Assembly: GCA_938020445.1 (NCBI GenBank)
Contig: CALIIC010000159.1
Coordinates: 1-38,117 of the forward strand
Source: an uncultured Flavobacteriaceae bacterium
GTDB lineage: Bacteria; Bacteroidota; Bacteroidia; Flavobacteriales; Flavobacteriaceae
Length of the DNA: 38,117 nucleotides
Direction of reading: 5' to 3'
Shown here: positions 1-38,117 of the stretch, piece by piece
Numbering within the stretch: position 1 is the first letter of the stretch
Layout of the letters: every line of letters starts with the position of its first letter
Notes under the pieces: model-generated
Seen by the model: the letters and a program-made list of their open reading frames with translations, nothing else
What the model was told of the DNA's origin: nothing
Database searches by the model: none
Program-made: the position numbers and the translations under genes

Positions 1-251
1 AATACAGTAACCTTTAGTTTGTACTTGCCCGCCGGAATATTCTTCAACACATAGTTTCCGTCTTCATCAGATGAAGCACCCAGTGAAGTCCCCTCTAAAT
101 ATACATTGGCAAATGGTACAGATGCTACATCATCCAAAACAATACCTTGAATTTCCGATGTTTGTGAGTGGACGAAAAAACCGACCATACAGAAGAAACA
201 GGCAACTAAAAATGATTTATTTCTTTTAGTCAAATTTTTATTTTGGGGCAT
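1..251 (-). CDS. TonB-dependent receptor, N-terminal part (cut by window edge)
   Basis: The visible 83 residues start at the ATG on 251-249 and run off the left edge. They show a basic N-terminus, a hydrophobic signal segment ending near FVHSQ, and then the start of a carboxypeptidase-regulatory-like (CarboxypepD_reg) beta domain with the typical pattern DVASVPFANVYLEGT, DEDGNYVLKNIPAGKY. In Bacteroidota this arrangement nearly always precedes the plug and barrel of an outer-membrane TonB-dependent receptor. The gene diverges from a DtxR/MntR-type regulator, and an operator-like palindrome overlaps its probable -7 box, so a metal or metal-chelate substrate is likely. That substrate is inferred from context; the plug and barrel are outside the window. 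Another protein with the same N-terminal domain cannot be excluded. Confidence 0.7.
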   Translation of the reverse strand, partial: MPQNKNLTKRNKSFLVACFFCMVGFFVHSQTSEIQGIVLDDVASVPFANVYLEGTSLGASSDEDGNYVLKNIPAGKYKLKVTV

Positions 252-262
252 TACAAATAATA

Positions 263-280
263 TTTTAGACAAATCTAAAA
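263..280. promoter_or_regulatory. Candidate DtxR/MntR-family operator
   Basis: A perfect inverted repeat TTTTAGA-CAAA-TCTAAAA lies between the divergent receptor and regulator genes. Its size and form (TTTAGA, four-base spacer, TCTAAA) suit a dimeric DtxR-family repressor. A looser pair of the same half-sites (TTTAG at 307-311, CTAAA at 320-324) overlaps the regulator's own promoter and start, which would allow autoregulation. Binding by the neighbouring regulator is inferred. Confidence 0.55.
270..277 (-). promoter_or_regulatory. Promoter -7 box of the TonB-dependent receptor
   Basis: Read on the minus strand this is TAGATTTG, an exact match to the Bacteroidota -7 consensus TAnnTTTG, about 20 bases before the receptor ATG. 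It lies entirely within the palindrome at 263-280, so a bound repressor would block the promoter. No good -33 TTTG is seen at the right distance; only a T-rich stretch is present. Confidence 0.45.
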
Positions 281-281
281 A

Positions 282-311
282 TTTGTTTTTACATATAAAA
301 ATGTAATTTAG
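282..311 (+). promoter_or_regulatory. Promoter of the DtxR-family regulator gene
   Basis: TTTG at 282-285 and TAATTTAG at 304-311 (7 of 8 matches to TAnnTTTG) are 18 bases apart, as in Bacteroidota promoters. The predicted transcript starts only a few bases before the ATG at 327, giving a very short leader. Confidence 0.4.
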
Positions 312-326
312 CGTAAAATCTAAAAG

Positions 327-983
327 ATGACCCTTTCAGAAGAGGACTATATCAAAGCCATCTACCACTTGGGTAAAGGGGAGCAAGCACCCGTATCGAC
401 CAACGCCGTAGCCGAAAAGATGGATACTAAGCCTTCTTCTGTCACCGACATGGTCAAGAAGTTATCTGAGAAGGGTGTCGTAAATTATCGCCGTTACAAA
501 GGGGTGCGCCTAACAGAATACGGCCTTAAAATTGCACTATCGATTGTGCGGAAACATCGATTATGGGAGGTGTTTTTAGTAGAAAAACTTCATTTTTCTT
601 GGGATGAGGTACATGAGGTCGCTGAACAATTAGAGCATGTAAAAAGTGAGAAATTGATCGACGAACTTGACAAGCACTTGGGTTTTCCAAAGATAGACCC
701 ACACGGGGATCCTATTCCGTCCAAAGAAGGTGAATTCAAAAAAGCAGTTAAAAAGCTACTGAGTGAAGTACTAACGGGAACCAATGGTGTTTGTGTTGGG
801 GTAAAAGACTCTTCGCCTCCTTTTCTTAAATTTTTGGACAAAAACAACATTGCGCTGGGCGACCCAATAATCGTACTTGAAAAAGAGGAATTCGATGGGT
901 CATTGACTATTAAAATAAACAATAAGGAAATGCGGATTTCGGAACAAATAGCCTCTAATCTGTTCGTCGAAATAATCGATTAG
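327..983 (+). CDS. DtxR/MntR-family metal-dependent transcriptional regulator
   Basis: This 218-residue protein has the DtxR-family layout: an N-terminal winged helix (about 1-65), a metal-binding dimerisation domain (about 66-140) and a C-terminal SH3/FeoA-like domain (about 150-218). The metal ligands can be read: Asp7, His77, Glu81, His96, Glu100, Glu103 and His104. Asp and Glu at the positions that are Met10 and Cys102 in iron-sensing DtxR are the pattern of manganese-sensing MntR, although MntR of Bacillus lacks the C-terminal domain present here. With metal bound it should repress uptake genes. It is divergent from a TonB-dependent receptor and is followed 41 bases on by a ZIP transporter. 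Family assignment is firm; the Mn versus Fe preference is inferred. Confidence 0.88.
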   Translation: MTLSEEDYIKAIYHLGKGEQAPVSTNAVAEKMDTKPSSVTDMVKKLSEKGVVNYRRYKGVRLTEYGLKIALSIVRKHRLWEVFLVEKLHFSWDEVHEVAEQLEHVKSEKLIDELDKHLGFPKIDPHGDPIPSKEGEFKKAVKKLLSEVLTGTNGVCVGVKDSSPPFLKFLDKNNIALGDPIIVLEKEEFDGSLTIKINNKEMRISEQIASNLFVEIID

Positions 984-1024
984 TTCGGTTCAATACCGCA
1001 TGGAATAAAACGTATACTATTATT

Positions 1025-1849
1025 ATGATGGAACAAGTGATTACCTATTTTGAATCTATCAATCCGGTTCTGGCCGCACTATATGCAACTTTGTTTACCT
1101 GGGGACTCACCGCTGCCGGTGCCGCCTTGGTATTTTTGTTCAAATCAATGAACCGCGCTCTTCTTGATGGCATGCTGGGGTTTACCGGCGGTGTGATGGT
1201 AGCGGCAAGTTTTTGGAGCCTTTTGGCCCCAGGAATAGAAATGAGTCCGGGCGAGGGTTTTGTAAAAGTAATCCCGGCAGCAGTTGGTTTTTTGCTTGGC
1301 TCTTTATTCATCTTTGGCTTGGACAAGGTGCTACCCCACCTTCATATCAACTTTAAGGAAAGTGAAAAAGAGGGCATTAAGACCCCATGGCATAAAACAA
1401 CGCTGTTGACCCTGGCCATTACACTTCATAATATTCCGGAAGGGCTCGCTGTAGGCGTTCTTTTTGGGGGAGTGGCTGCAGGTTTTGACGGGGCGACCAT
1501 TGGCGGCGCCGTTGCCTTGGCACTGGGCATTGGCCTGCAAAACTTCCCGGAAGGCTTTGCCGTTGCCATGCCTTTAAGGAGACAGGGGCTTAGCCGCACA
1601 AGAAGTTTTATGTATGGCCAGGCTTCCGCTATTGTTGAGCCCATTGCCGCTGTTTTAGGAGCATGGGCAGTTCTTACTTTTGAGCCCATGCTTCCCTATG
1701 CACTTTCGTTTGCCGCAGGTGCCATGATTTTTGTGGTTGTGGAAGAGGTGATTCCGGAAACGCAACAGGACAAATACACCGATATTGCCACGATGGGTTT
1801 CATTGGTGGATTTATTGTAATGATGACCTTGGATGTGGGTCTGGGTTAA
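1025..1849 (+). CDS. ZIP-family divalent metal transporter
   Basis: This 274-residue inner-membrane protein has about eight transmembrane segments. The metal-site motifs of the ZIP family are clear: HNIPEG at 135-140 (TM4) and QNFPEG at 172-177 (TM5), with a His-containing loop (HLH near 105-107, WHK near 122-124) between TM3 and TM4. ZIP proteins carry Zn, Mn or Fe into the cytoplasm. Length and motifs fit the GufA/ZupT-like bacterial branch. It lies 41 bases after the DtxR/MntR-type regulator, probably in the same transcript, which favours Mn or Fe as substrate. The start ATG-ATG at 1025 was kept; the second ATG is equally possible. The substrate is not decided by the sequence. Confidence 0.88.
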   Translation: MMEQVITYFESINPVLAALYATLFTWGLTAAGAALVFLFKSMNRALLDGMLGFTGGVMVAASFWSLLAPGIEMSPGEGFVKVIPAAVGFLLGSLFIFGLDKVLPHLHINFKESEKEGIKTPWHKTTLLTLAITLHNIPEGLAVGVLFGGVAAGFDGATIGGAVALALGIGLQNFPEGFAVAMPLRRQGLSRTRSFMYGQASAIVEPIAAVLGAWAVLTFEPMLPYALSFAAGAMIFVVVEEVIPETQQDKYTDIATMGFIGGFIVMMTLDVGLG

Positions 1850-1876
1850 CATCCTAACTCACCATGAATCTAAAAA

Positions 1877-2389
1877 ATGAACATGAAAAAAGTAGTCGCG
1901 ATCGCCTTGTTATTTGTTGTGCATTCAATACAGGCACAAAACGATGTTTCACGTATTCAAAACGAAATTGATACGCTGGTTTGGAAACCGTTTAAATCGG
2001 CCTTTGAAACCCTGGATGCCGAGGCCCTAAACGAAATTTATATCGACTACGCATTGCGGGTAACTCCAAACGGTATCGACACTCAAAATTCGTTCAAAAA
2101 AACCAACCTAGATCGTTTTGAAGTCAATAAAAAAGAAGGAATGGCCATTTCTTTAGACTTTTGGTTCGACAACAGGCAAACCAACGAAACTACTTCCTAC
2201 GAAGTCGGTTTTTACCGTATTGGAGCTACAAAAAACGGTTCGACCACATATAGTTATGGACAGTTTCATATTGTACTCAAGAAAATTGATGGGCAATGGA
2301 AAATCATACAGGACTGGGATACGGCTTCCATTAATGGGGAGGCCATTACTGCAACGGATTTTTCAAAGCAGCACCCGCTCGCGTTTTAA
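1877..2389 (+). CDS. Secreted NTF2-like (SnoaL/DUF4440-type) protein
   Basis: This 170-residue protein begins with a signal peptide (MNMKKVVAIALLFVVHSIQAQ, cleavage after about residue 20-21). The rest fits the NTF2-like cone fold: an N-terminal helix (DTLVWKPFKSAFETLDAEAL), a beta region, and the characteristic end strand where LKKIDGQWKIIQDWDTAS matches the KxxGxWKIxxD pattern of DUF4440/SnoaL proteins. No catalytic residues can be named. Such exported proteins in this group are often of unknown role. It follows the ZIP gene by 27 bases and could be transcribed with it, but nothing ties it to metal uptake. Confidence 0.7.
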   Translation: MNMKKVVAIALLFVVHSIQAQNDVSRIQNEIDTLVWKPFKSAFETLDAEALNEIYIDYALRVTPNGIDTQNSFKKTNLDRFEVNKKEGMAISLDFWFDNRQTNETTSYEVGFYRIGATKNGSTTYSYGQFHIVLKKIDGQWKIIQDWDTASINGEAITATDFSKQHPLAF

Positions 2390-2531
2390 GCTGTAATACG
2401 TGGTTTCTTTTCAGTACAGTAGAGGCTTGATTCGTCTTATATTACAATATAATAGAGTACAAATTTCGTTTGTTTTTCAAAAAATCATACTTTCCCTAAG
2501 CATTTGTTTCCCAAGAAACCCCAATCCTACA

Positions 2532-3554
2532 ATGATAAAACTACCTTTTACCTATACGGCCGCATTCCTTTTTTCACTTGTACTGAGTTGTAATAGCACA
2601 CAAAATACCACGGCACAGACCGCATCTATATCAAAACCCATCCCTCAGGACTCCCGTAGTTTCCGGAACGATATGCGCAGCTTTGTAGTGAAACTTAGTA
2701 CGTATGCGAAAGCAATAGACCCAGATTTTGCCATTATTCCCCAAAACGGTATCGAGTTGGTTACAGATACCGGCTATGCCGATGGTGCGCCAATGATGAC
2801 TTACTTAGCGGCTATTGATGCGAATGGGCAAGAAAACCTTCATTATGGTTATCATGGTGATAACAAACGCACCCCCAAACGCAGTGGTGACTATATGAAC
2901 GGCCTTCTGCAAGTTTCACAGCAAACGGGCAATTCTATTTTTGTCATAGATTATTGTGACACGGAGAAAAAAATAGTGGATGCACACCAGCAATCGTACA
3001 AAAAGAATTTTATCCCCTTTGTCGCCACTGAACGAAATTTAACGGTCATCCCCAAGATTTCGGCAAGTCTGAATAAAATAAACACAAATGATATTCAAGC
3101 AATCAATGCAGCTAAAAATTTCCTTTTTTTCCTGAACTATGAAAATTTTGATACAAAAAACAGCCTTCTGACCGCAATTGCCAACACTGATTATGATGTT
3201 GTTTTTATCGATTTGTTTTTCAATGACGGCACCCCGTTCACATCTGATGAAATTACTAGGCTAAAAACAAAGGCTAATGGTGCCAAGCGCCTGGTTTGTT
3301 GTTATATGTCTATCGGGGAGGCAGAAGACTATCGGTTCTATTGGAAAAAAGAGTGGAACAACGACAAACCCTCCTGGTTAGATGCCGAGAACAAAAATTG
3401 GCCCGGAAATTACAAAGTCAAATATTGGGATACAAACTGGCAAAACATTATATTAGGAGGCGAAAATGCTTATTTAGACAAAATATTAGAGGCAAATTTC
3501 GATGGTGTTTATTTAGATATTATCGACGCATTTGAATATTTTGAAGCTGATTAG
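2532..3554 (+). CDS. Lipoprotein GH114/TM1410-like putative glycosidase, circularly permuted
   Basis: The likely start is ATG 2532, giving 340 residues, because it yields a lipoprotein signal (VLS-C20); the open frame upstream to 2400 adds a non-signal extension. The protein has the signatures of the MJ1477/TM1410 putative endo-alpha-1,4-polygalactosaminidase family (GH114, TIM barrel), but in swapped order. The half that is C-terminal in TM1410 (YAKAIDPDFAIIPQNG, 58-73; FIPFVATERNL, 160-170) comes first, and the canonical N-terminal half (YMSIGEAEDYRFYWKKEW, 258-275; WPGNYKVKYWD, 290-300; FDGVYLDIIDAFEYFE, 323-338) comes last. The protein ends just after the mid-barrel strand, as expected for a permutation. 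It is 162 bases before the pelF-like gene, so a role in Pel-like polymer turnover is inferred. Confidence 0.75.
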   Translation: MIKLPFTYTAAFLFSLVLSCNSTQNTTAQTASISKPIPQDSRSFRNDMRSFVVKLSTYAKAIDPDFAIIPQNGIELVTDTGYADGAPMMTYLAAIDANGQENLHYGYHGDNKRTPKRSGDYMNGLLQVSQQTGNSIFVIDYCDTEKKIVDAHQQSYKKNFIPFVATERNLTVIPKISASLNKINTNDIQAINAAKNFLFFLNYENFDTKNSLLTAIANTDYDVVFIDLFFNDGTPFTSDEITRLKTKANGAKRLVCCYMSIGEAEDYRFYWKKEWNNDKPSWLDAENKNWPGNYKVKYWDTNWQNIILGGENAYLDKILEANFDGVYLDIIDAFEYFEAD

Positions 3555-3635
3555 CCGAGCCCCCTGTATCGTACTTATACCGCCGTTTATCCCTATCTGT
3601 CGCATGTCATAGATAAAATGCACGCGTTGGGCTAA
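3555..3635 (+). pseudogene. In-frame coding-like remnant after the GH114 stop
   Basis: After the TAG at 3552-3554 the same frame stays open for 26 codons to a TAA (3633-3635), reading PSPLYRTYTAVYPYLSHVID and then KMHALG. The pattern LYRxYxxxYPxL resembles the extreme C-terminus of FGGY sugar kinases such as xylulokinase, so it may be the end of a gene otherwise deleted. The stretch is short and could be chance. Confidence 0.2.
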
Positions 3636-3716
3636 AAAAAATTAACATTTCATTGCTATTGGTTTTCTTTACCTGTTGAATCAAAATTTGAACAAGAGGG
3701 AAAAAACTACGTAGCA

Positions 3717-5225
3717 TTGAAAAATAAGATTAAAGTACTATTGATTACTGAAGGCACCTACCCCTTCAATACAGGAGGTGTTTCTACTTGGGCTCATGAT
3801 CTCTGCTCTAGGATTTCTAATTCTGAATTTTACTTATATGCAATAAACGCCGGTGTAGAACTTGCACCTAAATACCCTTTGAGTTCACATGTTAAAAAAA
3901 CAATTCAAGTACCAATGTGGTCCCCTGAAGAACCCTTTGACTGTGTGGACTACGACATTAAATATTCAGATGTTTTAAAAGCACGGGAGTATACTTCAGA
4001 AGACTTGATTCGAGAAGCATTCGTTCCCAATTTCAAAAGATTTATTCAGATTATCTATTCAGAAGACCAGTCGATTACAGGATTAAACGACTGCTTTTAT
4101 CATATGTGGTCTTTTTTTCAACAGTATGATTATAAAGTGACAATGACCAGCGAAACAGTCTGGAATGTCTTTTGCCGTACCTTACAAGAAGTACTCCCGA
4201 GCAACGAACTTGAAGAAATGTTGCTGGAAGACATCACCACCGCCATGCGCTGGATCTATCGATTTTTAATTCCCATAGCCATCGATGTACCAAAGACAGA
4301 CGTCTCGCATGTTACCATTTCAGGAATTGCCGTGCTCCCTGCACTTTCGTTAAAATACAAATACAACACACCCATTTTGGTGACAGAACACGGAGTGTTT
4401 ATACGCGAACGACTTATCGCAATAAGTGCTGCCGACTACTCCTATTTCCTTAAAAAAATGCTTATCAACTTTTCGGAGTGTATCACGCGTTTGGTGTATC
4501 ATCATGCGTCGGAAATATCTACCGTAAGCAAATTTAATATGGCGTGGGAGTGCTTTTACGGTGCAGATATGAGTAAAATAAAGGTGATTTATAACGGAGT
4601 GGACCACAACTTCTTTAAACCCCTTCCAAAACCGAAAGAACATGCGAACACGCCTACCGTTGTGGCGGCTGCTCGAATTTTCGATTTAAAAGATATTTTA
4701 ACTATGATTCGTACCTGCGCGGAGGTACAGAAAACCATTCCGAACGTACAATTCTTAGTCTATGGCAACAAAGACGCCGTACCCGAATACACCAAAGAAT
4801 GTGAACTTCTTATAGCCACTCTCAATTTAACCGAGAATTTCTTTCTAAAAGGCTTTCACAATAGACCTGAATATATTTACGCTGAAGGCGATATTTCTAT
4901 TTTGACTTCCATCTCAGAGGGATTCCCGTATACCGTTATTGAATCTATGAGTTGTGCGGTTCCGGTTATTGCAACAGATGTGGGCGGTGTATCGGAGGCC
5001 CTGGATGATACCTGTGGCTTCATTTGTAAACCTAGGAATCATGTAGAAATAGCGGAAAAAGTTGTAAAACTCCTTCAAAACGAACAATTACGTAATTGGA
5101 TGGGTGAAAATGCACGAAACAAGGTAATCGCAAATTTTACGATAGATAATTTTATCAATGCTTTTGAAAAAACGTATGAAACACTAAGCCAAAAAAATAG
5201 CGTAATTCCCAAAAGATACGCCTGA
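3717..5225 (+). CDS. pelF: PelF-like GT4 glycosyltransferase
   Basis: This 502-residue cytoplasmic enzyme probably polymerises the chain from a UDP-sugar. The N-terminus KVLLITEGTYPFNTGGVSTW matches PelF (DUF3492 region), and the C-terminal half is a GT-B fold with the GT4 signature: Glu401-x7-Glu409 in SEGFPYTVIE, followed by SMSCAVPVIATDVGGVSEAL. Length is close to that of Pseudomonas PelF. The start is a TTG codon at 3717; no ATG lies upstream in frame near it, and the conserved TEGTYP motif begins about 10 residues later, so TTG is credible. A PelG-like gene follows 35 bases downstream. The family call is strong; the sugar made is unknown, though Pel is a GalNAc/GlcNAc- or GalNAc-rich polymer in studied systems. 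Confidence 0.85.
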   Translation: MKNKIKVLLITEGTYPFNTGGVSTWAHDLCSRISNSEFYLYAINAGVELAPKYPLSSHVKKTIQVPMWSPEEPFDCVDYDIKYSDVLKAREYTSEDLIREAFVPNFKRFIQIIYSEDQSITGLNDCFYHMWSFFQQYDYKVTMTSETVWNVFCRTLQEVLPSNELEEMLLEDITTAMRWIYRFLIPIAIDVPKTDVSHVTISGIAVLPALSLKYKYNTPILVTEHGVFIRERLIAISAADYSYFLKKMLINFSECITRLVYHHASEISTVSKFNMAWECFYGADMSKIKVIYNGVDHNFFKPLPKPKEHANTPTVVAAARIFDLKDILTMIRTCAEVQKTIPNVQFLVYGNKDAVPEYTKECELLIATLNLTENFFLKGFHNRPEYIYAEGDISILTSISEGFPYTVIESMSCAVPVIATDVGGVSEALDDTCGFICKPRNHVEIAEKVVKLLQNEQLRNWMGENARNKVIANFTIDNFINAFEKTYETLSQKNSVIPKRYA

Positions 5226-5260
5226 ACCATTTTTCGACCGATTCAAAATTCCAGCCCCCG

Positions 5261-6865
5261 ATGGATCAAATTAAAAACAACATACATCTTGTAACCCAAG
5301 AGGTTATCCAAAAAATTGGTGACCCCGTAAGTCCTATGGTTGTCCTGGCTACGTTGGAATCCTTTGGCATACGAGAAAAAGATGTTTTTCAAGATTATGG
5401 CCTTCCCACTAAAATGGACCTTGCAAAAGAGCTCTTTAAGACGCTTAAGGCCATGGATAAATCCGAATTAAAAAACAGCAACGAACGTAAGAAAATCAAT
5501 CGTACGGCTTCGATTCCAGTATCGGGGTACCTTTGGATGAAGGCAAAGCTGTTCACGCAATTCTATCCCTTGGGAATTTTTCATTTACTTCCTATTTTTC
5601 TGCAGGTAGCGGCGATTATATTCTTTGGGTATTCCTTATGGACATTCATAGGTTTCAATGTTGTTCAATCTACCTCTGTAGTTCTCGGGGTAATTTTAGG
5701 CCTCATCATCTCTGGCGGGTATGTACAAGTTATGGGGAGGCAGGCTTCTTTCTATTGGCATCATGGGGAATACTCGAAAGCTAAGATGGTTATCGATAAG
5801 TTGATCCGATCAGGTATCAAGGGAATTTTATCTACGTTTCTCATTATAGGACTTTTGAACTTTTTCTTTAACCTATACCCTTTTACCTTTATCTTGATTA
5901 CCCTAATATACGCCTTGCTAATTGGGTTGCTTTTGTTGGTAATGGCTCCCTTTCACACCATTAAAAAACGTTGGGCGATTTCCGTGGCTATTTTAATCGC
6001 TACGGGCTTGGCACTTTTCTTGCACTTTAACACCGAATTGAACGTATACCTCACCCATTGGATAGGAATTTCAGCTGCAATTATTCTTTCCAAATTACTA
6101 TTGAACTACTTTTTTAATAGAAAAGGTGCCGAATCATTGCATCAAACCATCAAACCCAAAAAATTGATGGTGATTTACAAAAACTACCATTACTTTTTTT
6201 ACGGTGTTCTCATCTATGTCTTTGTGTTCATTGATCGTATTGTTGCATGGTCTGCCGATATTCAGTTTACCAGACAGTTCTTTCTCTTATATGAAAAAGA
6301 TTATGAAATAGGAATGGATTTGGCCATCTTAATGTTTTTCATGCTTGCCGGGGTTATGGAATATGGTATTGCTGCCTTCAGCAAATTTATGGATGTAAGA
6401 CAACATCATACTTCATTTTTAAAGAAACAAGATTTCAACAAACACCTCGGCAGAATGTACTGGGGACACGTGCTGCTGTTGCTATGTACTGCCTTGGCCA
6501 CTACCGTGTTGATTTACTTACTTATTACCCAACCTTGGGGATATGCGGCACATTTTGGAGAACAATTAAATACGCTAAGTGTCAAGGTCTGCATTATTGG
6601 AGGCATCGGGTATTTTTTGCTCACCTGGGGTATGCTGAACAGCCTTTACCTCTTTACGTTAAATCGACCTAAGGGAGCCTTAAAAGCCCTATTCATAGCC
6701 TGTATCGTAAATTTTGTAGTGGGCTTTGTCCTCAGCAGGACCATTGCCTACGAATATAGTGTGGTGGGTATGCTGATCGGTGCTTTCGTATTTACCGCGC
6801 TCACTTTAAAAGAAAATATTCACTTTTTTAATCGCTTGGACTATCATTATTATGCGGCTTACTAG
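5261..6865 (+). CDS. pelG: PelG-like exopolysaccharide inner-membrane transporter
   Basis: This 534-residue polytopic protein has an N-terminal cytoplasmic segment of about 100 residues followed by about 12 transmembrane helices, the MOP/Wzx-like layout of PelG. It ends with LDYHYYAAY, resembling the Tyr-rich ends I recall for PelG proteins. Pseudomonas PelG is near 456 residues, so the extra N-terminal segment (about 1-90, charged, helical) is unusual and could be a small partner-like domain. PelG is thought to move the growing polymer across the inner membrane with PelF, whose homologue lies directly upstream. Its end overlaps the next gene by 14 bases, showing tight coupling. Start ATG 5261 is the first in frame. 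Confidence 0.8.
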   Translation: MDQIKNNIHLVTQEVIQKIGDPVSPMVVLATLESFGIREKDVFQDYGLPTKMDLAKELFKTLKAMDKSELKNSNERKKINRTASIPVSGYLWMKAKLFTQFYPLGIFHLLPIFLQVAAIIFFGYSLWTFIGFNVVQSTSVVLGVILGLIISGGYVQVMGRQASFYWHHGEYSKAKMVIDKLIRSGIKGILSTFLIIGLLNFFFNLYPFTFILITLIYALLIGLLLLVMAPFHTIKKRWAISVAILIATGLALFLHFNTELNVYLTHWIGISAAIILSKLLLNYFFNRKGAESLHQTIKPKKLMVIYKNYHYFFYGVLIYVFVFIDRIVAWSADIQFTRQFFLLYEKDYEIGMDLAILMFFMLAGVMEYGIAAFSKFMDVRQHHTSFLKKQDFNKHLGRMYWGHVLLLLCTALATTVLIYLLITQPWGYAAHFGEQLNTLSVKVCIIGGIGYFLLTWGMLNSLYLFTLNRPKGALKALFIACIVNFVVGFVLSRTIAYEYSVVGMLIGAFVFTALTLKENIHFFNRLDYHYYAAY

Positions 6866-7667
6866 TATCATTTACTTTTTACTACCCTTCTTAACGGAGC
6901 GGCCACCTGCCATAGAGCGCAGCAAGGATAGTTCGCCCTTGTTTGTGTGCTATGGACGCATTGAACCTAGCACACTCATTGACAATGAATTGCTTATTCT
7001 AGAGTCACAGCATTATACTACGGACGAAATTGACCTGATAAAGGGACAAAATAAAAAGGTTTTAGCATACCTAAGCCTTACCGAAGTGCATGAAGCGGCC
7101 TTCTTTTACCAAGCTATTAAACCTTATATACTTAGCAAGAATAGCCATTGGAACAGCCAATATATCGATATCTCCAACCAAAATGCACAAGAGATTCTAT
7201 TCAATGCGGCCGATACCATTCTCTCAAAAGGTTTTGATGGCCTTTTTCTAGACAATCTAGACAATGTAGGCGAATGGGGCAGTCTTTCAGGAAACGATAC
7301 CGCCTTAGTGAAATGGGTAACAAAATTAAAAACAAGGGCTCCAAAAAGCTTCCTAGTTCAAAATTCGGGTCTCTTCTTACTGGAACAACTGAAACCTCAT
7401 ATTGATGCCGTTGTTCTTGAGTCGTTCATAACGGCCTATAACTTCGAAACAAAAAAGTATGGATTACGTGACGCAAATGCAAGAATCGCCCTATCAAAAA
7501 AAGTTAGCGGAATCAGAAAAAAAATTGGGAAGCCTATTTATATCATCGAATATGCAGACAACCTCCGATTGAAGAAAAAGGTAGAACGGGCCTTAGAACA
7601 AATGGGGTATCCGTACTTCATTGCCAACATTAACCTAATGACCATCCCCAAATTTAAAGACCAATAA
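6852..7667 (+). CDS. GH114-like hydrolase (PelA hydrolase-domain homologue)
   Basis: This 271-residue protein has a short hydrophobic N-terminus (MRLTSIIYFLLPFL) that could export it or anchor it. The rest is a TIM barrel in the normal GH114 order: YLSLTEVHE (73-81), then FDGLFLDNLDN (128-138) with Asp134 and Asp137, then VVLESF (187-192) with Glu190. By position these correspond to the acidic active-site residues of the PelA hydrolase domain, which cleaves GalNAc-rich Pel. It overlaps the pelG-like gene by 14 bases and is followed 6 bases later by the next gene. In Pseudomonas this domain is the N-terminal part of PelA; here it is separate and the deacetylase part is encoded two genes downstream. 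Confidence 0.75.
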   Translation: MRLTSIIYFLLPFLTERPPAIERSKDSSPLFVCYGRIEPSTLIDNELLILESQHYTTDEIDLIKGQNKKVLAYLSLTEVHEAAFFYQAIKPYILSKNSHWNSQYIDISNQNAQEILFNAADTILSKGFDGLFLDNLDNVGEWGSLSGNDTALVKWVTKLKTRAPKSFLVQNSGLFLLEQLKPHIDAVVLESFITAYNFETKKYGLRDANARIALSKKVSGIRKKIGKPIYIIEYADNLRLKKKVERALEQMGYPYFIANINLMTIPKFKDQ

Positions 7668-7673
7668 CACCAA

Positions 7674-9653
7674 ATGTTCCTATTCGATAAAATACTATTG
7701 GGCCCCTTTCGAATCCTTCTCCTTTTTTTAGGGGTATTGTTTGTGCATCAGCTGATTGTAAGACAACCACTTAAGAATTATGGGATGGACTATCTCCTGA
7801 AAAGAATGGTATTCTTGGGCAGTACTCTAGTGCTACTAATTTTCGCATTGATCCAACTGAACATGTATGACATTTTCTCGATACTTGCCATTTTCTTGAT
7901 TACGGTAGTTCTTCGATATCTAGACATACGATCTTCAAAGACCATAGCAAAAACCTTTACGGAGAAAAAAAGAAATTTTCTGTTGTCGTTCTTCAAATTT
8001 ATGGAACGAAAGCTAAGCTTGCATGCACTGATCGGCACGAATTCCGCTTTCTTCTATTCGAAGAAGCTCAACCACGTACTTTTTGCCGCTTTGTTGGTTT
8101 CTTTGGCCACTTTTGTTTCCCGTTTCCTTTTCCTTAAGAACGACCTATACACACTGTCTAGTCTGTGGATCAAAAAATTAGAGGTAGTAAAGAGTTTCAA
8201 CTCCAATGTTTGGTTTACAGAGAGCGCAGATCTTTTAGGGGAATTGGCACTTATAAATTTCTATGCGAAGATTACCGGGGTAAGCGAAGAGATGGCCATG
8301 CATTCCTTCGGATTGCTCGAAAGTTTTAGTCTTTCAATAGTGCTCTATTGGATTATTCTAAAACTTACGGAAGACCGATTCATAGCACCTATGATAGGGG
8401 TTTTGTTTTTTGGTTTCTTCTATAAGTACATGCCTATAAATGTGAACCTATTACTTGAACACAACTCGTTATATCTTGCCTTGGGTCTTGCCTTGCCAGC
8501 CTTGCTATTTAGTTGTATGCCTCAACTTATATCGGTTCAAACGAATAAATATGTTCTTTTTCTTTCGATAGTTTTTGCGGCAATTACATTTACCAATTTT
8601 TTTGTGGCACTTATCTTGGTTCCCATCTTTTTAATTGTTGCATTACTATTGAGTACCCGCCATAACCGGTCTTATACCATGCTTAGCATTGCCTCTTATA
8701 TCATAGGGGCCGGGGGCACGTTGATACTCCATGCTTTGGGTTGCCTTGTTAACAATCGTTCCTTTCTAGAGTTTATGCGGTCATCAATGATATTGGTAGA
8801 TTCCTATACGTATTTTCCTCAATTGGCACTTCCTCCAAGCCAATTGACCATGCTGTTCTACGCATTTTGTATGGTAGCGATACTTTTCTTGCTTCCCTTA
8901 CTTTCAAAAAACAATGAAAAATGGCGACCTGCGCTGATTTTTTTGGTCTTCGCTTATTTGGTCGTAACCCTTCGCTACCTACAACTCACTTGGTTAGACA
9001 TGGACCTGTACTACGAATCCCTTAGTCCGTTAATGGTAATTGTAGCTGGTATTTTCATCGGTATGCTTGTTCATTATTTAAAAGTGACGCTACCAAAAAA
9101 TAGTACCCTGAAAACGATTTCTATAGGCATCTTGTTTATGTTGATGGTCTTGTTCGCCTATACGACAAATGGTTTTTTCAACTACGACTACAAAGAAATA
9201 GATGAGTTGAAAGCCGATATTTTAGAGGTTTATGATGACTTGTCTAGTGATAATATGCCTTTTTCATATGCTATTGTAAACCAAAATTATGGTCAATACC
9301 TAAGTAAAAATGAACACCATTTTATCAATTACTCCGATTTTCTGCAGAAGTACCCCGTTCGGGATTCTGTTTATCAACTAAAAAAGGACGACAAATTGTT
9401 CTTGGAGAAAAACCCTGACTACATACTTCCAGAAAGCGTCTTTGTGTTTATTACAAAAACTGCCGAATCCGAAAACAAATACAACCTCGCTACCTCAGCA
9501 GAAGTGTCAGAAAAAATATTGAGCCAAATAACCATTTTAAAAGGGAAAGGGAGAGAAATTAGTATTTTTTACGAGGATGCCTACCTATCGGTATACGAAA
9601 TTGTGAACAAAAAAAATGCGTCGAATCTAAATGATTTAATATTCAATTTATGA
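7674..9653 (+). CDS. Polytopic GT-C-like membrane protein of the Pel-like locus
   Basis: This is a 659-residue protein with many hydrophobic segments over residues 1-500 and a soluble C-terminal part (about 505-659) that should face the periplasm. A segment around 138-157 ends with FLKND (Asp157), and the following stretch (ADLLGELALINFYAKITGVSEE, 185-206) before the next helix is reminiscent of GT-C glycosyltransferases, which carry a catalytic acid in the first periplasmic loop. This is a weak fold-level inference. It is neither PelD (no GAF or GGDEF-like part) nor PelE (no TPR). It is coupled by 6 bases upstream and by a 4-base ATGA overlap (9650-9653) downstream, so it acts with the Pel-like proteins. 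It may add a sugar or other group to the polymer, or help assembly. Confidence 0.6.
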   Translation: MFLFDKILLGPFRILLLFLGVLFVHQLIVRQPLKNYGMDYLLKRMVFLGSTLVLLIFALIQLNMYDIFSILAIFLITVVLRYLDIRSSKTIAKTFTEKKRNFLLSFFKFMERKLSLHALIGTNSAFFYSKKLNHVLFAALLVSLATFVSRFLFLKNDLYTLSSLWIKKLEVVKSFNSNVWFTESADLLGELALINFYAKITGVSEEMAMHSFGLLESFSLSIVLYWIILKLTEDRFIAPMIGVLFFGFFYKYMPINVNLLLEHNSLYLALGLALPALLFSCMPQLISVQTNKYVLFLSIVFAAITFTNFFVALILVPIFLIVALLLSTRHNRSYTMLSIASYIIGAGGTLILHALGCLVNNRSFLEFMRSSMILVDSYTYFPQLALPPSQLTMLFYAFCMVAILFLLPLLSKNNEKWRPALIFLVFAYLVVTLRYLQLTWLDMDLYYESLSPLMVIVAGIFIGMLVHYLKVTLPKNSTLKTISIGILFMLMVLFAYTTNGFFNYDYKEIDELKADILEVYDDLSSDNMPFSYAIVNQNYGQYLSKNEHHFINYSDFLQKYPVRDSVYQLKKDDKLFLEKNPDYILPESVFVFITKTAESENKYNLATSAEVSEKILSQITILKGKGREISIFYEDAYLSVYEIVNKKNASNLNDLIFNL

Positions 9654-12600
9654 TCGACCAAAAGTATACCGTTCTTTTATGCTTCGTCCTCTTTACCATA
9701 GGATGCCAAAGAGATATCTATAATTTCACAAACGGGTTCAATGCACCCGAGGTAAGTAAAGAGCCGCCCTTGATTCAGTTTGTGGTCGATGAACAAATTC
9801 CTGAAAACCTCGATGAAGCCGCAAACCTTCAAAAGTTGACCGATTACACAAAACTGCCCTATCAAACAATCCCCTTTTATGACTTCAAGGATGGTTTTAA
9901 GGTAGAACCAACTACGCGCGTTCTTTGTATATATCAAACCTTTGGCATGCAAGATGCTGTCATAGATTCTCTTCAACATTTTGTGGCCAAAGGAGGTACC
10001 CTCTTGTTTACAAAGACCGTTCGAGATGAACGGTTGGCATTTCTATTAGGGCTCGAACCAAGCAGCAATCTTGAAACCGACAGCATTGCGCATGGTTTTT
10101 ATCTAAAGAAACCCATGCTACCGGGAATGGGCAGTTTTGAATACGAAGGCGACAAAAGTGAACACAACGGGCTTGCCATTGACAATTTTTCAGAAGATGT
10201 AACAATTTTCGCTACCGCGGCAAACGCCCCCGACTACCCTTTGATAATTGAGAACGAAATAGGAAAAGGGCGTGTAATACACTACAACTCAACCTTACGT
10301 CTTGATAGGGGAATGCGAGGGTTGCTGTTCTCCCAAGTACTCTTTGGCTTGGAGGGCATACCCTATCCCATTGCAAATACATCCACTATTTTTCTAGATG
10401 ATTTCCCATCGCCCTTGTACAACATATACAAGGCTCCTATTGCCGAGGAAATGAAGAAAAATGTGGCACAATACGTTACTGATGTCTGGTGGCCCGATAT
10501 GAAATCCTATGCCAAAGAGCAGAACATAAAATATACGGCCTATGTCACATTCGATTACAATACCTATGTTACACCACCTTTTACCTTTAAAGAATGGGAT
10601 AAAAACAGTTTTGAAAAGGAAGGTATAGAACAAGAAAAAAGTAGTTGGTTAGGAAGAGATGTTTACCGAAGTGGGCACGAATTAGGATTTCACGGTTACA
10701 ACCATGTTTCGCTTTTAAAATCTGACTGGAAAGAAGAACAATACATTGTTACTGCCTTGAACGTTGCCAGTAAAAAATGGAAAACACTAGACTTTAAAGA
10801 ACTGCCTCTTTCATATGTTCCTCCGTCAAATTATATTGATAGTGTTGGCCTTGCCAAACTTAAGGAGGGAATGCCCAGCATCAAGTATATTCAAAGTCTG
10901 TACTTGGGAAACCTTCATGATGGTGGGGCGCGGGAGTTCGACCCGGACCCTTTCAACGATAAATTCTTTGATTATCCCAGAATTACCAGTGGTTACCAAT
11001 TGAACAACACCAATCTTTGGGCCATGGAATCGCTATACCTTTTCACTGGGATATGGACACACTTCATTCATCCTGACGATGTTTTCCAGATACCCGATGA
11101 GTCGAATAAAGCTACCAGTGGCCATTTTGCATACAGGAACCCGGCAGCACTCAATTGGCACTCTTATGGGAGTAAAAAAGGACTCTTTGATATTTTTAAA
11201 GATGATATCGCCGACTTCAAAAAGCGACATCCACTGGTTCGTTTTCAGAATGCCACCCGTTCTTCCGATATTGTTAGAGATTGGCGTTATGCCTATTTCA
11301 GTCATATAAAGGAAGAGGGGAATTATATTGTGGAGAGTGACTACAAAATTGGAAACGAATCAAAACAGTATTGGTTCATGTACGTAAGTGCTAAAAATGA
11401 ATCTCTTGTAGATGATGCCCTTGCAACAGTTTCCCAAGTAAAGAAAACGCCTTTCTTGGATGGTATTCTTTATTCCATTGAAACCAAAGAGGCCTTTATC
11501 AAAATTCCCGATTTAAAAATTAAGGGAAAGGATGGTCTTACCTCAGAAACCAAAGCCCTCGGAGAAGTCCAAAAAGCATATGATGACTATTATGGCGACC
11601 GTAGTATTTTAGCTCCTTTGAATCTGCAGGTAGCAGCACTGGTTGCGGAAGATGAACTTCAAAAAGCCACCGATCTCTTAGAGGCCAACCTTGAAAAGGG
11701 AATTGTTTTCGGCCGAAAACAATGGGTAGACTACGCCACCTATCTTGGGTGGCAAGATCGTAACGCCGATGTATGGAAGATGCTAGAAAAACAATACCGA
11801 AAGAAAGAATCAAAGGCCCTTGCCAACATTTCCCGAAAGGTTTCCAAGGAAGTAGACTATCCCAATGACCAAATACGTGAAACTTGGCTTTCGAGACAAA
11901 TTTTATGGGGTACCGATGACATTAAAGCACTAAAAGAATACTATACCTATTTTAATACAGAGGAACGAAAGAGTACGGTGTTAAAAGTTTTACGACAATT
12001 GCACATACTTGACCCGAATAAAGAAAATTCCAAAAACTATATCAGCCATTTGATCAATAACCAATTCGATGGCGTGGTTCCTGAATTGAACAACATAACC
12101 CCATGTGATCCTTTTTACCAAGACATGGCGACGGCTATTGCCTGGGCCTATGCCGACAGACTCCGTTTTGATCGTGCATTGCTATGGGAAAAATGTAGTG
12201 GTGAAATTGACCGGGACACAAGGAATAGTTGGTTGGCGAACACCAACTCTTTTGAAGAGCTCAAAAAAACAGATTACCAATTTTATCTGCAAATATTGCT
12301 TGCCAATGATGAGAAAAAAGCCCTGCGGGAAGTCCGAAATAGAAAGCCGTGTTCGTCTCAATTGCAACAACATTCCAAAGCGATTGCTTTTGCCTATGCG
12401 AATTTCAAACTATACCGAGAAGCGTTGGCCTGGGGACATTGTAGCAAATCAGTTCCAATGAACTCTAAACTTTCTTGGTTGTATGAATTGAGGGAATACC
12501 AAAAAGCGCAAAGGGTATATGCAGATTATATATCCAACTATCCGGAAGATTATGCCACAAAACTCCACATGGCAACCTTGTTACTCCAACAAGGTGATAT

Positions 12601-13651
12601 AAAAGGTTCGGCATCCATTTCTTCTGGCCTGCCCAAGCATGTAGAAACAGGTATTTTAAGAGAAGAAATCAACAAACAAATTAAAGGCTTAAACAATATT
12701 GAGAAAAGAGAAATCGTGGACGCTTACGGAAACGTACTCTATTCTGGAATTCGGAAAGATGTTTTGAGCGCCTTGCGTATGGAGGAAGGCAATTCGGTAA
12801 GCACAAACACCATGGCCATTAACGATCAATTAGACCCAAATACCATCTCCAATAGCATCAGTTATAGCATTTATGATAAAGATTTTAATGTGCATAGCTT
12901 TTCGGGTACTCAAAGCTTTATGTACCCCATTAATTTTATCCAAGAAGATGATACCAATGGTATGCGAACACTGTATGGAATCGAATATCGGTTCAAACAG
13001 CCAGCATCAAAGAAAGCCGCTTTCCAGGGAAGGGCTCGGTTGGAAAGAGATGTACAAGGCGAGGTATATTATCAGATAGGGGTCGGAGTAAATTTATCAG
13101 GGGAAAAAAGATACAATTCAGTTGTTTTAGAACATTTTCCGGTTCGCAGCGGCCCTGGTCATATTTTAGGAATCTACAGAACCCAATTATCTAGCTATAA
13201 CGAGTACCAGGTGACCAACAAAACCAAGCAAATAGTATCGTTCGAAGGCAATCACTACTCCGACAACGAATTGGATGCCATCATCATCGGACGCACAGAA
13301 TACCAGGTGTATAAAAATAGCTGGCTTACACTATCCCCGCTGATCGAGCTTTCTTATGCTCGTGGCACCACAGATCGGCGCGATGGCTTCCCTTATTGGA
13401 TAGCGGCCGATAGGATATATGGGGGAGGCGGAGTAGCTTTTGGGATAGGATCGGAGAAAAGCACTTTCAACTTCATGGCCGATGCCTCGCTTTTCGCCGA
13501 AAGCAGTCAACCCAACTTTCAAAGGTATACTGGTAATGTATCCTATAGACTAAAAGACTTTGCTCGAATTTTAGCAGGTTTTGAAGTGTATACCATTGAA
13601 AACTTCAATAGCAATGTATTTCAATTGGGCCTCATTTATAATTTCAAATAA
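9650..13651 (+). CDS. Fusion of PelA-type deacetylase domain with PelB-type repeat scaffold and outer-membrane barrel
   Basis: This 1333-residue predicted lipoprotein has a candidate lipobox FTIG-C19. Residues about 20-240 form an alpha/beta region. Residues about 240-560 look like a polysaccharide deacetylase of the DUF2194/PelA kind: FLDDFPSP with Asp250-Asp251, then GHELGFHGYNH giving metal ligands His348 and His352 (HxxxH), then WTHFIHP with His471 and His474. Residues about 640-1010 are helical and repeat-like (TPR-like, for example LEANLEKG, ASISSGL). Residues about 1040-1333 alternate as amphipathic beta strands and end in FQLGLIYNFK, as in an outer-membrane barrel such as that of PelB. 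It should deacetylate and export the polymer in a single chain. The deacetylase motifs are clear; the PelB homology is inferred from order and context. Confidence 0.72.
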   Translation: MIDQKYTVLLCFVLFTIGCQRDIYNFTNGFNAPEVSKEPPLIQFVVDEQIPENLDEAANLQKLTDYTKLPYQTIPFYDFKDGFKVEPTTRVLCIYQTFGMQDAVIDSLQHFVAKGGTLLFTKTVRDERLAFLLGLEPSSNLETDSIAHGFYLKKPMLPGMGSFEYEGDKSEHNGLAIDNFSEDVTIFATAANAPDYPLIIENEIGKGRVIHYNSTLRLDRGMRGLLFSQVLFGLEGIPYPIANTSTIFLDDFPSPLYNIYKAPIAEEMKKNVAQYVTDVWWPDMKSYAKEQNIKYTAYVTFDYNTYVTPPFTFKEWDKNSFEKEGIEQEKSSWLGRDVYRSGHELGFHGYNHVSLLKSDWKEEQYIVTALNVASKKWKTLDFKELPLSYVPPSNYIDSVGLAKLKEGMPSIKYIQSLYLGNLHDGGAREFDPDPFNDKFFDYPRITSGYQLNNTNLWAMESLYLFTGIWTHFIHPDDVFQIPDESNKATSGHFAYRNPAALNWHSYGSKKGLFDIFKDDIADFKKRHPLVRFQNATRSSDIVRDWRYAYFSHIKEEGNYIVESDYKIGNESKQYWFMYVSAKNESLVDDALATVSQVKKTPFLDGILYSIETKEAFIKIPDLKIKGKDGLTSETKALGEVQKAYDDYYGDRSILAPLNLQVAALVAEDELQKATDLLEANLEKGIVFGRKQWVDYATYLGWQDRNADVWKMLEKQYRKKESKALANISRKVSKEVDYPNDQIRETWLSRQILWGTDDIKALKEYYTYFNTEERKSTVLKVLRQLHILDPNKENSKNYISHLINNQFDGVVPELNNITPCDPFYQDMATAIAWAYADRLRFDRALLWEKCSGEIDRDTRNSWLANTNSFEELKKTDYQFYLQILLANDEKKALREVRNRKPCSSQLQQHSKAIAFAYANFKLYREALAWGHCSKSVPMNSKLSWLYELREYQKAQRVYADYISNYPEDYATKLHMATLLLQQGDIKGSASISSGLPKHVETGILREEINKQIKGLNNIEKREIVDAYGNVLYSGIRKDVLSALRMEEGNSVSTNTMAINDQLDPNTISNSISYSIYDKDFNVHSFSGTQSFMYPINFIQEDDTNGMRTLYGIEYRFKQPASKKAAFQGRARLERDVQGEVYYQIGVGVNLSGEKRYNSVVLEHFPVRSGPGHILGIYRTQLSSYNEYQVTNKTKQIVSFEGNHYSDNELDAIIIGRTEYQVYKNSWLTLSPLIELSYARGTTDRRDGFPYWIAADRIYGGGGVAFGIGSEKSTFNFMADASLFAESSQPNFQRYTGNVSYRLKDFARILAGFEVYTIENFNSNVFQLGLIYNFK

Positions 13652-13689
13652 CCCACTATCCTTTAATCGAACATCATCTTAGAAAAGGG

Positions 13690-13721
13690 TTTGCGGAACT
13701 CTCTTGTATTGCGTAAGTTTA
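13690..13721 (+). promoter_or_regulatory. Promoter of the S9 peptidase gene
   Basis: TTTG at 13690-13693 and TAAGTTTA at 13714-13721 (7 of 8 to TAnnTTTG) are 20 bases apart. This gives the peptidase its own promoter, separate from the Pel-like operon, and supports ATG 13738 as start. Confidence 0.55.
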
Positions 13722-13737
13722 GCTATAAAAATCCGTG

Positions 13738-15783
13738 ATGCGATATACCTTATTACTGGTAGTTCTTTTTTGTTTCTGTATCAACACTTCGTCCCTGGCT
13801 CAAAAGACACACTTTTCCTACCTCGATATTTTTGATCTGGAATATGTGTCGGACCCTCAAATTTCTCCGAATGGGGAATGGGTGGTTTACCGTAGGATGG
13901 AGTTTGACATTATGAAAGATGCCGTGGTAGGTACTCTTTGGATGGTTAAAACCGATGGTTCACAGCATCAAAAACTAAGTTCAAGGGAAGTATCGGAATC
14001 CAGTCCCCGCTGGTCGCCCAAAGGAGACCGCCTTGCCTTTACCAGTAGTACCGATGCCGGCTCTGAAATATACATGTACTGGTTGCATACAGGAAAAATA
14101 GCTAAAATAAGTCAGCTCCCTTTCAGTCCAAGTTCTATCACTTGGTCACCCAAAGGAAGCCAACTTGCCTTTTCAATGAACGTATCGGAAGCGGCACCCG
14201 TACTGGCCAAAATGCCCAAAAAGCCAAAGGGGGCCAAATGGGCCGATACGCCTCGGGTAACCGACCGCCTCTATCACGAAGCAGATGGTAGAGGGTATAT
14301 TAAACCCGGTTTCAATCATATTTTTACGATTCCGTCAGATGGCGGGGCACCAAGACAGCTAACCTCTGGGAACTACCATCATAGAGGTACCCTGTCTTGG
14401 GCTGCAGACGGCAATAAAATCTACTTTTCAGGGAATAGGACTCCCGATTGGGAATACGGTTTTCGGAACAGCGAAATCTATTCAGTTGATATCACTAACG
14501 GGACGATCGAACCCCTGACCGATCGAACAGGGCCCGACGCCAACCCTTTGGTATCTCCTAATGGAAAATACATTGCCTATCTTGGTTTTGAAGATAAGGT
14601 ACAGGCCTACCAAGTACGCCAATTACATATTATGAACAGTGATGGGAGCAACCAGAAAGTACTCTCAAATACCTTGGATAGAAGTGTGTCGAATATTCAT
14701 TGGGACGCAAAAAGTAATGGCATCTATTTCTCTTATGACGACAAGGGAAATACTAAAATCGCCCATATTGCTCTTACTGGAAAAGTGCGAAAGATCGCTG
14801 ATGATATGGGAGGCACTTCCATAGGGAGGCCTTATGCGGGAGGTTCTTTTAGCGTGGCCGAAAATGGTACCATTGCCTTTACCCAAACGCGCCCCGCATA
14901 CCCCTCGGCTTTGGCTATTATAAACGCAAAGACCAACAAGGCGACCAAGGTGACCCATTTGAATAAAGCCCTTTTCGACTATAAAAACCTGGGCAAGGTA
15001 CAGGAAGTCTGGTATACGTCTTCCTTTGATCAGCGTGATATACAGGGTTGGGTGGTTTTCCCCCCAAACTACGACCCTTCTAAAAAATACCCGTTTTTGG
15101 TTGAAAACCATGGCGGACCGATTCTGAACTATGGAGATCGATTTTCAGCTGAAATGCAGCTGTATGCCGCGGCCGGTTATATTGTGTTTTACCCCAACCC
15201 AAGAGGGAGCACCAGCTACGGGGAAGAATTTGGCAATTTGCTGTACAACAATTATCCCGGGGAGGATTATATAGATGTGATGGACGGAGTGGATCATTGT
15301 ATAGAACAAGGCTGGGCCCATGAAGACCGCCTTTTCGTAACAGGTGGAAGCGCAGGCGGTATCATGTCTGCATGGATGATTGGAAAAAACAATCGCTTTG
15401 AAGCGGCCGTGGTCGCCAAACCGGTCATGAATTGGATCAGTAAAACCTTGGTAGCAGACAATTATTTCTACTACGCCAATAGCAGGTATCCCGGACAACC
15501 TTGGGAAAACTTTGAAGGCTATTGGAAATTTTCTCCGCTTTCGCTCGTTGGTACTATAGAGACCCCAACAATGGTACTTGTGGGCATGAACGATTTGCGA
15601 ACCCCGCCAAGTGAGGCCAAACAACTCTACCATGCCCTAAAACTGAGGAAAATCCCGACCGTGCTGGTCGAGATTCCCAGTGCGAGTCACGGTATCGCAA
15701 ACAGGCCAAGCAATTTAATAACCAAAATTGCCCATACACTGGCCTGGTTGGAAAAATATGGCGGGGCCAAACTAGAAAAGTAA
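13738..15783 (+). CDS. S9-family (prolyl oligopeptidase-type) exported peptidase
   Basis: The protein starts at ATG 13738 (a GTG lies directly before it) and has 681 residues with a signal peptide ending near SSLAQ. The N-terminal part is a beta-propeller with repeated units such as PRWSPKGDRLAF, ITWSPKGSQLAF and PLVSPNGKYIAY. The C-terminal alpha/beta-hydrolase domain carries the full triad: Ser538 in GGSAGG, Asp619 in GMNDLRTP and His651 in SASHG. The family cleaves oligopeptides or acylaminoacyl-peptides; a periplasmic or outer-membrane location is likely here. It has its own promoter and is not obviously linked to polysaccharide export. The exact substrate cannot be told. Confidence 0.9.
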   Translation: MRYTLLLVVLFCFCINTSSLAQKTHFSYLDIFDLEYVSDPQISPNGEWVVYRRMEFDIMKDAVVGTLWMVKTDGSQHQKLSSREVSESSPRWSPKGDRLAFTSSTDAGSEIYMYWLHTGKIAKISQLPFSPSSITWSPKGSQLAFSMNVSEAAPVLAKMPKKPKGAKWADTPRVTDRLYHEADGRGYIKPGFNHIFTIPSDGGAPRQLTSGNYHHRGTLSWAADGNKIYFSGNRTPDWEYGFRNSEIYSVDITNGTIEPLTDRTGPDANPLVSPNGKYIAYLGFEDKVQAYQVRQLHIMNSDGSNQKVLSNTLDRSVSNIHWDAKSNGIYFSYDDKGNTKIAHIALTGKVRKIADDMGGTSIGRPYAGGSFSVAENGTIAFTQTRPAYPSALAIINAKTNKATKVTHLNKALFDYKNLGKVQEVWYTSSFDQRDIQGWVVFPPNYDPSKKYPFLVENHGGPILNYGDRFSAEMQLYAAAGYIVFYPNPRGSTSYGEEFGNLLYNNYPGEDYIDVMDGVDHCIEQGWAHEDRLFVTGGSAGGIMSAWMIGKNNRFEAAVVAKPVMNWISKTLVADNYFYYANSRYPGQPWENFEGYWKFSPLSLVGTIETPTMVLVGMNDLRTPPSEAKQLYHALKLRKIPTVLVEIPSASHGIANRPSNLITKIAHTLAWLEKYGGAKLEK

Positions 15784-15835
15784 TTGCACCTCATGTTGTA
15801 TGGGCAGGTGGTGAACGACCGATCAAACGAACACT

Positions 15836-16276
15836 ATGAAGAAAAAAAGGCATTGGTTTTGGAACCTTCTACTGGTCCTCACCATTATCGTATGCGTCTT
15901 GGCCTTTATTGCCCACTATAAAAACTGGACAAAAATCGAAGGTGGAAAAATGCAATTGCTTTCAGGTTTTTACTATAAAGAACTACAGCTATCGGAACTC
16001 GACAGTGTAAAATGGGTGGATCGGCTCCCCCCTATGCAGCGTCTCAGTGGCTTTTCCGCTTTGGACAAAGGAAAAGGTATTTATCAAGAGTTTAAAGATT
16101 CCTTAACCGATGAAGAAATTCATGTGTATATCGATAATTTCTCCAATCGAAAAATAAAGTTGGTTTACAATGACTCATTGCTGCTGTATATGAATATGAA
16201 AGATTCACTGGATACTGATGAACTTTTCCTTTTCTTTGAACAACAACTCACTACCCAAAGCGAAGCTCCAAACTAA
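15836..16276 (+). CDS. Small membrane-anchored protein, PH-like, unknown function
   Basis: This is a 146-residue protein with a basic start (MKKKRHWFWN) and one transmembrane helix (about 10-27), followed by a soluble domain. The pattern KIEGGKMQLLSGFYYKELQLSELDSVKWVDRLP resembles bacterial PH-like domains of the YdbS/YdbT kind, in which a strand pair leads into a 'xxxxELxxIxxV' segment. That is a weak likeness, not a firm call. It lies 52 bases after the S9 peptidase gene and may be cotranscribed with it. No active site is visible. Confidence 0.5.
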   Translation: MKKKRHWFWNLLLVLTIIVCVLAFIAHYKNWTKIEGGKMQLLSGFYYKELQLSELDSVKWVDRLPPMQRLSGFSALDKGKGIYQEFKDSLTDEEIHVYIDNFSNRKIKLVYNDSLLLYMNMKDSLDTDELFLFFEQQLTTQSEAPN

Positions 16277-16321
16277 TGCTGGCAAGATAATTGCATTTTG
16301 AAAATAAAAAGTTAGATACTG

Positions 16322-16723
16322 ATGAAATGGTTATTGCTATTAATGCCTACCCTGTTTTTTGCCCAGGGGACACTTACCATTACCGTAGAAGGAGTGGAAT
16401 CCTCCGATGGAAACATCAGTATTGGCCTTTACAAAGACGCCGAGGGATTTTTAAAACCCGACAAGGTATTTAAGGGAATGTTTCAAAAGGCTGAGAAGGG
16501 CACTACCATTGCACAAATAGAGAATCTCCCGGAAGGTACCTATGCCGTGGCCGTATTTCACGATGAAAATGCAAATCAAGAATTGGACACTAATTTTTTT
16601 GGTATTCCCAAAGAAGCCTTAGGTTTTTCCAAAGGAAAATTGAAAACTTTTGGACCGCCCGACTACGAAGAATGTACCTTGGTTTTTCCAAAAGAGAAAA
16701 GTATTACCATAAAAATAAAGTAG
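16322..16723 (+). CDS. DUF2141-domain exported protein
   Basis: This 133-residue protein has a short signal peptide (MKWLLLLMPTLFFAQ) and a single small beta-sandwich. The family hallmarks are present: an opening LTITVEGVESSDGNISIGLYK, then LPEGTYAVAVFHDENANQELD and FFGIPKEALGFS, which match DUF2141 closely. The domain's function is not known; members are exported and usually stand alone. Start ATG 16322 is the first that gives the signal peptide. It lies 45 bases after the preceding gene. Confidence 0.85.
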   Translation: MKWLLLLMPTLFFAQGTLTITVEGVESSDGNISIGLYKDAEGFLKPDKVFKGMFQKAEKGTTIAQIENLPEGTYAVAVFHDENANQELDTNFFGIPKEALGFSKGKLKTFGPPDYEECTLVFPKEKSITIKIK

Positions 16724-16800
16724 TTCAAAGATCAATTATTATACATTGCGCGTTTCCCGACTATTTTGTACTTTTCTTATCCATATATAAAACATCGATC

Positions 16801-17169
16801 ATGAAAACAGAAGAAATAGCAGCTAAATTGGTAAAATGGTGTAGCGAAGGGGATTATGAAACCCCTTATAAACATCTTTACAGTGAAAACATCGTAAGCA
16901 TAGAAAATGACGGGTCTGGTGAAGGAGGTCATGTGCAAGGATTCGAAGCTATTCAGAAAAAAGGGGAATGGTGGCAAGAAAACTTTGAAATGCACGGCAG
17001 TAGCATTTCAGAACCCATAGTAGCTGATAATTGGTTCTCCGTTAAAATTGAAATGGATACGACACACAAACCTAGCGGGCACCGTTCAACCATGTCGGAG
17101 ATAGCCGTTTACGAGGTGAAAGACGGTAAAATCGTAAAAGAGCAATTCTTTTATGATGAGGCAAAATAA
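16801..17169 (+). CDS. Cytoplasmic SnoaL/NTF2-like protein
   Basis: ATG 16801 starts a 122-residue protein; the open frame extends upstream to 16672 but that part overlaps the previous gene and does not look like protein. There is no signal peptide. The fold signature is a helical start (EEIAAKLVKWCSEGDYETPYKHLYSENIVSIE), a central FEAIQKKGEWWQENFEMHG, and a closing strand pair EVKDGKIVKEQFFYDE, typical of SnoaL-like small enzymes or ligand-binding proteins. No catalytic residue can be named. A strong terminator follows 21 bases on. Confidence 0.75.
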   Translation: MKTEEIAAKLVKWCSEGDYETPYKHLYSENIVSIENDGSGEGGHVQGFEAIQKKGEWWQENFEMHGSSISEPIVADNWFSVKIEMDTTHKPSGHRSTMSEIAVYEVKDGKIVKEQFFYDEAK

Positions 17170-17190
17170 GAATAGGGCTTTGCACTTATT

Positions 17191-17224
17191 AAAAAAACCA
17201 CCTTTTGAAATAGGTGGTTTTTTT
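17191..17224 (+). terminator. Rho-independent terminator after the SnoaL-like gene
   Basis: The hairpin AACCACCT / AGGTGGTT, extended by an A run on the left and a T run on the right, has an 8-base loop and ends in seven Ts. It separates the small-protein genes from the TetR unit. Confidence 0.85.
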
Positions 17225-17272
17225 ATGGTATCTAGAGAGGGAAAATCAGTGACTGCTAATTTTGAGTTAAAA

Positions 17273-17305
17273 TTTTTATGGAACGATTGTTTCAATATAT
17301 ATTTG
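17273..17305 (+). promoter_or_regulatory. Promoter of the tetR-type gene with embedded operator
   Basis: TATATTTG at 17298-17305 is an exact -7 match, with a T-rich -33 region near 17273-17276. Between them, at 17280-17293, lies GGAACGATTGTTTC, which matches 11 of 14 positions of the palindrome found before the next gene (17923-17936). This placement suits repression of the regulator's own gene. Confidence 0.5.
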
Positions 17306-17321
17306 TTCCGGTTCTAAGACT

Positions 17322-17903
17322 ATGGCACGAATAGAAGAATTTGATCGAGAGCAAGTACTCAAAAATGCAATGAACGTATTTTGGGAGAAAGGTTATAACG
17401 GTGCATCCATGCAAGAATTGGTAGATGCAACAGGTCTTAATCGTTCAAGCATTTACAATTCTTTTGGTTCTAAATTGGAATTGTATCAGGATACGCTTTC
17501 CTATTATCAAAAAGAAACCGGCGGACAATTTCAAAGGGCCTTGGTAAGAGCTAAAAATCCGCTCCATGCAATACGCCTCCTATTTGAGGGGTTTCTACCG
17601 GAAATCATTAGAGATGAGAAAGGGAAAGGATGTTTTTCCATGAACTGCAAGGCAGAAATGGGAAATCAGGACAAAAACATTAAAAAATGGCTTTTAGATA
17701 GTCAGGATAACACCCTGTCTATCTTTCAAGACCTGATACGAGATGGGCAAGAACAGGGAATCGTGAACAAAAACCAAGATTGTAAGACTTATGCTTATTT
17801 TATTTTTAATGCTTTTCAAGGGTTTCGAATGACAGGTATTTTGGTAAAAGACAAGCAAGTGCTTCAAACAATAATAGATAATACAATTGACGTAATCAAG
17901 TAA
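17322..17903 (+). CDS. TetR/AcrR-family transcriptional regulator
   Basis: This 193-residue protein has an N-terminal TetR helix-turn-helix (about 10-55: VLKNAMNVFWEKGYNGASMQ, ELVDATGLNRSSIYNSFGSK, ELY) and an all-helical C-terminal ligand domain with Cys residues (Cys104, Cys109) in GKGCFSMNCKAEMG, a pattern seen in the YxaF/AcrR-like group with TetR_C_16-type ends. It probably represses itself and the SDR gene 51 bases downstream, since near-identical palindromes precede both. The inducer is unknown; a reactive small molecule handled by the SDR enzyme is a fair guess. Confidence 0.88.
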   Translation: MARIEEFDREQVLKNAMNVFWEKGYNGASMQELVDATGLNRSSIYNSFGSKLELYQDTLSYYQKETGGQFQRALVRAKNPLHAIRLLFEGFLPEIIRDEKGKGCFSMNCKAEMGNQDKNIKKWLLDSQDNTLSIFQDLIRDGQEQGIVNKNQDCKTYAYFIFNAFQGFRMTGILVKDKQVLQTIIDNTIDVIK

Positions 17904-17922
17904 ATTTTTTTTAATCAATTTT

Positions 17923-17936
17923 GAAACGTTCGTTTC
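17923..17936. promoter_or_regulatory. Candidate TetR operator before the SDR gene
   Basis: GAAACG-TT-CGTTTC is a perfect 6-base inverted repeat with a 2-base spacer. It directly follows a TTTG (17920-17923) that could be the -33 element of the SDR gene. A related copy is at 17280-17293 before the regulator gene, so both are likely bound by the same TetR protein. Confidence 0.5.
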
Positions 17937-17954
17937 ATTTTAACACATATAGCA

Positions 17955-18704
17955 ATGAGTAGATTTAACAACAAAGTAGTCGTAATTTCAGGAGGAAATT
18001 CCGGGATAGGTTTAGAAACCGTAAAAGGGTTTCTAAGTGAAGGTGCCAAAGTAGTTTTCTCGGGGAGAAGACAAGAAGCATTGGATCAGGTCGCCAGTGA
18101 ATTATCAGGAGAATTCACAGCGGTACTTGCCGACCAGGCCAAGATCGCCGACAATCAAAAACTAATTGATACTGCAGTAAGCACCTATGGAAAAATAGAT
18201 GTGTTGTTCGCAAATGCCGGGGTGGCTTATTTCGCTCCCGCAGATCAAATAGATGAAGATCATTTTGACACCCAATTCAACATTAATGTAAAAGGCCCGG
18301 CCTTCTTGGCAAAAAGTGCCATTCCCAATTTGAACGAGGGTGCTTCGATAGTATTCAACACTTCCATCGTGCATCAAAAAGGGTTTGATAGCGCAGCCGT
18401 ATACAGTGCCACCAAAGGCGCTCTTAGAGCGTATGCGCGCGTGCTGACAACCGAACTTGCTCCGAAGGGTATACGAGTAAATTCAATAGCACCAGGACCC
18501 ATCGGCACTCCTATTTATGACAAAATGGGAATGTCAGAAGAGCAAATCAATGAAATGGGCGCAGGATTTGCAGCTTCGGTGCCCTTACAACGCTTCGGAG
18601 AACCGAAAGAAATTGCAGATACCGTATTGTTCCTCGCATCTAATGAGGCGAGCTACGTAAATGGTATAGAATTATCGGTAGATGGTGGTTTGAGCCAGAT
18701 TTAA
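17955..18704 (+). CDS. SDR-family NAD(P)-dependent oxidoreductase
   Basis: This 249-residue classical short-chain dehydrogenase has a Rossmann motif GGNSGIG (13-19), Arg38-Arg39 after strand 2 favouring NADP(H), NAG at 87-89, and the active-site set Asn111, Ser137, Tyr150 and Lys154. The closing pattern FLASNEASYVNGIELSVDGG is standard for the family. It reduces or oxidises a carbonyl/alcohol of unknown identity in the cytoplasm. It follows a TetR-type gene and carries a palindrome in its leader, so expression is probably inducible by the regulator's ligand. Length and motifs are complete. Confidence 0.92.
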   Translation: MSRFNNKVVVISGGNSGIGLETVKGFLSEGAKVVFSGRRQEALDQVASELSGEFTAVLADQAKIADNQKLIDTAVSTYGKIDVLFANAGVAYFAPADQIDEDHFDTQFNINVKGPAFLAKSAIPNLNEGASIVFNTSIVHQKGFDSAAVYSATKGALRAYARVLTTELAPKGIRVNSIAPGPIGTPIYDKMGMSEEQINEMGAGFAASVPLQRFGEPKEIADTVLFLASNEASYVNGIELSVDGGLSQI

Positions 18705-18726
18705 GGCTTTTAATCGAGTACAATAT

Positions 18727-18760
18727 AACCCCGTTGAGAACTTCTCAATGGGGTTTTTTT
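18727..18760 (+). terminator. Terminator after the SDR gene
   Basis: The hairpin AACCCCGTTGAGA / TCTCAATGGGGTT (one G-T wobble) with a 3-base loop is followed by a run of Ts. It sits between convergent genes. Confidence 0.85.
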
Positions 18761-18769
18761 ATATCGCTC

Positions 18770-19171
18770 TTAATTCGCGTTTTTCGTGCGAATCTTTATA
18801 ACCCCATTGGCGCCCCTAGCTCCGTAAAAAGAAGCATCGGCACTTTTAATGACCTGTATCGACTTAACATCGGATGAATTTACCACCCCATCTACAGAAG
18901 AAAAGGAGTTTCCGACAACCAGACCATCTATAACATACAATGGTTCTGCGGAGCTTTGTACCGTATTAGATCCACGTGTCAAAATCGGGACACCGCCTTC
19001 TATTCTAATTCCCGATTTTCTCCGGATTTGGTTTAGCAATGATACGGTGGTTTGGTCTTCTGAACGAACCTCTCCAGCTTTTGTGGAGCTGGCATTGGCA
19101 TTCTTGTTAGCACTGCACCCTCCTAAAAATACGAGTAGTACAAGCACAACTATTACCTTTACTTTTGACAT
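18770..19171 (-). CDS. Lipoprotein with stand-alone TonB-receptor plug domain
   Basis: This 133-residue protein has a lipoprotein signal (FLGG-C19). The mature part matches only the plug domain of TonB-dependent receptors: a short region GIRIEGGVPILTRG, then EPLYVIDGLVVG, then SSDVKSIQVIKSADASFYGARGANGVIKIRT, where YVIDG and YGARGANGVI(x)I are hallmark SusC-type plug motifs. No barrel follows; the gene ends at 18770 with a normal stop. Short lipoproteins of this kind recur in Flavobacteriia, so this is probably a true small protein and not a broken receptor gene. Its role is unknown; it might bind partner proteins at the outer membrane. Confidence 0.82.
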   Translation of the reverse strand: MSKVKVIVVLVLLVFLGGCSANKNANASSTKAGEVRSEDQTTVSLLNQIRRKSGIRIEGGVPILTRGSNTVQSSAEPLYVIDGLVVGNSFSSVDGVVNSSDVKSIQVIKSADASFYGARGANGVIKIRTKNAN

Positions 19172-19280
19172 ACATTTCTATTTTGGCTAAAGATATCTTT
19201 TTCTACTTAAAAAGTGTCAATCACTGTAGGCATATCCGTTATTTTGGTCTTGTCTCCCATAGTAGAGGAGTCGTTGCAAG

Positions 19281-19314
19281 TTGTGAGTGATTTGGAACTA
19301 TTGGGTATCTTTGC
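19281..19314 (+). promoter_or_regulatory. Promoter of the DUF423 gene
   Basis: TATCTTTG at 19307-19314 is an exact -7 match; GTTG at 19281-19284, 22 bases upstream, is a partial -33 element. Because this promoter lies inside the longer open frame that begins at 19214, the true start must be downstream, at ATG 19331. Confidence 0.55.
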
Positions 19315-19330
19315 CCCTAATTATTTCCTT

Positions 19331-19717
19331 ATGGTACTTTTAGCACAATTTTTCGGAGCACTCCTTGGCTTACTAGCGATTATTTTTGGCGCTTTCGGGG
19401 CCCATGCCCTTAAAAAATCTTTTTCCGCGGAACAGCTTACCAGTTTTGAAACTGCTGTCAAATATCAAATGTACCACGCTTTGGTATTACTAATTCTAAG
19501 TTTTAACCTAAACCTCGAAACCTCTTTAGAGAAGTACATGATTTACTGTTTTATCTTGGGAACCCTTTTATTCTCCTTTAGTATCTACGGTTTATGCATC
19601 AGTGCTTCCAAAGGACATAAATGGCGCTTTCTTGGCCCGATTACACCGCTCGGCGGACTTCTTCTTAGCATCGGATGGGCTCTTTTACTTTACCACTTCA
19701 TAAAAGGTTTTATCTAA
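19331..19717 (+). CDS. DUF423-family small inner-membrane protein
   Basis: The start at 19331 gives 128 residues, the family's usual size; the open frame from 19214 would add 39 unrelated residues and contain its own promoter. Four transmembrane helices are visible. The family motif GAFGAHALKK lies near residues 22-31, followed by YQMYHALVLL and a glycine-rich end (LGPITPLGGLLLSIGWALL). Function is unknown. It is convergent with the DUF5916 gene, 8 bases apart, with no clear terminator between them. Confidence 0.88.
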   Translation: MVLLAQFFGALLGLLAIIFGAFGAHALKKSFSAEQLTSFETAVKYQMYHALVLLILSFNLNLETSLEKYMIYCFILGTLLFSFSIYGLCISASKGHKWRFLGPITPLGGLLLSIGWALLLYHFIKGFI

Positions 19718-19725
19718 TGCCTGTT

Positions 19726-22383
19726 CTATAAAATAAAGCGATAGGTGGCCTTGAGCAAGAAAATATTCTGTGGCTTTTCATTTCCGAATATAGTATCGTC
19801 AAGGCTTTCAAAAAGCCCACTATCAGGGTCTCCTGAATTCGAGATGTCTTGCGACCAGACCAAAAATATTTCGGAACCTGGAATGTACTCCCACCGAACC
19901 ACCAAATTAGATCTAAACTGCACAAAGGAGAAATCAGGATCATCAAAACTAAAGTCCGTTAGACCATCTAGATTCCTATCTACGGCATACGACCCATCGG
20001 AAAATGAAAGCTGTGCTTCATTGTAGGGTGAAATTCGATTTGAAAAGCGCTTGGCCATTGGGTCGATCACTTCTTTAAAATCGGAATAACGCCCACGTGA
20101 TATGAACGGCTGCCCCCAGTACTGCACGGTTAAATTGGGATTGATGGTATAGTTCAAACGAAATGACATGCTTAGTGTTCGTTGTGCCACGGTACCGTTC
20201 AGATAGGTGGTTTCACCATCCATATCAATATTTTCAACAAACTGCAACTGATCATTGTTGATACGGTACGCCGGTGTCGCCGAAATACTCAATGCATCAA
20301 AAGGTTGGTATCGAATACCAAATTCAACGTTGTACGAATTATAGGAATTATCAACTCCCTTGCGCCCGCTGTGAAAAACATTGAACCGTACTTTCTTACG
20401 GTTATCGGTATTATAGCCGTTCCAAAAGCCGATCTCTGGGGAAAGTCGTAATCGCGGGCCTCCCCTTAAGGCAAAATTTGAGTATTGAACAGGTTCATAG
20501 TTAAAGCCAACATTCGTAAACCAGTTGTTATCCCAATTTTGCCAACTGTTGGTGTTGAATCGCAGGCTATTGTGGTTGCCTCCAAAATCCCAAACACTCC
20601 AGTGATTGTAGTTGATACCCACTCTTCTAAAAGTTTTATCTGGCTTCAAGGTCTGGTATCCGATCCACGTATAGTGCCGAATGTCATCCGATTGCCGCTG
20701 AAACCCGATATCATTCAACTCCAATTCGGGCGAACGCCAGGTAGCACCGGTTTCGAACTTCCAATACCCGTCCCCTACTTTTCCCAATTGCAGATTTCCC
20801 CCCGTTCCGGAAAGGGAAGTTCTATCAGCATCAACCGCCACGTGATCCGCTCCAACCCGCTGAAATAAATGGGTAATTGATTCTTGGGTGCCTTGTATCG
20901 CTTCGGCACTTCCTTGTACATGGCTCCACAAAAAATTACCCCCCACATACCAATCACGTTCGTTCCATTGATGTTTGAAATCGAGGCCTCCAGAATATGC
21001 GGCACGATGCAAAAAATCAACATTTTCGCTTAGGGCATCCCGATTGGTGGCCGTGAAAATACCTCCTACAAATGTCTGTTGATCATTAAAATCCTTTTGC
21101 AAGCGACCTACAAAATAGTTGGTCAGGGGTTCTACCACCTCTTTTCTTGCTTCTCCGTTTCCGTGAATTTCGGCATATTTCTTAGCGGTAACACTCTCAA
21201 GTACGCCTATAGACCAACCGTCCTTCGTCTTTCCACTGAATTTTGCGGCCCCTAAAATATTAGTGTTCTCAGGCTGATCTACGAACTCCCCATCAGCGGT
21301 ATTGGGGTAGCCTTGCGGGCTTCTGCCAATGCGCCTCGAATAAAACAGATTATCGGCTCCAAAGGTATTTCCTGCCTGCGAGCGGGACACTCGATAATCA
21401 AAAATATTCTTGTTTTCCACAAAAAACGGGCGCTGTTCTCGAAAGAAAATTTGAAATCCGTCTAAAGCGATGGCTGAAGGATCCGCTTCTACCTGCCCAA
21501 AATCAGGATTAATGGTCAGGTCTAAGGTTAAATCATTTGTAATACCGATCTTGGCGTCCAAGCCCCCCGTAATTTCACCATCGTTACCGTCGCGAAAGGG
21601 ATTTCCCTCTTCGGCCTCGTAGGTCTCTAATTTCGTTACGGCGTATGGCTGTATTTCCAATTGTTTTTGCGGTTCTAGATTCAATAAACCGTTTAGAAGC
21701 CCAAACTCACTTACAAAACCAGGAGTGTCTTGCGGAAGGCGTTGCCATACCGATCGTTCTTCCTCACGAAAGAGCTTTCGCATGAACTGCAGGCCCCAGA
21801 CCAACTCTCCCGACTTACCAAATTTTAGTTGGCTCAAGGGTATTTTCATTTCGGCGGTCCACCCTTCGGAATCAATATTGCTTTTTGTATACCAGATAGG
21901 GTTCCAACTTTCATCCTCATCGTCACCGTTGTTCGTATTAAAGACATCCGCTTTTACCCCGGCAGCAGTGGTAATAAAACCAAAAGCCGTTCGCTCATCA
22001 TGGTAACTGTCTATAAATACCCCCACCCAATCGCCTTGAAAACCATCGCGCCTTGAAAGACGTTTTACAATTTTATCGGGTTCGGTATCGAAACATCTGA
22101 TCCCTATGTAAAGAAATTTTTGATCATACATAATCTTAAACCGCGTCTGATGATCCGGTGCCGTATTTTCATCAGGACGTTGCTCTACAAAATCACCTTC
22201 CCATTCCACCATATCCCATGCGGGGTCGTCTAAGCGCCCGTCAATTTCAGGAGATTCGCCAATGGTAATCGCTTTGGTGGTATATACTCTTTTTGGAACT
22301 GTTTCTGTTGCGGTAGAATCTTGTGCAACTAAGACCGTTTGCACACTGATCAGTGCGCAAACGGCATACAACTTAGTCTTCAT
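19726..22383 (-). CDS. DUF5916 outer-membrane protein with CBM9-like N-terminal domain
   Basis: This 885-residue protein has a signal peptide ending near VLVAQ. Residues about 40-230 form a CBM9-like beta-sandwich (EIDGRLDDPAWDMVEW, FKIMYDQKFLYIGIRCFD, WTAEMKIPLSQL). From about 240 the protein is a long run of amphipathic beta strands typical of DUF5916, with PDFGQVEADPSAIALDGFQI and FFREQRPFFVENKNIF as family hallmarks, ending in ATYRFIL, an outer-membrane barrel-like end. Members are often labelled 'hydrolase', but no active site is evident here. It lies 121 bases after the DUF4097 genes on the same strand and may be in or next to the ECF sigma regulon. Confidence 0.85.
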   Translation of the reverse strand: MKTKLYAVCALISVQTVLVAQDSTATETVPKRVYTTKAITIGESPEIDGRLDDPAWDMVEWEGDFVEQRPDENTAPDHQTRFKIMYDQKFLYIGIRCFDTEPDKIVKRLSRRDGFQGDWVGVFIDSYHDERTAFGFITTAAGVKADVFNTNNGDDEDESWNPIWYTKSNIDSEGWTAEMKIPLSQLKFGKSGELVWGLQFMRKLFREEERSVWQRLPQDTPGFVSEFGLLNGLLNLEPQKQLEIQPYAVTKLETYEAEEGNPFRDGNDGEITGGLDAKIGITNDLTLDLTINPDFGQVEADPSAIALDGFQIFFREQRPFFVENKNIFDYRVSRSQAGNTFGADNLFYSRRIGRSPQGYPNTADGEFVDQPENTNILGAAKFSGKTKDGWSIGVLESVTAKKYAEIHGNGEARKEVVEPLTNYFVGRLQKDFNDQQTFVGGIFTATNRDALSENVDFLHRAAYSGGLDFKHQWNERDWYVGGNFLWSHVQGSAEAIQGTQESITHLFQRVGADHVAVDADRTSLSGTGGNLQLGKVGDGYWKFETGATWRSPELELNDIGFQRQSDDIRHYTWIGYQTLKPDKTFRRVGINYNHWSVWDFGGNHNSLRFNTNSWQNWDNNWFTNVGFNYEPVQYSNFALRGGPRLRLSPEIGFWNGYNTDNRKKVRFNVFHSGRKGVDNSYNSYNVEFGIRYQPFDALSISATPAYRINNDQLQFVENIDMDGETTYLNGTVAQRTLSMSFRLNYTINPNLTVQYWGQPFISRGRYSDFKEVIDPMAKRFSNRISPYNEAQLSFSDGSYAVDRNLDGLTDFSFDDPDFSFVQFRSNLVVRWEYIPGSEIFLVWSQDISNSGDPDSGLFESLDDTIFGNEKPQNIFLLKATYRFIL

Positions 22384-22504
22384 GTAGTCGTTTTTTGATT
22401 GGATTGCCCTAAGGCGATTTGATTGATGTGACTTAAAGACTACTGAAAAGAAAAATGGTTACAGTTATTTACTGCTTTTTTTTCGTTTTTGACGAATAAC
22501 TGCG

Positions 22505-23218
22505 TTAAAGGCGTAAGTACATATTACCGTTGATCGTATTCAAACGAAGACTGTTCGTGGCATTCGCCGTGCTACCGCTTATGGTTTGCCCCACATGTCG
22601 ATTGGTTGTTTTGAAATCTAGTTTTTCATCGGCGTAAATGTCCCCATGAATCGTCTCGGCGCGCAGGCTGGTATTCACCATATGCAGGTCTATTTCTCCG
22701 TTAATGGTCGACAGGTCAAGATTCCCTGTATACGTGGCAATCTCAATATCGCCATTAATAAGGTCTGCCTCAAACTCGCCAACGATACGTTTTGAGCTTA
22801 AATCACCATTGATGCTACTTACTTTGAACCGCGCTTTTTTAGGAACATAGAGCACATACTTAAACTCGTACCAATCGCCGGTATTATAGTACCGTTCTTT
22901 CTTATTGGGGTGGTTACGGTTCCATTCTTCTTGAAACTTTTTAAAAATCCCCTCCGCCTCGGAAGTAATTGATATCTTATTGGCACTTTCATCGATATCC
23001 AATTTGTAGTATTCTTGAAACTTTCCCTCTTTTGTATCAATAATAGCTTTAAAATAGACCTCATTTTTATCCCAAGTTTCTACCTGGATATCTGAAGCAA
23101 ATTTTACATCTAAGTCTATATACCGCCCCTTGTGGGCTATTGTTTTCTCTATTACTTTTTGGGCCTGTATTTGCAGGCTGATGAGGCCCACAAATATGCT
23201 AATTACTACATTTTTCAT
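22505..23218 (-). CDS. DUF4097-like beta-strand repeat protein (second of pair)
   Basis: This 237-residue exported protein has a signal peptide ending at about IQAQ, 20 residues in. The mature part is a repetitive beta-helix-like structure: SSINGDLSSKRI, DLINGDIEIATY, STINGEIDLHMV, ETIHGDIYADEK, NTINGNMYLRL. The repeating (N/H)G(D/E/N)I core is the mark of the DUF4097 (adhesin-like) family. It lies 17 bases after its paralogue on the same strand and ends with the same NTINGN(I/M)YLR sequence, pointing to a tandem duplication. Such proteins are commonly linked to ECF sigma/anti-sigma pairs in Bacteroidota; their task is unknown. Confidence 0.85.
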   Translation of the reverse strand: MKNVVISIFVGLISLQIQAQKVIEKTIAHKGRYIDLDVKFASDIQVETWDKNEVYFKAIIDTKEGKFQEYYKLDIDESANKISITSEAEGIFKKFQEEWNRNHPNKKERYYNTGDWYEFKYVLYVPKKARFKVSSINGDLSSKRIVGEFEADLINGDIEIATYTGNLDLSTINGEIDLHMVNTSLRAETIHGDIYADEKLDFKTTNRHVGQTISGSTANATNSLRLNTINGNMYLRL

Positions 23219-23235
23219 GATTGTTCTTTTTTTGA

Positions 23236-24000
23236 TTATTGCTTTCTTAAATAAATGTTTCCGTTGATGGTTCTCAATTTAAATTTCACTCCGCCGCCAT
23301 TGATAGCCTGCTGTATTTTCTGGGTTGAAACAGATTTCAGACCGTTTTTCTCTGGAAACTTCAGTTCAAAATTGGTGTAGATTTCACCATTCATAGTGCT
23401 CATTGCAAGGTCTGCAGGCGTACTTTCGGGTAAATTAATATCCAGGGCACCATTGGTAGAGTAAATAGAGATGGGGGAATCCTGGCTTATCTTTGAAAAC
23501 GATACATCAATACCTCCATTAAGCGTACTTACCGTCAACGGCCCTGACACATCCTCTAATCGCATGCCTCCATTAATTTCTACGGTAGCTTCAACTTCTC
23601 CTTTAAAACCGGAAACGACAATGTCACCGTTGCTAGTGCCTTTGGTACGTATGGAAACATTTTGAGAGGCCGGCAAATAAATGACCGTATTGCCATTGTT
23701 GTTTCTTTGGAGGTTTCGCACAATTAAATCACTGCCTTCTTTGATTACATAATACCCCACATTGGTATTATCGGTACCACCTTCACCGACTAATTTTAGG
23801 CCTTTGGCCCTGTCTGGCTTGTTATGCATTTTTCCGCCTTTTATGAGTAGTTGCTTCTCGCTATACGCTTTTACAACAACCTTGGCCCGTGATTCGATCT
23901 TGACCCATTCCACCCCATCCAAGGATTTGGTATAATCTTCCTGCGCCTGGAGGCCCGTACAAAAAAGGCCTACTAAAAAAATGATTGCTACTTGTTTCAT
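23236..24000 (-). CDS. DUF4097-like beta-strand repeat protein (first of pair)
   Basis: This 254-residue exported protein has a signal peptide ending at about LQAQ. It carries the same beta repeats as its downstream neighbour: TSNGDIVVSGFKGEVEATVE, EINGGMRLEDVS, STLNGGIDVSFS, STNGALDINLPE, STMNGEIYTNFE, RTINGNIYLRKQ. It lies 20 bases after the anti-sigma gene and 17 before its paralogue, so the four genes form one operon. An envelope or periplasmic role in the stress or status sensed by the anti-sigma factor is inferred from this position; the molecular function is unknown. Confidence 0.85.
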   Translation of the reverse strand: MKQVAIIFLVGLFCTGLQAQEDYTKSLDGVEWVKIESRAKVVVKAYSEKQLLIKGGKMHNKPDRAKGLKLVGEGGTDNTNVGYYVIKEGSDLIVRNLQRNNNGNTVIYLPASQNVSIRTKGTSNGDIVVSGFKGEVEATVEINGGMRLEDVSGPLTVSTLNGGIDVSFSKISQDSPISIYSTNGALDINLPESTPADLAMSTMNGEIYTNFELKFPEKNGLKSVSTQKIQQAINGGGVKFKLRTINGNIYLRKQ

Positions 24001-24020
24001 GACTGCTTGTTTTTTGATGT

Positions 24021-24818
24021 TTATATAAATGTTGGTAATAATGATTCTATTTGTTCCTTTACGAAAGGTTGGGTGTCTTCCCGCTCCAATAGCCTTTTCA
24101 TGGGAGCTACCGCTTTTTTCTCTTGAATTCTCACAAGAATTGCAATAATGGCTATCTGTATTCCCGAATCCTTTTCCGTTTTAAGTGCTGCAATAAAAGC
24201 CTCTTTTACACTATCGGAATTTGTAAACTTATCCAAGGCTTCCACTGCCGTCATTCGTACATTGGCGTTTTCATCGTTCTGCATACGGTCTGCCAATGCT
24301 TGAACGATTGCCTCATCGGGGTTGGCAAACCCATCAATATACCCCACTCCTTTGATACGCTTACTAGCAGATTGATTTTCCATAAGGGACAGCATCGCCG
24401 TTTGCTTGGCTTCCAAGCCTTCATTTTCCAGTGCCGCTATGGTGACACTCGATGTTTCTTGCTGTTGGTACTTTCCAAGCTGAAATGCCCCTATTAAGAG
24501 CGCTACACTTGCGGCTACTTTAAAAACCGTGGCCCATTGAAAGTTGCTTTCTACTGGTTTCGAATTCAATGTTACGATGCCTTCCGCAGCCAACTTTTCC
24601 TCTTCCAGTTGTTGTAAAAATGTAGTTCGAAGTTTCTCACTAGGAACCGTTATCGCTTCTTCTTCTTCAAAAGCGTTCAACAAGGTTTTCAGTTGTGTTA
24701 GCTCAGTGGTACAAGCGCTGCATTTCTTAAGATGCTCTGTTACCTCTTGCATCTGAGATTCGCTCAAGGTGTTGTCTAAATAGTCTGAAAGTAAATCAAC
24801 TACATGTCTCGTTTCCAT
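24021..24818 (-). CDS. Anti-sigma factor with zinc-finger domain and C-terminal HEAT-like repeats
   Basis: This 265-residue membrane protein has an N-terminal zf-HC2/ZAS domain with the zinc motif His29-x3-Cys33-x2-Cys36 (HLKKCSAC), which binds the cognate sigma factor in the cytoplasm. One transmembrane helix follows at about 96-115. The periplasmic part (about 155-265) has HEAT-like helical pairs: ALADRMQNDENANVRMTAVE, ALDKFTNSDSVKEAFIAALK, IAIIAILVRIQEKKAVAPMK. It starts 2 bases after the sigma gene, so translation is coupled. The HEAT module probably senses a partner or signal; release could involve proteolysis, as is known for membrane anti-sigma factors. Confidence 0.87.
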   Translation of the reverse strand: METRHVVDLLSDYLDNTLSESQMQEVTEHLKKCSACTTELTQLKTLLNAFEEEEAITVPSEKLRTTFLQQLEEEKLAAEGIVTLNSKPVESNFQWATVFKVAASVALLIGAFQLGKYQQQETSSVTIAALENEGLEAKQTAMLSLMENQSASKRIKGVGYIDGFANPDEAIVQALADRMQNDENANVRMTAVEALDKFTNSDSVKEAFIAALKTEKDSGIQIAIIAILVRIQEKKAVAPMKRLLEREDTQPFVKEQIESLLPTFI

Positions 24819-24820
24819 CC

Positions 24821-25345
24821 TTATAAATTTTCGAAATAAACTATTTTTAATTTTTTCAAAGCCCTACTGACCTTTGTCTTCACGGCTCCCTCGGTACTTC
24901 CTACAATTCCTGCCAACTCAGCGTATTTAATCCCTTGAAATCGATTGAGAATCAAAAGCTCCTTATCCGAGTTGTCTAATTTTTCCAGTGCCTGGTGCAG
25001 ATGGGAATAGGTCTCTTTTTGTTCCTCGGGCTCACTTGCCAACCTACCTTCCAAATCTGCAATATCCCCATGATTGTCTTTATTTCTCCTAAAGTGGGTG
25101 TTCAAACTATTTCTTGCGATTGTAAACATCCATGAAACAAAATTGCCATTGTTATAGGAACTTCGGTATTTCATCACCTTGTAAAAAACGTCCTGTGCAA
25201 GATCTTCGCTCAACATTTGATCCCTCGACATTTTAAAAAGAAAGTTGTATACGTGCTTATGATGCCGTTCAAACAACTCTTTCAGCGGATCAAGGTTCCC
25301 GTTTGCCACTTGGCGCATTAGATTTTCATCTGTAAGCTCTTTCAA
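24821..25345 (-). CDS. ECF-type RNA polymerase sigma factor
   Basis: This 174-residue protein has region 2 (about 20-85, with SEDLAQDVFYKVMKYRSSYN and FVSWMFTIARNSLNTHFRRN) and region 4 (about 115-165, with LDNSDKELLILNRFQGIKYA and ELAGIVGSTEGAVKTKVSRA, then LKKL). The short linker and lack of regions 1 and 3 mark it as ECF. It heads an operon with the anti-sigma factor 2 bases downstream and two DUF4097 genes after that, and likely drives its own promoter. Confidence 0.95.
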   Translation of the reverse strand: MKELTDENLMRQVANGNLDPLKELFERHHKHVYNFLFKMSRDQMLSEDLAQDVFYKVMKYRSSYNNGNFVSWMFTIARNSLNTHFRRNKDNHGDIADLEGRLASEPEEQKETYSHLHQALEKLDNSDKELLILNRFQGIKYAELAGIVGSTEGAVKTKVSRALKKLKIVYFENL

Positions 25346-25366
25346 AAGACAGGTTTAGTTGGTGTT

Positions 25367-25394
25367 CAAAAGTATATAGTCGGGAATTTACAAA
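25367..25394 (-). promoter_or_regulatory. Promoter-like site before the ECF sigma operon
   Basis: On the minus strand TTTG (25394-25391) is followed after 16 bases by TACTTTTG (25374-25367), an exact -7 match. The spacing is a few bases shorter than usual. An additional ECF-dependent promoter may overlap it but cannot be identified without a second copy of its motif. Confidence 0.4.
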
Positions 25395-25442
25395 AGGTTA
25401 CACCAAGGCGGTCATTTTTTTTTCGCGATCTGTAAAATTTAA

Positions 25443-25501
25443 ACCTGCTCACAAGCAGGTACGGCTTTGATACCTGCCTAGCAAGTTTTTAGGAGGGCTA
25501 G
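25443..25501. repeat. Intergenic palindromic element
   Basis: Two inverted repeats lie side by side: ACCTGC (25443-25448) with GCAGGT (25455-25460), and CTAGC (25478-25482) with GCTAG (25497-25501). A second TACCTGC at 25471-25477 echoes the first arm. This may be a decayed REP-like or mini-transposable element; no coding content is seen. Confidence 0.35.
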
Positions 25502-25523
25502 CGCCAAGGAGGTTTTCTGAACC

Positions 25524-25557
25524 AAAAAGATCGCATCAATTGGGAATTGATGCGATC
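25524..25557 (-). terminator. Terminator of the carboxypeptidase-regulatory-domain gene
   Basis: The perfect 13-base stem GATCGCATCAATT / AATTGATGCGATC with a GGG loop (25529-25557) is followed on the minus strand by five Ts. It lies 23 bases past the stop at 25581. Confidence 0.9.
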
Positions 25558-25580
25558 CTATTTATTGACGGAACAATTTT

Positions 25581-27113
25581 TTATTTTGCCTCCTGGTCTA
25601 TGGAGGTAAACTCTTTGATTGCCTGGTTCGGCTCTATAATATTGTACCCTTTCCAAAACTCCGGATCGTAATTGGCCATGTAGGTCGGCAATACGTTGTT
25701 GTGTTCTTTGAAGGCCTCGTATTGGGCCGTGCTAATAGGGGTATCATCAAAAACAACCAATTCATATCGATTTCGATTTCCAAAGGCGGCATCGACCTTT
25801 AACGACAGTTCGTTTTGCTTTCTACGGCCTTTTACATTTTTGTTCTTTTCTATAATCTTCAGCGGCCTTTTAACTCCCGCCCGTATGCCTTTCTCGATAT
25901 TGTAGTATCCTAGACTGTATTTTTGATCTTTGCCTTTGGTAAAAATAATTTGCCCCTTGGCCAAGTACTCTTTCAGCGAGATTCCCAGGAGACCAAAGTT
26001 TCGAAGGTTTTTTACATTTTCAAAATCCATTCGCACCAAGGCAAAATCATCCGAGTTGATATAGAGTTTTCCCTTATAATCTTCAGAACGTTTGGGGGTG
26101 AAGCTGATAACGTATACGGCAGCATCTCCCAAATAGGTAAAATCTTCCAATACGAGGTCGTAGCGCCCAGTCTTAAACAGCACATTATAATCGCTCTTTT
26201 TGAAAATAGGGAGGTTCCCATAAAGGTTTCCCAAGGTTTCCCGTTTGTACTTCGCAAAGAACTTTTTACGATCTTCCTTGGCCTTTTTCTCGTCTTCCAA
26301 TTTTTTATTCAAGGCAGCCACATCCGTAGAATCCACATCTGCTTCGAACAGCTCATCACCCTGCACTTTGGTGCCGAAAAGTCCCGATTTTATTTTAAAA
26401 TAAGAATCGGTCTTTACATTTTCTTTGATGATTTTATTGAATTTCTCTTCCAAATCTTCGTAATTCACTTCAAGGCTTTTGTCATAGAGTTCGGAAGCCT
26501 TGATCAAATCGAGTTTTTGCTCTTCGGCATCGTCCCCGCCATAGAGATCTCCCAACACTTCTGTATAATAGGTATTGCTTTTAGGGATTTCACGAATTAG
26601 GTTATCTATAAACTCTTTATTGAATTCTTTGATCGTGGATTTCTTCAGCACATAATCGGTCTTGATAATATTGTTATAATAGGTTTCCCTCAGAAAGATG
26701 CGCTTTTTGGCAAAGCCATCATGGTAGTTTTGACCGATGTTTTTTTCAACTTCTTCCAGAATTTCCTCAGGGGTATAGTTTTTATTTGTTACGATGACCG
26801 GGTTGAGCTCAATGGCTTTGGCCGCCAATAAGATGACCCCTTCGGTAAACTCATTTAAAGGCTTTCCTATGGATCCATAACCGATACAGGAAATCAATAA
26901 AGAATCTGTTTCCTTAATAGAGTTGTCTAGTTGAAATGAAAAACGCCCTTCTTCGTTTGAAACTGTCCACTTATCATTCAGTTGCAAGGTTACATAGGGT
27001 ACGGGCTTCTGAGTGGCCGAATCAAGAATAATCGAATTCAAGGTCTGCGCCTGAATAGACGCTCCCAAGAACAGAAAAAATAGAGAAATTGCTACTAGTA
27101 AAAATCGAGGCAT
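25581..27113 (-). CDS. Exported protein with carboxypeptidase-regulatory-like N-terminal domain
   Basis: The start at 27113 (MPRFLLVAISLFFLFLGASI, then QAQ) gives a clean signal peptide and 510 residues; the frame is open to 27155 but adds 14 residues before the signal. Residues about 24-105 are a CarboxypepD_reg-like beta domain (LNSIILDSATQKPVPYVTLQ, SNEEGRFSF). The rest is a conserved Bacteroidota region with the start of a helical part (YTPEEILEEVEKNI) and later beta-rich sequence (LVLEDFTYLGDAAVYVISFT, LYINSDDFALVRMDFEN), like the front part of DUF5686-type surface proteins but without their long barrel. The role is unknown; it is probably periplasmic or associated with the outer membrane. 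It is flanked by a strong terminator. Confidence 0.72.
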   Translation of the reverse strand: MPRFLLVAISLFFLFLGASIQAQTLNSIILDSATQKPVPYVTLQLNDKWTVSNEEGRFSFQLDNSIKETDSLLISCIGYGSIGKPLNEFTEGVILLAAKAIELNPVIVTNKNYTPEEILEEVEKNIGQNYHDGFAKKRIFLRETYYNNIIKTDYVLKKSTIKEFNKEFIDNLIREIPKSNTYYTEVLGDLYGGDDAEEQKLDLIKASELYDKSLEVNYEDLEEKFNKIIKENVKTDSYFKIKSGLFGTKVQGDELFEADVDSTDVAALNKKLEDEKKAKEDRKKFFAKYKRETLGNLYGNLPIFKKSDYNVLFKTGRYDLVLEDFTYLGDAAVYVISFTPKRSEDYKGKLYINSDDFALVRMDFENVKNLRNFGLLGISLKEYLAKGQIIFTKGKDQKYSLGYYNIEKGIRAGVKRPLKIIEKNKNVKGRRKQNELSLKVDAAFGNRNRYELVVFDDTPISTAQYEAFKEHNNVLPTYMANYDPEFWKGYNIIEPNQAIKEFTSIDQEAK

Positions 27114-27295
27114 ATGTGCTTTAATTAGTATGGATACCAAAAAAAAGGATAGCATTTCAACTAGACCTGCTTTTTTTGATTTCCTTAATATGATTTTATT
27201 GTTTTTTTAACGAAACCCAGTGTTTCATCTAGGGGTAGACTGATCTGTAGCTATTTTGTTACGATCCATTAAAAATTTGAGAAAAACTTAAGAAC

Positions 27296-27454
27296 TTAGT
27301 GACAGCCACAGTCATTTTGGCCACAAGCTTTGCCAAGGCCTTTTTTTTCGTTTTTAGAAGCAAAGAGCGCCTTGGGCAAAAAGAACTTTTTAAGGATATA
27401 ACCCACAGCTATTATCAAAATAATATATACCAATACGGTTTGTAGAAGTGCCAT
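27296..27454 (-). CDS. FeoB-associated Cys-rich small membrane protein
   Basis: A 52-residue protein starts on the base directly after the FeoB stop codon (TAA then ATG). It has one N-terminal transmembrane helix (LQTVLVYIILIIAVGYIL, about 4-21), a basic segment, and a Cys/His tail KACGQNDCGCH with Cys44, Cys49, Cys51 and His52. This matches the small 'FeoB-associated Cys-rich membrane protein' family, which takes the place of FeoC in many Bacteroidota. It could bind iron delivered by FeoB or steady the FeoB complex. The gene is too short for many ORF callers. Confidence 0.85.
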   Translation of the reverse strand: MALLQTVLVYIILIIAVGYILKKFFLPKALFASKNEKKGLGKACGQNDCGCH

Positions 27455-29698
27455 TTATTTTAATATCTGATAGGCGATTAAAGCAACAATATACGCAAAA
27501 ACACTCATAAAGACCAGTTGAAAGGCGGGCCATTTCCAGCTATTGGTCTCTCTTTTTACAACCGCCAAGGTACTCATACATTGCATTGCAAAGGCGTAAA
27601 ATAGCAAAAGGGAAATTCCGGATGCCAAGTTAAACAGTGGTTTTTTGGTGTCGGTGTTTACCTCGGCGGCCATGCGTTCGGTGATGGTCTCGGTATTTTC
27701 CTCGGCACTATCCACACTGTAAATAGTTGCCAGAGTGCCCACGAAGACCTCTCTTGCGGCGAAAGAAGTCAATACGGCGATTCCTATTTTCCAATCGTAG
27801 CCCAATGGTTTTACTACCGGTTCAATCGCCTTTCCCATATACCCCATATAGGAGTTTTCTAATTTAAAACTTGAGATTTCCTGGTTTTTGAACTTCTCAA
27901 AAAGCGCAGTCTTTCGAAGTTTCAAGGAATCTGCAAAATTTATTTCCCCTTTCTTATAAACTCCTTTTTGAACGCTATCGATCAATCCGTTTTCATAACG
28001 GGTTAAACTATCGGTCAAAACCGTCTGGTTAAAAGGCAAGAGCCCTTCTTTTTCAATACGTTTTTTCACGATGGTATCTGCCTCTTTAAAATTATCGGAA
28101 ATACCATTGGATCCTAAAAACCATAGAATAATCGAAATGGCAAGAATAATTTTCCCGGCACCCATTACAAAACTCTTGGTCTTTTCCCAAACCGTGAAAG
28201 CTACGTTTTTCACCAATGGTAGTTTATAACTGGGCATTTCAACCACAAAAAACGAACGGCTTTTGATTTTCAAAATCTTGTTCAAGATCATCGCCGATAA
28301 AATGGCTGCACCAAACCCAATAAGGTACAGCAGCATAAGGGTCAATGCCTGATAACTTAAACCAAGAAAGCGCCCTTCTGGAATTACCAGGGCAATGATG
28401 ATCAAGTACACAGGCAACCTGGCGGAGCAAGTGGTAAACGGGGTTACCAAAATAGTGATAAGGCGTTCTTTCCAATTTTCGATGGTCCGTGTGGCCATAA
28501 CAGCGGGTATGGCACAGGCAGTACCAGAAATTAGGGGCACTACACTTTTACCACTGAGCCCAAAAGGACGCATTACCTTATCCATCAAAAAGACAACCCT
28601 GCTCATATATCCGGTTTCCTCCAAAAGCGCTATAAACAAAAACAAGAAAGCAATTTGCGGTATAAAAATTACAATACCTCCGATTCCGGATAAAATTCCT
28701 TCGGCCAATAAATCGGTAAACACTCCCGGTGGAAGTGCACCTTTTACCCATCCGCTCGCCGAGGCGAACAACCCTTCAATCAAATCTTGTGGATAGCCGC
28801 TCCAATCATAAATCGCTTGAAAAATAGCCAATAAAATGACCAGAAAAATGACATACCCGAATACTTTATGGGTCAATACCCGATCAAGGCGTGCCCGAAT
28901 ACCTGTTGCCGCATTCGAATCTACTTTATAACCACTTTTGAGCACCTCGTTAATAAACTGATACCGAAGAATGGTTTCTTTCTGCTGTAGGCGTTTAAGC
29001 TCGCTGTTCGATTTGGTAAAAAAGGATGACTTGTCATTGATCATGGCCTTATTGATCGACATAAAATTGACATCCTGCGTAATAACCAACCACAACTTAT
29101 ACAGATCTTGCTTGGGGAAGACCTGCTTAAGATTGTCAAAATAGGCCGTATCAATTGCCGTGGTATCTACTGCGGGCTTTCTTGAAAGCGTTTTGTAATC
29201 GATGATCAATTGTTTTAAATCGTCGATTCCGGTTTCTTTACGCGTACTTACCAAGGCGATTTTGGTATCCAGTTTATCTTCTAACACCGGAATATTAATG
29301 GTAATACCGGTCCGCGCCATGCGATCGGCCATATTGATGACCAAGATAGTAGGTATTCGAAGGTCTTTAATTTGAGTGAACAACAGCAGATTCCGTTTCA
29401 AGTTCTCCACATCGCTCACTACTACTGCTACATCTGGGTGATCTTTGTCGTTTTTATTGAGCAATAGTTCAACCGCTACACTCTCGTCCAAAGAAGTGGT
29501 ATTAAGGCTATAGGTACCCGGTAAATCTAAAATATGTGCTTTAACGCCCCTGGGAAGCTTGCAGACACCTTCTTTCTTTTCAACTGTAATGCCAGGATAA
29601 TTTCCAACCTTTTGCTTCAGTCCAGTTAATTGATTGAATACAGAGGTCTTTCCTGTATTGGGGTTTCCGATGAGCGCTACTTTTATCTGCTTGCTCAT
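27455..29698 (-). CDS. feoB: Ferrous iron transporter FeoB
   Basis: This 747-residue inner-membrane protein imports Fe(II). The N-terminal G domain shows G1 GNPNTGKT (11-18), G3 DLPG (58-61) and G4 NMAD (122-125), followed by a helical GDI-like spacer. The membrane part has the duplicated Gate regions, with SGTACAIPAVMATR holding the conserved Cys and a second half containing FAAREVFVGTLATIYS. About 90 residues between the two halves are hydrophilic, as is common in this group. The start overlaps the feoA stop by 4 bases (ATGA) and the small Cys-rich gene begins directly at its stop. Full length, with no damage seen. Confidence 0.97.
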   Translation of the reverse strand: MSKQIKVALIGNPNTGKTSVFNQLTGLKQKVGNYPGITVEKKEGVCKLPRGVKAHILDLPGTYSLNTTSLDESVAVELLLNKNDKDHPDVAVVVSDVENLKRNLLLFTQIKDLRIPTILVINMADRMARTGITINIPVLEDKLDTKIALVSTRKETGIDDLKQLIIDYKTLSRKPAVDTTAIDTAYFDNLKQVFPKQDLYKLWLVITQDVNFMSINKAMINDKSSFFTKSNSELKRLQQKETILRYQFINEVLKSGYKVDSNAATGIRARLDRVLTHKVFGYVIFLVILLAIFQAIYDWSGYPQDLIEGLFASASGWVKGALPPGVFTDLLAEGILSGIGGIVIFIPQIAFLFLFIALLEETGYMSRVVFLMDKVMRPFGLSGKSVVPLISGTACAIPAVMATRTIENWKERLITILVTPFTTCSARLPVYLIIIALVIPEGRFLGLSYQALTLMLLYLIGFGAAILSAMILNKILKIKSRSFFVVEMPSYKLPLVKNVAFTVWEKTKSFVMGAGKIILAISIILWFLGSNGISDNFKEADTIVKKRIEKEGLLPFNQTVLTDSLTRYENGLIDSVQKGVYKKGEINFADSLKLRKTALFEKFKNQEISSFKLENSYMGYMGKAIEPVVKPLGYDWKIGIAVLTSFAAREVFVGTLATIYSVDSAEENTETITERMAAEVNTDTKKPLFNLASGISLLLFYAFAMQCMSTLAVVKRETNSWKWPAFQLVFMSVFAYIVALIAYQILK

Positions 29699-29940
29699 AA
29701 GGGGGAAGAATCTTGGATCAGGTCAAGTTCGATCAGCTTGGCCATGGAGCGCCGAATCGCAATATGGGATCCATTTACATTAATATATATTGGGTCTTTT
29801 AAGGGTGCTATCTGTACCAACTCAACTTTATTGCCCGGTAGGCAACCCAGTTCCAGTAATTTTATGGGAAGTATATCGTCTGAGAATTCTTTGATAATTC
29901 CTATTTCCCCAGGTTTGAGATGTGCTACGGTAGTACTCAA
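29695..29940 (-). CDS. feoA: FeoA-family ferrous iron transport accessory protein
   Basis: This 81-residue cytoplasmic SH3-like protein shows LKPGEIGIIKEF, LPIKLLELGCLPGNKVELVQ and YINVNGSHIAIRRSMAKLIE, the family's three conserved blocks. It supports FeoB activity, probably by binding its G domain. Its stop overlaps the feoB start by 4 bases. The same SH3-like domain type forms the C-terminus of the DtxR-family regulator at 327-983. Confidence 0.95.
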   Translation of the reverse strand: MSTTVAHLKPGEIGIIKEFSDDILPIKLLELGCLPGNKVELVQIAPLKDPIYINVNGSHIAIRRSMAKLIELDLIQDSSPL

Positions 29941-29945
29941 TATTA

Positions 29946-29976
29946 TTTAGATTGATTTTAAGTAAGGGCAAAAATA
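29946..29976 (-). promoter_or_regulatory. feoAB promoter with possible DtxR-family site
   Basis: On the minus strand TATTTTTG (29976-29969) is an exact -7 box, about 30 bases before the feoA ATG; the -33 element is unclear. Just downstream of it, TTTAGA-TTGA-TTTTAA (29946-29961) has one perfect half-site and one 4-of-6 half-site of the palindrome seen at 263-280, with the same 4-base spacer. Control by the DtxR-family protein is a hypothesis. Confidence 0.4.
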
Positions 29977-30089
29977 GACAAATTGAGCTGGTTTATTTGC
30001 TAAAAATCAAAAAAACTCTTCCCCGGCCCTTGTTCGGATATCGATTGGAAGAATTAATACCCATTACGAATGCCCAAAAACCTGCGCAG

Positions 30090-30761
30090 CTATTCATATG
30101 ATGCTTTTAGTACCTCCAAATCTTTGAGCAGGCGTGTAATTTCCTCTTTGTCGGTGCCGTCGTAAAAACCGCGTACTTGTCGCTCCTTATCGACCAAAAT
30201 AAAATTCTCCGTATGAATCATATCAAACGGGCCACCATCACCATCAGTCTTAACGGCCATATATGATTTACGGGCTAGTTCATAGATTTGTTTCTTATCG
30301 CCCGTGACCAAATTCCATTTTGAATCGTTTACTCCTTTTTCGACTGCGTATTTTTTAAGTTGGGCCACCGAGTCGATTTCAGGAGTGACCGAATGGGATA
30401 GTAAGAGCACTTCTTGATCCTTCATGATTTTTTGCTGTATATCGGCCATATTTTTGGTCATGATCGGGCATATGGTCGGGCAAGTAGTGAAGAAAAAGTC
30501 GGCTATGTAAATAGTACCCTTGTAATCCTCTTGTGTAATCGTACGGCCATTTTGATTGGTTAGGGAAAAGTCGGCAATACGATGGTATTTTTTTTTGAAC
30601 TGCAAGGAGCTATCGACCAATTCCGAATTCACCATATTGGGTTGATAAACCGGAAGCTTTTTAGGTGGTTGCAGCGCATTGTAAAAAAGGAAAATGATTA
30701 CTGTGGAAAGAAAGAAAAGTACAATTCCGAAAAATTTATACTTTGCAAAGAAAGACAGCAT
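30090..30761 (-). CDS. SCO1/SenC-family copper chaperone
   Basis: This 223-residue protein is anchored by one N-terminal helix (about 11-29), with a thioredoxin-like domain in the periplasm. Copper ligands are visible: Cys94 and Cys98 in CPTIC, and His183 in DMIHTENF. The pattern DFFFTTCPTICPIM and a later FYDGTD are typical. SCO proteins deliver Cu to the CuA site of cytochrome oxidase or protect it by thiol chemistry. It diverges from rseP and has a very good promoter. No oxidase genes are in the window. Confidence 0.93.
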   Translation of the reverse strand: MLSFFAKYKFFGIVLFFLSTVIIFLFYNALQPPKKLPVYQPNMVNSELVDSSLQFKKKYHRIADFSLTNQNGRTITQEDYKGTIYIADFFFTTCPTICPIMTKNMADIQQKIMKDQEVLLLSHSVTPEIDSVAQLKKYAVEKGVNDSKWNLVTGDKKQIYELARKSYMAVKTDGDGGPFDMIHTENFILVDKERQVRGFYDGTDKEEITRLLKDLEVLKASYE

Positions 30762-30772
30762 ACTCTTTTTGA

Positions 30773-30804
30773 CAAAGATACGTTATGCCAAGAGGGCTTT
30801 CAAA
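30773..30804 (-). promoter_or_regulatory. Promoter of the SCO-family gene
   Basis: On the minus strand TTTG (30804-30801), a 20-base gap and TATCTTTG (30780-30773) form a textbook Bacteroidota promoter, ending 12 bases before the ATG. Confidence 0.7.
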
Positions 30805-30887
30805 CATTTGCCCTTGGCGAGGTACTAAAACTTTCTTAAATACTTTGCCGCTGAATTAGTTTCTTTTTTTAAGAGACCGTAAAGCCT

Positions 30888-30895
30888 TACTTTTG
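30888..30895 (+). promoter_or_regulatory. Promoter -7 box of rseP
   Basis: TACTTTTG is an exact -7 match 26 bases before the rseP ATG. The -33 region is only T-rich (30861-30870). Confidence 0.5.
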
Positions 30896-30921
30896 TGCGT
30901 TTTTAAGAGATAAAATAACAG

Positions 30922-32241
30922 ATGACATTAGCGATACAAATCATACAATTTATTATCATCATCTCCATTTTGGTGATTCTTCACGAATTTGGCCATTTTT
31001 TACCGGCGCGCTGGTTCAAGACCAAAGTAGAGAAGTTCTATCTTTTCTTTGATTGGAAATTTTCGCTCTTTAAGAAGAAAATCGGTGAAACGGAATACGG
31101 CATCGGCTGGCTTCCTTTGGGAGGCTATGTGAAAATCGCCGGAATGATCGATGAGAGTATGGATACCGAGCAAATGAACCAAGAACCGCAACCTTGGGAA
31201 TTTCGGAGCAAGCCTGCTTGGCAACGATTAATTATTATGTTGGGCGGGGTCACCGTTAATTTCTTCTTGGCCTGGATTATTTATTCGATGTTATTGTTCA
31301 GCAATGGCGACACTTATATTCCCGCCGACAGCTTAAAATATGGTATTCTAGTAGATTCTGTAGGCCAGCAATTGGGCTTGGAGACGGGAGATCAGATTTT
31401 GGCGGTCGATGGTAAAAAAACGAAAAAGTTCAATGATGCCCTACTTCAAATAATTCTTGGAGACGATGTAACGGTGCGTCGAGATGGGAAAGAAATAACG
31501 GTTCCGCTATCGGATGAAGGAAAAGCAACCGTGTTTAAACAAAAAGGAAGAAATTTCCTGAGCTACCGTTCCAAACCGATTATCGAGTTAGTGAGTCCAG
31601 AATCGATCGCTGAAAAGGCAGGCATGCTTCCGGGAGATGAAATTACAAAGGTAGGTACGGAAAAAATTGAGTTTTGGGATCAGTTTCGTAATAAGATAGG
31701 CACCTCTTCGGGAGAGGCGATCTCTATTGAAGTAAAGCGTAACGGGGAGACCAAAAACCTATCTTTAAACGTTCCGAAAGAAGGCATGATCGGTGTTCAA
31801 TTAGACTTTCAAGATTTGCGGGTAACTGATGAGTACGGGTTTTTAGCTTCTATACCTGGTGGTTTCAACAGAACTATCAAAGTGCTTACCGATCAGGTAC
31901 GCCAATTCAAAGTGATTTTCAACTCAAAAACGGAGGCCTATAAGCAAGTAAAAGGCCCCATCGGTATTGTTGAGATGATGTCGCCTACATGGGATTGGAA
32001 CTTCTTCTGGAATTTTCTCGCTATGTTTTCGGTATGGTTGGCCTTTGTAAACTTATTGCCGATTCCGGCATTGGACGGGGGACACGTTATGTTTTTACTC
32101 TATGAAATTATATCTGGTAGACCGCCCAGCCAAAAGGTTTTGGAGACGGGCCAAATCATTGGTTTTGTAATTATAATGGGGCTCATGGCCGTTATTTTTG
32201 GGAACGATATTTGGAACATTATCAAGCGTTTTATCGAATAG
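30922..32241 (+). CDS. rseP: RIP site-2 zinc metalloprotease RseP
   Basis: This 439-residue inner-membrane protease has the zinc motif HEFGH at 21-25 in the first helix and the third ligand in LLPIPALDGGH near residues 380-395. Two PDZ-type domains lie between them: a weak one (ILVDSVGQQLGLETGDQILA) and a clear one (LVSPESIAEKAGMLPGDEIT). It cleaves membrane-bound anti-sigma factors after a first cut in the periplasm. The ECF/anti-sigma pair at 24021-25345 is a possible client, though most genomes have several. Start ATG 30922 gives the first helix directly. Full length. Confidence 0.95.
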   Translation: MTLAIQIIQFIIIISILVILHEFGHFLPARWFKTKVEKFYLFFDWKFSLFKKKIGETEYGIGWLPLGGYVKIAGMIDESMDTEQMNQEPQPWEFRSKPAWQRLIIMLGGVTVNFFLAWIIYSMLLFSNGDTYIPADSLKYGILVDSVGQQLGLETGDQILAVDGKKTKKFNDALLQIILGDDVTVRRDGKEITVPLSDEGKATVFKQKGRNFLSYRSKPIIELVSPESIAEKAGMLPGDEITKVGTEKIEFWDQFRNKIGTSSGEAISIEVKRNGETKNLSLNVPKEGMIGVQLDFQDLRVTDEYGFLASIPGGFNRTIKVLTDQVRQFKVIFNSKTEAYKQVKGPIGIVEMMSPTWDWNFFWNFLAMFSVWLAFVNLLPIPALDGGHVMFLLYEIISGRPPSQKVLETGQIIGFVIIMGLMAVIFGNDIWNIIKRFIE

Positions 32242-32286
32242 TTTTAGTTCTATCTTTGATGAAGGTTTAAATCACCCCCAATTTTG

Positions 32287-32317
32287 TTTGGGGAAATTGA
32301 AAAAACGATTATATTTG
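32287..32317 (+). promoter_or_regulatory. Promoter of tRNA-Asn
   Basis: TTTG at 32287-32290, a 19-base gap and TATATTTG at 32310-32317 match the consensus exactly. Transcription would begin about 25-30 bases before the tRNA. Confidence 0.7.
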
Positions 32318-32349
32318 CACCCGCTAAATCATTAATTAGCGCGTTATTT

Positions 32350-32423
32350 TCCTCCTTAGCTCAGTTGGTTAGAGCATCTGACTGTTAATCAGAGGGTCCT
32401 TGGTTCGAGCCCAAGAGGGGGAG
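32350..32423 (+). tRNA. tRNA-Asn (GUU anticodon)
   Basis: The 74-base cloverleaf has acceptor TCCTCCT pairing with AGGGGGA, a D-arm with AGCTCAGTTGGTTAGAGC, an anticodon loop CTGTTAA (anticodon GTT), and a T-arm CTTGG-TTCGAGC-CCAAG. The discriminator base is G. The 3' CCA is not encoded (CAA follows), so it must be added after transcription. Confidence 0.95.
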
Positions 32424-32426
32424 CAA

Positions 32427-32453
32427 AAAACCGGTCATATGACCGGTTTTTTT
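32427..32453 (+). terminator. Terminator of tRNA-Asn
   Basis: The perfect palindrome AAAACCGGTC-ATAT-GACCGGTTTT is followed by three further Ts, starting 4 bases after the tRNA. Confidence 0.88.
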
Positions 32454-32471
32454 GTTTTAAGGATTCTTGGC

Positions 32472-32774
32472 ATGCAGCATTGCGTTTATATTTTACACTC
32501 TCCAAAGCTAAATAGATTCTATACAGGTGAAACGGCCAACTTAGAAACCAGGCTGGAATTTCATGCCAATGCCACTACCAACAAATTTACCGGGAAGGCC
32601 AATGATTGGCAATTATTCTTAAAAATCAGCTGCACAACAAAAAAACAGGCCACAGCCATTGAAGCCCATATAAAAAGAATGAAGAGCAGCACCTATATCA
32701 AAAATTTAAAAAAGTATCCGGAAATGGTAGAAAAACTACTCCTAAAATATGCCAGTGAATCAGCGCCCCGATAG
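32472..32774 (+). CDS. GIY-YIG domain putative endonuclease
   Basis: ATG 32472 starts a 100-residue protein; the frame is open back to 32400 but that part lies in the tRNA and its terminator. The GIY-YIG fold is shown by CVYILHSPKLNRFYTGET (VYIL as the GIY strand, FYTGET as the YIG strand), then LETRLEFHAN with the conserved Arg, and a closing helix EAHIKRMKSSTYIKNL with the conserved Glu. Small single-domain members like this are common in Bacteroidota and often lie beside tRNA genes. Their role is unknown (repair, or a mobile or selfish trait). Its end overlaps a palindrome that includes the stop codon. Confidence 0.85.
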   Translation: MQHCVYILHSPKLNRFYTGETANLETRLEFHANATTNKFTGKANDWQLFLKISCTTKKQATAIEAHIKRMKSSTYIKNLKKYPEMVEKLLLKYASESAPR

Positions 32775-32781
32775 CTATCGG
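32768..32781. repeat. Perfect palindrome at the end of the GIY-YIG gene
   Basis: CCGATAGCTATCGG is a 14-base perfect palindrome that includes the GIY-YIG stop codon, inside a longer GC-rich stretch (GCGCC ... GGCGC, 32764-32789). A related CCCGAT half-copy follows at 32806. Similar palindromes may recur next to other GIY-YIG genes. Confidence 0.5.
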
Positions 32782-32844
32782 CTTGGCGCGAGCCCATTGC
32801 TTGTCCCGATTACTAAAGAGAATGTTTTGTATCCTTTATATGCC

Positions 32845-35079
32845 TTAGTATGTTGTATTTTTATCTAAGAGGGTGGCCAGTTCTTTGCCATATTCTATAA
32901 AGGCAACTGTTTCATCTGTCCTCGCCAATTTGATTTTATCAAAAATGACCAACGCCTCGCCATTGCTTTCCAAATGATAAATCTGGTGATTTTCGAAAAA
33001 GCGAATAATATCATCTGTAAAAAATGATCGAATTTCCGACTCCATATTTCCCATAACAAGGAATTTTTTGGAAAAATCGGAATACATCTCAAAATCAATA
33101 TCCTTATAGCCTGTATATGCTATCACACGATCAAATATTCGTTCAAATACACCTTCTTTTTCCATTGTGAAAATGGGTATTTTTTTATTTAATTTTAAGA
33201 TCATTAAGGTCGTATTAAAGGTCTCAGCGGTAAAGGCAGCACCTTCACTGAAGGTTACATCGGCAATTTCCCAAGACATGTCCAACCCTTTAAAAGTTCC
33301 TTTGAGGCAATTTGATTTACGTTCGATCGGTCTAATTTCAAAAAAGTGAAAATTCTTGAGGTACTTCGTATTCCAATCTACCTGATTCTCGTATTGATAA
33401 TCCTTTTCGTTTGCTAAATTTTGCAACCGACTTTGCCTCGGGGATAATTTGGCTACAGAACTGTTCAAAGAAATTTTTAAAGCTCTATTATGACTAGATG
33501 ATGAAACATGCGAATCCAATCCTTTAATAATGACTTTACCGCCTGTGTCATTTTGTATTTTTAAGTAATCTACTATGTAGTCCATATAGGTCATACCGAC
33601 CAATCTTGTTTCCGATAAATCAATATTGACATTGGCCCCGGAAGGGATTTGAGCCACTAATTTGTCTATCTTTAAAATGCCTAAAAAATTCGCAATTCCT
33701 TTAATATTTAAATCGTAACTGCCATCTGGTTTCATAATCAAACTTGAACCCGAATTATAAACCATTTTAAAAAATCGCGGGATAGACACCCTGGCCAATA
33801 GCATATGACTTACCAGAGCCAACAATAATCCACCAAGCAATCCGACCAGTAAATTCGTGTACAGCGTTAAAACCATCGTACCGACAAAGAATATCAGTTG
33901 TTCGGTTCCTTGACCATACACTTGTTTAAACACTGCTGGGGAAGCTAATTTAAACCCTGTATAAACGAGTAAAATAGCAAAAGCACATAGGGGCACTTGT
34001 CTCATTATTGGGCTCAATACCACAATAAAAAGCAATAACAGCAGTCCTTGATACATATTAGACCACTTTGTCTTCGCGCCATTATGGATATTGACCGTAC
34101 TTCGAATAATCACAGCGATAATCGGTAAACCTCCAATCAAACCGGCTGCCATTGTACTTAACCCAATACCTGTCAAATCTTTATTCAAATTCGTCTTTCG
34201 TTTATAGGGGTCAATTTTGTCAACTGCTTTGGCAATAGCCAATGATTCAATACTTGTGATGATTAAAATCGAAAATACGGTTGTCCAAAATTCAATGGTG
34301 TTTATTTTACCAAAATTAGGATGCATTATTGAATCCATTATATTATCGGGAATGTCTAACAGTAGCTTAGGACCCACCTCATAAGCTTTTCCAAAGAATG
34401 AGAGTGAATGCTGGTCAAAGAAATTGAAAAAATAAACAAAGGGAATGGAAAGTGCGATCACCCACATTGGTGCTGGCAGAATATGAAAAAATCGATTTGT
34501 AATCTTGTAATGAAACAATAATAAAAGGAGGCCTACCAAAGCAATAATCACCACAAAAGGATTCGCCTGAGGTAAGAGAACAACTGCATCGATAAGGTTT
34601 TGTATGATGCTCGGGCTATCGGAATGTGTGCCCAGTGCAACATGGATCTGTTTTGCAAAAATGATAATTCCGATAGCGGCCAAAATGCCGTGAATCACCG
34701 AAGAATGGAAGATATCTGCTAGTCGACCCAATTTTAATAATCCCAGTACAACTTGAATTGCGCCCGAAACAACTACAGCGGCCAACACGTAGTTAAAAGC
34801 TTGCCCGGAACCATCATCCATCAATGTGATTCCTAATAATATGACCGCAATGACGCCTTTGGCGGGCCCGTTGACCGATATGTGCCCTCCCCTATAAAAG
34901 GTGGTGACAACACCACCAACAATGGCAGAAATAATACCTGACATCGCAGGTGCACCCGCTGCTAAGGCAATCCCTAACGAAAGTGGCAAGGCAATGAGTG
35001 CGACACTCACCGCCGCAATCAAATCGCTTTGCCAATTTTCAATTAATCCCTTAAAACCTTTCTTCGGTGTAATTTCCAT
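32845..35079 (-). CDS. SulP-family inorganic anion transporter with STAS and extra C-terminal domain
   Basis: This 744-residue protein has about 12-14 transmembrane segments over residues 10-430; the SulP signature is seen in ALIALPLSLGIALAAGAPAM and YRGGHISVNGPAKGVIAVIL. A STAS domain follows (about 450-560, with ANVNIDLSETRLVGMTYMDY). The last 170 residues (about 575-744) form a further cytoplasmic domain (FHFFEIRPIERKSNCLKGTF) that is not part of ordinary SulP proteins and was not recognised. The family carries sulfate, bicarbonate or other anions. No carbonic anhydrase or sulfate genes are next to it in the window, so the substrate is open. Confidence 0.88.
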   Translation of the reverse strand: MEITPKKGFKGLIENWQSDLIAAVSVALIALPLSLGIALAAGAPAMSGIISAIVGGVVTTFYRGGHISVNGPAKGVIAVILLGITLMDDGSGQAFNYVLAAVVVSGAIQVVLGLLKLGRLADIFHSSVIHGILAAIGIIIFAKQIHVALGTHSDSPSIIQNLIDAVVLLPQANPFVVIIALVGLLLLLFHYKITNRFFHILPAPMWVIALSIPFVYFFNFFDQHSLSFFGKAYEVGPKLLLDIPDNIMDSIMHPNFGKINTIEFWTTVFSILIITSIESLAIAKAVDKIDPYKRKTNLNKDLTGIGLSTMAAGLIGGLPIIAVIIRSTVNIHNGAKTKWSNMYQGLLLLLFIVVLSPIMRQVPLCAFAILLVYTGFKLASPAVFKQVYGQGTEQLIFFVGTMVLTLYTNLLVGLLGGLLLALVSHMLLARVSIPRFFKMVYNSGSSLIMKPDGSYDLNIKGIANFLGILKIDKLVAQIPSGANVNIDLSETRLVGMTYMDYIVDYLKIQNDTGGKVIIKGLDSHVSSSSHNRALKISLNSSVAKLSPRQSRLQNLANEKDYQYENQVDWNTKYLKNFHFFEIRPIERKSNCLKGTFKGLDMSWEIADVTFSEGAAFTAETFNTTLMILKLNKKIPIFTMEKEGVFERIFDRVIAYTGYKDIDFEMYSDFSKKFLVMGNMESEIRSFFTDDIIRFFENHQIYHLESNGEALVIFDKIKLARTDETVAFIEYGKELATLLDKNTTY

Positions 35080-35536
35080 TTATTTCGTTTAGTTCATAAA
35101 TTGACACGACCCTTGCTCTAGATGTAGGTTTCATCTAAAACCGCTAAAAGTAAAAAAAGAAAAGCAACTGTGACAGTTTGCTGTTTCAAATTAAATTTTC
35201 ACTTAAAGAATATAATTCCTTTATCCTCTAAAGAAAGCGGTGCGCCATTGAGTCGGCAGGGGGCGTTTTGTTCAACAATGGCCGCCATTATGGTCGATAT
35301 TTTTCGTTTCACATTTATCAATATCGAACGACCTCGAGGCACGTCCAAGAAGGGGAGCGAAAAGAATCGCTCGTGTGCGCAGCTTTCATGTATTGTGATG
35401 AACAAAAGCTGATCAAACCCAAAATATGGTTCATTTGAAAAACGAACAAGACGAAATCAATAGGTACAAAAAAACGATCGTACTCCTGTACGACCGTTTT
35501 TGAACCTTTATGTCAGGTTTACTTTAAGGCTATTGG
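35080..35536. other. Intergenic stretch without a convincing gene
   Basis: It holds the SulP leader with a 16-base inverted repeat GGTTT-TAGATG-AAACC (35127-35142 on the other strand), next to a TACTTTTA -7-like box, and the amylase terminator at 35467-35501. Between them (about 35200-35410) the sequence is GC-richer and open in both a plus and an overlapping minus frame, but neither peptide resembles a known family or shows a clear start site. It may be gene debris. Confidence 0.4.
35467..35501 (-). terminator. Terminator of the alpha-amylase gene
   Basis: The hairpin AAAACGATCGTAC / GTACGACCGTTTT (one A-C mismatch) with loop TCCT is followed on the minus strand by a run of Ts. It lies 36 bases past the amylase stop. 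Confidence 0.82.
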
Positions 35537-37822
35537 CTATTCCTTCACCACTTTGATCGTTTTCAATTCGGCGCCATTCAGACGAACCGTATAAAAGTAA
35601 ACTCCCTGATGTTGCAGCTCATCTCCTTTAATAGCAATGGTTTGATTGCCTGCGCGAGTTTCTTCGTTATAAACGGTTTTAGACTGCCCTAGTAGGGTGG
35701 CAACGGACACTTCCAACACGCCGTTCTCTTGGGTGGTCAAATACAAGGTGGCATTTTCCTTCATGGGATTGGGTACGATCATTGTTACTGCGACATTCAA
35801 TGGGGGTACACCTATTTCTGAATCACTTGTTTCAATGCTTGTCGCAACGCCCTTCCCGGTACTACAACTTGCAGGGCACGTATTGCTCCATGTACCAGTT
35901 CGTTGATTGCCGCCCCCACCGGTTACAGTGAACCAGCCTGTGGTTCCCCTTGTAAGGTCAACGGTTTGTTGGCCGTTACCATTGTTGAAAACAACGCCGA
36001 TATCAGTCGGGGACACCCCACTTGGAAGCCCAAACGTGCGCTGGCACCAAGGGGTTCCGTTGATTTTCGACATGCTCGCTCCGGGCCAACCGGCAGTGCC
36101 GGCCAAGGTGGCATTGGTAGCCCTATTAAACAAATACAAGTTGGTGGTAGCACCCCAGCCGTTGGGTCTTCTAAAGTTCAGGGTACTATTTGAAGTTGTA
36201 GACGAACCGCTACAATTGGTCGGGCAGTTGTTAGACCAACTACCATCTTTGTACCACCCCTCAATACTGCGAGACAAGTTCGCCGTTTGATTGTTGCCAT
36301 CGTTAAAGATTAGCCGGATATCAGCCGCTGAAACGCCTGCTGGAGGCGTAATGGCATAGGAGTACCAATTGGTGCCCGATATAGGGGTCATATTTTGACC
36401 CGGCCATCCTGCCGTTCCCGGAATCGTACTATTGGTACTGGCATCAAACCAATAGGCATTCACAGTACTTGCCCAGTTATTCGGCTTGTAAAAATTTACA
36501 GTGAATGGCGTTACCGTTTCTCCCCCGGCAGTATCCCCACTACCTTTGGTCCATACGGCATAGTCATTACCGGAGGTTTGCAAAACCCACCCGTTACCAT
36601 TGGGCGACCAGCTGCCCGAACCTAATTTCATAGCGAGTGTTCCCGACTTACCATCAATATAGGCCGCATACAGATCAGCTCGTGCTTCTTCAATATTGAT
36701 GGTAGATCCGGCAAATAGGCGAACACTTTTTCTTGCTGCGATCAGGTCTTTGATCGCATTGCGAACCCCTGTACCGGTATCAAAGAAATGGGTCCAAAAT
36801 ACCATAGGGTTTCCGGGGTGGGTGAGAATATAGGCATACCCTTTTCGAAGGTTGGTCTCCCCACCGGGAAAAACGTAATTGGAACCACAACATTGCTGTG
36901 CCGCACCCGTATCATGGTTATCCAAAAAGGTAACCGATTTGGAAGGGTTGATTCCGATCATTCCGGAAGGCCTCCCATTGCCATCTCTTAAATAAGAGAG
37001 GTTATTATCTCTCAAGGCGTCCTGCAACGATACCTTGGTGTTAAAATCAAAGGCCGAAGAGGAACCCTGGGTCCAATTCACAAAATTATTGGTCTGTACG
37101 CGACTGCTTTCCAACAATTCTCCTACGGCAAAATAGGGGTTGGTGGCATCGTTATACTCTTTGTTATAAATGGGGTCATACCCATGTACAAAGTCGTAGC
37201 GCCAACCATCAAAGCCCAGGTCGTCTTGCAACTTCTTCATCCAGGTAATGATCGCGGCCCTTACCGCCGGATTCTTATGGTCAATATCCCGGGCGGCAGC
37301 AAAACCACCGCTTGATCCGTCCGACTTTAAACTAAAACCGGGTACAAAATCGGCGTTGATACTGAAATCGACCGGACCGTCGACAAAATTACGTCCTTCG
37401 TCATCGGCCACTATATAAAAAGTAGGCCATGCCGGGTCGGTAAACGTAACGGCATCCGCAGTGCCCACACGGTGATTTATTACAATATCACTAATCACCT
37501 TCATTCCTAAATCGTGGTATTGATCGATCAATGTTCTAAGTTGATTTGCCGTGCCGTAAGCACTGTTGAAATCGTTTATTTGGCGGGGAAGGTACCCTTG
37601 GGGAGCGGCCGAATTACTCGGGGGCGGCATCCAGATAAGATCTATCCCTGCATCTTCAATGGTATTTCTATTCGCGGAAACTACATCGTACCAGGTCTGG
37701 CCAGCAGGCTGGTTTTGTACATTCCAATCAAACGCTTGGAACAAAACATCTTCGTCTTGTGCTTGTAACCCTATTAGGCATAGGAAACACAGTAAGCTCA
37801 TTAAAATGGGGTATTTTTTCAT
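35537..37822 (-). CDS. Secreted GH13 alpha-amylase with two CBM26-like modules and T9SS signal
   Basis: This 761-residue protein has a signal peptide ending at LQAQ. The GH13 barrel (about 25-400) shows SDIVINHR, the nucleophile Asp210 in GFDGWRYD, the acid/base Glu235 in AVGELLES, and Asp304 in FLDNHD. Two similar starch-binding modules of the CBM26 kind follow (about 437-530 and 545-650): NFYKPNNWASTVNAYWFDAS and NFRRPNGWGATTNLYLFNRA, each with GTAGWPG and an F(N)DGN/FNNGN strand. The last 85 residues are a T9SS type A sorting domain (VPNPMKENATLYL ... GVYFYTVRLNGAELKTIKVV), so the enzyme is exported through type IX secretion and is probably surface-bound or released. It cuts alpha-1,4-glucans. 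Confidence 0.95.
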   Translation of the reverse strand: MKKYPILMSLLCFLCLIGLQAQDEDVLFQAFDWNVQNQPAGQTWYDVVSANRNTIEDAGIDLIWMPPPSNSAAPQGYLPRQINDFNSAYGTANQLRTLIDQYHDLGMKVISDIVINHRVGTADAVTFTDPAWPTFYIVADDEGRNFVDGPVDFSINADFVPGFSLKSDGSSGGFAAARDIDHKNPAVRAAIITWMKKLQDDLGFDGWRYDFVHGYDPIYNKEYNDATNPYFAVGELLESSRVQTNNFVNWTQGSSSAFDFNTKVSLQDALRDNNLSYLRDGNGRPSGMIGINPSKSVTFLDNHDTGAAQQCCGSNYVFPGGETNLRKGYAYILTHPGNPMVFWTHFFDTGTGVRNAIKDLIAARKSVRLFAGSTINIEEARADLYAAYIDGKSGTLAMKLGSGSWSPNGNGWVLQTSGNDYAVWTKGSGDTAGGETVTPFTVNFYKPNNWASTVNAYWFDASTNSTIPGTAGWPGQNMTPISGTNWYSYAITPPAGVSAADIRLIFNDGNNQTANLSRSIEGWYKDGSWSNNCPTNCSGSSTTSNSTLNFRRPNGWGATTNLYLFNRATNATLAGTAGWPGASMSKINGTPWCQRTFGLPSGVSPTDIGVVFNNGNGQQTVDLTRGTTGWFTVTGGGGNQRTGTWSNTCPASCSTGKGVATSIETSDSEIGVPPLNVAVTMIVPNPMKENATLYLTTQENGVLEVSVATLLGQSKTVYNEETRAGNQTIAIKGDELQHQGVYFYTVRLNGAELKTIKVVKE

Positions 37823-38117
37823 TTTTCTAATTTTTAATCCTTGAAAAAAGGATGGTTAATGTTCAATGAAATCTATATACCCAGGAATTTGCTCCTATAA
37901 ACGAAATGTTCATTACCCGAATTGGCAATGCATGCTAAACAGGAGTGCTTATTAGTCTAAACACCCAGCCCCTTAGCCTGGTAACATGGAATTTACACAA
38001 ACCCATTTCTTGAGTATTCTGTAAATTATTACAAAAAATCTTACGAATAGTTAACGTTTTTCGTTACAACGTTTTCATGTTGATAAGTGCCCTCTATTTT
38101 TCAAAAATGGAGGTTTT
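37823..38117. other. Upstream region of the amylase gene
   Basis: No gene is seen. On the minus strand TAGATTTC is a 7-of-8 -7 box about 45 bases before the amylase ATG. Further out, AACGTTTTTC (38053-38062) and AACGTTTTC (38068-38076) are a direct pair with a TAACG-TTTTT-CGTTA inverted repeat (38052-38066), a possible LacI-type operator. At 38091-38117 a hairpin CCTCTATTTTT / AAAAATGGAGG ends in TTTT at the window edge; it could be a plus-strand terminator, although no plus gene precedes it here. Confidence 0.35.

Follow-up and report, generated by a model that had tools for sequence, protein, structure and literature searches.

A Pel-like exopolysaccharide locus of Bacteroidota with a predicted deacetylase–exporter fusion and a GT-C-fold membrane protein

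We analyzed a 38,117-nucleotide contig of an uncultured Flavobacteriaceae bacterium (the window; GCA_938020445.1, CALIIC010000159.1). Open reading frame (ORF) calls showed six genes on the forward strand at positions 2532–13651, the last five almost contiguous. The features, with the basis for each, were as follows:

2532..3554, + strand: GH114 lipoprotein-like protein of the TM1410/TIGR01370 type, 340 aa (TIGR01370 and TM1410 matches)
3717..5225, + strand: PelF, GT4 polysaccharide synthase, 502 aa (NF038011, DUF3492)
5261..6865, + strand: PelG-like inner-membrane exporter, 534 aa (PF16933 below cut-off, collinear)
6852..7667, + strand: PelA-type (GH166-like) galactosaminidase, 271 aa (GH114 call; best PDB matches 9cgy and 5tcb)
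7674..9653, + strand: predicted GT-C-fold integral membrane protein without a Pfam family, 659 aa (model and Foldseek)
9650..13651, + strand: predicted deacetylase–TPR–barrel fusion with a lipoprotein-type N-terminus (Cys19), 1333 aa (domain calls, models)
9707..11329, + strand: CBM114/CE26-like deacetylase region of the 1333-aa protein, residues ~20–560 (alignment with 9zau)
11546..12787, + strand: predicted TPR-type helical scaffold of the 1333-aa protein, residues 633–1046 (model helices; TPR proteins in profile search)
12794..13642, + strand: predicted 16-strand outer-membrane beta-barrel of the 1333-aa protein, residues 1049–1331 (model strands; Foldseek)

The start of the first gene is an ATG within a GTG ORF running from 2400, and pelF has a TTG start as called. 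ORF calls confirmed the coordinates of the original prediction and both of its overlaps: 14 bases between the PelG-like and second GH114 genes (6852–6865) and 4 bases between the 659-aa and 1333-aa genes (9650–9653). Gaps of 162, 35 and 6 bases separate the first GH114 gene from pelF, pelF from the PelG-like gene, and the second GH114 gene from the 659-aa gene, respectively. The 14-base overlap was kept in six of the seven flavobacterial-type loci (window counted). A Bacteroidota-type promoter pattern had two matches in the window, none of them at the locus and not above shuffle level; counts from sigma-70-like promoter and terminator scans of the window were not above shuffles either. The proposed coupling of the PelF and PelG-like genes to the GH114, GT-C-like and deacetylase/scaffold/barrel genes held up.

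The 502-aa GT4 is securely assigned to PelF by its profile scores (NF038011, 153.5 bits vs a cut-off of 100; DUF3492, 204.6 bits). The 534-aa membrane protein scored 25.0 bits against PF16933 (Pfam cut-off, 29), and its residues 111–531 aligned collinearly with positions 34–452 of the 452 in that profile, after ~110 additional N-terminal residues. The predicted PelF–PelG order stood by profile for PelF; its second member fell under the family cut-off in the window but is collinear with the profile. Across the 27 carriers of the locus, the PelG Pfam profile matched at the locus in 10 (above cut-off in 5) and gave no match there in 17; nine of the 27 homologues reached E 0.001 or better. A family profile built from the locus proteins did not match the annotated Cetobacterium PelG, including by hhalign, and we counted this against the assignment. 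The 534-aa protein is probably a divergent PelG. Twenty of the 26 relative loci, from families f37, f26 and f44, have an extra GT4 ahead of PelF; in the one locus checked, it contained DUF3492. These relative loci were picked for holding PelF, DUF2194 or neighbouring genes.

A domain search called GH114 in both hydrolases. The first (2532–3554), rightly predicted as a second GH114-type protein ahead of PelF, scored 191.5 bits against TIGR01370 (cut-off, 181.25) and matched TM1410 at E 1.6e-29; its domain halves are in swapped (circularly permuted) order, the second half being weak. A gene of this type adjoins pelF in 7/7 flavobacterial-type loci, and none was seen in the locus stretches of the other 20 carriers. 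The second (6852–7667) had PelA entries 9cgy (8.6e-30) and 5tcb (9.9e-30) as its best profile matches in the PDB. Its D134 and E190 correspond in the alignment to PelA D160 and E218 (chain offset 25), and this catalytic pair was kept in 26/26 aligned homologues (alignment A4, which excludes the hydrolase of locus L081). By profile, the second GH114 most resembles the Pseudomonas PelA hydrolase domain, and the locus contains the PelA-type (GH166) hydrolase of a Pel system.

The 659-aa protein had no Pfam or NCBIfam match to E 0.01. Its structural model (pLDDT 76.7) had only GT-C glycosyltransferases among its 15 best Foldseek matches, nine of which had E ≤ 0.001. The modelled fold is that of GT-C glycosyltransferases, a likeness at fold-class level only (rmsd 12–18; TM-score by query length 0.29–0.39). 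In a draw of 296 Bacteroidota genomes, the family occurred in exactly the 23 that bear the locus and in 0 of the 273 others. It accompanied every locus read, detected by profile only in the most distant locus (L071), and is a constant component of the locus. We assigned D157 as the presumed GT-C catalytic Asp, in the first periplasmic loop, from topology; this position is D in 7/26 family members and N in 17/26. E206 and D442 are invariant (26/26). One of the 26 homologues had a DUF6541 match.

The constancy of the family, the variable presumed catalytic Asp and the lack of a recognised PelD or PelE in the cassette are consistent with a non-enzymatic membrane scaffold that replaces PelD/PelE and holds PelF to PelG. 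However, the two invariant acidic residues could be catalytic and the fold belongs to enzymes, and we consider a pure scaffold rather unlikely.

The 1333-aa protein scored 236 bits against DUF2194. Its deacetylase matched Bacillus cereus PelADA (PDB 9zau; E 8.6e-41) over residues 58–483, whereas the full-length PelA chain 9cgy was unmatched up to E 1 by sequence or profile; it is thus of the CE26 kind and not PelA's CE21, and no PelA-type CE21 deacetylase was found. The original description of a split PelA is therefore misleading: the hydrolase is PelA-like, and the deacetylase, rejected as the other half of a split PelA, is of the Gram-positive PelADA type. The residues D250, D251, H348, H352, P392, R444, H474 and D477 were all kept in 27/27 homologues. 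Their PelADA counterparts are D262, D263, H350, H354, P405, R458, H488 and D491 (chain offset 25), active-site residues named in the available part of PMC13254593. From this conserved active site, we infer that the deacetylase domain of the fusion is active.

The model of the C-terminal half showed a helical TPR-type scaffold followed by 16 strands (pTM 0.50; domain placement is not fixed by the model). The five best Foldseek matches of the barrel half were BcsC (three entries), 4y25 (TMt 0.76), which we take to be PgaA, and PelBC; PelB was matched in 9h80. Sequence and profile searches of the C-terminal half returned TPR proteins, with BcsC TPR only at E 0.053. Model and Foldseek therefore give a PelB-like TPR and barrel exporter that is indistinguishable from BcsC/PgaA, and PelB descent is not established because BcsC and 4y25 outscore PelB. 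The TPR region of the window protein is nearly neutral (net +1 over 415 residues), and its net charge is −13 or lower in 16/26 other homologues. PelB is described as anionic, unlike the TPR region of the window.

Domain calls and models together place the deacetylase, a predicted TPR rail and a predicted outer-membrane pore in one chain, so that the proposed merger of PelB with the deacetylase stands as an architecture but not as PelB ancestry. The barrel may instead come from the BcsC/PgaA line and have been fused to a Gram-positive-type deacetylase, its likeness to PelB being convergent. The Foldseek ranking and the lack of a recognised PelC point that way, since neither BcsC nor PgaA requires additional lipoproteins, according to the available part of PMC12141448. 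The same source gives the 16-strand fold as common to all three exporters, which means that Foldseek rank does not separate them, and sequence does not usefully link the barrel half to any of them. We regard this origin as a credible reading that falls somewhat short of even chances.

All strong DUF2194 matches (23/23 genomes) lay in open frames of 1268–1349 aa. The barrel half was strong in only those 23 genomes; weaker matches to its profile occurred in 42 further genomes, the best at 3.1e-8 and confined to model positions 305–459, the TPR part. In L071, the barrel half reached only 28 bits against the profile of the other lineages. With 3 to 4 candidates scored per genome, no unfused strong barrel half or DUF2194 was listed in the 296 genomes.

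PelC, PelD and PelE were, as predicted, not recognised among the cassette proteins in Pfam, NCBIfam, PDB and fold comparisons. PelC had no family match in the cassette, and in the window the interval from PelF to the fusion gene leaves no space for another gene; PelE had no family match among cassette proteins in the general Pfam/NCBIfam search. GGDEF domains were absent from the window's genome (81.92% complete) and present in 3/27 carriers, with none of those matches within the locus stretches; EAL domains were found in 0/27. Among phylum genomes, 108/198 contained GGDEF. GGDEF absence tracks family lines and does not count as independent evidence. With neither GGDEF nor EAL found in most carriers, c-di-GMP control through PelD is unlikely in them.

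The survey used one draw of 296 genomes across the phylum Bacteroidota; in each search, scoring was limited to 3 to 5 first-look candidates per genome. The same 23 genomes were marked by PelF above its curated cut-off, by strong DUF2194 (at or below E 4e-57), by the 659-aa family and by the barrel half. The PelG family profile matched those 23 and one 58-position fragment (G369). The 659-aa, PelG and barrel-half profiles were built from these same loci, so that their absence elsewhere is the informative part. The PelF model matches GT4s in all 296 genomes, and only the 23 above cut-off were counted. Weak DUF2194 matches in another 14 genomes (E-values from 1.3e-7 to 7.9e-4; frames of 298–842 aa, one just above cut-off), the G369 fragment and a fragment with stops (G177; 3.7e-4) were excluded, and L071 was excluded from alignment A2.

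The core genes occurred together in 26/26 relative loci and in the same order in 25/26, and this persistence across loci indicates that the grouping is more than chance. Profiles from the f37 and f26 loci (n = 19; hydrolase, 18) recovered, for each of four proteins, all seven flavobacterial-type copies with E-values no higher than 1.4e-43. The parts gave concordant distance trees (r 0.87–0.99; in each of 15 comparisons, 0/999 permutations reached the observed value), although shared species history alone could produce such values. The co-occurrence expected of a working unit was complete in the sample. The parts list is not special to one flavobacterium, and an oddity of one genome was rejected, the same locus being found in survey genomes. 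The pair of GH114-type hydrolases, together with an S9 peptidase downstream, might suggest a glycan-degrading cluster that merely resembles Pel. PelF above cut-off, the PelG-like exporter, the complete co-occurrence and the operon overlaps make this reading very improbable.

Overall, our data suggest that the locus probably represents the Pel synthase-dependent exopolysaccharide system in a Bacteroidota version with a fused deacetylase–exporter. We infer from its enzymes that the product would be a deacetylated galactosaminan-like polymer. Judging by their families, PelF would act in the cytoplasm to polymerise an alpha-1,4 GalNAc-type chain, which the PelG-like protein would carry across the inner membrane. 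The periplasmic chain would then meet a single lipoprotein comprising the CE26 de-N-acetylase, the TPR rail and the 16-strand outer-membrane pore. Deacetylation and export would be coupled in one chain, in contrast to PelA docking on PelB. The PelA-type hydrolase may trim chains, and the GT-C-fold protein would most likely act as a periplasm-facing transferase, or as a scaffold in place of PelD/PelE.

GT-C enzymes among the Foldseek matches use lipid-linked donors. The polymer might therefore not be Pel: the GT-C-fold protein could add a lipid-linked sugar in the periplasm, or another sugar could be used, giving a branched or mixed hexosamine from a Pel-derived machine. The restriction of the GT-C-fold family to locus-bearing genomes, the divergent PelG and the second GT4 ahead of PelF fit such a product. 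However, the active sites of both the hydrolase and the deacetylase match those of enzymes acting on alpha-1,4 GalN/GalNAc chains, and the candidate GT-C catalytic Asp is not conserved between lineages; we judge a non-Pel polymer unlikely. A bolder proposal, about which we are doubtful to nearly the same degree, is a c-di-GMP-independent Pel-derived system in which an obligate GT-C protein would decorate the chain through a lipid-linked donor, deacetylation would be fused to the pore, and lineage-specific regulators (HD protein, two-component, SpoIIE/STAS, sigma/CHAT) would act on the same core.

Among the matches listed in our literature search (titles and beginnings of abstracts), none described a Pel locus in Bacteroidota. 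DUF2194 was mentioned in two of the searchable papers. Thermotogae and Actinobacteria are among the groups named by the pel operon survey PMC7112194; its available main text contains neither Bacteroidetes nor Flavobacter as a word, and its supplements may list such genomes. The available part of PMC8305213 has a table of Pel proteins, taken to be of Pseudomonas. The available passages of PMC9894940, PMC9848294, PMC6610971, PMC12016536 and PMC9012183 contained no such locus, although some may be present in an activated-sludge survey that PMC12016536 cites. Our reading would extend Pel-type machinery to a phylum for which it is not described in the searched literature. PelA–PelB coupling was proposed from interaction studies; the fusion would be natural evidence for Pel deacetylation and outer-membrane export as one coupled step, and with both in a single polypeptide, this coupling could be tested with no need to reassemble a complex. 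The invariably present GT-C-fold part and the absent c-di-GMP switch suggest that the polymerise–modify–export core can run under other control.

The locus shares with Pseudomonas aeruginosa pelABCDEFG a PelF, a PelG-like exporter, a PelA-type (GH166) hydrolase with D160/E218 equivalents, and a predicted TPR and 16-strand outer-membrane exporter. It differs in its CE26-like rather than CE21 deacetylase, in the fusion of this domain to the exporter, in an additional GT-C-fold protein, and in the lack of any cassette protein recognised as PelC, PelD or PelE; in addition, most carriers yielded no GGDEF or EAL. Pseudomonas PelA docks on PelB, according to the available part of PMC12022489. Bacillus cereus pelDEADAFG has a deacetylase of the same family (CE26/CBM114) with the eight active-site residues in common, likewise separate from the hydrolase; unlike there, PelD/PelE were not recognised in the flavobacterial cassette. 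Bacillus cereus PelADA is a standalone protein, with an N-terminal membrane helix proposed to contact PelG (available part of PMC13254593), whereas the flavobacterial deacetylase is the front of a predicted outer-membrane exporter.

The fusobacterial Cetobacterium somerae plasmid NZ_CP092520.1 also clusters GH114, DUF2194, PelF and PelG, and its GH114 has swapped halves too, one weakly. Unlike the flavobacterial locus, its DUF2194 protein is unfused (609 aa) and a GAF protein is present; the GT-C and barrel profiles found nothing convincing in that cluster (best E 0.11 and 0.26, small set). BcsC and PgaA, which export other polymers, share the TPR scaffold with a 16-strand barrel. Like the flavobacterial cassette, they are without a lipoprotein ring (available part of PMC12141448); unlike the flavobacterial fusion, they have no fused CE26 deacetylase.

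The six genes predicted at positions 2532-13651 were all recovered as window open reading frames. The two predicted overlaps, of 14 and 4 bases, also held, and both lay in a five-gene core that runs from PelF to a 1333-aa fusion protein (9650-13651; deacetylase, TPR scaffold and barrel). The remaining gaps in this core were 35 and 6 bases, and 162 bases separated the upstream first GH114 gene from PelF.

We surveyed 296 genomes drawn across the phylum Bacteroidota. PelF over its cut-off, strong DUF2194 (the domain call for the fusion protein's deacetylase part), the GT-C family and the barrel half marked the same 23 genomes, from 4 families, in agreement with the co-occurrence expected from the original prediction. 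Strong DUF2194 matches were all in frames of 1268-1349 aa, and the PelG-like profile marked those 23 genomes plus one fragment. Because these loci supplied the sequences for the GT-C, PelG and barrel profiles, the profiles recover them by construction, except in genome G435, which was outside the GT-C alignment and matched that profile at 8e-33. The informative part of these searches is therefore the absence of a strong match in the other genomes of the 296, where 3 or 4 first-look candidates were scored per genome.

Apart from the window, 26 loci were read, and 25 of them showed the gene order PelF, PelG, hydrolase, GT-C, fusion, in 19 cases with one extra gene. The hydrolase gene was upstream in locus L071, where other genes preceded the fusion gene, and was in two broken frames in locus L081. 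Families f37 and f26 (19 loci, L072-L092; e.g. L072:7115-8737) had a gene for a 518-543 aa protein that separated PelG from the hydrolase; all five copies scanned carried an HD domain. A second GT4 gene preceded PelF in the same 19 loci and in L071.

The window PelF passed the curated profile. The predicted PelG scored below its cut-off of 29, at 25.0 bits, with an alignment that spanned nearly the whole model. The PelG model was matched at E 0.001 or better by 9 of 27 homologues; when the genomes of the 27 carriers were searched, 10 gave a match at the locus and 5 passed the cut-off. Because a family profile of the PelG-like proteins did not match annotated Cetobacterium PelG, we call the membrane protein after PelF a probable, not a proven, PelG. 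About 110 N-terminal residues with conserved positions preceded the model start in these proteins (window 5261-5590) and matched no Pfam family.

The best solved relative of the 271-aa hydrolase (6852-7667) was PelA (phmmer, 1.5e-11; profile search, 8.6e-30). Its D134 and E190, kept in all 26 aligned homologues, align with PelA D160 and E218, the residues mutated to inactivate that hydrolase (PMC12022489). The 340-aa GH114 protein (2532-3554) was of the TM1410 type. We observed that it is circularly permuted: the first half of TM1410 was matched by the C-terminal half of the protein, and the second, weakly, by the N-terminal half. Close to two DUF2194-PelF loci of fusobacteria, GH114 proteins (L094:11690-12589, L095:21165-22121) showed the same swapped order relative to the hydrolase profile, with one half weak.

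Residues 58-483 of the fusion protein aligned with PDB 9zau (E 8.6e-41), which PMC13254593 identifies as PelADA of Bacillus cereus, the founding member of CBM114 and CE26. The residues named there (D262, D263, H350, H354, P405, R458, H488, D491) correspond to window D250, D251, H348, H352, P392, R444, H474 and D477, and 27/27 proteins keep all of them. The fusion protein did not match the full-length PelA structure in sequence or profile searches, and fell outside CE21, the PelA-type deacetylase family. Residues 560-1333, modelled with AlphaFold2 on an alignment of 27 sequences (mean pLDDT 85.9, pTM 0.50), were predicted as a long helical array followed by 16 strands. The top five Foldseek matches were BcsC, BcsC, 4y25, BcsC and PelB in PelBC; 4y25, annotated as a polysaccharide outer-membrane secretin, is presumably PgaA. 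A profile search also turned up TPR proteins. Cys19 or an equivalent was present in 20 of 27 fusion proteins, suggesting that the N-terminus is probably lipidated. PMC12141448 describes a 16-strand barrel common to PelB, BcsC and PgaA, and reports that BcsC and PgaA work without additional lipoproteins; a missing PelC is therefore no obstacle to export.

The window copy of the 659-aa protein (7674-9653) matched no Pfam or NCBIfam family, and one of 26 homologues matched DUF6541. The 15 best Foldseek matches of its model (pLDDT 76.7) were oligosaccharyltransferase entries, PglB, ArnT, DPY19, ALG12, ALG3 and AftD. Given the low TM-scores (0.29 to 0.39 by query length) and large rmsd, the model supports the GT-C fold class without naming a particular enzyme. 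E206 and D442 were invariant in 26/26 homologues. Position D157, taken from GT-C topology to be the likely catalytic one, was Asp in 7 of the 26 and Asn in 17.

We found no GGDEF domain in the window's genome (81.92% complete) or in 24 of the 27 carriers, and no EAL domain in any carrier. For f37/f26 genomes, GGDEF was absent from 17/19 and EAL from 19/19. The background for GGDEF was 108/198 phylum genomes; its presence follows family, and its lack in carriers is no independent test. Regulators in or beside the cassette differed among L072 (histidine kinase and receiver genes), L071 and L093. At L071:3136-13898, genes for RsbW-like ATPase, GAF-SpoIIE, GAF-HD and STAS proteins were interspersed among those of the pel-like core, which places a partner-switching set in an exopolysaccharide operon. 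At L093:638-5152 (genome G005), genes for a sigma-70-family factor, a TPR protein and a TPR-CHAT (caspase-like) protein lay directly 3' of the fusion gene. Their position suggests that such neighbours may control the locus. A c-di-GMP-independent Pel was proposed earlier for streptococci (PMC7112168). Six of the 7 flavobacterial-type loci, the window among them, had upstream genes for an iron-dependent-repressor-type (MntR-like) regulator and a ZIP metal transporter (window 327-1849). Because CE26 deacetylases are metal enzymes, a link to the metal supply of the putative CE26 deacetylase is possible.

In the mechanism we propose, PelF would make the chain, the PelG-like protein would take it across the inner membrane, and the fusion, a single outer-membrane protein, would both deacetylate and export it. 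The analysis shows the families, the active-site residues, the predicted folds and the gene linkage; substrate, product, the coupling of deacetylation to export and the role of the GT-C-fold protein are putative. Pseudomonas PelA is described as docking on PelB repeats 9-14, with PelB enhancing its deacetylation (PMC12022489), and the fusion fits this picture. Bacillus PelADA has been proposed to contact PelG (PMC13254593), whereas in this locus an enzyme of that type forms part of the exporter, and deacetylation may therefore take place at another point on the export path. PelF and the hydrolase belong to Pel families and the exporter does so by fold, PelG is a probable member, and the family searches of the window's proteins gave no PelE hit; a CE21 deacetylase, PelD and PelC, which belong to the standard Pel operon, were not recognised among the cassette's proteins. 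From this mixed outcome, the locus appears to be a variant of the Pel kind rather than a standard Pel operon, with a putative Pel-like polymer.
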